From assembly GCA_032164295.1 (NCBI GenBank), contig JAJHTX010000002.1, positions 372,001 to 436,000 on the forward strand: 64,000 bases of DNA, written 5' to 3'. Shown piece by piece: positions 1 to 64,000 of this stretch. Under the pieces are notes generated by a model. It was not told where the DNA came from. It was given only the letters and a program-made list of their open reading frames with translations, and ran no database searches. Made by a program: the position numbers and the translations under genes. Each line of letters opens with the position of its first letter. Position 1 is the stretch's first letter. This DNA is from Inonotus obliquus (taxonomy: Eukaryota; Basidiomycota; Agaricomycetes; Hymenochaetales; Hymenochaetaceae).

Positions 1-364
1 ATTCCCGCAAAGTAATCAGATCTGACCTGATTCTGAATGTAGAAACACGATCCTAATTGAATTGCAGTACGATACTATGACACGAGAAAACAACAAAGGT
101 CTAATCTACATAGGTATATACAATGTTGATAGCAGAGGAAGACAGTCCCGACTGTCCGTTATCCAAGTTATTTCATTTATGCAAGACTTTTCCTTCCTTA
201 TATCACCATTGCACATTCCATTGCACATGATCCGCCGGGACTCGGGTCGCTTCAGTCAGTTGTGAAGCCTATTTCCTATTCCTCTTTCTTATGATGAGGT
301 TTAGGTCGGACATTTATTGAAAACGCGCTTCAAGAGCATGCTTGATGGCTAGAAACAGACGGCA
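1..364. other. Intergenic, no gene seen
   Basis: This is 3' flank of the transhydrogenase gene. The only open frame is a 67-codon one with no family resemblance. I see no RNA gene or repeat here. Confidence 0.5.
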
Positions 365-3300
365 TTAGCTCCAGGGAAGAGAAGGTCGAATTAGAACCCC
401 ACCATCGCAAGTGTCCTTCGCATCACCGAATAACATCTTCGTTCCCGGCATATAGAACATCGGGTTTGGTACATCGGCTAAGAACATATTGAGTACCTCG
501 ATATCAACTTCCAAAGAAGCGAAAATCACCATATCCGCTAGCCATACTACGCTTCATCACGACGACTTGCTTGCTCTTCCATGCGTGCAGAACGGGCATG
601 CCGGCAATAGGCGAACCCGGCTCCAACGCGATCGGGTTGACAGTATCATTTGCACCGATGACGAGCGTTACGTCCGTGTCGCCAAAGTCGTCATTGATTT
701 CGTCCATTTCCAGTACAACTGCAAAGTCGAGGGTTCAGTAGAACCCAACAAAAATAGAGGTCAATTGAGACGCACTGTCATAGGGAACGGATGCTTCCGC
801 GAGCAGGACGTTACACTGTCCAGGCATCCGTCCGGCAACAGGGTGAATTGCAAATCGTACATTTATACCTTTCGAACGCAGCATACGGGTAATATCCGAG
901 ATGGCGTATTGAGCTTTCGCAACGGCCATCCCGTATCCGACCACCTATCCACAGAAGTATCGAATGCTGCAATAAGCGTAGAACGAGATTATTACGTACG
1001 AGAATGACATTCTCAGAATTAAGTAGAGCATCAACAACCTCATCCACTGACGTCTTCGTAACCTGCCCCTCAATCTTGAAATCTGTTTGCGCTGGAGCGG
1101 CTATCCCTCCGAACAGGACATTGGTGAGCGACCTGTTCATTGCCACGCACTAACACCAATATTGGCTTGAAAAGAAAACTGACGTTGAGTTGACAGGAAT
1201 ACGTACCATGATGTAAGACAGGATGGAACCGCTGACTCCAATCAACGAGCCAATACTCGTAAGGAGTGGATTATCGAGCATAAACCCTTCCGCGACGAGA
1301 GCAAAACCAGAGTATGCGTTGAGGACCGTAATGACAACAGCTAACAAGTCGATGTTGTGAGCGGTTAAACCATGGAATGCTGAGATGTTACCGAAAACTC
1401 ACGCATATCAGCACCACCTATTGCAGCAGTTGTCGTATACCCCTTCAAGAAGCTCAATACAGTGTTTCCCGCAAGGCAACCAGCAGCGATAAGTGGTGCA
1501 CCCGGCGCCATGCTCACAAACGCGCCCATTGTAGCAAGGTTTGCGCCGAGGAGCGAGCTATTGATAAGATGTCGGCCGGGTAAGATGAGTGGACGTGAAG
1601 ACATCTTCCCGGCGAGTTTAAGGAAGGCAACGATCGAACCTGTGAAGGTGACTCCACCTAGAATTATCCATTCGGACATCAGATTGAGATTTCCGTCAGG
1701 GAACAATGCGCACCGATTAGGACACCGAGATAAGCTGCCACGAGATGTAGAGTCGAGATATCGCTGACATCCTGCAATACACTCCCTATACTTGTCAACA
1801 CTGCAGCTAAGCCAACTACAGAGTGCAGAGCGGCGACCATCTGTGGTAGTTCTGTCGGCGTAATGCGTCGTCCAATTATAGCACCTTGTGTTTACATATG
1901 GGTCAGTCACCGCCGCAGACACCAGAAACGATAGCAAGATTTACCAATTAGACTTCCAACGCTTGCAAGACCAGCGAACTGCGCAAGCGTTTCAGGAGCA
2001 AATCCGACTGCCAAGAGTGATGCGAGGATTCCAGATGCAACTCCCAAGATACCCAGGATGTTCCCTTGTCGCGCAGTTGCCTGTGACGCGAGACCAGAGA
2101 TTGAACCTGTAAATGTTCAATCAGTCTCATCAAAATCCAGAAACAGAGAAAATAGATGAGTCATTGACGTACTGATACACAGTACACTGCTAACCAGATA
2201 TCCGGCTTGTACGAGACCAGCGGCGCCGGTGCTCGCCGCAGCAATGTATCCACCACCAAACAATAGACCAGGGATTGCATACAACCATGGATATTCAGGT
2301 GGGTCAGTAGGACCTAGGAGAGAATCGCTCAGGATGGATAGAAGACAGTTGATAAGAGTCCATCATTACGTTTGAACATATCAAGCATCCTCTTCGTGAT
2401 TACGAAACCTCCAGAGACATTCACGAACGCCAGAAGGACGGAGAGTGCTCCAAGAGCTTGTGGGATTGTGCCAGGGAGAAATCCGCCTCCCATGACGAAG
2501 AGACCTCCGACACCGACCATACCTGTAATGTACAATCAGGTACACCATTCCGAAGACATGAGATCGAACAGGGAAGGCTTGAGATAAGGTACAAACCTGA
2601 AATTGCGTTCGTCACGCTCATCAAAGGCGAGTGCAATGCAGGGCTTACACCCCATACAACACGGTATCCGATAAGACCCGCAAGCCCAAAAGTGAAGAAG
2701 TTACTCATGAACGCAGGCCCCGTCATTTTTCCGAGAGCAAGTGCCGTGCCCATTCCGCCAGTAACCGTCGCAACATCACGAGTCGCCTGCTGCCATGGCG
2801 TCAATGCCTTCGACTCCGCTTCCTTCGCTGCTGCAGCTGTAGCAGCAGAGGGAGAAGGTGCAGGAGGTGGTGCGGGACGAGGGGCGGGAGGGAGGATTTG
2901 TCCGTTGAGGGTTACGATTGACCCACGAACAACTTCGTCTGTGAGGTCGATTCCGAAATGCTTTTCGTGGGGAGATATGGAGAGTAAGAATTTCGTGATG
3001 TTGTTGGAGTACAGGGTGGAGGATTGGGTGGGCAGGCGGGATGGCAGATCCGTGTACCCTGAAAATAAAATGAGTATTGTGTCGAACAATTTTAGGTGCC
3101 AACCGTACCAATGATGGAGACACCGCTCTTCACAGCAAGTTGTCCTGGGATAGTAGCCTCGCAATTTCCACCATTCTCCGAAGCTAGATCGACAATGACA
3201 GATCCAGGCTTCATGGCGGCAACCATCTAATCAACCAGATTTGATCAACGGCACGCGAATTCGACTATCTCAGAAGAACTTACCTCGTTCTTGATGAGCT

Positions 3301-4504
3301 TGGGTGCAGGTCTGCCTGGGATAAGCGCGGTCGTGATCACGATGTCGACATCCTTACACTGCTCCATGAAGAGCTTCATTTCTGCCTCGATGAATTCTTT
3401 TGACATCTCCTTAGCGTATCCTCCCGTGCCGGCACCGTCTTCCTTTATGTTCACTTCGAGGAACTCCGCGCCTAGGGATTGGACTTGTTCGCGCGCGGCG
3501 GAGCGAGTGTCAAAACCTCGTACGATCGCGCCAAGTCGACGAGCCTGGTACAAAGACATGAATGCATTAGTTGCGAGACCTAAATTGTATGGCATACCGT
3601 TGCGATTGCACTGAGACCTGCTACACCAGCACCAATAACCAGAACTTTACATGGAGGAATCTATACAAAGATGTTAAATTCTCGACAAAGAGCTGAAAGA
3701 AAACCTGAACAAACTTTGCTGCAATTACAGTTAGTTTATTCAACGCGACGCGGAATCTTTGTCGTTGCTTACCCTGCCGCAGTTACTTGACCCGTTAAGA
3801 ACCGACCGAAATGATTAGAAGCCTCCAAAACAGCTTTATAACCAGCTATATTTGCCATGGAACTTCATTCCATGATTAACCTTTGATCCATAATATAAAG
3901 TTATAAGGTATGACACACCTGAGAGCATCAAAAGTCTGTGCACGAGAAATCCGGGGTATCATATCCATTGCGAATGCCGTCGCCTTGCGCGTAGCTAGCG
4001 CCTCCACGAGTGCCTTATTTTGTGCAGGATATAAGAACGAGATCAATGTCCCGCCCTCCCGCAATGCGTCCACTTCCTTATTAGCTCCATCATGCCCAGG
4101 GGCGCGGACCTTGAGCAGAATATCGCTTTCGTTCCAAACGGAACCGCGCTCGACGAGTGTCGCGCCTGCTTGCGAGTAGGCATCATCTGTGAACTGAGCC
4201 TCGGCACCCGCGCCGCGCTCAACAAGAACGCGCGCGAAGCCCTTCTTTAGCAAAAGGGCCGCATTCTGAGGTGTTATGGCAACGCGGCGCTCGCTTGGGA
4301 ATGATTCTCGCGGTACACCGACAGTGAGTGAGGAGTACGGTATGGCTGAGGTAGGTTGGACGGCGCGTTAGTATCGAATGCACCGAATAGCGACAGGCCT
4401 ATCTCACCATTTACTTTTGGCTGTGTCGGCTTTTCCTCTTCATTCAGCCTACGCGTTGAGTGATACAACCGACGTATGTCTATCACCACTACATTGGCAA
4501 GCAT
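365..4504 (-). CDS. NAD(P) transhydrogenase, mitochondrial (proton-translocating), multi-exon
   Basis: It couples hydride transfer between NADH and NADP+ to proton movement across the inner mitochondrial membrane. Domains follow the fused alpha-beta order. The PNT N-terminal domain begins with [20 protein letters not shown] just after the first intron (4346-4407). The NAD-binding part carries VIGAGVAGL and [20 protein letters not shown]. An Ala/Pro-rich linker and the first membrane block ([20 protein letters not shown]) follow at about 2.6-2.9 kb. The beta-subunit membrane block lies at about 1.2-2.3 kb. The NADP domain has [28 protein letters not shown] and [10 protein letters not shown], ending with [19 protein letters not shown] and a TAA at 365. 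I chose ATG 4504 because the first exon reads as a short mitochondrial presequence ([10 protein letters not shown]). Introns are many and about 50-60 bases long. The start is the least certain part. Confidence 0.9.
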
Positions 4505-5153
4505 CAACGGACACGAATAGCACGGCCTGACATCGACGTACCAGCACGCGTTAACTTTGAGGATAGTCCACGCGATACCGCCAGACAGCTCCATGAATGG
4601 CGAGCCGAGAGCGGCGACAACGATGATGGTAAACCCATCGTTCAGCAACCCAGCGACCTCTTTCGCGATTTCCGCGATGAGGAAAGATGGCGAAGATTTG
4701 CCAGCTGGCGATATAGATTTGTGTGTAAGATATTTGGCTAAACTGCCAGATTTATGCTGTTCACATGCGTGAGTCTCGCGATCACGCGTACGAATGGTTC
4801 CGCATATAGTCACCTAAATGACCGGGACGAGCACAATCTGGGGCGAGTTACACTCAGCCTTGCTGGGCACACGATTCATCAAACAACAGATAACAATTCA
4901 GCGGGAATACCAGGCAGAAGCATCGAGCAAGCACTCGATTCGATGAGCCAAAATCACTCGGCTTCCCATTACAGTACGCCGATCGTGCAAATCGTTGATC
5001 GTTGTCGGAGTTTCAAGTTTCTCTTGCGTGAGAACGTTGGTCTTGTTTGGCATTATTGACGCGTTGCTTACGAGGTTGACCCAAACCAAACAATACGCGA
5101 CGCGTCTCTGTGTACTGTGTGACTTGGCGGTCTTTTACTTGCACACAGATACA
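4505..5153. promoter_or_regulatory. Divergent intergenic region between transhydrogenase and RAD54
   Basis: About 650 bases separate the two divergent start codons, so both promoters should lie here. An open minus-strand frame reaches up to 4813 in front of the transhydrogenase start, but it has no family match and I do not call it coding. I see no convincing TATA box or repeat. Confidence 0.45.
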
Positions 5154-8100
5154 ATGCTGCGCAGGCAGCCTGTAACACCAGACGGAAGACCAGTTGATCG
5201 ACTTCAAGAGAGTGTCCGCATCAACAAGCCATTTAGGCCTCCTTCATTCACCAAGACACGCGATCAGCCACAACGGAAGCACAAAAAACGCGTGTCATAC
5301 AAAGATGCTGGTGGTGATGATGATTCTGATGACAATAGTACCGGCAAGAAGAAACGAAAGAAGGACGAGAATGGGCCTCCTGAAATCGACCTCGTTGCCC
5401 ATGACCTAAAACGCTTTCCAAAGTTCGAGCCGAAGCCCTTTCAAGCTGTCGCGTCGCGCAGGTTCTCAATACCATGTATGACGAATAGCAAGGGCGAAGT
5501 TGTTCATACCGCCCTCTCTAGAGTATCCTTGGGCATTCGACCTCAGCCCCTCTTGCTTCCTCGACCGCTTCATGATCCGATGCAAGACCATGCGATAGTC
5601 CTATTCGACCCGACTATCGATGATCGAGAGACGGAGGAAGAGAAACGTGAGCGAGAGAAAGAAGAGGAGAGGGAACGACTAGCGAAGGAGGCCGAAGAGA
5701 AGACAAAGGGAATGTATAATCCTCATAAGTCGCTGCGTAAGATGCTCGGCGAGGACCAGAAGAAACAGCAGGCAAGGCAGAAAGTAGCTGTCGTCTTGGA
5801 TCCTAAGCTCTCGAAAGTCTTGCGTCCACATCAGATTGAAGGAGTGAAGGTTCGTTGGACGTCCTGTGCTTCTCGTCATACAGGTGTAAGAACTCACGGT
5901 GCCCTAGTTCTTGTTCCGGTGCACGACCGGTATGACCATCGAGAATCAACACGGGTGAGTCACACTCGACCCTCGCTGTGGTCTCTATTAAATCACTATC
6001 TCAGCTGTATCATGGCGGATGAAATGGGCCTTGGGAAAACTCTCCAGTGTATTGCACTAATGTATACTCTCTTGAAACAATCGCCACATGCCGGGAAACC
6101 CGCCATTGACAAGTGCATCATCGCATGCCCTAGCAGTCTCGTCAGAAACTGGGCAAATGAACTGAGTATGTAGTTATAATCGTTTCGTACATAAACATCA
6201 CCATTGAAACTTGTACTGCGTAGCAAAGTGGCTTGGCGAAGAGGCCCCGGGGTCTCTTGCGGTTGATGGAAAGGGTACCAAGGCAGAGCTGATCCAGAAG
6301 GTAAATCGATGGGTCGAAGCAAAAGGAAGAAGCGTAACACAACCAGGTTAGAATAAGCCCAGTTTGTCAAATTCACTGACCCAACGAAATTCCGTGTAGT
6401 CATGATTGTCTCGTATGAAACACTACGAACACTTTCTGAGTACCTCGCAAGCTGCAGTATTGGGCTTTTACTCTGTGACGAAGGACACCGTCTCAAGAAC
6501 TCAGGTATGTGGGAGGTCCAGGACAGATGAGTATTGCTCTCATGTCAACAGATTCATTGACATTCCAGGCTCTAAATGCGCTCAATGTAAAACGCCGCGT
6601 CATCCTTTCCGGGACGCCTATCCAGGTAAAGACATACTCTTCTGACTCTCTTTTCTCTTCTCTCATCGAAGTTCTTGTGCTTTCAGAATGATCTATCTGA
6701 ATATTTCTCCCTTCTCAATTTCGCAAATCCGAACTATCTCGGTTCCAAGGGCGATTTCCGGAAGAACTTTGAGAATGCTATCATAAGAGGCCGAGATGCT
6801 GATGCCACTGACGCGGTCAAAGCTTCGTGTGAGACGAAACTCAAGGAACTTGGAGCGCTTGTTACGCCATTCATCATCCGCCGAACGAACGACCTCCTTT
6901 CGAAATACCGTAAGTCATCATTGAGCAATTCGATGATCATTTGGTTTGAACTCAGCTTTCTATCGCGATGTGCAGTTCCCGTCAAATACGAGCATGTCGT
7001 CTTCTGTGGTCTCTCCGACTTCCAGCTCGCTCTTTATAGATTATTCATTACGTCACCTGAAATCAAAGCCCTTCTTCGCGGGACCGATTCTCAGCCACTC
7101 AAAGCCATCAATATCCTCAAGAAGTTATGCAATCATCCTGAATTGCTCAGCTTACCAGATGATCTACGAGGCTCGGACCATCTTATTCCGGATGGATTCG
7201 TTGGAGCTGGACAAGCGAGCACAGGACGCAATCATGGCCGAAATCAGGGTGTACGATGCGATTGGAGTGGAAAGTTTGTTGTTCTCGAAAGGTCCTTAAT
7301 TTACTGTGACACAGTCCCTTGTAATCAACCAACTTAACTAACTACATCGTCTACCAGATTCCTTCACCGTATCAGAACAGAAACGCAGGACAAGATCGTC
7401 CTCATAAGCAACTACACGCAGACACTTGACCTCTTCGAGAAAATGTGTAGGGCGAAAGGGTATGCTTCCGGGCAATCTCTCCCAGTATACTATGCTGATG
7501 TATTGATCATTGGGAAGCTATGGCTGTTTTCGACTTGACGGAACTATGTCTGTTAGCAAACGGCAGAAACTGGTGGACCAATTCAATGACCCCAACCGAC
7601 CAGAATTTGTCTTCCTTCTGAGTAGTAAAGCTGGAGGATGTGGTATCAATCTTATTGGTGCAAACCGATTGATTCTCTTCGATCCTGGTAAGCCCGTTGT
7701 TCCTGAAGCCCTCACTTCTGTATTCTTACTAAGTGGTGTTGCGTTCCAGATTGGAACCCTGCCGCTGACCAACAGGCTCTCGCACGAGTCTGGCGAGACG
7801 GACAAAAGAAAGAATGTACGTCTTGTTGCTCTCCCTCCTCTCCTCTTCTTAAGTAACCCATACATTATCTTCTTTTCTATCAGGTTTCGTCTACCGTTTC
7901 ATCTCAACCGGCACAATCGAAGAGAAAATCTTTCAACGCCAAGCACAAAAACAAGCTCTGTCCTCAGCCGTCGTCGACGCAACCGAAGATGCTGAACGTC
8001 ACTTCTCTGTCGATATGCTACGACAACTTTTTACGTTTAAGGAAAACACGTTATGTGATACGCATGATACGTTTAAATGTAAGAGATGCAAAGACGGGAA

Positions 8101-8315
8101 GCAGATAACCAAGTCCCAGGCGCTGTTGTATGGGGATGCGAGCACGTAAGTTCAATAATGGCTTTTATTTGAGGATCGATGGGGATACTAATCACGAATG
8201 TGATAGGTGGAACCATTACACTAATGAGGAATTAAAGAATAATCACGATGACCTTCTGCGAGCGGAGGTCGGGTTGCCAGAGGTTTCTTTCGTTTTCCAG
8301 TACATCAGTCATTGA
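5154..8315 (+). CDS. RAD54: RAD54-like SNF2 DNA translocase, multi-exon
   Basis: An ATP-driven dsDNA translocase that works with RAD51 in homologous recombination in the nucleus. The start at 5154 gives [20 protein letters not shown], then a basic Lys/Arg-rich tail typical of RAD54. Next come a charged Glu/Arg stretch and [14 protein letters not shown]. Helicase motif I is [14 protein letters not shown] near 6.02 kb. The DEGHRLKNS box is near 6.48 kb, LSGTPIQ near 6.6 kb, and the second RecA lobe has [20 protein letters not shown] (with a leading intron break) and [21 protein letters not shown] near 7.5-7.7 kb. The C-terminus [20 protein letters not shown] followed by [10 protein letters not shown] is close to the family ending. 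At least seven short introns interrupt it. Order and spacing match RAD54 better than other SNF2 groups. Confidence 0.93.
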
Positions 8316-8540
8316 TCGACTCAGCTTGTCATATCTGCTTTCCATTCGGATTTCCCCTGCTGTCCTCGTCTCATCCTGCATTCGTGATTCGGCCTTTACA
8401 ATCCTGTAGCAGTAGCTTTCTTTCGCCAAGGAGAACTCTTCTTATTGTACACGACAGATAACGATACATACTAATGCAAAATAGCTGAATGTAGATTGTG
8501 TATGGAAATGGCATACACTAACACACGTACGAATGAACAG
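8316..8540. other. Convergent 3' intergenic spacer
   Basis: A 225-base spacer between the 3' ends of RAD54 and the LIN1-like gene. It presumably holds the 3' UTRs of both. No other feature is seen. Confidence 0.4.
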
Positions 8541-9879
8541 TCAATCCACAACATCATCCCAATCACCCCACTCCCCTCCAACAACTCGCACCTTCACTTT
8601 CTCTCCAAGTTCTCCAAAGTACTTTGCATCATACCACGCTGACATCTCATCCTCACCAAATGGACCAAAAACTTGTGCGGACTCTCCACTCCCATCGCCA
8701 CTGGTACTAGAACCATTCTGCGCCTGCGATTGCGCACCAGGGACGTCCCACTTGTATTCGTACTTTATCGGAGGTGGCGTCCAGTCTGGATCGACGTTCC
8801 CTGCTGACCGGACAGAACGTAAGAAGTGTTCGTATGTCTTGTTGTAAACTTCGATATCGCCTAGGGACATGAGCTCTGATGCTAGAGTTGTAAGGTGTTC
8901 GATTTTGGATTTTTGAGGATTTTGAGAGGAATGGGTGATTGATGAGGATGCGGGGTGAGTGGTTAGATCGTCAACGTCCATTGAGGACTGGTTATGATTG
9001 CGGGCTTTTCGTGTACTAGAATGAATTGAATTCCTGGGATGTTGGAACGAAGATGCGAGCTACGTACTTCTTTGCCTTTTCTTTCTCCTTCCCTTTCTGC
9101 TTCTTTACTTTCTCTCCAAGTCTAGCAAGAGCTTCGAGTACCGTCTCGCCCTTCTTCAAAAATCTCAACACTCCTTTCTCCAAATCCTGCTTGCTCCCTG
9201 CCTGCTGGGCTTCTCTATCCTCCGCTCTCAACTTCTCCCTCTCCTTCCTCTCCATAGCGCGTTTCGCTCTCCGCGCTTTCTTAATCGCTCTCTCATCCGC
9301 ATCATCAAGCCATTTGTCGTGAATGGCATGAGGGTCAAAAGAACGGACGTACATCCCATCCTCAGTGAACTTTCCTTCTTCCATTTCTTCGCGCATGTTG
9401 AAGGAGGATAGCTCAAATCCCATTCCGGCTTTCTTTCGTCTCTCGACATCATCTTCGTCTTCCGGCTCGCTCTCTGAAGATTCACTATCATCCAGATCTC
9501 CCCTCGAACCTGCAGATCCCTCGTCGTTGAATTCTTGCCCCTCGATATCGCCTAATCGCAAATACTCCTTCTTCTTCTTCTTCGCCGCCACCTCTTCATC
9601 CTTATCCTCCTTCTCCCCCATCGCAAACATATCTTCCTCTTCTTCATTCTCCCCGTCCTTCCCGCCTTTCCGTCGCGAAAGGACGACACCCTCGCCGTCA
9701 TCACTCGAGTCCGACTCGTATCCTTCTGTCTTTACTCGTCCCTTCCGATTGACATTCTTAGAGTCTTCAAGCTGCGCTTCGACATCTTCCTCAAACCGCG
9801 CCGGATCATCTTCTGGTGGTATAAAGCGAGTTTTCTTCTTGGTTTTTGCTTGTTCTGAAGAAGGCTTTGAGCGTTTCAT
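8541..9879 (-). CDS. LIN1: LIN1/CD2BP2-like GYF-domain protein (U5 snRNP-associated)
   Basis: Family members (yeast Lin1/Snu40, human CD2BP2) bind the U5 snRNP and proline-rich spliceosomal partners. The ATG at 9879 gives MKRSKPSSEQAKTKKKTRFI, and FIPPEDDPARFEEDVEAQLE matches the family start. A long Asp/Glu/Ser-rich middle and GMYVRSFDPHAIHDKWLDDA follow. A short intron lies around 8985-9060. The last exon has the spacer SELMSLGDIEVYNKTYEHFL and a C-terminal GYF-like domain: WTPPPIKYEYKW, then GPFGEDEMSAWYDAKYFGE. The GPF-x4-M-x2-W-x3 spacing is kept, but the motif ends KYF rather than GYF. It shares a 92-base divergent promoter with the SAM37 gene. The exact splice junction is unresolved. 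Confidence 0.88.
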
Positions 9880-9971
9880 GGCGGTCTGGAGTAACTTGAA
9901 AGTCCAGTGTAATTTAGGAAGCGCTGATCTGGCAATCACACTATTTCCTAAAGTAGACTGACAGTGTCAAT
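9880..9971. promoter_or_regulatory. Very short bidirectional promoter (LIN1 / SAM37)
   Basis: Only 92 bases separate the ATG of the LIN1-like gene (minus) from the first ATG of the metaxin-like gene (plus), or 131 bases if the metaxin starts at 10011. One shared promoter is inferred. No TATA-like sequence stands out. Confidence 0.5.
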
Positions 9972-11420
9972 ATGCCCCTTTTGCCGATTCCCCACTTGCG
10001 ACAAATCATGCCAGACGAACCTGAACTCGTCCTCCACGTCTGGCCTGGTCGCTGGGACCTGCCGACATTCACACCATCATGCCTTGCATCTGTGCTTTAC
10101 CTACAGCTTGCCATCCCTGGGCAATTCGTAGTTGAGGGAGGCACAAACCCCGACGTTTCACCCGATGGTGCGTAGTGTCTTCCAACACGCAATCGTCTTT
10201 ACCTTACCTGACCAAAGCGCAGGACAATTACCTTTCCTCTCTCATGGACTAGTTTCCATCTCCTCATTTCCGTCAATCGTGAAATACGTTGATGGTCTCC
10301 ACAGACCAAACAATGCGACTTGCGAAGGGGATGGGGATGGATCCGCAAATGCATTTCCACAGGAAGCTCAGAATCGGGAGAACATGGCCCGAGGAACGGC
10401 TTGGATAGCTTTTGTATCTGCTCATTTGGGTGACCTTGTGGTAAGTGTTCGAGTTTTGCCCCTCTGCCAGGCGCTTCTTCGTTCTGACTGACTGACTATC
10501 TCAGGCCTGTTCACTTTTTACTCTGCGACATAACTATTATGATTTTGTCCGTCCTGCACTTTCAGAGCTGTTCCCTGTTCCTCAAAGATACTATGTCCCG
10601 AATCGCATTCGCAGGACCTACAAATCACGTCTAGAGGCGGTCGGACTGTGGTCAATTTCAGCTGAAGAGGCTGAAGAAGAGAAACGAAAGAAGAAGAATC
10701 TTGGTCTTGCAGGTCTTGATTCGGTTAAAGAAGCGTTTGGAAAGGAGAAGGTAAGTATTTAACTCTCGCGCGAGGATTTATCTGTTTACCATGAAACAGG
10801 TGCTGGACAGGGCACAAACGACGCTTGACATCCTCTCTCGCCTTCTCGGCGACAAGCAATTCTTCCTTGACAGTCCGAAACCTACCCCACTAGATGCTCT
10901 TATCGCTGCACACATCCTCCTCTTGACTGTTCCTCCTTTTCCCAATGACCTCCTTCGTAAACTTGTCACTGAGTCATACCCATCCCTTTTCGCTCATGCC
11001 GGAAGGCTCCAATCGCGTACGCTTTCTGCTCCCGGGACACTACACGAGTTAGCGGCAAGCATGTCCTCCTCCTTCGAAGTTGTCGCATCACAAGCTCAAA
11101 CAGACCATCCTGATGAGGAGGCGGCTCCACTGTGCTTACGCTCTGCACCAAAGCCATCACTCACAGAACTCCTCCCCTCTCTGGTCGTCCCGTTCTCCTG
11201 GGGACTGGGAAATCCGTTCTCGAGCTCCGAGGTGAAACGCAAGTCAGATCAGGACAGGGAGCATGAAAAGATGCGTTGGGCCTGGTTTGGAGTAGTGGCA
11301 ATAACTGTCGCGGCATGGGTATGGACTACCGGGTCCAGATTTGTTCCGTCGCAAAGTGAAGAAGAGCAAAACATTCAAGGATCTAGAGAAGCACAGGATA
11401 GAGAGGATGGGAGGATATGA
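9972..11420 (+). CDS. SAM37/metaxin-like subunit of the mitochondrial sorting and assembly complex
   Basis: SAM37/metaxins sit in the outer mitochondrial membrane and help the SAM complex insert beta-barrel proteins. Exon 1 has LVLHVWPGRWDLPTFTPSCL, a typical metaxin N-terminal thioredoxin-like start, then AIPGQFVVEGGTNPDVSPDG. Exon 2 gives LPFLSHGLVSISSFPSIVKY. Exon 3 has YYDFVRPALSELFPVPQRYY. Exon 4 has a GST-C-like stretch, LLGDKQFFLDSPKPTPLDAL and AHILLLTVPPFPNDLLRKLV. A single C-terminal membrane helix (WAWFGVVAITVAAWVWTTG) sits near residues 335-355 and fits a tail anchor. The start may be 9972 or the ATG at 10011. Introns lie near 10165-10215, 10440-10505 and 10750-10800. Confidence 0.88.
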
Positions 11421-11560
11421 AAGGGGAGTAGCGAAGTACATGGCAGAATAACGAGCGAAGCACAGGGTGTGACCATTTTGATAATCTACCACCACTAAGT
11501 AGCACTAAGTCCAATAAATGTTTTCGACAAACGAAATTTATTCGTTAATATAATAATGGC
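11421..11560. other. 3' flank of SAM37 and LINE 3' boundary zone
   Basis: This AT-rich stretch joins the 3' end of the metaxin gene to the 3' end of the minus-strand LINE. An AATAAA-like sequence is present. I cannot place the exact LINE end, as no clear poly(A) or target duplication is visible. Confidence 0.35.
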
Positions 11561-13084
11561 TTGTCGCCTACATGAATCCCACGTGCTAAGACCGGGTTGG
11601 AACATAAACAAGCAAAACTTGAACCGAAGTTATGTCTAAGAGGCTGCTAACGGACAGACGGGAAAACGTCACTCCTAAGAGCGCGTACAAAAACCCTGCT
11701 GCCTATGGCGGTTTGAAAACATCCACCAGGAGATGGATGGACGAAAGTAAGTTGTTGAACCGGTGAAACCAGTCCAACGTCCGGACGTTAGGGAAAGCCC
11801 TTCGTCCGATCGGACACTCCAACCTCTCCTACGTTAGCGACCCCCGCAAGAAGCCGGAGGGCGGTAGTTTCTGCCACTCTCTTGATATTGGAGTGTGTGA
11901 TGTGGACCGGAGACGGTTTGGCTTGACTGAGTAGAAACCGTTGTGACGGGGTTTCCATCGTGTGGTGGGCTGCAGTGTTCGTCTGGCGGAGTATCTCTCT
12001 CCACGCTACGGGGATAGCTGCTCGCGCGGCCTCCCGAACTCCTTCAACCGTCGCTGCCGGGAACAGGACGAACTCGTCTGCCTCCAGTGGCGGTTTTACC
12101 GGGTAACTCCTGTCTGGTAGACATATAAAGTAAAAGAAAATATTAGTTTGGGCAAGTGCCCCCACTATTTGCTCGATCAGCGCCGTAGAGAAAGTTGAAG
12201 GGGAAATCAGGCCTGATCAGAGCGCTACAGGGAATACGATGGGGACTTTAGTAGGAACAACGTACTCTACAAAAGGGTGGGTTAAATGTTCGTAAATGAA
12301 CTTAGAAATTGAAACGAGCGATAAAGAGAAAATGTCCGTATCTTCCGAGGCCGCGTAGGCGACGTGTTTGTCCAGTGCAGCCGAACCATTGTCGGCCCAT
12401 ACCTCCGCTCTTCTAGGAGTCTCATTAGCGTATATCCAAACACAAGGTGCCCTTATGTTGGTGTTACGTTCCAGAACTCTCGCCGTCATGCAATGCCACA
12501 CCGATGTAAACTCCGGGCGAGGAAAGGGGATGTGTTAGGACGGACGAGGTGGCAGTGCACGTTCGAGGCCTGTTCTCACGAAGGTCGTCTAGTGACAACC
12601 TCTACTGTGTCTTGGGGGGAGTACACAGTCGTCGGCAACGTACGTCTAAGGTGGATGACCTTGAGTAATGCACGCGTCTAGGAACAGTATACGACTAAGA
12701 CGTTGTGGTGGTAAGTAGATTGAATAAACTAAGTGAGTACAAGAGAGGAATACCTAAGACGTCATGGTGGTAAGTAGAAGAGTCGAGTGGGGAAGACAAG
12801 ACAAGATCTATCTACTTATATACTCATGAGATGTGGGAAGGTATTACTCTAAGAAGGTGCTGCACAGCAGCATAACAATATAAACAAACAAACAACGGGG
12901 CCCGACGAGTAAGCAAGAATGAGTAAGGGGGAGTAAGCATCATCGGGTTGGGGTGGAATTAGTAATGCAGTATTAGTAATATATCGGGATGGGGCGGAGG
13001 GAGTCATAAGGTATTAGTAATGAAAGGAACTTAGTAATATAATGGAATATGAAAAATAAGAAAGGACAAAAAGGAAAAGTGTTC
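11561..13084 (-). other. 3' part of the LINE, coding content unclear
   Basis: Minus-strand open frames at 12501-12217 (containing AEVWADNGSAALDKHVAYAA) and 12165-11788 follow the RT block. The first vaguely recalls an RNase H start (D-x-GS) but lacks the other acidic motifs, so I do not call a domain. A short direct repeat, about 25 bases built on AAGACGT(T/C)(G/A)TGGTGGTAAG, occurs at about 12697-12718 and 12755-12777. GTATTAGTAAT recurs near 12970 and 13011. Confidence 0.4.
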
Positions 13085-14635
13085 TTACAGGATGTTGGGG
13101 ACGACCAATCGCCTAGAGATGCTGCGCATGTAAGCCTCCGCAACTTGAGGAGAACCTAGCCTGTTAGCATCGATAACCGCGTTCTGAGTTTCAGCAATAA
13201 ATGAAAAGGATAGCGCTAAGGGCGGGATCCCTGCCAGTACTTCCATTACATCAACCCTCGTAAACGGCAGCCAGCCGCCTATGTCTCTTAGAGCCCGCTG
13301 ATGGATCCCATCGAACGCCGTGACTAATGCGGGTTGGGAAGTCATCCAGACGGGGGCGCCCCACACCATGACCGGTAGCAGGATGTTCTGGTAGTAGCGC
13401 TGAAGCGCTTTCAGGCAGAGGCCTTCTGATGCTTCCGACATCCAGCGGAGTGCATTCCACATATGTTTGGCCGCATTAGCCCTTCCTTCGACATGCGCCG
13501 CGAAACTCTTGTCATATCGCATTTCGATGCCTAACCACCGTATCGTTGGGTGGGCCCATTCGACCTGTGTTCTGTCTACCAGCATGGGGACGCTGATGAC
13601 TCCGAAATCTCCCGCTCCCCCCCATCGAGTGATCACACGCCCAGTGACGATTGTTCCCTTGATAGAGGCCTTGTCGATATCGAGGCCAATGTCCTTGAAG
13701 GAGTTGTTGATGGTGTTTATCCCTTCTTGGGTGACCCGGCACAGATCAAATGCGCAGCGATTCTTTGTGAGCAATAGGCTGTCGTCCATGTAGAAAAATA
13801 ACTTTCTGTCGTTATTCCTGCGTAGAGCTACGTTGGCTGCTATGTTTGCGAGGACCGGGGACATGGGAGAACCTTGTGGAACGCCAACATCTGGTTTTAA
13901 GAACCATTGCGACCGCTGAGCGTTGAATGAGAAGGCAATGGACCTCCGCTTCATGAAGGCCATGATGGTCCTCATGATTGACTGGGGAACATCGAGGGCA
14001 TCCAGGCTGAGCTGAAGGAACTCAGGTCTGACGACGTCGAAAAAACCCTGTATGTCGAAGCCTACTACGGTGTACATGTCCTCTCGGCCCTGCATGTCCG
14101 CCAGGAGAGCGTGCCATGCTGTCATGACCGACGCACCTCTTCTTCCGCCGTACTGCCTTCGGTCAAATCCTGGGTGTCGGTATACGATTGCCTGTAACTG
14201 TGCAGCTAGCGTTCGTTCAAAGAGTTTCGCTAAAACCTCCTCGACACATATGGGGCGGTATGCCCTTGGTGAGTCCGTTGGGTATGGCTTGGGTTTCCTT
14301 ATTATGGCCACTATTGATCTCTTGAACTCTGCCAGGTAGATTTCCCACCGGATCATTGCGTTAAACAGCCGGGTGAAACTCCCTGTGTGCGTGAGCACCA
14401 GGGGTTGTATAGCGTGGACCGTAATACCCGATGGACCCGGAGCGCTGTTAGGCGGCATGCCTTTCAGACTCAGTAATACTTCACTCTCCGTCAAAGAGCT
14501 CCATACATTGCGAGATTGAAGTGGGAGGTCGCGTGCGCCATCATTCCCTCGTGCAGGGAAGTAGTGCTGCTTGAAAGCCTCGGCTATCTCCACATGTCGG
14601 ACCGCCCTAAACGGAGCGGACAGCAACGGGATCAT
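13085..14635 (-). pseudogene. LINE ORF2 reverse transcriptase block
   Basis: A 516-codon open stretch with the non-LTR RT blocks: MPPNSAPGPSGITVHAIQPL, AYRPICVEEVLAKLFERTLA, QYGGRRGASVMTAWHALLAD, VGFDIQGFFDVVRPEFLQLS, VGVPQGSPMSPVLANIAANV and the catalytic FYMDDSLLL. The catalytic aspartates are kept. The ATG at 14635 is not a natural start. The frame is open upstream until a TAG, then runs into the GGTAC-rich insertion. In an intact element this block would follow the endonuclease in one ORF2. Confidence 0.85.
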
Positions 14636-14659
14636 GACCTGTCTGCGCTAAATGTGCGA

Positions 14660-15985
14660 GATCGCGTCCGGTACCGGAGGTACCGAGACGAGGGGTGTAT
14701 GGTTTTAAGTAGGGGAGGGCTGATACGTGCCGGTACTTAACCAGTACAGTCACGGTACTTGTTGTCTATGAAATGGGGGAGTGAATGGATGGGCCAGAAG
14801 CAAAGAGTATGTGATTCTGGTATGAAAAGGACAGTTTAGAACGTGGGAAAAACTTCGGTACAGGTCGGTATGAGAGAGAACGTAGCAAAACAAGAGTCTA
14901 ATACCGTGGGAAAAACCTCGGTACAGGTCGGTACAGAAAGAAAGGGGTCGGTACCGTGGGAAAAATGTCGGTACAGGTCGGTACTTGAACGAACGGGTTC
15001 GGTATGTGCAGAAACATTGTAAAACAAAAGCTCAGTACAGAAACGAAAGGTGGATGTGCAGAATTCAAAGGATAACAAAATGTCGGTACCGTGGGAAAAA
15101 CGTCGGTACAGGTCGGTACTGCAAGGAAACTGCTAGCACGGGGTGGTATAGCAAGAAACAGTCTGGGGGAGGCTGGTGGCTGAGAGTGTTGACTGGACTG
15201 GGAAGGAAACCTGAGCCCTCACACGGGAGGCTAACTCTGAAGGTTCACTTGAGACAGAACTGGGATGGGACTGGGACGAAGCTTGAGATGAGACTGAGAT
15301 GGAACTGAGAAGGGGGTGAGGAAACCTGAGCCCTCACGTTAGAGGCTAGCTCCTAAGATTACCTGGAGAGCTACTACGTACAGGAGGAGATATTTATACA
15401 ACTGTACCGTAGTTAGCTCATAAGTCCAAAAGGAGAAAGTAAAAAGGAAGATCAAAACAAAGAAAAATGTCATAAGAAGACTGATTACAGTAGAGCCATC
15501 AGGGGGACAACAAGAAAGGGTTAGGGAGGACAAGAAACCAATGAAAACGTAGCATATAGTACCCCTGGATGAAAAGTCCTCAGGACAAGAGATTTGAACC
15601 CCTGCCAAACAATACCGACGCGTTCCTGGTGGTACCGGACCTGAAAACCTTAATAGATACTGACCCTGAGCTTCCCCAAAGAACCGGCATGCATACTCCA
15701 ACCATCAGGAATGAATACCAGAGAGGGAGACGTCCGATCCATGTCATGAGAGCATGTTGAATTGTCAATTTGTCTCGGTACCGGGTTTCTCGGCACTCGG
15801 TACTCTCGGTATTCTCGGTACCGGGTTTCTTGGCGCTTGGTATCGGTACTCTCGGCGTTCGGTATCTTGAGAAATGTGACCGACAGTTTCTCTAGGTGTG
15901 CTGGTGAATACTGGAAGGTGTAGATGGGACTGTACCGTAGCATGGGGTAAGCGTAGAATGGGATACCGGGGTTGATACCGAGCTC
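14660..15985. mobile_element. GGTAC-rich insertion inside LINE ORF2 (probable non-autonomous element)
   Basis: The endonuclease half of ORF2 (to about 16.0 kb) and the RT half (from about 14.64 kb) are separated by about 1.3 kb that is not part of either. Both ends are packed with GGTACC, CGGTAC and GGTATC motifs (about 14660-15125 and 15775-15980). Longer direct repeats occur inside, for example AGGAAACCTGAGCCCTCAC at about 15203 and 15319. I see no ORF of note. Motif-rich ends around a plain core resemble non-autonomous DNA elements with subterminal repeats. No clear target duplication was found, so the boundaries are approximate. Confidence 0.55.
14836..15122. repeat. Four dispersed copies of a 29-base GTGGGAAAAA..CGGTAC repeat
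   Basis: The pattern GTGGGAAAAA, two or three variable bases, TCGGTACAGGTCGGTA occurs at about 14842, 14909, 14957 and 15089, with spacing of about 48-132 bases. The copies differ by one to three bases. It forms one end of the insertion in the LINE. Confidence 0.7.
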
Positions 15986-16003
15986 AGCTGCACGTAGTTC
16001 TCT

Positions 16004-17119
16004 TCAGCGCGGAAGGCCATGTTTGTGGAACTTCCATGGGATGGCGTTACCTGCTTCGTCAAAGCGAGTCCTATACCATGACATCCTCTTGTTGCGGAGC
16101 CAGTACAGTAGGTCCGGCGCTGCTTCCTCCACTCGCCTGTCGCACTCTTCGTCCCACCACCGCTCTTTCTTCTGGGCCGTAGTTTTGTACGCTAGCGCAT
16201 TAGTAGCCAATTCCGCGCATGCCCATAGGCGTGAGACTCACGAAAACACCTCTTCTTGGTTTCCCATGTTGCTCTCCCAGAATCCTGCTGGAACCACAAA
16301 TTCCAGCTCAGCCGCCCATGCGTCAGCTTTGTCATTGGGTATGCCCATCCATTCTAGACTAGCCGGATTGGTCCAGTTTGTCAGTGCTGCTGACATGATC
16401 CGATGTTGGCCCCTCGTTCTCATGTGGTGATGAGCCGTCCAAGACTGTCTCAGGTCCGGAAGCGTTAGCGGGGAGAACAGCATTGCATCAGGGTGTGTGC
16501 CCGGAGACTGGTTAACTCCATAACATGTTCCCTTGTCCGGGTTGTCTGCGCATAGGATTTCGGGGTGGTCCTCCATCCATTCACGAAAGAAAGTGGTTCG
16601 TTCATGTGCGCTAGTTCTGGCAGGGGTCCGAGCATCCGACGCCCATGGGCCACCCGCATTCATGTCCCCACATATGATGACGGCGCCCAGAAAACCTAAA
16701 GAGAACCTGTCTCGAATCCTAGGCCATTCCTTGCGGTGCGTAGTGTGTGGACAGTATACCGAAAAGACGTGAATGTTTCCCCGGTCCAAGTGGAGTTCGA
16801 CGTGAACCATAGTTTGCTCAGGGACGTCGTTAATAATAGAAAACTTGACGCTGTTTGGAATAGCGATACCAACCCATGGTGAAGCCCCCGACGCTACCAC
16901 CATTTTGTGTCCACTAAAAAGAGGAGCTTCTACATCCTGAAGTTCCTGCTCCTCCCTGTTGCGAACGATGCCTACTCTGTGATGGGGAATCTCCTGGATG
17001 CACCATATATCTAGATCCCATGCCGATAAATAACTATTCTGCAACCGATTTTGCGCCATGTAGAGCGCTAAAATGGAACGTCCTGCATTATATGATACGA
17101 TATGTAATTTGCCCCGCAT
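16004..17119 (-). pseudogene. LINE ORF2 N-terminal part: apurinic-type endonuclease, interrupted
   Basis: The endonuclease nicks target DNA for target-primed reverse transcription. ATG 17119 directly follows the ORF1 stop, giving TAAATG. Recognisable blocks are IVSYNAGRS, LDIWCIQEIPH, IHVFSVYCPHT, AVIICGDMNAGG and a late SP-x-THPDAMLF stretch, all in the order of the endonuclease/exonuclease/phosphatase fold. The frame meets a TGA at 16238-16240. It then stays open in the same frame (ATNALAYKTTAQKKERWWDE) to about 16004, where another TGA and the foreign insertion end it. So this is one ORF broken by nonsense codons rather than two genes. Confidence 0.82.
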
Positions 17120-19330
17120 TTAGTATGCCGGAGGGGAAGACGAGTGCGGGTTTTCAAACTGCGGGCGTTGAGGGCAATCGGAGAAGGTAGCACGGTGGGG
17201 TCCTCTGCAATTGGCGCATCGGATGACATGCGTGCATGCGTTGGCTGAGGTGCATGTACCGCATTTCTTTTCGCACATCTCAGTCTGGTGCGGCTCGGCA
17301 CATCTGGCGCATCGGTAGGATTCGACGCAGTCCTGGTCGCTGTGCCTGAATCGGAAGCACTTACAGCACTGGATAGGTCCAGAACGGGCCCTCTGTTCCA
17401 CCGCGTATTGGTAATGACCGTAAAAGCGGATTGCCTTCTTGATCGTTCCCGTTTTGTGGAAGATCACTTCCTTCGACTTGAGAGGGTGGGAGACCGAGAC
17501 CATTACAGAGCATGTAGCGGCCTTGTTCTTTTCCATCATTCCCTGAAGGAACTCTGGCTTGCCCATGAAACGAGGGGCCTCAGTGAAAGGGAATTCCAGA
17601 AAGACTGCATTGGCCAGTCTCAGCTCAATTGCGACTTCCTCCGGGGTATGCATACGCTTCGTGATCGGGTTGAGCACCGGGAAGCCTGGGATGATGAACT
17701 GGAAAGCCTCCGCCCTCGGAGTAAACTCTACTGACGTCATAGCATCTGACGTAGTCCTGAGTTTCTCTTGGATGTTAGAAGCCCACGTGTTGCCGAGCTC
17801 TGCCGCATCTGCGCGGGCATCGATATCGATCAGGAAATTGCCTCGCAGGGCCCAGTACACTTTCCGGATGTTGAACAGTCCGCCCTTCGGGGGAACAGGA
17901 CATGCAGCGCGTGCGAGGATGTACATCTCCTCACGTGACAGGTTCGGGCGGGGGTGGATAGTGAACGGTAATGTTGTCACCTTCTTCGCCTTTTTCGTGC
18001 GGACTTCGTTAACCGTTGGGCGCTTCTTCGGGGCCTGTTTGGGAACTGCTGGCCGGTTACCCGCTGCCTGCGCATACGAGTGTGAACCCGCATTTTTACG
18101 CGTGACCTGGACAAAGGCTTGCGGTTCCTTTTCCGGGACGTACCAAATGTAACGCTCCGGGATGCCGCTACGCTCGTTGGACGAGTTAATTGCGTCGACG
18201 TCGATCACTTCTATCGACGCGGACTGGGGTACCTGTCTGCCCTTGCCCTTGTTACGTGGCTGAGGAGGGGAGACTCTGTTGAGGGTAGTATTATGTGCCG
18301 ATTGTGCAACAGGGGCTACTACCTGCACACCTGCGTGTCGGCTAGGGCCTATGGCCTGGGGTGCTTTATGCTGTCCACCAACCGGGGCAGCACCCTGCTC
18401 AGCGATTGGTTGTGCCCACACAGACGCCTGCACACCCTGGGCAGCCTGGTGGGCGGGACTCGGCAGACGTCCCTGTTCTACATTCTTCAACCTCCTCCCC
18501 AGTTCAGCCATTTTGCGCTTCGCTTCTTCCGCCGTTTTCATCGCTAGGCTGTTCGCCGCCGCCTGTTCCGTGCCTATCTGGTTAAGGCGGTCGAGGATCG
18601 TGTAAAGGTGAGGATCCACGTCCTTACCATGTGCTGGATATACCTCCGGCATCAGATGGAACTCGTGCGCTAAATGACGTAAGCCATCCTCGAACGAGCC
18701 CGGGAAGAGGGCTTCCTTTCCGTATCCCTGATGAAAGGCGGACATGTATAGGTCCATACAGTCGCCCGTAGCGAACGGCCCATCTTCGCGTGACTGCGAA
18801 ATAGCTGACAGGAGCATAGCCGTGACTTTACCCATGGAAAAGCCCAGCTGTACGTAATTGTGCTCTATCGAGCCAGGCTGCGATCCGAACGAGTCCGCCG
18901 GGTCGACTAATTCCGGGCTTTTCAGCTCCGATTCCACACGAGACAACGTTTCCCCCACGTAGTCGTACGTGCGAGCGTAGGCTGCCTGAACGTCGAAAAC
19001 GCTCTCCACCTCCATCTGCTCGTTCCAAGTCTTCTTCTTCGCCGATTCTGCATCTGAGCCCGCCGGGCGCTTGCCCAGCACCTGCTCTACCTCCTCTGCC
19101 ACTGCTGTGTCCACGCGCTGGCCGGATGGCACGTCCCAGCCCGACGACGCGACGGATGCGGGGTCGACGTCAGGTACATACGACGACGCCCTTCCAGGCC
19201 TATTGGCCCGTCCGATGGCGGGTTTCGACGGCGCAGCTGGAGCCTGCTTGCCCTTGAGTGCTGCCTGAATGCGTTGGACGCCTCCGCGAGTAACTGATCT
19301 CAAACTACGACTTTCACCATTATCACTCAT
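17120..19330 (-). CDS. LINE ORF1 protein with zinc knuckles
   Basis: A 736-residue nucleic-acid-binding ORF1 product, open from ATG 19330 (MSDNGESRSLRSVTRGG) to TAA 17120. The C-terminus has knuckle-like cysteine clusters: CCKCFRFRHSDQDC, CARCAEPHQTEMC and CANCRGPHRATFSDC. They are preceded by a domain with PFTIHPRPNLSREEMYILAR and FTPRAEAFQFIIPGFPVLNP. The N-terminal third is low-complexity and Ala/Pro/Gln-rich. An earlier ATG at 19483 would run into the OTU1 promoter side and is not preferred. ORF1 looks undamaged although ORF2 is broken. Confidence 0.82.
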   Translation of the reverse strand: MSDNGESRSLRSVTRGGVQRIQAALKGKQAPAAPSKPAIGRANRPGRASSYVPDVDPASVASSGWDVPSGQRVDTAVAEEVEQVLGKRPAGSDAESAKKKTWNEQMEVESVFDVQAAYARTYDYVGETLSRVESELKSPELVDPADSFGSQPGSIEHNYVQLGFSMGKVTAMLLSAISQSREDGPFATGDCMDLYMSAFHQGYGKEALFPGSFEDGLRHLAHEFHLMPEVYPAHGKDVDPHLYTILDRLNQIGTEQAAANSLAMKTAEEAKRKMAELGRRLKNVEQGRLPSPAHQAAQGVQASVWAQPIAEQGAAPVGGQHKAPQAIGPSRHAGVQVVAPVAQSAHNTTLNRVSPPQPRNKGKGRQVPQSASIEVIDVDAINSSNERSGIPERYIWYVPEKEPQAFVQVTRKNAGSHSYAQAAGNRPAVPKQAPKKRPTVNEVRTKKAKKVTTLPFTIHPRPNLSREEMYILARAACPVPPKGGLFNIRKVYWALRGNFLIDIDARADAAELGNTWASNIQEKLRTTSDAMTSVEFTPRAEAFQFIIPGFPVLNPITKRMHTPEEVAIELRLANAVFLEFPFTEAPRFMGKPEFLQGMMEKNKAATCSVMVSVSHPLKSKEVIFHKTGTIKKAIRFYGHYQYAVEQRARSGPIQCCKCFRFRHSDQDCVESYRCARCAEPHQTEMCEKKCGTCTSANACTHVIRCANCRGPHRATFSDCPQRPQFENPHSSSPPAY

Positions 19331-19484
19331 GGTGGTAAAAGAGAAAGGATAAATGTTTTTGCAAGTGGCTAAACCACGTGACTGATATACATTTGATCGT
19401 CGATCAATGACGCGTTCGACACTGGACCTACTGTGTACAACAAACATTCGCCACATTTTTCTTTCTTCACGAGTTACTACCACG

Positions 19485-20845
19485 ATGTCGACAATCGCTT
19501 CAACTGCGAAACTTCGTCTTAGACACCCAAAGGGCTCGTCAACTCTTGAAGTCGACCTTGCCTCAGCAACAGTCCAGGATCTCCAACGACAAATCTCCGC
19601 TATCTCGAACGTCCTACCCGCTCAGCAAGATCGTATGCATAATCTCAAACTTCTCCCCGATATCATAGCTTCTTCTGACCTATTTCATGCGTATGTTTTC
19701 AGTAAAGTCAGGCTATCCGCCACGACAACTACCCCTTGCTCCCGATGTCACGTTGACAAGTCTTGGTCTGAAAGCAGGGGACCAAATAATCCTTACACAG
19801 AAGGCCGGGTCCTCTTCCGCGCCAAGTACAAGTGCACCCTTCCCTACTGCTCCTCCTTTGGCTGGAGCGAAAGTACTGCGATCATCAGGATTGAAGGATG
19901 CGCCCATGAGTGGTGGTGTTAGTGGATTGGAATTTGTTGATACTAACTCTGGAGTTTTGATTCATCGGGTCTGTAGTTCATCCTTATTCATGAAGATGAG
20001 GTTTCTTATCGCTATGCTTGGACCCCTTAGGTTGTTCCAGACGATAATTCGTGTCTCTTTAGCTGCGTTGCTCTTATATTTGAGCAAGATATTTGCAAAG
20101 CTCAATCCATGAGAAAAAGTGCGTTACGCCCGAGTATCACGGAAAGCCACACTAATGAACGTGCATATATGTATTGCGTTACTGTTAGTCGTTGCTGAAG
20201 CCATCCAACGCGATGCCGAAACCTGGTCAGAAGCAATGCTAGGGTGCGTTTTCTTTTCATTTCCTCCTTTAATTGCTTCAAACACTCACACTTACTTATC
20301 CTCCCTAGGATGCCACGAGAAAGATACATACAAAATATTCTCAAACCTTCAACATGGGGCGGAGCAATTGAGCTCTCTATCCTCGCCACGCACTATAGCA
20401 CCGAAATCGCATCAGTCGACGTCGAAACGGGACGCATAGATCGTTTCTCTCCTTCAACGGGCAACACACTAGTAAACAGATGCATCGTTATTTATTCTGG
20501 GATCCACTATGATACGGCTTCTCTTGCACCGATGGTAGATGCACCACCTGACTTTCACCAGACGGTCTACCCGATTGAGGGAGAAGATGTATTGACGGAT
20601 AGTGTCCTAAGTGCTGCCAGCAAACTTGCGGATAAGCTTAGAGCTAAGAGAGCATATACGAACACGGCGACGTTTGATTTGCGATGTGAGGTATGTGGCC
20701 CCAAGAGCGGCTAACTTTCTCACCTGAGGAAAAACTCATATACATTTTTTGGCTTGAATAGGTATGCAAGGTAGGGTTAAAGGGAGAGAAAGGAGCACGC
20801 GATCATGCGATGCAGACTGGGCATACTGCGTTTGGCGAATACTAG
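19485..20845 (+). CDS. OTU1: OTU1/YOD1-type ubiquitin thioesterase, multi-exon
   Basis: Cleaves ubiquitin chains on p97/Cdc48 clients, so acts in ER-associated degradation. The N-terminal ubiquitin-like domain starts MSTIASTAKLRLRHPKGSST and continues after an intron (VTLTSLGLKAGDQIILTQ). The OTU domain has the catalytic cysteine in VPDDNSCLFSCVALIFEQDI (about 20035-20100), then MRKVVAEAIQRDAETWSEAM across an intron. The family signature ILKPSTWGGAIELSILATHY follows, and the catalytic histidine is in VIYSGIHYDTAS. The C-terminal C2H2 finger is CEVCKVGLKG..RDHAMQTGHTAF, ending at TAG 20843-20845. The LINE lies close upstream, so its promoter may have been reshaped. Confidence 0.9.
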
Positions 20846-21206
20846 CGATAAAAGAACTCCAGAATCCTTTGATCTGCATTATGTAGTTCGCACTTGTATT
20901 GCTTTCTCGTCGAATTCTGTTCGTTATTCTGCGCAACTCGAACTCTGATGCGGATACGGCCAACAAAAGGAACCTCACTGCAAATGATATCGTCGACGTC
21001 ATGAGTTAAAGATACCCATAGCATACGGGTAGGTAGAGCCTCTATCCCGGGGTGGATGTAACTGAACTAGAAAGGTCCCACTACATGTAGCACGTTAATT
21101 TCATATGCAGCGGGATGAGCAATGGCCAACACTTCCTCCCTCGTCTATTTCCTCGAGCTAATACTTGGTCAGTATTACTATAACATCCCATAACAGCACG
21201 CTACAC
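20846..21206. other. Convergent intergenic spacer
   Basis: About 360 bases between the OTU1 stop and the F-box gene stop. Probably 3' UTRs of both. I see no other feature. Confidence 0.4.
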
Positions 21207-22803
21207 TCAAACAAAGTCGACGACCCTCAGTACCCCCGGAAAGGGAATCGCAATCGTTCCGCTCCACGGCTCAACCGTGAACATTGATTCCGTCACATCA
21301 TCACTTTCATCGGCATACTCAGGTGGCACAATCTCCTTCCCCAATTCAACCTCGCGCATCGGCTGTTTGACGTCCGTGAACAGTGAGAAACAACGCAATT
21401 TCGAGCCATGGAGAGTGAACACCTGTCCTGAATTGGTGAAAGTGTCACCATATAATGGAATATAGGGCGTATCGACACTAGTTGATTTAATCAGTTTCAG
21501 TTCTCTCTTTTCCGGGTTTGATGATTGTAGGAGTTGGAGGTGGAACGAAGAAAGTTTGGGTTTCCCTTTCCTGAATGCAAATCCAAAAAAGAACATCTCC
21601 GTTGGCGCATTTGGCTTCCAAGTCGGTGTGAAATAGTGAAATGCATACATTAATTCGTCAGGAGTAGTAATTGGTCCATTGTCCTCCTCTCTTTGTGGGT
21701 GAGGACTTGGAAGCGGTAGCACACTAAACTTGTTCTCCCAGGGAGAAATTACAACGTGTCTCCAGGTTTCGCGCTCTGTTGCTTTCGACCAATAATCAGC
21801 AAAAGTCGAGATTGGCACACAAATCGCAGAGTCTCCTATTCCCTCGAGCTTGACGAACAAGATGAGCTGGTCATCAGCAATTATCGCGCCGTTGTGATCA
21901 ACCCTGCCAGTCTTCATAATGATCTTCCTCAGCATGAAATGTGACATTTGATAATGAAGAAGATGACGAACCTCTGAGCCATCACACTCAAACATAAGAG
22001 CTTCGCTTGTTCTCCATTTGACAAGTATTGAGGAAATACCGAATGATAATTTGAAATAATCGCCTCGGAGCATTAACCCGGGAGCATCATACAACGGCAG
22101 TGGTATTGGTTCGAGAAGAGTCATGGCCGTCCTGTTTCTGAGGTTAAAGCCATGAATGCTAAATTCGCTCTGCCATGCAGAGCCGTCAGATTCTCCAAAA
22201 CAAGCTGCGACAATGAGGAGGCTCCCGCCGTCAACGATGTCGAAGGAAGACCCCATGTATCTACCATTCTCGCTGAAAGACTTGAATTCCCAGAGCCGCT
22301 TCTTAGTCTCAAGCGACAGTAACTCTATCCTTCTGAGGTAGAACCCTAAGAGTTCCTTTCCTCCTGGTAGAACATATGCGTTTAGCAACCGTTTAGCGAC
22401 AATGCCACTTGGGGCATAATCGAAGGGGAAGTCGATTACACGCGGGGTAAGTTGTTGATCTGCATTATGCCAGAATTGATGTTTTCGGACAGCACTGATG
22501 GTGATACTCCTGAGAGCTGGGGTCGGGATAGAATCAAGAGGTTCGAAAGGATTGAGACTAGGTGCACAATCCACGTCTAGCCCTTCCATGCAACTTTTCC
22601 AGACAGAGCGAGTTTGACACAAACGGTTTAAGGTCTTACATGTCTACCAGGATGGAACCAATCAGCACATGAACGATGGGCATAGACAATGGACATACCC
22701 TTTCAACACAAAGGATGGAATATACAGAACAACACTCTAGTATTTCAATGATAAGATCCTCAGATAATGAAAGGAGTGAGAGAGGCGATTGGCGAAGAGA
22801 CAT
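21207..22803 (-). CDS. F-box protein (paralogue A)
   Basis: The first exon starts at ATG 22803 and carries a clear F-box: SLLSLSEDLIIEILECCSVY, then SILCVERV. After an intron of about 60 bases the second exon runs open for about 470 codons (CQTRSVWKSCMEGLDVDCAP to the stop at 21207). F-box proteins present substrates to SCF ubiquitin ligases. The long C-terminal part looks like irregular beta repeats (ELLSLETKKRLWEFKSF, VFTLHGSKLRCFSLFTDVKQ). No repeat family is clear, and the substrate is unknown. The gene at 39237-40817 is a clear paralogue, with matching segments such as RIELWSLETKERLWQLKSP. Confidence 0.82.
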
Positions 22804-23321
22804 CAAACGAGCGTCGTCAAGCAGCGAAGCTACCTGGGAACTAGGAAATGAATGGGCGTTCTGTAACGAGTAGTGGGTTATCACCAAGAACTTGCGTTTC
22901 TTTGCTGAACCACGAGTGACACTTATCGCAGAAGGTTCGCTTTAGAGCTTTGCACATTGGGCATAAGCAAAGGCAAAGTTGCTCATCGCTGCGTCCTGTT
23001 TCAGTGAACCTCGGTGTGACAAGACGATAGATTAGCTCAGGCAGTTCGGTGGCATTTGATGTCTTGGAGGTCTTAGGCACTGCGCTAATCGAATTCCCGA
23101 TTCCTGATCCCAGAAGTCACGTCAGAAGGAAACTCCTTGAGGTTGCTCACAATGCATATTGAGGAGTTACTGGGGATGTGTGTTTGATATGGCCAGAGTA
23201 AGTTGCTGTCAGGTACATGGATGTGGATAGCAAGGTGATGGACGACGCGTCGATCGATTCATCAATCATGTAATGCTGCTCTCAGGGACTGAACGTGATA
23301 GAACTAAACATGGTTGTACTA
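22804..23321. other. Intergenic between F-box gene and transposon nest
   Basis: Upstream region of F-box paralogue A, which should hold its promoter. A 79-codon minus-strand open frame (23080-22841) has CPMC and CDKC pairs but lacks a clear start, so it is not called. The last bases are the TA flank of the MITE. Confidence 0.4.
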
Positions 23322-23978
23322 CAGTCAAAGACGCGTCCTTTGAACACCCAATTGAAATTGGGCCCAGAGAACGCCACACGCCAGTTTTCTCAAATTTAAA
23401 CACACAATCTTGGAGCTTATTACGAAAGCTACTTGCTGAATTTTCTGCGGGGCAGAAAATGCTGGGGAAAAATAGATATGGGTCCGTGAAGAAAGTGAGG
23501 AAAATGTCACAAGACTCACTCCTTTGAACATCTTGTGACGTAATGTCACGATTACACTTGGTTACAAATGATTCGCCGAGAGATCTAATTATGGCAATAT
23601 GTCGATCATTTTTCCAGTCACACTTTGCGAGTTTTATGTGTTATTAATTGATTGAAGAATCATTTCATCACGAAACTTGGCACATACTTAGCCAAAGTAG
23701 CATGCTTTAAGAATATATACTAAATGTTTTGAGTAGAGACCCAGAGCATCTGGAGGATGACCCGGTTTAGATCCAGCTCTAGGAATTACACCAAATTTCG
23801 ACAGTAAATGTTTTTTCTAGACTCGACATTTTGCTCAATTTTTATAAGAATTTACACATGTACCAGCACAGTCATTTCTGACATCCTGCTATTTTTTCTA
23901 GGTGAGAAACGAAGAATTGGGTGAGAAAGCCTAGGTGTTTAAAGGAACAGTCCTGTTTAAAGGACGCGTCTTTGACTG
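23322..23978. mobile_element. Mariner-type MITE with 20-bp perfect TIRs and TA duplication
   Basis: The left end reads CAGTCAAAGACGCGTCCTTT from 23322, and its exact inverse ends at 23978. TA flanks both sides (23320-23321 and 23979-23980). The 657 bases between hold no credible ORF. Termini starting CAGT plus a TA duplication fit Tc1/mariner-mobilised miniature elements. The right TA is also the left TA of the neighbouring Tc1 element. Confidence 0.85.
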
Positions 23979-23980
23979 TA

Positions 23981-25214
23981 CAGTCACATGACAAAAGTTT
24001 TGTCGCGTCCACGTCACAATACAACCACTCTTTACCTTATACCACAACAACCACTGACTCAATCATGCCCAAACAACTTGGATCCTCTAACACTACTCCT
24101 GCTCAACGTGCTGCTATACTTAATCTTTGCCAAACTCAACTCCCTCGCGAGGAAATTGCAAAAGCATTCAATTGCACCGTTCATACTATACAGTGCATTC
24201 TCAAGAACCATGCCGAGCGAGGCCATGTCGATGATCTACCCAGGAGCAGACGTCCACACAAGATTGGTGACAGGGGGTTATGTTATCTGCAGCGCTCTCT
24301 TGATGGCAACAGACGTCAAACACTTGCCGACATCACCCAAAATCTTAATGCTGGTGCACTCAAACCCATTGCCCCCAGGACTGTCCAGAGGTCCTTACAT
24401 CGTGATTTGGAGATGTTCTCATGCCATGCACACAAAAAACCATTTCTAACTGACGAACACAAGGAGAGGAGGCTGGAGTGGGGGGAGGCTGCAATTGATC
24501 ATGAGGAGAAGGAGTGGCATAGGATGATCTGGACAGATGAATCCTTAGTTGAGCTTGGAAAACACTCAAAGGCCCCTCTGGTATGGTGTTGCACTGAGGA
24601 GGCATTCAATGAGAAGTGCCTGGCAGCCACTTTCAAGTCAGGAAGGACAAGTGTCATGGTTTGGGGGTATATTGCATATAACAAGAAGGGCCCACTCATA
24701 TTTATCCCCAAGGACAGGAGGAAGGGTGTGGATTATGTTGATTTGGTTATGGCAGGACCCCTCTGGGACTTTTATGCAGAGCTGTATGAGGAGAGGGGGG
24801 TTGCAAAGGTGATGGAAGATGGGGCACCAGTTCACAGATGCAAGGTGGCACAAGAGTTTAGAGATATCAACTCAATGGAGAGGTTCCCCCACCCAGCTCA
24901 GTCACCAGACATGAACCCTATTGAACATGTTTGGTATCTGATGAAAATTGCAATTAACAAGAGGCCAGTTAGGCCTAGAAATGAGGAGGAGTTGAAGAGG
25001 GCACTTTTGGAGGAGTGGGAAAAGATTGACATTAAAGTAATTAATAAACTCATAGATAGCATGCCTAGACATGTTGAACAGTTGGTGGAGGTCAGGGGAG
25101 CATCTACTAAATACTAATTAGATGAATTTTTATTTTGTTGTGGAGTAATGCTATTCAAAAGTCTACGGTACAAAGTGAAAAATGTGACGCGACAAAACTT
25201 TTGTCATGTGACTG
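23981..25214 (+). mobile_element. Tc1/mariner transposon, apparently intact
   Basis: Perfect inverted repeats of 29 bases lie at 23981-24009 and 25186-25214, beginning CAGTCACATGACAAAAG. TA dinucleotides flank both ends (23979-23980, 25215-25216). The 1234-bp element carries one uninterrupted transposase gene. With perfect TIRs and an intact ORF this copy could be recent or still active. Confidence 0.93.
24065..25117 (+). CDS. Tc1/mariner (DDE) transposase
   Basis: A 350-residue protein from ATG 24065. The N-terminal helix-turn-helix region has TPAQRAAILNLCQTQLPREE and FNCTVHTIQCILKNHAERG, then the linker motif LPRSRRP. The catalytic residues sit in IWTDESLVELG (first D), KVMEDGAPVHRC (second D) and SPDMNPIEHVWYLMK (E), with MVWGYI between them, as in Tc1-type transposases. 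Length matches the usual 340-350 residues. The frame is open further 5' to 23921, but that stretch has no ATG and includes MITE and TIR sequence, so 24065 is the start. Confidence 0.94.
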   Translation: MPKQLGSSNTTPAQRAAILNLCQTQLPREEIAKAFNCTVHTIQCILKNHAERGHVDDLPRSRRPHKIGDRGLCYLQRSLDGNRRQTLADITQNLNAGALKPIAPRTVQRSLHRDLEMFSCHAHKKPFLTDEHKERRLEWGEAAIDHEEKEWHRMIWTDESLVELGKHSKAPLVWCCTEEAFNEKCLAATFKSGRTSVMVWGYIAYNKKGPLIFIPKDRRKGVDYVDLVMAGPLWDFYAELYEERGVAKVMEDGAPVHRCKVAQEFRDINSMERFPHPAQSPDMNPIEHVWYLMKIAINKRPVRPRNEEELKRALLEEWEKIDIKVINKLIDSMPRHVEQLVEVRGASTKY

Positions 25215-26786
25215 TACAATGGTGACTGGCAATTCCCTATCGACGCGCCATGTTTTTTCAGTCGGAGCTTACATATTCTCCATATTTGGCCAAAAATGGT
25301 GATCTGTATTTACCGGTTTTTTCTTTTCCACCTATGTCCCACCCAAGATCCGTAGTCAGTCGTCCCATACAAAACAAGCCCCTATGCAGGACTTATCATC
25401 AACTTAGATGTGAAAACCAACTATCACATGAAGTATTGACTGCATATAGTAAGTATATTCTCCTACATTCTTTATTAACCAACATGCCAGACATAAAGGC
25501 AAGGTCTTCGGCTAAGCTACTGATTTATTATTGCTGTCAATAACTTATGGTATGCTAGCTGAAATGGATGTTATCCTGCACGATTCTCCAGTCCGGATCT
25601 CCAGAGCTTTCTCAGCTAATTTTTTATATAGATGATGTCCCTATATGCATATATGTAAGTCGGACTATAGCAGGTATTTTCATGGAGATACAAGACTTGT
25701 TTTCTTATATTAAATATCATTAAGCATACATGTATACTTGTAAAACACATGAGGTCAGAAACTCCAATTTGTTTTGTGATATTATGCTGTACTTCATGAC
25801 TCCGAGCTGCCTTGCAATTCAATATCACGTGACCCAGTATCAACTTTTCGATTTGGCCGTTGAAACTTAAAGTACTCATCAATTTTTTGAAAGATTTCAA
25901 GACTAAATGCAATAAATGCATTAATTAATGCCTAGCTTCATCTTCTTTAAATGTTTATATGATGAAATCACTTCATTTCTTAGATATGGTCAAGAAATTG
26001 TTTCTGCATCTGCTTGATCACGTGATTGAATTTTCCTTTTTCCGTCGAGATTCAATGCACTATTTCAATGGGGACTGGCAATCCCCACGCGTTGTCCGTG
26101 TCCCCTTTTTTTGAATCGGAGCTTGTATACTTACTAAATATGGTATAAAACGATGATCCACGTTTACCGCCTTCCTCCAGACTTGTATGCTGCACTTCAA
26201 ATAATTAATCCATGTAAAATAAGGCAATAATGAGCATATAGTGACATCCTAGTGAGAATTCCACTAATCTCAATAAATAATATGCATATATGCTATATTT
26301 CACTATAAAACTGTAAATGACTGCTGGTCAACTTGGAATAATTGTAAGAGACAAGCCTTGGTAAGCTAGCCGCCTTTTCCCCTTAATATGAGTGACTACT
26401 ACAATAAAAGATATCAGAACTTTTTTCTGTACCCTAAGTAGCCTGGCAAACCTATCGATACCAAAGATGACTTTTATTACAAGTATCCCATTTGACAGCC
26501 GATCATGGTGGTAGGTCATAGACATGTCACCAGTTGTTTCTTATTTTATCTCAATCAAAGATGCATTTTATTACCCATAAAGTATAAGTATAATAATTAT
26601 GCATTTTCCGGGAGTTCTTATGATGCTGAGTTGTATTTTTATGCACTCATTCACGAAATTTGCAGGTGGTCAAGTCAGGTCACGTGATGTGTCTTTTCCT
26701 TATATGCTGAATCCTGCTGTGATACTTCGACTGAATGAACTCAACGAATTTTTGAAGGATTTCTGAGATCAATGTTTTAATTGTAT

Positions 26787-26791
26787 CTTTG
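26787..26791. repeat. Target-site duplication CTTTG (left copy)
   Basis: CTTTG directly precedes the left LTR and recurs at 38093-38097 directly after the right LTR. Five bases is the usual length for Ty3/gypsy integrases. Confidence 0.9.
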
Positions 26792-28253
26792 TGTTTATCT
26801 CCGTGGAGGGTTCGTTGATTCTTGATCGACGGACCAATCTGGCTAATTCCTCGGTTTGAGGGGTTAATCCAAATTCTACAATACTGGTTATGGAATTGCT
26901 AATCACCTTAGTGGACTGTGTAGCTGATCCGATCTGAAACAACTAGCAACTAACTAATATTGCAGTTGAACCTGATACTATAATCGTACAGTATTAAGTC
27001 GGCGTGAAGACGCGATTGTTATACTGATTGTTATTCACGATAAGGGAATATCGGGAATCGCACTACGTTGTGAGTAGCTCGTACCGTGCAGACAATAGGG
27101 AGAACAATCTAGTTGCAATCCGTATTTTTTTTTTTTAGCTTCACTTCGATTTCACACAATCGGTTTAGTTCAGCCGTGTCGCTACTGGTAATTTACTGGC
27201 TCGCAAGTAATTGATGTTACGATTTAACTTAGGGACTTATGGTAGGGTCCCTTGACTTGGATTAAACTGCTAGGTCGGCTCTACGATGGCCTCCTTATAT
27301 ACTAATTTACATGTGTGACGTTACTACCTTGTTACTTACTGTTTATGGTATTTATCTGTTTCTTCCTCTATGATACCTGGTCCGTGCTTTCTCTTTACTT
27401 CCTTCCTTATTTCACTACCTCTGTATTACTAGCCTCTCTTTGATTAGTTTAGTGCAGTGGGCGGTACCATCTCGCAGATAGGTTTGATTCTTGTATAGGT
27501 AACGGCACTTGATCTAATTCAGCTATTCTAGGTAATTGCTGAGTCATCTGTCCTTGTATTTCGGGTCTCGTTGGTATCGGTCGTGGTACAGTCAGCCAGT
27601 TTCGAATAGTTTGCACTCGTGTATATCCTGGCGTTGTCCTGGCGCGTTGTAGGGTTATCCCTTGTACTCCTTGTAGGTGTATTACTCCTCCGTACTGTTC
27701 TACCTTTGTTTCCATTATGGTATAGCCATAAGGTAATCCTCGGCTTATGTAATTCATTATCCAATGCCCCCAAGCATATGCAGTTCTCTCGTTCGTTCCG
27801 GCCTGGTCTCGCTTGTAGGCAATGTCAACATCTACTATAGCTGCGTCGCATCGTTCGTGTCTTCCTTCTTGTGCTACATTTCGTATTCCGATCATCATTA
27901 CAAAATATCCGGCGTCGTAGGATAATACTCGTATCTCCCTTTCATAAGCCTTTTGCATTTGTTGATTAGGGTTGTAGGTTAGTTCTACAAATCGACGTCG
28001 TATCATTATGTCGGCTTGTCCGTTCATTATGTCTCCGTGAGTGATCTCTCTGATTAATTCTCGCATTAGCCCTCCAGCTAGTTCTTTAGCTGGGCGGCAC
28101 GTGTTGCAACATCGTAATATATTGCTTCGCGGTGTCGGAGGAACGATGGGCTGTTCTAGTACTTGTATTACTGCCGCTAACCGTTCTTGTATCCAACGTA
28201 GGACGCTCATAGTTATTGGCTTATTAATGATGGATAATACTACCTTTCTAACA
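26792..28253 (-). repeat. 3' LTR (left copy)
   Basis: Identical to the right LTR by base-by-base reading except for two changes (about 27800 G versus A, and about 27875 A versus G). In element orientation U3 is 28253 to about 27270. It contains a TATA box (27294-27301) and, before it, a long ORF. A 12-base T run (27125-27136) lies in the R/U5 part. Confidence 0.95.
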
Positions 28254-28333
28254 CTCCCCCTTCTAGGAATGCATCTGACATAATCATAAGGAATGCATGA
28301 CACATATTCTTTATTCATAATTCTTAAGCCCAT
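27449..28333 (-). CDS. ORF running from the internal region through the PPT into the U3 of the 3' LTR (294 aa)
   Basis: ATG 28333 to TAA 27449. The first 26 codons are internal sequence and the rest is LTR. An LTR-internal ATG at 28210 would give 253 residues. The frame crosses the polypurine tract (RRGSVRK) and ends about 150 bases before the LTR TATA box. The protein looks folded rather than low-complexity, with WIQERLAAVIQVLEQPIVPP, CCNTCRPAKELAGGLMRELI, YDAGYFVMMIGIRNVAQEGR and HIQ-like ends. It has a CC-x2-C pair. I recognise no family. Retroviral U3 ORFs such as mouse mammary tumour virus sag are only an analogy of place. Confidence 0.65.
   Translation of the reverse strand: MGLRIMNKEYVSCIPYDYVRCIPRRGSVRKVVLSIINKPITMSVLRWIQERLAAVIQVLEQPIVPPTPRSNILRCCNTCRPAKELAGGLMRELIREITHGDIMNGQADIMIRRRFVELTYNPNQQMQKAYEREIRVLSYDAGYFVMMIGIRNVAQEGRHERCDAAIVDVDIAYKRDQAGTNERTAYAWGHWIMNYISRGLPYGYTIMETKVEQYGGVIHLQGVQGITLQRARTTPGYTRVQTIRNWLTVPRPIPTRPEIQGQMTQQLPRIAELDQVPLPIQESNLSARWYRPLH
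28254..28264 (-). promoter_or_regulatory. Polypurine tract
   Basis: AGAAGGGGGAG on the minus strand abuts the 3' LTR start, the usual place for plus-strand priming. The ORF that continues into U3 reads straight through it. Confidence 0.8.
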
Positions 28334-28339
28334 TTTGAG

Positions 28340-28708
28340 CTAAAATTCTTCTACATTTGACGACCATAACTGAATGTCCACCCATATTTCGTCGTCTGCG
28401 TTCTGTTCTTCTTCTAGCGCTCTCTCTAGCGCTGCTCGATTTACTAACTCGTTTCTCATTTGTTCTCTCGCGGTCCTTCTTATCTCGTAGATTTCGTTTA
28501 ATTGTTCCGGCGTCCAGTTATACCAAATAAACTCGTCGTCGGTCCAAAACGTTTCATGATCCCAGTGTGCTGGGTCGTTCGCTGCTGGCCAGTTTGCTCC
28601 CCACGTAGAGATGTCTCCCCAATCTTCATTTGAGGGCGCTGTTACGTTTGCCCATAGTTCTTCTTCTTGCGCCATCTGTTGTTCGGTTGGCCAGGGGATG
28701 AACGGCAT
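28340..28708 (-). CDS. Acidic tryptophan-rich protein after pol (122 aa)
   Basis: ATG 28708 to TAG 28340. The product is rich in Trp, Asp and Glu (NEDWGDISTWGANWPAANDP, HETFWTDDEFIWYNWTPEQL). The frame is open further upstream to about 28855 through a GAAGAT repeat (alternating Glu-Asp, about 28720-28755), but that part has no in-frame ATG. I recognise no family. The TAG is followed after six bases by the ATG (28333) of the ORF that enters the LTR. Confidence 0.6.
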   Translation of the reverse strand: MPFIPWPTEQQMAQEEELWANVTAPSNEDWGDISTWGANWPAANDPAHWDHETFWTDDEFIWYNWTPEQLNEIYEIRRTAREQMRNELVNRAALERALEEEQNADDEIWVDIQLWSSNVEEF

Positions 28709-28808
28709 CGGGATGTAATCGTCATCTTCATCTTCATCTTCATCTTCATCTTCATCTTCATTTCCATTTCCGTGCGCAAACGCTATCGGGTTTTGGTCTA
28801 CGCCTTCT

Positions 28809-28982
28809 TCAGGCGGGTGATTTAATTCCTGATAGCTGGTTAACGGTTGCTACCTCTCTATTGTAATGACTGCGCACCTGTCTCCATATCCAAAATTGCA
28901 TTCTCCATTGTATTATCAGACTCATCATGATTACCAATCCAAATGCTACTATCGCGAGTACGAGTTCTACGGTTTTCGACAT
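28809..28982 (-). CDS. Small single-span membrane protein after pol (57 aa)
   Basis: ATG 28982 to TGA 28809. The sequence begins MSKTVELVLAIVAFGLVIMM and continues SLIIQWRMQF, giving one strong membrane helix at about residues 6-25. A Trp/Arg-rich juxtamembrane part (WRMQFWIWRQVRSHYNR) and a short polar tail follow. It lies in the position where env-like genes sit in other retroelements, but resembles none I know. It overlaps the next ORF (acidic protein) in another frame. Confidence 0.6.
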   Translation of the reverse strand: MSKTVELVLAIVAFGLVIMMSLIIQWRMQFWIWRQVRSHYNREVATVNQLSGIKSPA

Positions 28983-29076
28983 TTTCGTTCGGCGTTGGTA
29001 CTCGTGTTTAGGGTTTTGATGGCGGTGGTGAAAGGAATTGATAAGGATACTGGTATCTCGTCGGCGACTCTTTTTC

Positions 29077-29084
29077 TTTATATA
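29077..29084 (-). promoter_or_regulatory. TATA-like box between pol and the downstream ORFs
   Basis: TATATAAA on the minus strand, overlapping the pol stop. From here the first ATG downstream is that of the 57-residue membrane protein, 95 bases away. It could drive a subgenomic RNA for the three ORFs after pol. Promoter activity is inference. Confidence 0.4.
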
Positions 29085-32000
29085 CCCTGTTCCTCGTGTG
29101 AACCCGTAGGTTTCCGCTTCGTTAACCGTCTACTTCTTTGCCGGATGCGGCCTCCGTTCTTATCTCTTTTTATGGCATGATCAGGATTACTCCTGATGTT
29201 GTCATCGTCTTCCTCCCAATGTTGTTCCTTGGATAGTGGACTTTTGACTCTCTGGTATGTTTCTTCTAGATTATCCGTTCTCGATGAACCACTAGGATTG
29301 GTGTGTAATGGGTTATTTTCGTCATACGCGAAATCCTTTATTTTTATCGGGTTCCTGGTATTTATCATCCTTCTCTTGGCTGTTCGTTTTCCTTTCTCTT
29401 CGTTTTCGTTATTCCTTCTAATCCATCCGTCGATGTAATTTGGTTTCTCCGCTTGTGAGTGTTTCTGATAGTATTCCTCGATCTTTTCCGTGGCGTTTCC
29501 TAGGTTCCCTAATGGCTCCCATGAATCGTGTTCTGCCCCGTATCCCTTCCAATTTATTAAGAAGTAGTATTTCCGTCCTGTTTTCCTTGAATTTAGTACT
29601 CTTTCTACTTCGTATTCGTCATCCTCTACAATGACTGGATTCAAAGGTACTTCTTGGTCTTCCGTGGTGTTGTCTACTATTCTATCTTGATATTTAATAA
29701 GATTGCCTGCATATAATACTGGATGTATGCGCATCTTTTTTGGTAATTCTAGTTCATAATTCAATGGCCCATGTTGTTTGATTATTCTATATGGTCCTAA
29801 ATTCTTCGGCCCTATCTTTCGGCTGGGTACTACTATATTGTAGTTTCTAGCATCTATCATTACCTTATCTCCTACCTTGAATTCTAATTCTGCTCTCCTA
29901 TGTTTATCGGTGTATCTCTTCATTTGTTCATTTGACGCCATCAGCGCTTGTTCTGCTTGTTTCTGTATCTCCCATACCTTTTTAATATATTCTTGTGCGT
30001 CTGGTGCGTTCGCTTGCCCCATGGGCAATATTTCCAATTTTCTTCCATAAAGGAGTTCAAATGGTGACTTCTTTATTGCTGCGTGTACTCTATTATTATA
30101 AGCAAATTCTGCCATGTGGATGTACTGCGCCCAGTTATCTTGCGCTGTGTTTACGTAATGCCTTAGGTATTGTTCTAGTTCCTGGTTTACTCTTTCGCTT
30201 TGCCCATCTGTTTGTGGGTGATGTGCCGTGCTAAGCGCATTGTCAATATTCATGGCTTTATATACTTCTTGTGTAAAGTTGCTTGTAAACTGTGGGCCTC
30301 TGTCGCTAGTAATTCTTTCTGGTAGTCCGTGTTTCGTGAATACGTGGTCCAATAGCATCTTCGCTGTTTTCTTACTGTCTGTTTCTTTAGTACAGGGAAT
30401 AAACGTTGCTATTTTTGAAAACCGGTCTACTACCACTAGTACCGCATCATAGCCCTCACTTTCTGGAAGTCCTGTAATGAAATCCATGGTGATATGTTTC
30501 CATGGTCCCGTTGGTATTTCCAATGGTTTCAGTGGTGGTTGTGTTCGTCCCCTCCTAGGTTTGTTCTTTTGACAAATGTGGCATGAGGCGACGTATTCCC
30601 TAATTTCTTCTTTCATGTCCGGCCACCAATAGGTTTCCTCTATTGCCGCTATCGTCTTGTCTGTTCCTGGATGTCCGCTCATTGGTGAGTCGTGGAAGGT
30701 ATATAATACATCCTTTTTCCGGTCCTGTCCGGGTATTAATTTATCGTTTGGCGGTACCCTTCCCTCGCTTGTGCTGTTTCTAGCTTGTCGATCAAATATT
30801 TTTGGGTTGACGAATCTCTCGCTTGGTAATACGATCACGTCCTTGTTATCATTCTTTCCTTCGTCATATCCTGATCTCCTGGATAGCGCATCGGCTCTCG
30901 TGTTCTTGCTTCCTGGTCGATAATCGATTTTGAATTGATATCTACTTAGTACGTCCGTGACCCATCGGGCCTGTTTTCGTCCGACTCGTTGCGCTTTCAT
31001 GAAGGTCTTCAGGTTCAACGCGTCGCATAGTACCAAGATAGTATGTTTCGCTCCTTCTAAATGGTGTCTCCAAGTAGTTAGGGCGATTACAATTGCGTAC
31101 AGTTCTTTTTCGGATACTGGCCAGTTCCTTTCAGTTGTTGTAAAGGATCTCGTGAGATAGGCAATAGGATGTAGTTTTCCTTCGTGTTCTTGTGATAATA
31201 CTGCTCCCATGCCATAGTCCGACGCATCTGTTTCTACTACGAAGGCTTTGTCATAGTCTGGTCTTCTTAGTATTGGTCCTGTGATTACGGCCTTTTTCAG
31301 GGCTTCAAACGACCTTTGTTGCTCTTCTCCCCATACAAAGGCTTGTTTCTTGGATTCTAGTTTCTTCATTGGCCTTGCTATTGCTGCATAGTCCTTGACA
31401 AATTTCCTATAGAAATTACAAAATCCTGTAAATTTCTTTATATCTCGTTTTTTTTGCGGTACTGGCCATTCTTCTATTGCTTTGAGTTTGTACGGGTCCA
31501 TTTTTAATCCGTCCTTGTTTACTATGAATCCCAGGTAGTCTAATTCTTGCTTGTTAAAGAAGCATTTTTCCGGTTTCAGATAGAAGTCTGCTCTTCGTAT
31601 TCGAGCTAGTACCTTCCTCGTCTTTTGTAACAGTTCTTCCTTTGTTTCAGCATAGATAATGATGTCATCTAGATAAATCATCACTCCATGGTTCAACATG
31701 TCTCCAAATAGTTCGTTCATAGCTCGTTGAAAGACTGCTGGCGAATTCATCATACCGAATTGCATTACCAATGGTTCAAATACTCCTTTATGTGTTCGGA
31801 ATGCGGCCTTATGTTCGTCTCCTTCTTGGATTCGTATATTATTGTATCCTGACCGAAGGTCTAGCGTGGTGAACCATTTGGCCTTTCCCAAATTGTCGGG
31901 TAGCGTGTGCATAATGGGTATCGGGTATTGATCTACTTCACAAACTGCATTTACTGGTCGGTAATCTATTACCATTCTTGCCCCTGCATCCTTCTTTCCG

Positions 32001-32455
32001 ACGAAGAATACCGGCATTGCGTACTTTGAAGTGGATCTCCTGATCCATCCTTTTGCCAAATTGTCTTCTATGAATTCTTCCACTGCCTTTTGTTCTAGTG
32101 GCGTTAGCGGATAAATGGTTCGTTTCGCTGTTGGTTCCTGTCCTTCTTTAAACACTATTTTCATATCCCATTGATTGTGCTTCGGTAGTCGTTTTGAATT
32201 GTTCTCGCTAAATATTTCCCCGAAATCCCATAGCTCCTTAGGCACCAAGGATTTCCAATGCTTAGTCGTTCCTATTTGTGATCGTCCTTGTTCCCTTGCT
32301 TTTTCTTGGGAGTACTTTTGTGCCATACTGCTATACTTATTTAATTTCTTAATTGCGGTTGTTTCCTGCTCGGTCCTTTCCTTTTTCATCCTGCTGTTTC
32401 GGCTATAATCTCGGTTTTGGGGTTTTTGATCGTTTACTTGTACAGTTATTCTCAT
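29078..32455 (-). CDS. pol: Pol: reverse transcriptase, RNase H, integrase, chromodomain
   Basis: 1125 residues, uninterrupted. RT: GARMVIDYRPVNAVCEVDQY, LRSGYNNIRI, FGMMNSPAVFQRAMNELFGD and the catalytic YLDDIIIYAE near residue 260. RNase H: VVETDASDYGMGAVLSQEH near 406. Integrase: an HHCC finger (HPGTDKT.., CHICQ) near 595-635, then HITMDFITGLPES (first D), ITSDRGPQFTSNFTQEVYK (second D, about 715) and HHPQTDGQSERVNQELEQYL (E). A GPY-like stretch (IGPKNLGPYRIIKQHGPLNY) follows. Chromodomain: YEVERVLNSRKTGRKYYFLI, then NWKGYGAEHDSWEP near 948-1000. ATG 32455 lies one codon after the protease TGA in the same frame, so pol is either made by readthrough or from that ATG. Confidence 0.95.
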   Translation of the reverse strand: MRITVQVNDQKPQNRDYSRNSRMKKERTEQETTAIKKLNKYSSMAQKYSQEKAREQGRSQIGTTKHWKSLVPKELWDFGEIFSENNSKRLPKHNQWDMKIVFKEGQEPTAKRTIYPLTPLEQKAVEEFIEDNLAKGWIRRSTSKYAMPVFFVGKKDAGARMVIDYRPVNAVCEVDQYPIPIMHTLPDNLGKAKWFTTLDLRSGYNNIRIQEGDEHKAAFRTHKGVFEPLVMQFGMMNSPAVFQRAMNELFGDMLNHGVMIYLDDIIIYAETKEELLQKTRKVLARIRRADFYLKPEKCFFNKQELDYLGFIVNKDGLKMDPYKLKAIEEWPVPQKKRDIKKFTGFCNFYRKFVKDYAAIARPMKKLESKKQAFVWGEEQQRSFEALKKAVITGPILRRPDYDKAFVVETDASDYGMGAVLSQEHEGKLHPIAYLTRSFTTTERNWPVSEKELYAIVIALTTWRHHLEGAKHTILVLCDALNLKTFMKAQRVGRKQARWVTDVLSRYQFKIDYRPGSKNTRADALSRRSGYDEGKNDNKDVIVLPSERFVNPKIFDRQARNSTSEGRVPPNDKLIPGQDRKKDVLYTFHDSPMSGHPGTDKTIAAIEETYWWPDMKEEIREYVASCHICQKNKPRRGRTQPPLKPLEIPTGPWKHITMDFITGLPESEGYDAVLVVVDRFSKIATFIPCTKETDSKKTAKMLLDHVFTKHGLPERITSDRGPQFTSNFTQEVYKAMNIDNALSTAHHPQTDGQSERVNQELEQYLRHYVNTAQDNWAQYIHMAEFAYNNRVHAAIKKSPFELLYGRKLEILPMGQANAPDAQEYIKKVWEIQKQAEQALMASNEQMKRYTDKHRRAELEFKVGDKVMIDARNYNIVVPSRKIGPKNLGPYRIIKQHGPLNYELELPKKMRIHPVLYAGNLIKYQDRIVDNTTEDQEVPLNPVIVEDDEYEVERVLNSRKTGRKYYFLINWKGYGAEHDSWEPLGNLGNATEKIEEYYQKHSQAEKPNYIDGWIRRNNENEEKGKRTAKRRMINTRNPIKIKDFAYDENNPLHTNPSGSSRTDNLEETYQRVKSPLSKEQHWEEDDDNIRSNPDHAIKRDKNGGRIRQRSRRLTKRKPTGSHEEQGI

Positions 32456-32458
32456 GTT

Positions 32459-33639
32459 TCAGTCGTATACCACCTCTTCTGGTTTAGTTTTGTTTTCCCG
32501 GGCTTTTTGGTAACTCGTTTTCCTTTCTCTAGTTATTCTACTTCCGCCTTGCCCTACTTGGTGCATCTTTGGCGGTGGTTGCAGTGGTAATCTTTTACTC
32601 GGTGTTTCCCCGGATATTATTTGTTCTATGCTTGGGAGTGCTATTTCCGTTCTTTCTGGTGATCTCGGCGGGTCTTCGAGGTTTGTTTCCTCTAGTCTTT
32701 GCAGTTCTTCAGCTAATTTCCCAAAGTTTCTCAAGATCTGTTCTTGGAATTCATCCCTTTCTTCCGTAGTTTCTTCTATTTCTTCGACTTCCTCTGGGTC
32801 GGATTCGATTCCTTCTTGCGACTCCCTATACTGCATTACTGGTGCTGGCAATACTGTGACATCCTTAGGCGTTAGTGTGGTTGGCCGTATTCCTTCTGGA
32901 GGCACCACAATCACCGCGGTTTGTACGGACCTTGGTGGTGGTGTCGGTAAATTCCCTAAGCTTGCCTTTCCCATGGTATTCCACCTTATTGTTAATCCCG
33001 TGTCTCCTTCGGATTCGGACCCTTCTTTGGAGTCTCTTCGCAGTGGAGATCTAACTTTACGGGATTTTCTTCTTCTTTTCTGTTGATATCGAGCCATTCT
33101 TTCCATCGTTATCATATTCCGAGTTCCTAACAATTTGGCTTCCCCAAATCTAGTTGTTACCTTACCCGTTTCCCAGTTTATGACTAGCTTATAGTTAGCT
33201 ATCCAATCATTTCCTAATAAAAATTTGTCTCCTGTAGTTTCTACTACTGCGAGTTCCATATTTCCTCTTGATGCTCCGGTATCCACCCATGCTCTAACGC
33301 TTTCCTTCCACCCGTTATTCGTTAGCGTTCCATCTGCATTTCTAATTTGGGCAGGATTCTGTTTCTTTATCGTATCTAGTCCATATCGTTTGACGGTATT
33401 GGGACTAATCGTTGTTAATACTGATCCTGAGTCGATCATTGCTGTTATTGGTAGATTTCTCTTTCCCCCCTGACTGAGGTATATCCTCAGTTTTGGATGA
33501 TCGGTATTTGGTTTTACCGGGGTCGTCCATCGGCGTTTCCATTTCGCTTTTACCCGCGACCATCTTCCTTCTGGTTTCGTTATGGTCCCTTTTCTTGCGC
33601 GCTGATCAGCCGATTCGATCAGTCGCTTTCTTGAAAATC
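32459..33639 (-). CDS. pro: Aspartic protease ORF (-1 frame to gag)
   Basis: The frame opens inside the end of gag, at about 33639 after an in-frame TAA, overlapping gag by about 24 bases in the -1 frame. It stays open to TGA 32459. The catalytic motif is AMIDSGSVLTTISP (DSG), with FLLGNDWIANYKLVINWETG as the second conserved block. The remaining two thirds are charged linker with Pro and Glu (PPPRSVQTAVIVVPPEG, EEVEEIEETTEERDEFQEQI). The overlap holds a run TTTT where -1 slippage could occur, but no canonical heptamer. The next frame (pol) is the same frame after the TGA. Confidence 0.82.
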
Positions 33640-34557
33640 CTCTTTAGGTTCTCTTTCTTTCTTGTTATCGCTAGCTTCGTTGGAGCCTTCATATTCCGAT
33701 TCTTCTCCTATCAATCTTCTCTTGAATTTTTGATAGCCCGGTCTACTCGGAGGTTTTCCTTCTCGTGGTTTCACTCTGCATTCTCTGGCAATGTGACCTG
33801 GTTTACCACATCTGTAACAACCCGTCGTATTCTTCGGTTTTTGGTTACTCCGGTACCTGGGTTTTCCTTTATTAGTCCTCTTCCTGAATTTTCGTACGTC
33901 TACGTCCATTGGGACTACATCGTCTTTTCTCCTCTGGGGTTTTTCCCAGTTGCTCGTGAAGGTCTTAGTTCTTGCCTTGGCGCCATATCTTGCGCCTTCT
34001 AGTGCTACTGCTCGGCTCATCCAGTTTGCTAGCGTCCATTTCGCGCTTTCTGTTTGTCCTGCTAATTGCGCATAAATATAATCTTTCATCCCTCTTCTGT
34101 ATAATACTGTAAGTGCCTTATCCGGCCATACTGCCTTATCTAATTCTGATACTATCTTTCCGAAATCGCTATTGTACTGCAATATGGAGCCTTCTTGTAC
34201 AATATTTACTAATTTATTCGTTGCGTCTTCTACAGGGTCATAGTATTGTTTGTGGTTACTCCTTATGTAGGTTAAGAATTCTTCAAACGTTTCCCATACT
34301 TGCCCTTTTCCTATCATATCCAACGGATTCGTTTTTAACGCTGTGCTTACCCACGTGGCAGCCTTCTCTTCCATGCATTGGCACATGATATAGGCTTTGT
34401 TACTATCTGTTAGTGCCGCTTGTTTGTTGCTCTGATTTTGCGCATCCATCCATGCAAAATTACTAATCATTTTATTTATAAATACATCCACGTTCTCCTT
34501 ATCTCTTCCTCTAAACTTCGGTGGTTTCTGCGACATACTCATTTGTAGGCTCGTCAT
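33619..34557 (-). CDS. gag: Gag (nucleocapsid-type zinc knuckle)
   Basis: A 312-residue structural protein of the virus-like particle. ATG 34557 is the first ATG of the predicted RNA and has A at -3. Alternative ATGs follow at 34542 and 34536. The retrotransposon gag region is visible in VFINKMISNFAWMDAQNQSN, WVSTALKTNPLDMIGKG and WETFEEFLTYIRSNHKQYYD. One CCHC knuckle, CYRCGKPGHIAREC, lies at about residues 246-259 after a basic stretch. Methionines are common here (about 15), unlike the methionine-free ORFs just upstream. Protease follows in the -1 frame. Confidence 0.9.
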   Translation of the reverse strand: MTSLQMSMSQKPPKFRGRDKENVDVFINKMISNFAWMDAQNQSNKQAALTDSNKAYIMCQCMEEKAATWVSTALKTNPLDMIGKGQVWETFEEFLTYIRSNHKQYYDPVEDATNKLVNIVQEGSILQYNSDFGKIVSELDKAVWPDKALTVLYRRGMKDYIYAQLAGQTESAKWTLANWMSRAVALEGARYGAKARTKTFTSNWEKPQRRKDDVVPMDVDVRKFRKRTNKGKPRYRSNQKPKNTTGCYRCGKPGHIARECRVKPREGKPPSRPGYQKFKRRLIGEESEYEGSNEASDNKKEREPKEDFQESD

Positions 34558-36103
34558 CTTCGCTTGAATCCCAAGTCAATCGGTCTCTAAGCTCCTGTTC
34601 CGAGATTTCGAGTTCCGCTGGGTCAAATTCTAGTAACGCTAAATGCCTTCGATAATTGTCTTCTAGGTATTCGTCCTCTGTAGTGTTGTTACTGTGGGCT
34701 TGACTAACGTCGCTGAATGGGCTGGAGAATTCTTCTGAATTGCCACTGGTCGTGGATCCTGGGGAATAATACAATACCAACCTTCCTCTCGTTTCTACCT
34801 CTTCAATTATCCCCTGTTCTCGTTCGGTTTTCTGGATTTCCCTGGTTTCTTCTTTCCTATTGTTCGCTTCCCTTTGTTTTCGGATTTGACCTATGATTCC
34901 TTTAGCTATTCTGTCCTGATCTGCTTTTCGATGATATTTGCGACTAATGGTTATTGTTGGGATTTGTTCGTTTGTCGGTTGTAGTTCTTCTTGTAGCTCT
35001 GTAATTACTTCCTCGACTATCTCGTTTATGTTTAACCTAGCCAATCCTCGCAGGTCTATGCGGACGTTCCCTGCCTGATCTCGAGTAACGTTAATGCCGC
35101 TTGGTAGTCTTCTCCCGTTATCAAATGTAATCCTGGAGGTACTACTTTCTTGGTTAATGCCTTCTTCTTCCTCCGTGATGGTAGTTAGGTTCTCACTTTC
35201 GTTCTGGGCCCTGAAGTCGACTACGTGTAATTGTATCTCTCCTTCTTCCGGTTCCTCGTCTGGAATAGTGGGAATTGGTGAGTCTGGGTGCCTGTAACTT
35301 TCGTCTCCGTTGAAGTCCCTAAACCCGTTTGGCTCTAAATTTGCCCAACGGCTCCCTGTTCCCCACTCTCCTCCGTTCTGCTCCGATTCGTTCGGTGATT
35401 CCCAACTGGCTTCGGACTGAGTTAGTTCCGGCGTTGGTTGATCTTGATCGTCTCCTAACAACGATCCGACGGTGTTCCAGTCTTGTTGGATTTCCGTTTC
35501 CTCTCGCTGTCTTTCTTCTCCTTCCCACGCGGCGAGTGCGACTCTGATATCCGACACTTGATTCCTTAGGCGTAGGAAGTTTGTCTCGATGCGGCTTACT
35601 TTATCTAATAATTCGCGCTGAAATTCGGCGTCTCGGTGCTCTCGGGCGGTCCACCGCTCTATATGCTCTTCTTGTCTTCGCTGTAGCGTCTCGAAGGTGT
35701 ATTGTACTTCTCTCGTTATTGTCCTGAGGATGCCTAGCTCTGTCTGGTTGTACCTTACTAACGTCCTGGTGATATGGTGTGCCTCGTCGTTACTCCTGTG
35801 CCAGCGGCTATGTTTCTCGATATGTTGATTGAACTGATGGTCTAGGTACACTCCCAACGCTTGATCCTTTTCAGCCTGTGTGTTGAGGATTAGTTCGATC
35901 CTTCCGGCCAATCGGTCCACTTGCGTTCCAATGGCAGTTGAGTAGTGATATATCCCCCACTGCGTTGCGTAGGGTTCGTAAATAGACAGGTATTGAAGTA
36001 GTCTTGTTCCTCGTCTGAGCGCACTTGCGATCGCTGTCCTATAGTAGATCGTACCAAATATGAATACTGTAACCAGCCCCGCGTATATTCCTTCGTAAGC
36101 CAC
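34511..36103 (-). CDS. Leader ORF B of the retrotransposon, methionine-free (530 codons), membrane-anchored coiled-coil candidate
   Basis: Open from about 36118 to the stop at 34511, with no ATG codon. The first plausible start is GTG 36103 in strong context (ATAGTGG: A at -3, G at +4). The first 25 residues hold a hydrophobic segment (IYAGLVTVFIFGTIYY) followed by Arg residues, like a signal anchor. Residues of about 80-215 are Glu/Gln/Arg-rich and probably coiled coil (TFETLQRRQEEHIERW). The middle is acidic with many Glu/Ser/Thr, and the end is acidic too. It overlaps the gag start by 47 bases, so its termination could feed reinitiation at gag. I recognise no family. The length of the frame and its biased composition argue for real coding. 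Confidence 0.6.
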   Translation of the reverse strand: MAYEGIYAGLVTVFIFGTIYYRTAIASALRRGTRLLQYLSIYEPYATQWGIYHYSTAIGTQVDRLAGRIELILNTQAEKDQALGVYLDHQFNQHIEKHSRWHRSNDEAHHITRTLVRYNQTELGILRTITREVQYTFETLQRRQEEHIERWTAREHRDAEFQRELLDKVSRIETNFLRLRNQVSDIRVALAAWEGEERQREETEIQQDWNTVGSLLGDDQDQPTPELTQSEASWESPNESEQNGGEWGTGSRWANLEPNGFRDFNGDESYRHPDSPIPTIPDEEPEEGEIQLHVVDFRAQNESENLTTITEEEEGINQESSTSRITFDNGRRLPSGINVTRDQAGNVRIDLRGLARLNINEIVEEVITELQEELQPTNEQIPTITISRKYHRKADQDRIAKGIIGQIRKQREANNRKEETREIQKTEREQGIIEEVETRGRLVLYYSPGSTTSGNSEEFSSPFSDVSQAHSNNTTEDEYLEDNYRRHLALLEFDPAELEISEQELRDRLTWDSSEDDEPTNEYVAETTEV

Positions 36104-36138
36104 TATAGTTATATTTAATTATATATTTGATTTTGTGC

Positions 36139-36528
36139 TTATACTTTACTTGCTTTTGCTTTCTCTTTCTTTCCGTTGAGTAGGGCTAGTAGTATTCGGT
36201 GTAATAGGTTGGCGTGTGCTTGCGCGGAGTATAACGTTCCTCCTCCGTTTTCTAGCGCTCTCTTAAATACACTCTCGTGTGGTGTAGGTGATACCTTGCC
36301 TATAACCCTTCCTGTCTTGAAATGATCCCAGTAGAGATCTTGCCAAATTGGTTGCCTCGCTATTAGCTTCCACGCGTCTATATCCTTCGGTGCTCCTCGT
36401 TCTTGTTCCTGCGTTTGTTTTGTACGCTCCAATGTTAACCCGACCTGTGGTTCTAGGTTTCGGTGGTTGTTACTGATGTCTATTTGCCGTTCCAGGTGGC
36501 CTACTGATTGGATAAGGGAATTATTCAA
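36139..36528 (-). CDS. Leader ORF A of the retrotransposon, methionine-free (129 codons)
   Basis: Open from after a TGA at about 36529 to TAA 36139, with no ATG at all. The first codon is TTG. The product would be polar, with DIDAWKLIARQPIWQDLYWD, ESVFKRALENGGGTLYSAQA and a basic end (GKKEKAKASKV). I recognise no family. It begins about 100 bases after the 5' LTR and lies wholly upstream of gag. If translated, it needs non-AUG initiation or translation coupled to another frame. It may also be a chance frame, although its length and composition look coding. Confidence 0.5.
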   Translation of the reverse strand: MNNSLIQSVGHLERQIDISNNHRNLEPQVGLTLERTKQTQEQERGAPKDIDAWKLIARQPIWQDLYWDHFKTGRVIGKVSPTPHESVFKRALENGGGTLYSAQAHANLLHRILLALLNGKKEKAKASKV

Positions 36529-36617
36529 TCAGTCTATTTGAATGACTAGTTCGTGCTATCACAATTACCTTTATTGGCAGTAGTCTGCGCTTGTTCCTTT
36601 AAGCTTGCCAAGAAGGG

Positions 36618-36628
36618 AGTTTAATCCA
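36618..36628 (-). promoter_or_regulatory. Candidate primer-binding site (self-priming type)
   Basis: TGGATTAAACT on the minus strand begins two bases after the 5' LTR. It is the exact complement of 11 nt at the predicted RNA start (37107-37097). I cannot exclude a tRNA primer from sequence alone. Confidence 0.6.
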
Positions 36629-37096
36629 GATGTTTATCTCCGTGGAGGGTTCGTTGATTCTTGATCGACGGACCAATCTGGCTAATTCCTCGGTTTGAGG
36701 GGTTAATCCAAATTCTACAATACTGGTTATGGAATTGCTAATCACCTTAGTGGACTGTGTAGCTGATCCGATCTGAAACAACTAGCAACTAACTAATATT
36801 GCAGTTGAACCTGATACTATAATCGTACAGTATTAAGTCGGCGTGAAGACGCGATTGTTATACTGATTGTTATTCACGATAAGGGAATATCGGGAATCGC
36901 ACTACGTTGTGAGTAGCTCGTACCGTGCAGACAATAGGGAGAACAATCTAGTTGCAATCCGTATTTTTTTTTTTTAGCTTCACTTCGATTTCACACAATC
37001 GGTTTAGTTCAGCCGTGTCGCTACTGGTAATTTACTGGCTCGCAAGTAATTGATGTTACGATTTAACTTAGGGACTTATGGTAGGGTCCCTTGACT

Positions 37097-37107
37097 TGGA
37101 TTAAACT
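37097..37107 (-). promoter_or_regulatory. Predicted RNA 5' end, 11-nt self-primer sequence
   Basis: The minus strand reads AGTTTAATCCA from 37107. This is exactly complementary to the candidate PBS at 36618-36628, and the match stops at 11 nt on both sides. In Tf1 the first 11 nt of the RNA fold back and prime reverse transcription in the same way. The position about 33 bases after the TATA box fits a transcription start. Confidence 0.6.
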
Positions 37108-37132
37108 GCTAGGTCGGCTCTACGATGGCCTC

Positions 37133-37140
37133 CTTATATA
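37133..37140 (-). promoter_or_regulatory. TATA box of the 5' LTR
   Basis: On the minus strand it reads TATATAAG. It lies downstream of the U3 ORF and about 33 bases upstream of the predicted RNA 5' end (37107). The same box is at 27294-27301 in the 3' LTR. Confidence 0.7.
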
Positions 37141-37287
37141 CTAATTTACATGTGTGACGTTACTACCTTGTTACTTACTGTTTATGGTATTTATCTGTTT
37201 CTTCCTCTATGATACCTGGTCCGTGCTTTCTCTTTACTTCCTTCCTTATTTCACTACCTCTGTATTACTAGCCTCTCTTTGATTAGT

Positions 37288-38049
37288 TTAGTGCAGTGGG
37301 CGGTACCATCTCGCAGATAGGTTTGATTCTTGTATAGGTAACGGCACTTGATCTAATTCAGCTATTCTAGGTAATTGCTGAGTCATCTGTCCTTGTATTT
37401 CGGGTCTCGTTGGTATCGGTCGTGGTACAGTCAGCCAGTTTCGAATAGTTTGCACTCGTGTATATCCTGGCGTTGTCCTGGCGCGTTGTAGGGTTATCCC
37501 TTGTACTCCTTGTAGGTGTATTACTCCTCCGTACTGTTCTACCTTTGTTTCCATTATGGTATAGCCATAAGGTAATCCTCGGCTTATGTAATTCATTATC
37601 CAATGCCCCCAAGCATATGCAGTTCTCTCGTTCGTTCCAGCCTGGTCTCGCTTGTAGGCAATGTCAACATCTACTATAGCTGCGTCGCATCGTTCGTGTC
37701 TTCCTTCTTGTGCTACGTTTCGTATTCCGATCATCATTACAAAATATCCGGCGTCGTAGGATAATACTCGTATCTCCCTTTCATAAGCCTTTTGCATTTG
37801 TTGATTAGGGTTGTAGGTTAGTTCTACAAATCGACGTCGTATCATTATGTCGGCTTGTCCGTTCATTATGTCTCCGTGAGTGATCTCTCTGATTAATTCT
37901 CGCATTAGCCCTCCAGCTAGTTCTTTAGCTGGGCGGCACGTGTTGCAACATCGTAATATATTGCTTCGCGGTGTCGGAGGAACGATGGGCTGTTCTAGTA
38001 CTTGTATTACTGCCGCTAACCGTTCTTGTATCCAACGTAGGACGCTCAT
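37288..38049 (-). CDS. Copy of the U3 ORF in the 5' LTR (253 aa)
   Basis: Begins at the LTR-internal ATG 38049, 44 bases from the LTR edge, and matches the 3' LTR copy residue for residue. The two nucleotide differences between the LTRs fall in this ORF and are both silent (GCC/GCT for Ala, AAT/AAC for Asn). As it lies upstream of the LTR TATA box, this copy would be transcribed only from outside the element. Confidence 0.55.
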   Translation of the reverse strand: MSVLRWIQERLAAVIQVLEQPIVPPTPRSNILRCCNTCRPAKELAGGLMRELIREITHGDIMNGQADIMIRRRFVELTYNPNQQMQKAYEREIRVLSYDAGYFVMMIGIRNVAQEGRHERCDAAIVDVDIAYKRDQAGTNERTAYAWGHWIMNYISRGLPYGYTIMETKVEQYGGVIHLQGVQGITLQRARTTPGYTRVQTIRNWLTVPRPIPTRPEIQGQMTQQLPRIAELDQVPLPIQESNLSARWYRPLH

Positions 38050-38092
38050 AGTTATTGGCTTATTAATGATGGATAATACTACCTTTCTAACA

Positions 38093-38097
38093 CTTTG
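38093..38097. repeat. Target-site duplication CTTTG (right copy)
   Basis: Matches 26787-26791 exactly and abuts the right LTR. The pair defines the integration point inside hAT-like copy B. Confidence 0.9.
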
Positions 38098-38939
38098 CAT
38101 GTCTGCCTTCGATTTGTACAAAAAACATTTTGTAGAAATTGCTTCGTTCGCCAGTTATAACCCAGTACTAGGCCATATCTCAATGGTTTTTTGGAGAATT
38201 TTTAAATTTTTGACGGAAATAGTTTCATTTAGATCAGATATATGCTATTGACAATTTATTTTTGCATTTATTGTGTTGTGGAAGGGGGAAGATGAAGTTG
38301 AATGAGTCTTTCACTGACCGGTAAATTCATGTGCTTAAGCGAACGCCGGCACGACGCGGCATAGACTGTGGGAACGCATGCGAGTCACATAGGGATTGCC
38401 AGTCCCTAATTTCAATGTTCAGAACTCAATGAATTTTTCAAGGATTTGTGACTCAGTGCACAAACCATATTTTTTCATGTCTGCCTTCATTTTGTTCAAA
38501 AAACATTTTGTAGAAATTGCTTGGATCCTAAGATATGATGTATAACCACCCAATATCTCATTGATTTTTTGAACAAATTTTGAATTGTTTTGATATTTAT
38601 GCTCCCCAGCACCATAGAAATGGTTTCCACTACTTTATAAGGCTTTGTTTGTGCTATGGAACAGGAAGTGTGAAGGCGAAAATGTCTTCAAAAAACCGGT
38701 AAATCGCTTAATCTAAGCGATAGTCGGCATGCCCGTGGGAAATCGATGTTTTGCAATAGGGGATTGCCAGTCACCAGTTGTACATTTTACTGCTCGCACT
38801 AGTTAGATAGGAGGGCGGAGAATTACATGACATGATGTAGATGGCACGTCGGCCTAACTGCAGCACTACACTACTATTATCCCTCGAAACTCTATCATTC
38901 ATCATCGAAACGCGGATGAGATCAGAATTACGCTCTAGC

Positions 38940-39190
38940 AATTACCCCATTCTACTGTTCAACCGAGGGCGCAACAATATTACCAACAAAAACGGCATCA
39001 TCATCCACAATCGGCCAAACCCTTTCCCCAACTTGACCTCATGCTTCGCATCCGTGAGCAGCAAGAAACATTGCAATCTCGATTTGAGAAAGTTTAGCAA
39101 GTGGCCTGTGTTGGAGAGACCACGGGGGTATACCGAGGCTGGGGATGGAAAGAGGAAAGGGCGTCCTCTGTTGTCCTCAACGCCATTGTC
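38940..39190 (-). pseudogene. Remnant of an F-box paralogue C-terminus
   Basis: The minus strand reads GLSNTGHLLNFLKSRLQCFL, then LLTDAKHEV and, with a frame change, WPIVDDDAVFVGNIVAPSVE and a stop. This resembles the C-terminus of the neighbouring F-box gene (SLSNAGRMFSLHSKLRCFSL). No upstream exons are visible. It may be what is left of a third tandem copy cut by the transposon nest, or of a local duplication. Confidence 0.45.
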
Positions 39191-39236
39191 CCCGTAATCT
39201 ACCTTTGAAGCACTATTGTACCATTCCACATAGCCA

Positions 39237-40817
39237 CTAAACGAAGTTGATAACCTTAACCAATCCTGGCATACCCACCGCAATCGCCCCACTCCATGGT
39301 TCAACAGAAGAAATGACCGATTCAATCTTATCCGCGGATGGGACAATATCTCCACCCAATCCTAACTCATTCATCGGCTGTGATATCTCCGAGAACAGGG
39401 AGAAACAGCGGAGTTTGGAATGGAGGGAGAACATCCGGCCGGCATTCGAAAGACTGCGAGAATTCCATGGCAATTGGGATGCTTGTGCGCGGGATGTCTT
39501 GATCAGCTTTAACTCAGTCCTGTCTGAGTTTCCTGATGTATGGGTCTCGGAGAGTTGAAGCCGGAAAGAGACCAGCCTTGTCGGTGTCTGTCCAACTGGT
39601 CCGCAATCATACGCGGCAATGAAGATCTCAGTCGCCGCATTCGGTTTCCAGTTAGGCTTAAAAACGCGATGAGCAAGCAGCCAAGGCCCGTAGCCCCAAT
39701 TCCTGTCAACTACTCTTTCTTGTTCAACGGTGTAATTCAAGGAGATTACGTTAGTTCCTTCTTTTCCTGGACAAATTGAAACGTTTGTCCAGGAGGAGTG
39801 ATCCACCGCCTTCGACCAGCGCCCCGCAAGGGCTGAAATTGGTAATTTAACCGCAGAGAATCCCGTGTCATAGAGATTAGCAAACGAGATAAGATCATTA
39901 TCCGCGAGTATTGCTGCCTTTCGGTCGACCCTGTTTCCCTAAAGCACTGCTCTGTCAGCACGAAACTTGAAACTATGCAAGCTAGCTTACGGTCGAATCA
40001 GTGAGTTCAAGGGTGAGAGCTTCACCTGTCCTCCAGTTGATGACGAGGGTCTGGAAGGTACGAGGAATCGTTGCGATGAAGTAGTCACCTTGAAGCATCA
40101 TTCTGAAGAGGAAAATAGGTGGTATCGTCCGGTCGAAGAGTAGCACATGAGACTTATTCCTAAGATCAAAAGAGTAAACACACAAGGGACTCGTGGCGGC
40201 CGTCTCAAAGTCCTCGAAAAGAATGGCGATAATTAGAACGTTACCATCGTCGACTACGTCAAAGACAAATCCTGCGCAGCTGGTACGGCCGACAGGAGAT
40301 TTAAGTTGCCAAAGTCGTTCTTTCGTCTCAAGTGACCATAATTCAATCCTACCGCAGATCAAAATCAATATTTCCTTTCCACCGGGTAGGATGCGTGGCT
40401 CGACGAGAATGTCTAGGTCGTCCGGAGACCCATTTATTGGTAAGTCAACCACGTGCAAGTCGTGATACCATTGCGGGTCGCTCCATTTTTGATGTTGCCG
40501 AAGGGCATTGACAACAATCCTCTTGAGACAGTGCGCTGGAATGGACGCGAGAGGTTGGAAGGGGCTGAGACTCGGTGCATACTCGACATCAAGTGCTTGA
40601 ATGCTTGTTTTCCATATCATCCCGGCTTGGCAGATATGATGGAGGGCTTTGCAGGTCTGGAACGTCTTATGTTAGCGACCGATTTGTGAGTCGAGCGAAA
40701 GACAGAACGCACGCGTTCGACACGAAGGATAGTTTCGGCAGGGCAGTAGCTTAGGATCTCAACTAGGAGTTCATCGGGTAGTGAAAGGAAGGGAGTAGCT
40801 GACTTGGAGTGCGGCAT
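39237..40817 (-). CDS. F-box protein (paralogue B), multi-exon
   Basis: Exon 1 from ATG 40817 has the F-box FLSLPDELLVEILSYCPAET, then ILRVERV, as in paralogue A at 21.2-22.8 kb. Exon 2 (about 40650-39985) has SIQALDVEYAPSLSPFQPLA and RIELWSLETKERLWQLKSP. Further exons carry AGRWSKAVDHSSWTNVSICP, FKPNWKPNAATEIFIAAYDC and the C-terminus VEPWSGAIAVGMPGLVKVIN. It would act in an SCF ubiquitin ligase, with unknown substrate. Introns lie near 40650-40708 and 39925-39985. Gene order suggests an ancestral tandem pair now separated by the transposon nest. Confidence 0.82.
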
Positions 40818-41404
40818 CAAATGATCGTTATTAAGAGAGTGACCTGTACTTGGCTAGCCGTGGCCAGCCGCCAAACTTTTCTCTTGTATAATATGATAAG
40901 AGGATAGATTCGCGTTCGCACTCGGACTTGCTACTAGCTTGTGGTGTTTGGAGGCCAACGCAATATGCAAAGTAGAGGAATAAAGGCAAAGCTATCCCTT
41001 ATGCATTGTCTAGCGGTATTGCCGTCCATTTCGGAGATGGTCGTCAGAAAGCTAATGACTGATAATTATCAGTGATATTGAGCCAGGCTTCAGTCAAGAG
41101 AATTGGCGACACGGGAAGATAGAAGTTAGCAACTCTTCAACGGTGCAGAGGTTTCGTGGTCTGTACCACGGTTCAGTTGGGCTGCATGCAAAGAACGAAG
41201 TCGAATTTTCAAGATAATTGTGTCGCATTCGATATTGGGATAGGCAACGCGCTGCGAAGGTGGTGGTGAAAACGAGACCGTGTCGGCTTGTGGCACGTGG
41301 GTGGGATTGTTATTCGCCAACACACGACATGAAGAAAGAAAGCACTCTTCCTTCCGCCCACATACAGGCTAGGCGCAAGTCCTTGCAATTAGTATGGTAC
41401 AGCG
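40818..41404. other. Divergent intergenic region (F-box B / MFS)
   Basis: About 590 bases that should hold both promoters. Small open frames on both strands show no family resemblance. No repeat is evident. Confidence 0.4.
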
Positions 41405-43805
41405 ATGACTTCAAGCATAGAAAATCCATCCGACTTGTCGAAGCCTATTTCAAGCCCAGGTCTACAACCATCCCTTACGCATGCTGTTTCTCGTTCTTCG
41501 CACGTTCAAGACAATCCCGATACCCTTGAAGAATCCAGGGAAGTGAACAGGGGATCGGATGAGGATGATGGGCTAGAAGGGAGCACTGAGGCTGCAGATG
41601 ATAAACGGCCATGGTACAAGAAACCTTCACCTTGGTGGTAAGTTCTACTGGTCTAACTATTTCTCAGATGTTCAAATGTCTGATGAACGAAATAGGATGC
41701 TCACAATTATGCCGATATCTGCTATGACCCTCGCAGGTGTCGCTCCGTCCTTGCTGCAGATATATACAGAACTAGTCTGTCGAGATATTCGCAAGCCCGC
41801 GCCGTCTTTCGTATCACCGGAAGTTCCTCATACTTTCCGACGTATCAATAGAGGCGTCATAGACTTGCCAGAATACCATAGTGTCTCGTTACAAGATCCC
41901 TCGTACCAGGTGTTCCCTCGATTTGATGACCATGTATGGCTACAAAGTGACGGGATGGAATCTGAGGAACCAAGTTGTGCGTCAGACCCCGTAGTTCAGG
42001 CTTCAGTGTCGAAACTATTGACCGGTACGCTGATGCTTTCTATCCTATGTCACAAAATGACTCAAGTACACTCCCCCATAAGCTCTGCTAACTACTCAAG
42101 GAGTTCTAAGTTGTATAACAGCAGCAGCTTGGGCATCAGTATGTTGGCATTTTCGTCCCTGCAGCATGCATTGACTTCGCCGCAGCTGTCTGATCGTCTT
42201 GGACGCCGATCGATCCTCATGCTCACCTCTTTCGCTATTATCGCTTGGTAAGTATCGCTTCACGAAAGCCGCATTTTCCTGTGTCTGACAGACTTCGCCC
42301 AGCTATTCTATTTTTGTCACCGTATACTATTCGGCGAATTTTCTCCCCGGGGGTTATTGGGTGCTTCTTTTGGGACCGATAGCTTATGGTCTTCTCGGTG
42401 GTCCGTTTCGCTTCTTGTTATAATGAAGAGTATCGATTCACAGTAATTCCAGGAAGTGCTGGGACTACTGCAGCAACAAACGCATACATCTCGGACTGTA
42501 CACCTATGGCGGATCGCGCGGGCATCTTCTCCCTTACTCTCGGCCTGCGCTTCACGGGGATGGCGATAGGGCCTACGTTAAACGCTTTGCTTGTCCGTGC
42601 CACTGGAACACCAATTGCAGCGCTTGTATTGGTTATCGGAACACATATAGCATACCTACTCATGATGCTCTTCGTCGTTCCGGAGTCTTTACCTACTGAG
42701 AAGCGTGCGGAGAATCGACGAATATGGCGTGACGTGAGAGAAAGTGAAACAACGAGGAATGACGATAGAGGCGACGCCGGGCTAGTGCGGCGAGTTGTAC
42801 AAACGTGGAGATCAGTTGCAAACACAGTCTTGGCATTCCTACGGCCACTATCCGTAGCTGCACCCATCACCGTCACAACACCATCCGGAAGAACACACAA
42901 GGATCAAAGCTTAATGTTCATTGCTATCAGTAACGGGTGTGCGTCTACTATCCTTGCTTCTTATACATCAATGTTCCAATTCGGCGCCGCCATGTTTGGA
43001 TGGTCTGCCGTTGAGGTGAGCAGCTACCGAAATCTAACAAAGAAGAAACGACTAATTTAGACCATTTAGCTTGGGTACTGGTACAGCGGAATCGTCGCTG
43101 CCCGTGCTCTGACTCTCTCACTATTCCTTCCTGTTATCATCAAAGTCTACCACTACCTTACAAGCAGATCGACCCAGTTTTCATCACACGAAGCAGCAGA
43201 GTCAAATGATGCGACAACGCCCCTCCTTTCCGAAAATCGCGATCATGACCAACCTGCATCACCTTCACGAACAGGACAAGGCGTTGTAAAAGCGCGGGCG
43301 CGAGCTCAAAAAACGCCTGCATTTGATCTGGCGATAGCACAATGCTCACTTGCGTTGGAGGTGATCTGTTACGCTCTCGTACCCGTCCTCTTTTCACGTG
43401 GTCCGGCGTTGTATATATTTCTCACCATATTAGCATCATGCGGTGCCGGATTTGGTCCCGCAATACAGGCGCTGGCAGTTGACTTGTACGCATGGCGGGG
43501 TGGGACGGAGACGGGTAAGTTGTTCGGAGTCTTGAGTGTCGTGCAGACTATTAGGTGCGTAGTGTTCCTTGTCAATGGTTTTCTGCGATAGCGGATCATA
43601 TGATTGATATCACAAGCACAGTTCCCAAATCCTAGGGCCCACGATTTATGGTATAACTTATATGAAGATTGTCGCTATTTATCCGGAAGGAATATTCTTT
43701 GTTTCTGTCACGGCTGTTGCAGCCGCTCTTATTTCTCTTCTATTTGTAGAACTTCCCGGACGGAAAGGCTCTGGTGACTCGCGAGATAGTGACGACAGGG
43801 CCTAG
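41405..43805 (+). CDS. Major facilitator superfamily transporter, multi-exon
   Basis: A plasma or vacuolar membrane transporter with unknown substrate. Exon 1 starts MTSSIENPSDLSKPISSPGL and is a polar, acidic cytosolic tail, ending RPWYKKPSPWW. Later exons carry MLTIMPISAMTLAGVAPSLL, GVLSCITAAAWASFSDRLGR with the MFS loop 2-3 motif (DRLGRRS), then TNAYISDCTPMADRAGIFSL, LRFTGMAIGPTLNALLVRA, FVVPESLPTEKR before a long loop, and YALVPVLFSRGPALYIFLTI. The last exon ends VTAAVAAALISLLFVELPGR and a short tail to TAG 43805. It resembles the hippocampus-abundant/tetracycline-transporter-like group of basidiomycetes. Confidence 0.82.
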
Positions 43806-44210
43806 ACATAGAGGTTAATGGTTTCAGCAATATAGAATCCAATCTATAGCAGATGCTGTAAAGCTGAACCATAAAGCAGTGGTCAACTGGTAAAAGCTAT
43901 TTTTACATGGATCATCAACATGATCGGACCCACCCTGACGCACCTGCATCACGTGTAAATTATTTCGTGAGAAACGGTTCCTTAAAAAGTCAATTACGCC
44001 TTTTCCGTGTCTTCGGCTCGGGCAGCTTCCGGGACCATGCTCAATGTTATTCTCCTCCAACGCGTCCTCATCTCCAGATATCTTCATCACCGACGCGTGT
44101 CCCCAGCACATTGAAAGATTACCAAGGAGATAGAGATTTCTTGCGTATAGGGATAATAAAAAAACGCGTCCGTCGCGTGTCTCGGAGTACAAGTGCGAAA
44201 CAAATTGAGC
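43806..44210. other. Intergenic, MFS 3' flank and Crb2-like gene promoter
   Basis: About 400 bases. Short open frames on both strands carry no recognisable domain. No repeat is evident. Confidence 0.35.
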
Positions 44211-47200
44211 ATGGAGGAGCCAAAATACAATGGGCACGGAGGGCCGTTGCTCATCGGTAACGCTTCGTGAGTTGATAACAACATGTCATTCGGCGAGAGG
44301 ATGACTTATTTGGACATCTGTGCAGCGATGCTATTGTCGAGTCACAATCAACACAGCTTCTTGACTTCGTTCTAGGGAGGACGGAGCCGACGCACGCGAG
44401 GGATGGTAACAACGCGCAGCCTCACAAGAGTGACACGAGCTCTTCTGCAGATCATTCTAGCTCAAAAGCCTCCGGGGACACCTCATACCACATATCTGCC
44501 TCCGCTTCTCCCTACCACTTTCACGGTTTAGCAAATACTCAGAGTCCAACGCAAGTAATTAGCAGGGAGGATTCGCAAAAGGAGAACAACCACGTGCAGG
44601 CTCAGGCGTCTCGAACTGCCCCGGGCCAAGGGACGAGGGACGCGTCAAAGCGCCCTTTGACGCCATCGCATGTTGTAATTACAGAGCCTTTGTCGTCCCG
44701 CGTACCTCAACCACAGACCACAAAGCCCGTTGCTACGCTCATGAAAGATAAAGAAAAGAATCCTACAAAAGAAAAGACACCCGCGATGCGATACCGTCGT
44801 CGCCCGTCTCCTCCCATCCCCTCACAAGATTCCTTCGCTGGCCCAACCGCTTCTCAAGACCCAGACCTTTTCATCGCGACCTCGCGACAATTTGACATCC
44901 CTGTAGACCAACTTGGGCTATCGCACTCTCAGGACAGGTCTTCCATAGAATCACGCGCTCCTCATAGCTTAGTGGGCAGCTCCGAACCGGCGGCGACTAA
45001 CTCCGCGATGGACGAGTATTCGTTGTCAAGCTCTTCCTCAGCTGGAAGAATCCTCGTCGCGGCTTCCCAGTCTAGCACCCGATCTCAAGGGTCCGACGGG
45101 AAGAACTATTACTCTATAAGCCAGGAGCCCACCCAAATCGTCGGCGATGGAAGTGATACGGGTATGTCTGATCATGCCATCGAAGTGGAGGAGGTAGACC
45201 AGGTTCCCGATGCTTCGACGCGCGCTGAACCGACCCAGGCCCTGAACGAATCTTATGAGCCGACGCAAATAGTCGAAGAAACACGTTCCGTTTCCCGTCA
45301 GTCTTCTGACGTCCATGAGCCATCCGTGGTGTCAGATAGGCTTTCAGCTCTCAGTCTCGTCCCTCCAGAGAAGCGCACGAGGTATATGCATCACTTCGAG
45401 GGGCAAAGTGATGAACGGTCTGAAGGGATTCCGGGGCCAAGCGGTGCTGGCGATGCTAGTGTCCTGTCTCCCGATGCTCCTTCCGCTGCGTCAGGCAAAC
45501 GATCCCTTCTTGACGGCCTTCCTCCAGAAAAGCGCGCTAGGTATATGCACCATCTTGAAAGGAACAACTCCCCGAACTCCGTCTCAGAGGCAAGTCGAAT
45601 AGCGACGGAAGGTACGTCGGTGGGAGTTGGAACATCCAACCGATCCAGGTGGCCTGTTTCACCTACGATTGACGAGGAAATTGTGCAAGATTCAGAAAAG
45701 CAAGTTGAAACGGATATCTTACCTATGAAACTTCTGGAGAATCGAGACCAGGAAATTATTCCTGCATCGGAGTCAGATGCAGCCGATAATAGCAGAGAAG
45801 AGGAAGAGGACGAAGTTGATGTGGGTCTGGGTAGAGTGAGGGATTCACCAACGAATGTATGTGATATTTGTCTCTTTGATGAAACAACATCGTTTAGACC
45901 AAAACAGTCTTTCCTACCTGCCTCCGAGAAAGGAAAGCAGAAAGCAACACCTAATGCCAGTTTGTTGTCGCCACGAAGACAAAGTGTAACCAATATCTCT
46001 AGGTCTGGCTCTCCCTCAAAGCTGGGCAAACCTGTCTCTCCAGCCCCGGCCACCTACTCTACTACTCGCACGAGGACAGCGCACAACTCTCATAATAGGG
46101 CTGAAGAGGTTGCAAAGAAGCCGCCTTCCTTCAACGAACCTCGAGTGCGAGAGCGACCAGGAGTCATCACCAGGGCCATACCAATCGGATCTAATAGCAA
46201 ACCCGCATCAACTTCAGCGGCTGCTTTGCATCGCGTCGAGCCTTTACCTCCACCGACTCCTACTTTAGTCGTTCCAGAATCTTCTCAGGACTCGCCTGAG
46301 ATTCCACTAGCAAAGTTAGTCGGACGACGCAAGGAAGAGGAGGAAAGCGAATTAGGGGAAGAAGAAGAAGAAGAAGAAGAAGAGGAGGAGGAGGAGGAGG
46401 AGGGGGAGGAAGAGGGGGAGGAAGAGAAGCCCAGAACTCGCAGGACACGAGCGAAGCAGGCAGCGACGCGCAAACGTAAGAGACGGAATGCTCCGCTGAC
46501 AACCAAGAAAGGTGGGAAGGGGAAGGCGACAGCAACTCGGAAGGCAGCCACTGGCGGTCGCGCTACCTCAGTTGCACCTCCACCTTCCAAAAAAGCTCGG
46601 ACAAACATCGTAAAGATGTTCGGAGCAGGTATTGGGACACAAGTCTTCGCGCTTTTCAAGAGTGACTCAAGTTACTATGGTGCTGAAGTACATTCCCTGA
46701 GCGGCAACCGTGCGCATGTTAAGTTCTTCGATGGACTAGAAGATCCGAGCCTGGGCATTACTCAAATGCGGAGGTTCGAACTTAGACGAGGCGATATCGT
46801 TATTCCAGGAAGCAAGACATATAAAGCGAAAGTCATAGACGACGGGCCTTGGGCGTTGGAGAATGTGGTGCACGTGGAGTACATTGAAGGTCCCGACGAA
46901 GGCCTTGAGACGTCTGTTACCGCCAAGGAGCTACGCATACCATCAAAAATAATTCAATCGCAATGGAAGGATCGAGTTCTAGACGTCTCCGAGATTGTTC
47001 CTGCTTTACCGAGGAGGACTTTGAAGGATACGCCTTCCCCATCCAAGAATTCGGTGATTAATGTCGCATCAGCGAGGGCCACACGAAACAAGCTACTTTC
47101 AAAGTACGGAATTATCATAACTCAGGCACCTGGAAACCATAACTGGTCGCGTGAAAAGGAGAAATACATCAGTATTGTGAAAGAAAATGGCGGGACCGTG

Positions 47201-47971
47201 TTGGCAGATTGGCTAGACATCTTCTCACTACATGGCAAGCACACAAACGGGAATAAACGTTGGACGATTCATCGCTCTGATGTGAAATACATGCCGAAGG
47301 ACAAACATTCCTTCGACCGCGTATTCCTCGTTTCAGACGTGCACAACCAAAAGCCCAAATTCCTTCTCGCACTGGCCTTGGGTATTCCATGCGTCTCGGT
47401 TGAATGGCTCGACCGCCTCACGCATGGCGAAGAAGTTCCTTGGTCAAGATACCTACTCGCTGCTGGACATTCTGAACCTCTGGGTGCACCAGTATCACAG
47501 TTGGTTGATCTGGATTGGGGATCGAGCGCGGAACATATGACGGAGATTAAGGAGAATCCCGTCCCTTTGAAGGTACTGAGTGGAACATCGGTGTTGTGCG
47601 TTGGTTCCGACCTGTTTCCTCATCCCCCGAAGAAGGTATGTGCTATTTTTCATGTTTTCTTCATTCTTTGCCTCTCCCTCTAACGACTGTCTCCCTTTCG
47701 CTGTATATCTCAGTTTATGACAGATGCAGACCGAGCTCTCGAAGCAAGCCGCACTGTCCCCCGAATTATCGTTGCCATGGGCGCAGATCGTGTCGAGGCC
47801 GTTACAGATCCCAAACACGCTTCTGAGCCACTCTCAAGTTTTGATTATGTCGTCGTGAAAGAAGGTAGAAACCACCCTCGAGTGAGCTGTGCAAATTGTG
47901 TCAGTGTTAATTGGATCAAGGAGTGTTTGATCGCTGGTCGACTCTTTTCTCCGAATGGATGGGAGGAATGA
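44211..47971 (+). CDS. Crb2/53BP1-like DNA damage checkpoint mediator (Tudor + BRCT)
   Basis: Family members read methylated histones at DNA breaks and link ATM/ATR to the effector kinase. I infer a first exon MEEPKYNGHGGPLLI at 44211, spliced over a 48-base intron to EDDLFGHLCSDAIVESQSTQ. The frame then stays open for over 1000 codons. The long N-terminus has several SQ/TQ sites and the repeated motif EPTQ. A Glu run is encoded at about 46360-46425, followed by a basic stretch (KRKRRN). The Tudor-like part is GIGTQVFALFKSDSSYYGAE, HVKFFDGLEDPSLG. The BRCT pair starts LLSKYGIIITQAPGNHNWSR and has FLLALALGIPCVSVEWLDRL. The last exon has CANCVSVNWIKECLIAGRLF. Confidence 0.85.
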
Positions 47972-48349
47972 TACTCAACTATTGGATTTTGGTTGGATCT
48001 AGATGGACTTCATATTACTCTTAGACTGGAGTTTGGTATCTTATCATGGCTTGCTGATGCCTATCTTAATTCTATCTGCTGTCTTGCTATCTTTCACAGT
48101 CGCACTGACCTTCTTCGTATCTTGAACGTTCCTGATATCATATTAAACTTCCCACTTATGTTTGTGTATCTTGTACTCCTCCCTGCTTACCGTGTAACAT
48201 TTTCAGCCTTATTTCTTGCGTGTATTCACCACAGACGGAATTTGCATTCATGATAAAGCATTTGTTGTATATAGTATCAATATGTAGCATGAGCAGAAGT
48301 CAATGAAGACTTAAGGGAGATGCACAAATAAAAACACCGCTAAACGACA
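47972..48349. other. Convergent 3' spacer
   Basis: About 380 bases between the stops of the Crb2-like gene and LUC7, probably 3' UTRs. An open frame at 47993-48253 is AT-rich and hydrophobic with no family match, so not called. Confidence 0.4.
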
Positions 48350-49687
48350 TTAGTATCGTCGCCTGGGTGAGCGAGAGCGTTCACGTCGGCGCTCGCGATC
48401 CCTATAAAGTCAGATGACATAAACACCGAGTCCTATCAACTAACGGAGAAAGGCACGTACTCATATCTCTGTCTCTCCCTATCAAACCCACGATCACGGT
48501 CCCTATCACGATAATCGTCCCGCGATGAACGATAATCACGATCACCTGGACGTGGTCCACCAGGCGGAGCTAAACCTGGCGCACCGGAAGGAAACGAAGC
48601 TGGCGGTGCGATTTTGCGAGCTTCACGTTCTTCTCTGAATTTCGCCAACATGGTGCGGAGTTCGTGATAACCTAGATGCATCTGTAAATGAAGAAGCGAA
48701 AGAAACAAAATAGTATGGATAAGTTGTGGGTAAAAGATGTGAGTTGGGGGACGGACCTTCCCACCGAAGTGATCTGCCAAACGCCTATCAGAGTCCAGAA
48801 CGGAGAGATACGCGCCGCAGACATCGCAGACACGCAGTTTTTGATGGCCAGAGGCACCTGAGGTGTCTGTCAATTGTTGAAGTTCTCTCTGAAAGAAAGG
48901 AGTAGGTAAACAAAGAGACGCTTGCTCCAAGACATTCGGTACAAACTTCTTTGTCAGCCTTTTCACTCTTCAAAGCCTCTATAGCTGCCATTTCCCGCAT
49001 GGACTCGTCGACTTTCCCTTGTTCACCTAAAGCGAGTCGTCACTTTTAACAATACTCGGAAAGGTTAAATCGATTTACTCACCTAGTTGTTCAATCTTCT
49101 CCGTACCACCCTGAATGGCTAGCTCAATTTCCGCAATTTCCCTCATCTAAAAAACAAACATTCGCACTGAGTTCCAGTCTTGACTTATCGGACCACGAAG
49201 ACACTGCGCACCAAGTTCGTCGTCTTTGCATTTTCTTCGGGCGTCTTCTCCAACCGCCTGTGAGCCTGGCGAATACGCCTGTCACAATCATCCACGAAAG
49301 CAAAGATGTTCGCCTCGTATTCATTCTGAAAACGTGCAAATATCGGGTCCGAAGGGTTTGCCTCTCGCGCCTGCTGGAACTCGGTCTTAAGACGTTCCAG
49401 GTGTGATTTTGGACATGCTCCTAGGTCCATTTTCTTCCGAGCGGTCAACGAATGAACTCTATGGAGGAGAAAAATGAGCTTACAGTGTTGGTGAAAAGAA
49501 TGTGGGGGCATGTTCCACAGAGGAAGTTGCGGCAGACTTTATCGTCTGACCACTGCAAGTTGGCGTTGGCGACACCCATGGCTTCTGGGCCCATCATTTG
49601 CTAAGGGACAAAGTCAGTATTACTCGAAATAGACGGAAGCGTACGTACTTCAAGCAGCTTGCGCTGCATTTCTGCGAGACGGCCCAT
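48350..49687 (-). CDS. LUC7: LUC7-like U1 snRNP splicing factor, multi-exon
   Basis: LUC7 proteins belong to the U1 snRNP and help select 5' splice sites. ATG 49687 gives MGRLAEMQRKLLEQMMGPEA, then the first zinc finger region (VCRNFLCGTCPHILFTNT..DLGACPKSHLERLK). A coiled coil follows (ARFQNEYEANIFAFVDDCDR, KTTNLMREIAEIELAIQ). The second finger is LRVCDVCGAYLSVLDSDRRL, then ADHFGGKMHLGYHELRTMLA. The C-terminus is rich in Arg/Asp/Ser (DRDRGFDRERQRYE) and ends in an RS-like tail (RRERSRSPRRRY). The TAA is at 48350-48352. At least five short introns are needed. It is divergent from the DnaJ gene, 173 bases away. Confidence 0.92.
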
Positions 49688-49860
49688 ATTTGCGAGCTGA
49701 GGATGAGGTATACAGGCGTACGGTGGACGAGATAATGAATTTGATGCCTGCGGTGATGTGTGATGTAGATCTTTATGCTTACGTCAGCTATTCTCACGAT
49801 GCGTCCTTGAGCCCAAGACGCGTCTCGCGTGTACTCCTTGAATTTCTTTCACCAAACACC
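49688..49860. promoter_or_regulatory. Short bidirectional promoter (LUC7 / DnaJ-ankyrin)
   Basis: Just 173 bases lie between the two divergent ATGs. A shared promoter is inferred from spacing alone. Confidence 0.45.
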
Positions 49861-51720
49861 ATGGTTCGGAGGCACGTCGCTGTTGAGGAAGCCTACTCTA
49901 CCCTTGGTCTCGAAGATGTACGTCCAGCCCTGCTCGATACCTACCACTGTCTGCTTGCTGAAGATTGCAGGGAGCCTCATCCGATGAAGTTAAATCAGCG
50001 TACAGGAAGGTACGATGACCACAATCCTCTAACGGAAGCAAATTCTAATATTACTTTAGCTCGCGATGAAGACTCATCCAGACAAGAATCCTGATTTGCC
50101 TGATGCTACGCGGAGATTTCAGGAAGTTGGAGCGGCTTACAATACTCTCATGCGACTCTTCGACAGACAAGAAGCCACGCGGTCATACCAATCTGACTCC
50201 TGGCATTACGACTATTCGGTCGACGACAGCGAGTACTATTACGACGACGACGACGACGACGACGGCGACGATGATGAAGAAGACATCGGTTTTTACTTGT
50301 ATGTTACGATTATTCACCTCTTACAACTTCAAGAATCATAGGGCGGTTCCTTAGCTACGTATATGACGGGTTTATGCGAGGAAATTTCCATGGAGTCCCT
50401 CGATTCAGTGCGTAAAGACGTCTGGTACTCTTTCGATACAAATTACTAAAGTCAATCAAGCCTATCGCGCGCAGGCACGTCCTCAGTATTGGATGACCGA
50501 GCCTGACACCGAGGAACAATACGAAGCACGCCTTCGCAGGCAATGCGAGGAACAACAAGAGGCCCAGGAACGTCGCACCAGGGAGGACAGGCTGCGTAAA
50601 GAATACCTGAGAGAAGAAAGAGAACGAGGCATGTCTCTCTTGACAATTTATACGTCTCAGGCCTAAGAGCTGGCATTTTAGAACGGATTGAGGCCGAAAA
50701 GCGTCAGAAACAGCGTGCGAAGAACAAGAAAGCTCAATTCGAGGCTTCAAAACAGAACGCCGCTCAGAAAGTGCGTTCTCAACAGGAGGAGGGCCAGTTG
50801 AGACGATCCGCTGTGTTTGCAGCTGCACGCCGGGGTGATTCTCAAGCTGTGAAAAAAAGTGTCTGGGAGGATTCCATAGACGCTGCAGGAGGGGAAGTAA
50901 AAAATGGATGTGAGGAATTTGTTCCTCAGCTACCCGGAGATCCTGCGGAGACCCTCCTGCATATTGCAACTGTCAATGCAGACGTCGAGCTTATCGAGTG
51001 GCTCGTGAACCACAGTAATATAACCCGATGCTCGTTTATCCGCTTGCTAATGAGGTTGATTTTACAGATGCCGAGCCCGATGAACGTAATTCCGAAGGCT
51101 TCACATCTCTTCACATTGCGTTGCAGAGAGGTTACATCCCCGTCGTTCATTACTTCTTCAAGAAACTCCCTCCGAGCGATGAGGAGTACAAGCTAGTATA
51201 TGAAACACCTGTCTCTACAGACATTTTGCAGCTTGCGATGGAATCCTTCGAGCCAGAGTTAGTCTGGATGGTGCTTGAGAATAAACTCGCAAGCAACAGT
51301 CAAATTAGTGATATTTTATCGTCACTCTCAGAGGATTCCACGCGATTTACATCAGGGCAGTGTGATATGAAGGATTTTGCGCGACGTAAGGAAGAGATAA
51401 AGAATCTTCTCATGTCATATGGTGGCTTCACGCCATCGCCAACACCCAAGAAAGACGCCGTATACATTGTCGCAAATGGCAAGACTGCTGATGTCCGTCC
51501 CAAGAAGTCCGTGATTAACTCGAAGGTGCCGGCTGCAACCAAGCAAAGACCAACTCCAATCTCGTCGCCGTCTGTGTCTGGCCGTTCTCATCAGGGCTCC
51601 CCAATCTCGCCGACTGGAGCGTCGGGGTTCGCAAATGGTCGTGGGCACAGTATGCAGCGCGGACGAGGCCGTGGCCGCGGGAGAGGTCGTGGTCGTGGTT
51701 GCGGTCGCGGACAACAGTAA
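49861..51720 (+). CDS. DnaJ-ankyrin repeat protein with C-terminal RG tail
   Basis: ATG 49861 starts MVRRHVAVEEAYSTLGLEDG. Joining three exons gives SSDEVKSAYRKLAMKTHPDK, a J domain with HPD, which stimulates Hsp70. The domain ends near residue 75 and is followed by an Asp run (about 50240-50275). A Glu/Arg/Gln-rich coiled coil follows (EEQQEAQERRTREDRLRKEY; RQKQRAKNKKAQFEASKQNA). Ankyrin-like repeats are seen in ETLLHIATVNADVELIEWLV and GFTSLHIALQRGYIPVVHYF. The tail has a Ser/Pro stretch and an RGRG run ending at 51720. J domain plus ankyrin plus RG tail is an uncommon order. Introns lie near 49920-49968, 50016-50060, 50300-50358, 50440-50455, 50626-50685 and 51014-51068. Confidence 0.82.
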
Positions 51721-52062
51721 GGATATTTAAGGCAGAAAAGAAGACACCGCTTCGATCAGACCATCTGCATGACCGCTGGTTCTCTGAATGACTTGACGAC
51801 AAATATACTGCTTAACGACCCCCAAAAGTGTCAGCTGTCTTTCGTACTTAGATGTCATCATCATTCCTCATTTCTTGAACTACTCACTTCATCCGTGCAC
51901 AGAAGTAGACCACCCCATCATATAGCCCCCTCAGTTTGTATCTATGCTTTCTGCTCGCCAATGTACCATATCCAAACCCACCTTTTATGACAACTCTTTA
52001 ACTATGGTTGCACAGGTACTAACACCGGTACCTCATTCTACACCACATAACTAACATCATCG
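51721..52062. other. Convergent 3' spacer
   Basis: About 340 bases between the DnaJ-ankyrin stop and the GDSL hydrolase stop, presumably 3' UTRs. Nothing else is seen. Confidence 0.4.
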
Positions 52063-53181
52063 TCACGATGTCAAGTTAAGCGTTTGGTCCCCTCCTGCCG
52101 CAGCGTTTCCGTCATTGTCCTGCACATCTGTTTGTTTCTGATACCTTTTCAAGAATTCGTCAATATCATCCGCAATTATAGCATGCATTCGACTCGTTGG
52201 GTGAATATTGTCCATCCATATCGCTCCACCCTTCTTCCTGACATCGCGTTTCATAAAACCAAATACTTTAAGGTTCTCGTGTACCTTGTTGAAGGTGTCC
52301 CAGGATGAGTACATGAGGAGCGTGATATCAGGGTGTTTCTCGTGTAATGCTTTAGCACCTTTGTGTAACTCTTCGTTCCAGTTGAAATATGAAGAATTGT
52401 TACGGTCTGGAGGCGCGTCCATGGGACGTCCAACTTCTCTCCGCGACAAAATGGATCAGAAATACCACAGGGTTGGGTACCAGGTAGAACTTACAGGGTG
52501 CATAGTGCATCGGAGGTACGTCAATTAAGAGGAAATTCCGTGCACCGTTCTCGTAGAGCCTTTCTTCAAGAGAGAATAGTCTTCTGATGTCGCCTTCATG
52601 TTCGCGTGAGTACCTGATTCATGCGTAAGTTGCAGCTACTTGAAATAGGAAGGCAATAAGCATACGCGCAGTCGTTGATACCAATCCAGGTGACTATGGA
52701 AGGACAATCAGCCTCTGAAACAAAGGAAAACGCAAGTGCTACCAACTAAATAACGAGTTGTCGGACTCCCACGGCGCCCAGTCGGGCTTCTTAGCGACGT
52801 GTGGGAGGAACCAGGCTTCAATCTGGTGCCTCACCCCGCTCAATGTATGTCCTCCTACAGCATAATCATACACGAGCAAAGACTTCCCGTCCTTACGTCG
52901 ATAAGTAATAAGATGGCCAACCCAATTTGCAGTAGGTGAGTCGCCGCATCCCTCCTCGGTCCATGTCTGACCAGGAAAAGGGATCCCAAGAGGTTCCGAC
53001 TCTGTCGGTGCCGGCCAACCAGGGTCGTAGCCGACTGCGGTATACGAATCGCCACTGAGAAGGGGGTACCGACCTCTACTATGACTCGTACAAGTAAACG
53101 TAATGCTTACAAGATAAACAGCTTTTCCAGGTTATCGTAACCTGGCCAGTGTGGTCCAACTACAGAAGCAAAACGAGACAT
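52063..53181 (-). CDS. SGNH/GDSL-family hydrolase, multi-exon
   Basis: An esterase or lipase-like hydrolase; the substrate cannot be told. ATG 53181 gives MSRFASVVGPHWPGYDNLEK. After an intron the catalytic block is SGDSYTAVGYDPGWPAPTES (nucleophile Ser in GDS). It is followed by GHLITYRRKDGKSLLVYDYA and VGGHTLSGVRHQIEAWFLPH. The block III-like TWIGINDC stretch is near 52.68 kb. Block V is MDNIHPTSRMHAIIADDIDE with the Asp and His of the triad. I see no signal peptide, so it is probably intracellular. It resembles carbohydrate-esterase-like GDSL proteins of basidiomycetes. It is divergent from the ABC gene by 253 bases. Confidence 0.82.
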
Positions 53182-53434
53182 TGGTATCAGAACAGGTGCA
53201 CGAAGTATCAGAAAGCTCGAAGAGTTTTGATCTTTCTGAGAGTGAGTTGCCGGATTTGGCAGTCGGGACATTTCTTGAACCGGTGCATCGCTCCTCGACG
53301 AGCGCAAGCGCAACTTTGATGTCTTTTTCGAGTCAAGATTCCGTCGTTTCGAATGGCGCATCAACAGGACACAGGGACTTATAAAAGGTAGAGGAGAAGA
53401 TGAGCCCACTGTAGGTCGTCAAATTCCTGCACTC
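53182..53434. promoter_or_regulatory. Bidirectional promoter region (GDSL hydrolase / ABC transporter)
   Basis: The two divergent ATGs are 253 bases apart. No motif stands out. Confidence 0.35.
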
Positions 53435-56101
53435 ATGACTCGTCCAGGTTGCGGAATGCTCGCCAGCATCTTCAATCAACCTCTCATAGAATTCCTTCGG
53501 TATCTGGATCAAAGACCCGTATCTCGTCTAGTGCATGCTCGGTTGGACATTTGGGATGTATACATTCGAAAGCGTCCAAGAGGATGGCTGCCTCTGCTCC
53601 CAGGCAAAACTGAACTGCGAGAGTATGCTTCCCATGTTTCCCTCACTTGGAACTTCGTAAAGGAAATACACGACCTCGCACCTCGCCAATTTTGGGTCTA
53701 TTGTCTCAATAAGCTATGGGTTTCCCTCGAGTCTGTTTTGTCGGCTTATACAGCCGATCGCGTAGTTAACGCGGTAAGTATGGCCCGTAATAGAGTATGT
53801 GTCCCTCGCTCACATTAGCCCAAGGTCATAGATCTTTGGCACAATCCGAATGCGGACGTTGGTTACATTATCCCTGTTATTGCATTGCGAGTCTCTTTCA
53901 TCATATGGAAAAATCTTGTTGAAAAACTTGTGTGGGTTTAACGCTCGCTTATTGCAGAATAGATTTCACTAATCTTCGTTTTTTTCTAGACGGAAGGACG
54001 TCGAGTTATTGGAGAGTCGAATTTTTTTTCACTTTTTGCAAAAACCTATTAATGGTGCGTACATAGATAATACGAGACATCCCTACCGGTGCTTACGTCT
54101 TTGCGATTGCAATTTTCAGGCGGGTTGGTTTCTGAACATGATCATCAAAGACAAGGTAGGTACATTCGTCTCGCGTGTCACATCAGTAATTGACTTCTTC
54201 GAAGTCGTGTGGCCCTATCTTGGTATATTTGCATACGCAGATACTTCCATAGCTTTGGAAGCATTCCAAAACCTCATGGGCACTATCTCATCGAGTATAA
54301 TACTCATCTCGCAGTTGGGATACAACTATACTATTATCAAAAGACTTCCTCTGGATCCAGCTTTTATCATAATCAACGCACTCCCGACACTCGCGCGCTT
54401 TGGAACCCGAGATTCACTATGGATGCACGGTCAGTAGTGTTGTCACTGCCGGGATAACTTCTGATGACCTTCATTCAGATGTTTACTGTCATATTTTCAG
54501 CAAGCCATACAAGCGAATGCTGGCACTCTTCAGGTTAATTTCTGGAAAAGAGTACGAAACCGACATTAAAAGCTGCGGTCTTGGGAACTATATAGAAAGA
54601 GGTGTGACTCGCAATTCTCTTTATCGGGTGCCGACCTGATTTCCAGCAATTGTAGAATTTGACCGCTGCCGAAAGGAAGTTGGAGATGTCCCAATTGGCT
54701 CCGTGGATGAACACTGGTCCTCCACCACATCCTTCTACCGGGAAACTTTCAATGAACTTCTGGGAGCAGCACCAACAGTGAGCCTTTCTTTTTTCCTGTC
54801 TTACTTCGGGTAGACCTAAAACCAGACAATGTAGCTTTATTTCGCTGTCAGGCTTGTGCTCGATCCGAAAAGTTTATCACCATCATCATATGTACAGTTT
54901 CAGAAAGCTGCCGACACGATCGAGTCATCTATGAATACGGTACTACGCACTCAATTAGACTTTTCTCAGTTCCTTCCGGCAATCCGAGATATTTATCAGC
55001 AGAAGGAACTCGACAGAGAATTCCTCGAACGAGAAAGGCAGCTTACGCCATATCCTCGTGGCGAAGCAAAAAATCCGTGCTCAGGAATGGAGATTGAATT
55101 CAGGTATGTTGTTCGTATCGCATAAATGTGAAACAGAAGCAGTGATCAATGTGTTTATATTCGTAGGAACGTCAGCTTCTCGTATCCCGGAACGTCGAAA
55201 ATGGCTATTCAGAACGTATCCTTTTTGATCAAGCCGGGCCAGCTCGTCGCAATAGTCGGTGTGAACGGAAGCGGAAAGTCTACGATTACGAAGCTGTTCA
55301 ATCGGCTTTGCGACCCAACGGAGGGCGAGATCTTCGTTGACGGCCTACTAATGAAGTCATATCGTCGCACAGACATCCGTCGAGCCATGTCCATCTTACG
55401 GCAAAACCATACTCTCTATCCTCTCAGCCTTCGAGAAAACATCGCCCTTGGACTCCCGGACAGTTCTTACAGCCAAGAGGATCTAGACATAGCGCTAGAA
55501 TACGGAGGTGCAACATCAATCATAGAAAACCTTCCGGACAAACTCGAAACGGAACTCCAGCCCGTTCGTTCGAGTTACAGCAATATGGACCTCTCCGATG
55601 ATGACCCTATTCTTGCGCCGTTGAATGCCATAGAATCCAAGCAGATCGAAAAGGATGTCTCGGGCGGGGAGTGCCAGAGGCTCGCGGCGTGAGTGTTCCG
55701 ATACCAGTCATTAATGAGCGGCTAACATTACATTCCTCCCCAGTTCGCGCACTTTTATGCGGTTGCGTGGCGGAGACATTCGCTTCCTGGCAGCAGACGA
55801 ACCAACATCCGCACTCGATCCAGAAGGAGAATCTGAACTGTTTACTCGTCTGAGACAACAACGCGGTGACATGACTGTTGTCTTCATCACCCACCGATTC
55901 GGGCACATAACGAAATACGCAGATCTAATACTGTAAGTCTACACTTATCTGCGGATTGCAATATGACTCTGAAACACCTGTTGGGTTACTTTTTAGTTGT
56001 ATGAAAGATGGAAACCTCGTTGAGCAAGGAAGTCACGAAGAGTTAATTGCGAAAGGGGGCGAATATTACAAGCTGCATAGCATTCAAGCTGAGGCATTTT
56101 G
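53435..56101 (+). CDS. ABC transporter-like protein (single nucleotide-binding domain), multi-exon
   Basis: ATG 53435 gives MTRPGCGMLASIFNQPLIEF. The N-terminal two thirds have several exons with hydrophobic stretches (WVYCLNKLWVSLESVLSAY; VTSVIDFFEVVWPYLGIFAY), a degenerate membrane domain. The ATPase half is clear: VSFLIKPGQLVAIVGVNGSG then KST (Walker A), SILRQNHTLYPLSLRENIAL (Q loop), the signature SGGECQRLA, and after an intron FLAADEPTSALDPEGESELF (Walker B) and VVFITHRFGHITKYADLIL (H loop). The stop is at 56101 after GEYYKLHSIQAEAF. A 39-residue acidic insertion separates the helical part from the signature. It resembles half-size exporters in basidiomycetes; the substrate is unknown. 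Confidence 0.82.
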
Positions 56102-56117
56102 AGACATTGCGAATGAA

Positions 56118-56348
56118 GAACGACGAATTTACTGTAGTTTTGTCACCCATCGCTTTTGACACCACGACGTGTGCGGACCTTACGCATGCGGCAAGTCTGT
56201 TGTGTCTGCTTTCCGTTTTGACGGCGCTAAATTTGGCGACGAGTTCACTAGATATGAATAATGGACGACTCATCGAACAAGAAACACCCGAATGACAAAG
56301 GACGGCGAATATCGAAACCTTCATAGCATCCAGGCTCGGGCGTTCGTT
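56118..56348 (+). pseudogene. Relic of a second ABC transporter C-terminus
   Basis: Directly after the ABC stop, broken frames repeat its ending. VTHRF followed by a stop occurs near 56144-56158. MNNGRLIEQE near 56254-56283 parallels CMKDGNLVEQG. KDGEYRNLHSIQARAF near 56300-56347 parallels KGGEYYKLHSIQAEAF. This is the decayed tail of a tandem or gene-converted copy. It lies under the 3' end of the minus-strand F-box gene. Confidence 0.6.
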
Positions 56349-57936
56349 GTACATATGTGTATAAGCTATAACACGGATTTACACCTTTCCAAAAATATCT
56401 CATAAATACGATTCCCCTGTATAATGGGAGAGGGAAACTAAATGTCTTTGGCATCAATGAGATCATCTGATAAGACTCACAACTGAATGGATTGAGCACG
56501 TCGTTGGGGGTCACCCCAAGAGTGATCCCACCTAATAATGATCGAAGTGACTCTGCGATAACAGCGCGTTCCGAGTCATTCAGCACAACCAAGTCAGAGA
56601 ACGATGAATACCCAAACCGAATGGCTTTGAACGATCTAGGACCATCATGAAGCGACTTCATCGTCGAGCACAATGCATCCATGCATTCATTGAAGTCTCC
56701 TTCCATATTAATTCGGTTGAGGATGAGCGTTCGCAGACGAGGGCAGAGAACTTCGTGCTTCGCATCAAGGCTCGACTTCGTCTCCTGCCCTGGATCCAGT
56801 GCTCGAAAGAACCTCACGGATAAGTTAGCTCCGATAAGATCGAGCCGTATGAGCGTCGGCAGTAGACTCAGTATTTGCATGAGTGTGCTCTCGTTAATCG
56901 TTGAGGTAACCAACAGGTACCCCAATGGCGGACGGGAGCGCTGGATGAACCTCAAGAGTGCTTCCATCGACGGTTCAGAATGATTGCGATACTCCAGGCG
57001 CACCAATTTCGGCAAGTGCAGGTGTTGTATGACGAATGATGCGCACCGTTCCGAAAGAAGTCCCAGTTCCGTAATGTCGAGAGTTATCTCGGATTCTCTG
57101 GGCACATAATCCAAGAGGGCCCGATCGTCTCCAAAAAGCTCCGAAAAAAGCTCCGACCCAAAAGTGAATTTTCGCAGGTTTGGAGCAACATTCAGTACAT
57201 TCATGCATGTGCTCGCCTTTTTCAGATTCTCAGTCGCTCGCCCAAAGTGGAGGGTGCATGTTCGGAACGTAGGGAGTCGTTCCTCGCCAACGTCGAGGGT
57301 GAAGTTTCCCTTAAGACAGAGATCCCGAAGCCGAGATGTCTTGCTTATATCAACCTGGACATTGTCCGACTCCGTGCCTTGCTTCGCATTGAAACTCGCC
57401 TCGATGGATAACGATGTGAGAATCGGAGTGTCGCAAATTTCGATCCCTCGAAAGTCGTCAGAGAACCTCAAGGAGATCCATCGAAAATGGACGTCCTTCC
57501 ACCGTCGCTGCTCCTTTAGCAAAGTCGTGATTATGTATTCCCCAGTAGGATGCAAATCTGAGTAGTCATCGATGTCGATATCACAGATAAAACCACAATT
57601 GAGGGGAACTCCATTCGTTCTTTCGAGGAACGTGTCGAATACCTGAACTGCTGATCGGGAGAACGCCAACGCCGTGTCTTTGGAAAGGTCGATACAAAGC
57701 CGTGACCAAAGCTCGCCAATGGAAAGGGATATCTCTCTCCACCGCTGGTTAACGTGTGAAATACGGAGTGGGGGACGGAGTGTACTCCGATAGAGGGGAT
57801 CTGCCAATACAGCTAGATCAAAAAGGCTCGTGAACCGTACGTCCCTCGATATCAGGAGAAATATCCGACCGAGAATCTCAGCAGGCAGTCCCTCGATGTA
57901 TGCAGCAGGGTGAGGGGGGAAGGGTGATTCAGACAT
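56248..57936 (-). CDS. F-box protein with leucine-rich body (basidiomycete type)
   Basis: ATG 57936 gives MSESPFPPHPAAYIEGLPAE, then an F-box-like motif (GLPAEILGRIFLLISRDVRF; ISHVNQRWREISLSIGELWS), the standard start of a large Agaricomycete family. The body has leucine-rich segments such as LVRLEYRNHSEPSMEALLRF, LLPTLIRLDLIGANLSVRFF and CPRLRTLILNRINMEGDF. It probably serves an SCF ubiquitin ligase. The last 65 codons look unlike the rest, and a possible intron (GTGAGTC near 56485) would end the protein near 56.4 kb, so the stop at 56248 is doubtful. It is unrelated in sequence to F-box paralogues A and B. Confidence 0.75.
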   Translation of the reverse strand: MSESPFPPHPAAYIEGLPAEILGRIFLLISRDVRFTSLFDLAVLADPLYRSTLRPPLRISHVNQRWREISLSIGELWSRLCIDLSKDTALAFSRSAVQVFDTFLERTNGVPLNCGFICDIDIDDYSDLHPTGEYIITTLLKEQRRWKDVHFRWISLRFSDDFRGIEICDTPILTSLSIEASFNAKQGTESDNVQVDISKTSRLRDLCLKGNFTLDVGEERLPTFRTCTLHFGRATENLKKASTCMNVLNVAPNLRKFTFGSELFSELFGDDRALLDYVPRESEITLDITELGLLSERCASFVIQHLHLPKLVRLEYRNHSEPSMEALLRFIQRSRPPLGYLLVTSTINESTLMQILSLLPTLIRLDLIGANLSVRFFRALDPGQETKSSLDAKHEVLCPRLRTLILNRINMEGDFNECMDALCSTMKSLHDGPRSFKAIRFGYSSFSDLVVLNDSERAVIAESLRSLLGGITLGVTPNDVLNPFSCESYQMISLMPKTFSFPLPLYRGIVFMRYFWKGVNPCYSLYTYVQRTPEPGCYEGFDIRRPLSFGCFLFDESSIIHI

Positions 57937-58119
57937 GGTAGGATAGGTTGTACCATCAATAATTACAATTCTGACCACAGAGTAAGTATAAAGAGACCTA
58001 TTTGGACATGATTGCATTACATAATAGGGCGAAACGCGAATGGACCGGCCCTGAAGTACCTCTCACAATATCACCGGCATACTTCACCATCTCTTGTCTG
58101 CAGGGCAAATGTTTATGGA

Positions 58120-59367
58120 ATGCCCGAGACAGACCTCAACGCCTGTGATATCTGTGGCCTAAAGTCATCAAGCGAGATCAACTTTTTACTGAATTGTTGT
58201 ATCTGTCGACGGGGCTTTCACCATCGTATGTTCCTAGTTCTTACGTTTGCAACGGATGAGACTGAGCGTTAGTGCGCTAGGGTGTTGTAGGCCGCCTATA
58301 CCAGATGAGGTGCTAACGTCGTTAATAAAGGCTACGTTTAAGAATAAACCAGGGAAGGGTGTGAACTATTGGAGATGTTGCGATTGTCGGGAGGGTAACT
58401 CTCCTGCTGCGACGAGTAGTTGCATCGTGGTGCGGCCTCCAGCTGCCCCGGCAAACTTTACTACCTCTAGAGTAATGTTTTAATCGCTTTCTTATACACG
58501 GGGATACTGATGAGCTCTTTTGAAAGATTCCGCAGAAGCGAAAACAAGATGAAGTTATAGTCATCTCGGATGACGATGACGAACCTCGTAAAGAAATAGT
58601 CATTTCAAGTCATCCTCCTCGACCTCGGGATCAACGGCATGAAGCACGACCAACATTCTTGGGAGCAGCAGCACATCCAGGTTAGCCCAACCTCTCCACT
58701 GAATGATTCTCGAGGGCTCAGTGAATTCGTTTCTCTCTGTCCAGAGGCTGCCGATACTCCAGAACCCCATCCCAACCCTTCCAAAGCGCCTTCCCCAATA
58801 CCTGAATGTCCTCCGCCTCTAGATTCTCCCGTTTCCATATACCCCCGCCTCTCGATAGCCCCACATTCATCTGCCTCCCGATTCGGTCTCTTATCCCCTC
58901 CCACATCAGTTGGTGGCTCATCTATCCGATATCCGTCCACTACGCCTTTCTTCTTCGACTTTGATCAGGAAGAATCACATCGAATGGCATCCACGCCGCA
59001 ATTCGAGCGTCATATTGATATTGAGCCGACCACAGAGGCAGTGAAATCGGGTGACGTTCCTCCGACACCACCTATTTCTGCTGGGAATCAACCTCCGCTT
59101 GTCCAGGATGCTGCTACTACTGCGTCTCCCCCAAAGATAGAGCCAGCATTCGCGCAGAGGAAATGGAAATCAGGTATCGTTCAGCAGAACCTGAGAATAC
59201 TCAGTCGGGAGTTCAGAGAACAATGTCTTGCTAATCTTGGGCCTCCTCGCGTTGCGGTACAACCACAAGAGAGGCGACCCCGAAAGCCCGCCAGAACAGC
59301 AGAATTTGATATATATCATCGGACACCTGGCCAGTACTCCTTTTGTCATTTTGGGATCCCAAAGTGA
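58120..59367 (+). CDS. PHD-type zinc-finger protein, multi-exon
   Basis: ATG 58120 gives MPETDLNACDICGLKSSSEI. The Cys/His pattern CDIC..CCICRRGFHH, continued after an intron by RPPIPDEVLTSLIKATFKNK, then NYWRCCDCRE, fits a PHD-like finger. After an intron comes a basic to acidic stretch (KRKQDEVIVISDDDDEP) similar to a SUMO-interaction-like run. A long Ser/Pro-rich region and a C-terminus rich in Arg/Lys (VAVQPQERRPRKPARTAEFD) complete the protein, ending at 59367. It probably acts on chromatin. Divergent from the F-box gene, 183 bases apart. Confidence 0.62.
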
Positions 59368-59621
59368 TTCGTTTCTTGCCTGTTCCCACTTTTCTCTCAA
59401 TTCTCACGTCCACAAGGTTTTGTGCATTTTGAGTGTATCATGGATTATCCATTGCAATACCCTGGTGTTTCAAGTGGACAAGTAGTATACTTAAATATGT
59501 AATGCTATACGAATGCAATATCCAGATGTACGAGTAGGTCTGGGTTGGTCGTGAGCGGATAAAACGAAGGAATAAGACAAGCCCAAGTCCACAATACCCA
59601 TCATCGAAAGAATTTGGTCCG
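59368..59621. other. Convergent 3' spacer
   Basis: About 250 bases between the stops of the PHD-type gene and the nucleotide-sugar transporter. No feature seen. Confidence 0.35.
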
Positions 59622-61540
59622 TCACCTGCTACATACAGGGCTGTCGTCGAGACTGATGACCGATAATTGACTGTCGTCTGTCAATCGTGAAAAAGGATGT
59701 AGTGATCCGTTCGGCGTAATACGAGAAGAATGTATCGGCAACGCGGACTGCAATCGACTCGGAGGCGCGGATGGAATGGTAGAGGTGGCCGCAGTAGTAG
59801 CAGGATTCGGTGAATGCGACCGTGAGACAAATCGGGACTGATAGTCAGATAACGACGCGACGCTAGCAGAGCGACTACTCAAACCCGGCGCAGCAGCGTA
59901 CACTTCATCAAGAGTTTCATTATGCCCTGCGAAGTTCTCGAGACTCGTTCGGGGAGTGACCAGATTCAAAGCCGCAGATAAAATGCGCGGACTCACTCCT
60001 CCCGCCGACCCCCGTCGCTTCTCATCCGATTCACCGAGGATAGGCGCATCAGGTTCTACGGGTTCGATCGGTGTACCGGGAAACGATGACTTGCGTGGTG
60101 ACATTACACCCGCGACTAGTTTTGGCAGCTGTGCGACTCTACCAGACGCAAATTTGTCTTCTGGCTGATTATACAACCACGTCGCCGCTAACACTGTTGA
60201 TGCGCCTAGGAGGAAACTGGGCGTCACTCGGAAATTAAACAAGATGACGGAGGCGATGAACGACAAGATGATGCTGATAGACGTGGCGAATGCCTTTAGA
60301 ATGTTGTCCGAATATTTAATGACGAGCGCTGTGATCAAACCACCAAAAACCTGAGTCAAAACGGTTGCCCACGCCCATCCTCCAAAATTAGCAAAGATTG
60401 ACGAAAAGCTAAGGCCAGTTTGCCATGAAGACGAGGCTACGATAGGAAGCAGGGCGGGGAGGAGCGAGAAAAGCGAAAGCTGGGCATTCCGAACCCAGAG
60501 GTCTGCTTGCGATCCTTTGAGCACCATCTCAAAGTATACACCAGCAAGACCTGACGTAAAGCACGCTGCGATTACTGCCACGAATCCTTTCAGCGGATGC
60601 ATCTCATGCATTTGACTAGTCGCATGCCCGCCTCCGGATTGTATTTGAACGATTCCTACACCAAGGCCTAAAGCTGTCAAAGCAGCCCACTTGGTCACGT
60701 TTAATCTTCTTCGAAGTAGTGCAACGGAAAATGCAGCAGTGGTGAGGATTTTCATTTGGTAGGAGACTTGGAATGTTGCGGCCTCCAAGTTTGATGCTGC
60801 GACGAATTGAAGATTATTCTGAATGACTGGAGATCACAATGTTTATAGTTGACATAGAGTGTCAAAAATGACGAGTAACTCTCACCATATAATATGGCAG
60901 GAATAGATAATTTCCAGCAATCCGGACTGAATATCTCCCGCCCTAATCTCCTACATCGGAACACGAAAACACGAGGGTGCATCCAGTGTAATGGTTGCCT
61001 GCGCTGCGGGGAATGATGAGGTCCATGTTCGTCTAGCCGATAGAACGCGATTGAAAGGGAAATGAATCCCTTGAGAAGTTCATTTAGCAGGACGGCAGAA
61101 GCAGCTGAGTAAGATTGAGATGGTGAAGCAGAAACTCGTGAATAGTGCATGATAATCGTCAATGAAGCATTCTGAATTGCCAATGTTACAAGACTTGAAG
61201 TAAAAACATAACAAGTTCAGTGAGCTGCATTCTCGTGGATACTAGTAACTGACACTCACGAGATATATTTGAGTGGTATTCCCCACAGCTGTGGCACATT
61301 TGCATCAATTGCGGAGACCGGCCCAAGCTCAGCCGAGCCATTTAGCTTGAGCCTTGGCAGCGGAGAATGACCATGGGTAACATGTTGTCCCATGGTTGAT
61401 TCGCGTTCCGGGGACTGAGCTGGCGGATGAGTCTGAGAAACTGTCTGCCGACGCTGGCGAGGAGACGTCGGAGACACGTATGATTCGTAAGAGGATGCAG
61501 CGAAGGCCAGCTTGTCGTGATTTATAGCAGTCTGCGACAT
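59622..61540 (-). CDS. Nucleotide-sugar transporter (SLC35A/UDP-galactose transporter-like), multi-exon
   Basis: A Golgi membrane antiporter that brings nucleotide sugar in for glycosylation. ATG 61540 gives MSQTAINHDKLAFAASSYES, a long polar N-terminal tail, then PQLWGIPLKYIS. The next exon has LVTLAIQNASLTIIMHYSRV and AASAVLLNELLKGFISLSIA. The main exon has AATFQVSYQMKILTTAAFSV, the family-typical block, then FVAVIAACFTSGLAGVYFEM, LTQVFGGLITALVIKYSDNI and LKAFATSISIILSFIASVIL. A polar Ser-rich C-terminal tail of about 150 residues ends at 59622. The KxSDNILK-x-FA signature supports the UDP-galactose/UDP-GlcNAc group; the precise sugar is not decidable. Confidence 0.88.
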
Positions 61541-61959
61541 GTAGAAAGCCGTGTGGGTAAGTTTCCTCGGTCCGTTTTCAATCAAGAATCAAGAAACGAA
61601 AAAAGCGTGAGGCTGTGTTCAGCACTGGCTCGGCGTGCTGCGCAGTCGCGCTAAGATTTCGTGCTCCAACGTACGCTGGGACGGAAAAGAAAGGCCGTTG
61701 TTTGAAAGATGTACAGACAAAGGGTGCGAAGGGATTGGATGGTGGTGGCACGTCGTGAACCAGCGTCCAACGCTTGTCCAGGTAAAATCGGATGAGAAGA
61801 TAACTTTTACCGTGGGAATAAAAGAGGTTTGTCGCGTCTTTCGCGTCAGGACCACTTGCGACGCGTCTTGACACGAACCGCCATCTTCATTCTTTTGCTC
61901 AGCACCTGTTTTCTTTCTTCAGACCATCACCCGCACTCGTCATCGGTGACAGGCTGGCG
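61541..61959. promoter_or_regulatory. Divergent intergenic region (nucleotide-sugar transporter / MutY)
   Basis: About 420 bases between divergent ATGs that should contain both promoters. Open frames here lack domains. Confidence 0.35.
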
Positions 61960-64000
61960 ATGTCGGCTACTCGCAAACGCACAAAAGTGGTATCTTATGT
62001 TTATGATAACTCCGATTCTCAAGCAGAATCCGACTATGATCCAAAGCTGAAAAGGCCTGCGAAGCGAAAGAGGATAAAGAACTCCCCCGATACTGACAAT
62101 GATGGCAATGACATACACCATATCAAATTTGGACAATGCGCAGCGCACCCCGTTTCACTCCATGAGATCAAAGATCCTGTTGGCATGCGACGCATCCTCC
62201 TCAACTGGTATTCCGGTGTACATGAGAATAGGGGAATGCCATGGAGGAAACCATTCGATCCTTCCTTAAATGCCGGAGGACGCTCGCAGAGAGCTTATGA
62301 GGTATGTGCTATTTTAATAATCATTTGAAAAACGTAGAATCATGATGTATCAGCTGATTTACAGGTGTGGATATCGGAGATCATGTTGCAACAAACGCAG
62401 GTAGCAACCGTGATCCCTTACTACAGTCGTTGGATGGAGAAGTAGGTGTTCCAAGCTCGACACTCAGCGCTCTCATTCCACTCATCAATGACAATCTAGA
62501 TTCCCAACTATCACTGATCTCGTATGTTATCAATTCTACTCTGATCATGGGCAGTCCTCACTTGTACTTATCCAGGCAAATTCTGATATTGAGACTGTTA
62601 ACGCTCTCTGGAAAGGACTTGGATATTATTCCCGCGCTGCACGCCTACTGTCGGGCGCGCAGAAAATAGTCAAAGACCATGGTGGTCTTTTCCCAGGCAA
62701 CGCTAAGGACATGATGGCGAATGTCCCTGGCATTGGGCGATATAGCGCTGGTGCTATCTCGTCCATTGCTTACAATCAATGTGAACCAGTGGTACGGGCT
62801 TGTAACTCGCTTGTCTTTGCTCTCAATAGTGATCTAATTTCAGTTTCCTCGCGTAGTTAGATGGCAATGTGAACCGGTTGCTAAGCCGTGTTCTCGCCCT
62901 TCATGCGAATCCAAAGAGCAAATCGACATTGGACGTGCTATGGGACGGCGCAACAATGATGGTGAAAGACTCCGACGAGCCCGGTGATACTAACCAAGCG
63001 CTGATTGAACTTGGAGCCACTGTCTGTAAACCACGGGACCCGGAATGCGCTAGGTGTCCGATGAAGGACTTTTGCGGCGCCTATCGCGAGTCACAGGTAT
63101 GTATTTTCCCCCGCACAATCGTGCCTTGTTCTTATGGCTTCATTCATCAGGGTCAGGTACCTGTGGAGAACGACATTGAAGAGCTCTGCACGTTATGCGA
63201 ACCAGTTCAGCCCGGCGAAGACACGGGCGTCACGCGCTACCCAATGAAAGTTGAGCGAAAGAAGGCACGAGAGGAGGTGGATCTCGTCAACGTTGTCGAG
63301 TGGCTCGGTCCGTCAGGTACTCGGTATTTTCTGCTGGTTCGACGGCCCGAGAAAGGTTGGCCTTTTTTTCCTATCAATTAACAGTATCTAAACACGCGAT
63401 GTAGGTCTATTAGCTGGGCTACACGAGTTTCCCACACGCGCAGACATTCAGGATGCCGATGGTCCAGAAAACATCCGGGCATTAGGACAGGCCGTATTAC
63501 GGGACGTACTTTCTTCGCCTCTACTACCTTACCGTCCCTCAGTTTCGAAATGCGCTGAGACTGATTCGGCACGGAATGGCCTTCAAATAACAAAGATGAA
63601 GCCAGGAGGCGATGTACTTCACGTCTTCTCGCACATTCGGAAGACGTACCGCGTCCAGTGGATCCTTCTTGAAGGCACATTGTCGAGCTCAGACTCAGAA
63701 AAGCCTCCCACACTCAAGCCTGACTTTGTCTTTCCGTCGACTGCGTCGAGTGTCACACCGGCCAAGAGCAACAGCAAGAAGGGTGACGCCAAGAAGGATG
63801 AGACATCAACGAAATCGGAGGGCAGCAAGACCTCTTCCGCACCTCAGCGTTCTGAATCAAACTTGAGGTGGGTCAAGTATGAAGATGTAAAAGACGCCAA
63901 GTACGTGACTCAAGCCAACTTCTCCAAAAACAAGCGTTGACTGATGGTTCCTTTAGTATCGGGACTGGAGTGATGAAGGTCTGGAAGAAAGTCAACGAAC
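61960..64000 (+). CDS. MUTYH: MutY-type adenine DNA glycosylase, partial at window end
   Basis: Removes adenine opposite 8-oxoguanine in base excision repair. ATG 61960 gives [20 protein letters not shown] and a Lys/Arg-rich nuclear-type tail. Catalytic-domain blocks follow: [40 protein letters not shown] (catalytic Glu side), [20 protein letters not shown] and the helix-hairpin-helix [19 protein letters not shown]. Across an intron comes [15 protein letters not shown], holding the catalytic Asp. The iron-sulfur cluster ligands are in [17 protein letters not shown]. The C-terminal NUDIX-like part starts [11 protein letters not shown] and [14 protein letters not shown] Lys/Ser-rich insertion is seen near 63.75-63.85 kb. 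The window ends in the last part of the gene, so the stop is not seen. Confidence 0.92.

Follow-up and report, generated by a model that had tools for sequence, protein, structure and literature searches.

In rice tungro bacilliform virus (RTBV) and the badnaviruses (Caulimoviridae), ribosomes pass through ORFs I and II by leaky scanning to reach ORF III, and in RTBV the first start is a non-AUG codon (AUU) and most ribosomes scan on (PMC5902531, PMC3542737). The principle of leaky scanning through long upstream ORFs is already known from plant pararetroviruses. A GUG-started ORF is reached by leaky scanning in Panicum mosaic virus (PMV) and Pelargonium line pattern virus, and in murine leukaemia virus (MuLV; glyco-Gag, CUG) and feline leukaemia virus (FeLV; weak AUG) a signal-peptide product is begun at a weak start upstream of gag (PMC3542737). 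Among LTR retrotransposons, Tf1 and sushi are self-primed, the first 11 nt of the RNA being complementary to the primer-binding site (PBS) (PMC7175516), plant Tat elements carry an extra ORF upstream of gag that encodes an additional RNase H (PMC10508981), and a fungal chromovirus clade is said to carry additional genes, of which a dUTPase is named (PMC2774666).

The window analyzed here, a 64,000-nt stretch of Inonotus obliquus DNA, contains a chromodomain Ty3/gypsy element of a family that we call F1. Like RTBV and the badnaviruses, F1 has long consecutive ORFs without internal AUGs before the main polyprotein (PMC5902531, PMC3542737). However, RTBV scans ~895 nt, employs a shunt that depends on a uORF and has an AUG for ORF II, whereas the F1 distance is 2,550 nt, nearly three times as long, with neither AUG nor uORF. 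The short AUG-started uORF of RTBV has no counterpart in F1, which lacks any AUG between 37107 and gag, and the stable 5’ structure of its leader is only suggestive of a shunt. F1 is an integrated element whose ORF B has no homologue in our searches, both unlike RTBV, and it has LTRs and a target-site duplication, whereas Caulimoviridae genomes have no LTRs. The PMV start, cuaGUGg, is close to auaGUGg of F1 ORF B (PMC3542737), but the ORFs of PMV and Pelargonium line pattern virus are movement proteins of plant RNA viruses, unlike those of F1. The choice between CUG in MuLV and a weak AUG in FeLV (PMC3542737) parallels that between F1 and another family, F3, although glyco-Gag extends Gag N-terminally in frame, whereas ORF B is out of frame and ends inside gag. 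With Tf1 and sushi, F1 shares the 11-nt self-primer and, in its integrase, a Tf2-1-like SH3 domain and a chromodomain; the accessible part of the Tf1/sushi description does not mention AUG-less leader genes (PMC7175516). As in plant Tat elements, an ORF precedes gag, but the F1 leader ORFs have neither a Pfam match nor an AUG, unlike the Tat RNase H (PMC10508981). For the fungal chromovirus genes, the available text names the dUTPase but gives neither positions nor start codons (PMC2774666). The preliminary description of this DNA knew of no Ty3/gypsy element with such an arrangement, which is consistent with our search of the open-access literature, most subscription journals lying outside its scope.

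The element and its ATG-free leader

The boundaries of the element were read directly (...CAAAG/TGTTAG and ...AACA/CAAAG, the slash marking the junction), and its two LTRs differ by 2 mismatches in 1,464 aligned positions (Table 1). Gag has the domains of a Ty3-type capsid protein (Pfam Ty3_capsid, 1.1e-9; zf-CCHC, 7e-7), and pol has the chromovirus order of aspartyl protease, RVT_1, RNase H, H2C2, rve, SH3_Tf2-1 and Chromo. In several other copies, the pol frame runs uninterrupted over 1,521 codons. ORFs A, B and C and the U3 ORF had no Pfam matches. The homologue search with gag returned only two matches (55% and 40% identity), a gag match (P0001) is 78% identical to the gag of a further family, F2, and single-protein searches of IMG/VR contigs with gag or with RT gave no relatives.

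Table 1. Features of the F1 element, in window coordinates.
Feature	Position	Strand	Remarks
Whole LTR retrotransposon, F1 family	26792-38092	-	~11.3 kb; target-site duplication CAAAG on each side
5’ LTR (TGTT...AACA)	36631-38092	-	LTR alignment and boundary reading
ATG-free zone	34558-37148	-	flanking plus-strand CATs at 34555 and 37149
TATA box TATATAAGG	37132-37140	-	33 nt upstream of the predicted RNA 5’ end
Self-primer AGTTTAATCCA	37097-37107	-	predicted initial 11 nt of the RNA; complements the PBS
Primer-binding site TGGATTAAACT	36618-36628	-	2 nt inside the LTR end
Intron-like stretch (GTAATT...CTGAT...TAG)	36501-36568	-	68 nt; putative; conserved
ORF A	36139-36528	-	129 codons, counted from the preceding stop; no Met
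ORF B	34511-36103	-	530 codons; no Met; N-terminal hydrophobic segment; last 47 nt overlap gag
gag (Ty3_capsid, CCHC)	33619-34557	-	AUG is the first of the predicted RNA
PR-RT-RH-IN-chromodomain frame	29078-33439	-	stop near 32459 breaks the window copy
ORF C	28340-28708	-	122 codons; downstream of pol; no Pfam match
U3-encoded ORF	27449-28333	-	294 codons; ATG just upstream of the 3’ LTR; no Pfam match
3’ LTR	26792-28253	-	LTR alignment

The preliminary description had found the minus strand free of ATG, whatever the frame, between 34558 and 37148, and the flanking CAT positions confirm this, the one at 34555 being the gag ATG itself (34557-34555). The second-longest minus-strand ATG gap in the window spans 662 nt within R-U5 of the other LTR, and the gaps of all other trinucleotides reach 1,403 nt at most. 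The number of ATGs expected by chance had been put at 35-40; this holds for base composition, which predicts 40.7, but the stricter dinucleotide-preserving shuffles lower it to 23.1 ± 3.5 (minimum 13, n = 1,000), or 22.9 ± 3.7 for the 2,552-nt leader. The leader contains 29 instances of CAT, the triplet of ATG on the opposite strand. Coding-strand ATG counts along the element are 18 in 985 nt of U3, 0 in the 2,550 nt of the leader, 113 in 5,480 nt of gag-pol and 30 in the 824 nt that separate pol from the 3’ LTR. Whereas ATG has z -6.3, no near-cognate start is significantly depleted (the lowest of nine is ATA, z -1.2), and CTG, GTG, TTG and ACG are above expectation. When protein and codon usage were held fixed, 10.1 ± 2.3 ATGs were expected in ORF B before gag and none was found (0 of 3,000 shuffles); the three ATGs of ORF B all lie within the 47-nt overlap and include that of gag. 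ORF A, with 2.4 expected in synonymous shuffles and none found, gives a result that is weak on its own (P 0.035), and the counts in gag, pol and the U3 ORF are at expectation.

The limits of this zone agree with the predicted ends of the leader. Our TATA box coincides within one base with that of the preliminary description (37133-37140), exact TATATAAG is present in 12 of the 14 full F1 leaders, and both F2 copies have TATAAATA aligned to it. In Tf1-type elements, the primer is freed when RNase H cuts the RNA after base 11. The self-primer is present in all 14 full F1 leaders and both F2 copies, the PBS in three of three aligned F1/F2 sequences, and AGTTTAATCCA and TGGATTAAACT are complementary over 11 nt, as in Tf1. 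F3 has a self-primer/PBS pair of 16 nt that differs from the F1/F2 pair. From the F1 pair we infer that the RNA begins at 37107 (AGTTTAATCC...), which would place the gag AUG, the first in the message, 2,550 nt from the 5’ end, in line with the ~2.55 kb proposed earlier; the ATG-free zone begins slightly upstream of this point. A transcription start close to gag, which would have undermined the proposal, appears unlikely, as the 11-nt pair points to a start at 37107 and the different pair of F3 to a corresponding one in that family. The 5’ 968 nt fold more stably than 20 of 20 shuffles (z -2.7), and therefore, unaided scanning is not guaranteed. An Rfam scan of 26500-38500 revealed no known element at the gathering threshold.

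Persistence among copies and families

Of the 14 full F1 leaders, including that of the window and leaving aside four partial ones (L015-L018), nine have no ATG and five have a single one, each private to its copy and each at a CpG, as expected for decay after insertion. Intact copies with many ATGs, named beforehand as evidence against selection, were not seen. Among the variants common to more than one of the 14 copies, 0 of 78 create an ATG (3.7 expected, P 0.025 only), and among the private ones 5 of 90 do (7.9 expected).

The preliminary description had called for ATG counts in copies and relatives against shuffled controls, and these show depletion in F1 and, less completely, in F2 and F3. 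F2 (gag 55%) retains both ORF A (36%) and ORF B, with the stop of ORF B preceding the gag AUG; its C6 leader has 2 ATGs in 2,597 nt (24.1 expected) and the second leader 8 in 2,586 nt (26.8 expected), one ATG being common to both. F3 (gag 23%) was sampled through two leaders, out of 17 places with its leader ORF, which carry 1 and 2 ATGs (about 14 and 16 expected). The single AUG of the first (L059; 1,762 nt, 13.6 expected) is the weak-context start (GATATATGC) of its 293-codon leader ORF and is followed by 835 AUG-free nucleotides up to gag; the leader with two is L058. The synonymous test of the F3 leader ORF is weak on its own (P 0.026). This ORF overlaps gag by 47 nt, as F1 ORF B does, but no similarity was detected between the two, nor between ORF B and a 3’ membrane ORF of F3. 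In 127.8 kb of loci chosen for holding F1-F3 elements, both strands counted, the eight longest ATG-free gaps all fall within F1-F3 leaders and on their sense strand, and some of them begin slightly upstream of the predicted 5’ end. Depletion was scored in these three families, leaving aside a degraded fourth one (L060) and the remaining Ty3 families present in the genome (RT 41-46%).

Two AUG-less reading frames in the leader

The long ORFs noticed earlier inside the leader were borne out as two conserved genes without an AUG. ORF A is stop-free in all 16 F1 matches spanning codons 1-129 and has homologues in the two F2 copies (36% and 35% identity, the latter with two stops). Its near-cognates common to the copies have, in our reading, poor contexts, and no start codon could be named. 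For ORF B, whose frame differs from that of gag and whose stop lies 47 nt inside it, the start is probably the GUG at 36103, as the surrounding AUAGUGG is conserved, no AUG occurs in ORF B before gag, and F2 retains an invariant ATAGTGGCTTAC block around the GUG. Among copies, pN/pS is 0.14 for ORF A and 0.15 for ORF B, the variants fall by codon position as 4/6/19 in ORF A and 26/14/68 in ORF B (14 copies), and indels are of 3 or 6 nt in ORF B and of 1, 2, 3, 5, 7 and 8 nt outside the ORFs. Judging from these patterns, we conclude that ORFs A and B are real genes under purifying selection. The dN/dS values between F1 and F2 (0.71/1.18 for ORF A, 0.48/0.75 for the first 95 codons of ORF B) are not strikingly low beside gag (0.38/2.3) and count against this. 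ORF B had no homologues at E ≤ 0.001, either as a single sequence or as an F1+F2 alignment (7,992 and 7,993 candidates scored), and the structure prediction for ORF A, made from two sequences, was unusable (pLDDT 43.7). We dropped a coupling of the two ORFs by frameshifting, since the indels between them vary in length from copy to copy. The intron-like stretch is recognized by its pattern in 16 of 18 F1 loci and is present in both F2 copies, the remaining two F1 matches beginning downstream; with its flanks joined, a frame stays open as far as ORF A in F1 and F2 C6. We know of no intron that would take out the leader, this stretch being the one candidate examined. The presence of two conserved AUG-less genes implies that three proteins are probably made, beyond a mere protection of gag.

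Proposed leaky scanning and competing explanations

We consider leaky scanning through a polycistronic 2.55-kb leader the likely explanation. Ribosomes would enter at the cap, near 37107, and scan from there. A minority would produce ORF A and ORF B from non-AUG starts, for ORF B most likely GUG 36103, and the majority would scan on until they meet the first AUG (34557, with A at -3), where gag begins. Purifying selection would purge AUGs in any frame from the cap site to gag, because each would divert ribosomes, and would spare near-cognates. That selection lets scanning ribosomes reach gag, as suggested in the preliminary description, is supported by the F1 copies, the depletion in F2 and F3, and the shuffles.

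Other explanations account for parts of these data. It is improbable that gag is made from a spliced RNA lacking most of the leader, with ORFs A and B made from the unspliced one: the conserved 68-nt stretch with its open joined flanks would fit splicing, but it is short, lies upstream of ORF B and nearly all of ORF A and brings gag no nearer the cap, and AUGs that are spliced out would be irrelevant to gag, leaving their loss from all frames unexplained. Somewhat less probable still is termination-reinitiation after ORF B, aided by the 47-nt overlap. The same overlap in the dissimilar F3 leader ORF agrees with such a route, whereas F2 ORF B stops before the gag AUG, ribosomes translating ORF B would ignore internal AUGs and so would not need their loss over 2.5 kb, and ORF B itself lacks an AUG start.

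That gag is translated from an internal promoter or ribosome entry site near 34.6 kb, with the AUG absence having another cause, is given a slightly smaller chance; the Rfam result leaves room for an unrecorded element, yet the AUG-free zone spans the inferred cap site to gag, other families are depleted between the same points, and an internal start would leave the distal 2 kb unprotected. We think it very unlikely that scanning is confined to the ORF part, with the 5’ part bypassed by a shunt of the RTBV and CaMV kind: the stable fold of the 5’ 968 nt would suit this, but pararetroviral shunting as described in the available part of PMC5902531 needs a short AUG-started uORF, and F1 has no AUG there. 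Lastly, the absence could be a by-product of mutation bias, codon usage or base composition. The leader is rich in A and poor in T, but dinucleotide shuffles keep ~23 ATGs and synonymous ones ~10, CAT is frequent, and the observed CpG mutations create ATGs rather than remove them; barring an ATG-specific mutational process, the shuffles refute this explanation, to which we give almost no weight.

Beyond leaky scanning itself, we lean slightly toward a broader reading in which the 5’ quarter of the element is an AUG-less operon for two accessory proteins, one probably membrane-anchored, held at low set ratios to Gag through non-AUG starts and 2.5-kb scanning, with a related family using a weak AUG. 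It would be a separately evolved counterpart, within Metaviridae, of pararetroviral leaky scanning and glyco-Gag. The leader offers a natural test of the scanning range of eukaryotic ribosomes and of the strength of selection against AUGs, as the signature and its limits can be read without experiment and recur, less completely, in two further families of one genome. Gene finders that rely on AUG would miss such accessory genes, and therefore, LTR elements with ‘long untranslated leaders’ merit re-examination. The Caulimoviridae are relatives of Ty3/gypsy elements, and the parallel with them bears on the origin of pararetroviral polycistronic translation.

AUG-free leader and the element that carries it

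The preliminary description reported that the minus strand holds no ATG over 34558-37148, and our scan of the window sequence bears this out with a count of 0, the flanking minus-strand ATGs lying at 34557 (gag) and 37151-37149. Base composition by itself would put 40.7 ATGs in the 2,591 bases, in line with the earlier estimate of 35-40, but 1,000 dinucleotide shuffles lower the expectation to 23.1 ± 3.5 (lowest 13); from 37109 to gag, 500 such shuffles give 22.9 ± 3.7 (lowest 10). ATG is the only trinucleotide missing from the leader (z -6.3), and the next strongest depletions are those of AAA (-3.6), TTT (-3.3) and TGA (-3.1). The lowest z among the nine near-cognate start codons is -1.2 (ATA), and CTG, GTG, TTG and ACG exceed expectation. 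In 127.8 kb compared, sequence picked for holding these elements, the eight longest ATG-free gaps lie in leaders of F1 (the family of the window's element) and of F2 and F3, two more diverged families of the same genome.

The LTRs (TGTT...AACA, 1,462 bp each) differ from each other at two positions. Gag combines a Ty3 capsid with a zinc knuckle, and Pol contains protease, RT, RNase H and integrase with a Tf2-like SH3 and a chromodomain; a stop near 32459 breaks pol in the window copy, and in several other copies the pol frame runs for 1,521 codons. An acidic ORF of 122 codons (28340-28708), for which a Pfam search found no match, lies between pol and the U3 ORF, an ORF encoded in the LTR U3 (27449-28333 and 37288-38049). 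The U3 ORF has homologues in the LTRs of F2 (43%) and F3 (23%) and 125 genome matches, apparent solo LTRs among them, and its position may, we presume, resemble that of MMTV sag or lentiviral nef.

Features of the element in the window
Feature	Position	Strand	Remarks
LTR element	38092 to 26792, ~11.3 kb	minus	LTRs and CAAAG duplication at either end
Predicted self-primer AGTTTAATCCA	37107-37097	minus	33 nt 3' of TATA box; exact complement of PBS
Primer-binding site (PBS), 11 bases	36628-36618	minus	2 nt inside LTR end
ORF A	36528-36139	minus	no in-frame methionine codon
ORF B	36103-34511	minus	no in-frame methionine codon

Predicted RNA 5' end and leader ORFs

F3 has a different 16-nt pair, ATCTTTCTTTCGATCG/CGATCGAAAGAAAGAT, at the sites corresponding to self-primer and PBS, likewise 2 nt from the LTR end. 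Because F1 and F3 keep complementarity with different letters, an RNA start at the self-primer is supported, and a 5' end at 37107 would give a predicted leader of 2,550 nt from cap to gag. In the 12 copies measured, the last upstream ATG starts 44 nt before the predicted RNA start (45 in one copy).

Both leader ORFs are maintained: ORF A is stop-free in all 16 F1 matches spanning it and ORF B in 15 of 16 near-full ones. Across the 14 full F1 leaders, variants fall by codon position as 26/14/68 in ORF B and 4/6/19 in ORF A, and pN/pS is 0.15 and 0.14, respectively (13 other leaders against the window copy). The only ATGs in ORF B are three out-of-frame ones within its 47-nt gag overlap. The N terminus of ORF B is a hydrophobic segment in both families (Kyte-Doolittle mean over 19 residues, 1.6 in F1 and 2.15 in F2), and its start in F1 is confined because only TTA AAT ATA ACT ATA GTG separates the upstream stop from this segment. 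The GTG has A at -3 and G at +4; it belongs to a block, ATAGTGGCTTAC, common to F1 and both F2 copies, and is retained unchanged at 16 of the 18 F1 loci, the other two having matches that start downstream of it. Near the PBS, a 68-nt intron-like stretch (36501-36568; GTAATT, CTGAT, TAG) is conserved between F1 and F2; if spliced, it would extend ORF A upstream in both, with later stops in the frame of the F2 copy C13.

Evidence for selection against AUG and proposed ribosome scanning

Synonymous codon shuffles predict 10.1 ATGs in the part of ORF B before gag (0 observed; 0 of 3,000 shuffles reach 0) and 2.4 in ORF A (0 observed, P 0.035). The same shuffles give 7.3 expected against 1 observed for ORF B (P 0.0007) and 2.8 against 0 for ORF A (P 0.011) in the F2 copy C6, and 2.5 against 0 in the F3 leader ORF past its own start (P 0.026). 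Gag (25 observed/24.6 expected), pol (70/69.9) and the U3 ORF (25/24.0) have ATGs as expected. Intact copies with many leader ATGs would count against selection, and we found that nine of the 14 full F1 leaders have none and five just one. All five of these ATGs are private and at CpG sites, four replacing the ACG of other copies (which at one of these sites read either ACG or ACA) and the fifth a C-preceded GTG. None of 78 shared variants creates an ATG (3.7 expected, P 0.025), against five of 90 private ones (7.9 expected). This fits removal of AUGs during transposition and decay once inserted, the shared-variant test reaching only P 0.025. Separately, CpG transitions make up 34 of 168 variants among these leaders, and 26 of the 34 are private; this suggests that the genome undergoes CpG methylation decay.

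Because AUG is lost in all frames, also over the ~580 nt that precede the first ORF, and because of where the zone begins and ends, we propose that ribosomes would scan from the cap through to gag. Initiation at non-AUG codons is inefficient in nearly all cases, so that most ribosomes pass them (excerpts of PMC3542737), and the majority would likewise pass those of the leader. Rice tungro bacilliform virus is a described precedent, with ORFs lacking internal AUGs over ~895 nt and AUU as first start (excerpts of PMC5902531 and PMC3542737), but its shunt is unmatched here because the F1 leader has no AUG uORF. The 5' 968 nt of the leader fold more stably than shuffles (z -2.7); the last 984 nt show no extra stability (z 0.1). 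In our searches of an open-access collection with few subscription journals, we recognised no LTR retrotransposon with an AUG-free polycistronic leader.

Leaders of the diverged families

F2 gag stands at 55% (C6) and 51% (C13). The C6 leader has 2 ATGs in 2,597 nt (24.1 expected) and the C13 leader 8 in 2,586 nt (26.8 expected); across 6 kb the two copies are 89% similar, and one leader ATG is common to both. The C13 LTR is truncated by an F3-type LTR ending within it (L055:3626-3627), an apparent nested insertion. Just 5' of an F3-type LTR, another ORF (L055:906-1670) has a strong N-terminal hydrophobic segment, and sequence comparison found no similarity to ORF B.

F3, of which two leaders were read, stands at ~23% for gag and 51% for RT. 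L059 has 1 ATG in 1,762 nt (13.6 expected) and L058 2 in 1,879 nt (16.0 expected), the extra one being ACG at the same place in L059. The common ATG opens a 293-codon ORF, although its context is poor, with T at -3 and C at +4; between this ATG and gag lie 835 nt that hold no further AUG. Sequence comparison detected no similarity between this ORF and ORF B; its gag overlap is 47 nt, equal to that of ORF B in F1. It has 17 genome matches, 15 of them stop-free, one of the 15 being a diverged copy that lies within a longer frame. In an F3-related copy (G000:C6:2507470-2510745), the leader-ORF match and the RT match are each given with an open frame of 1,700 codons; the two may be a single fused frame.
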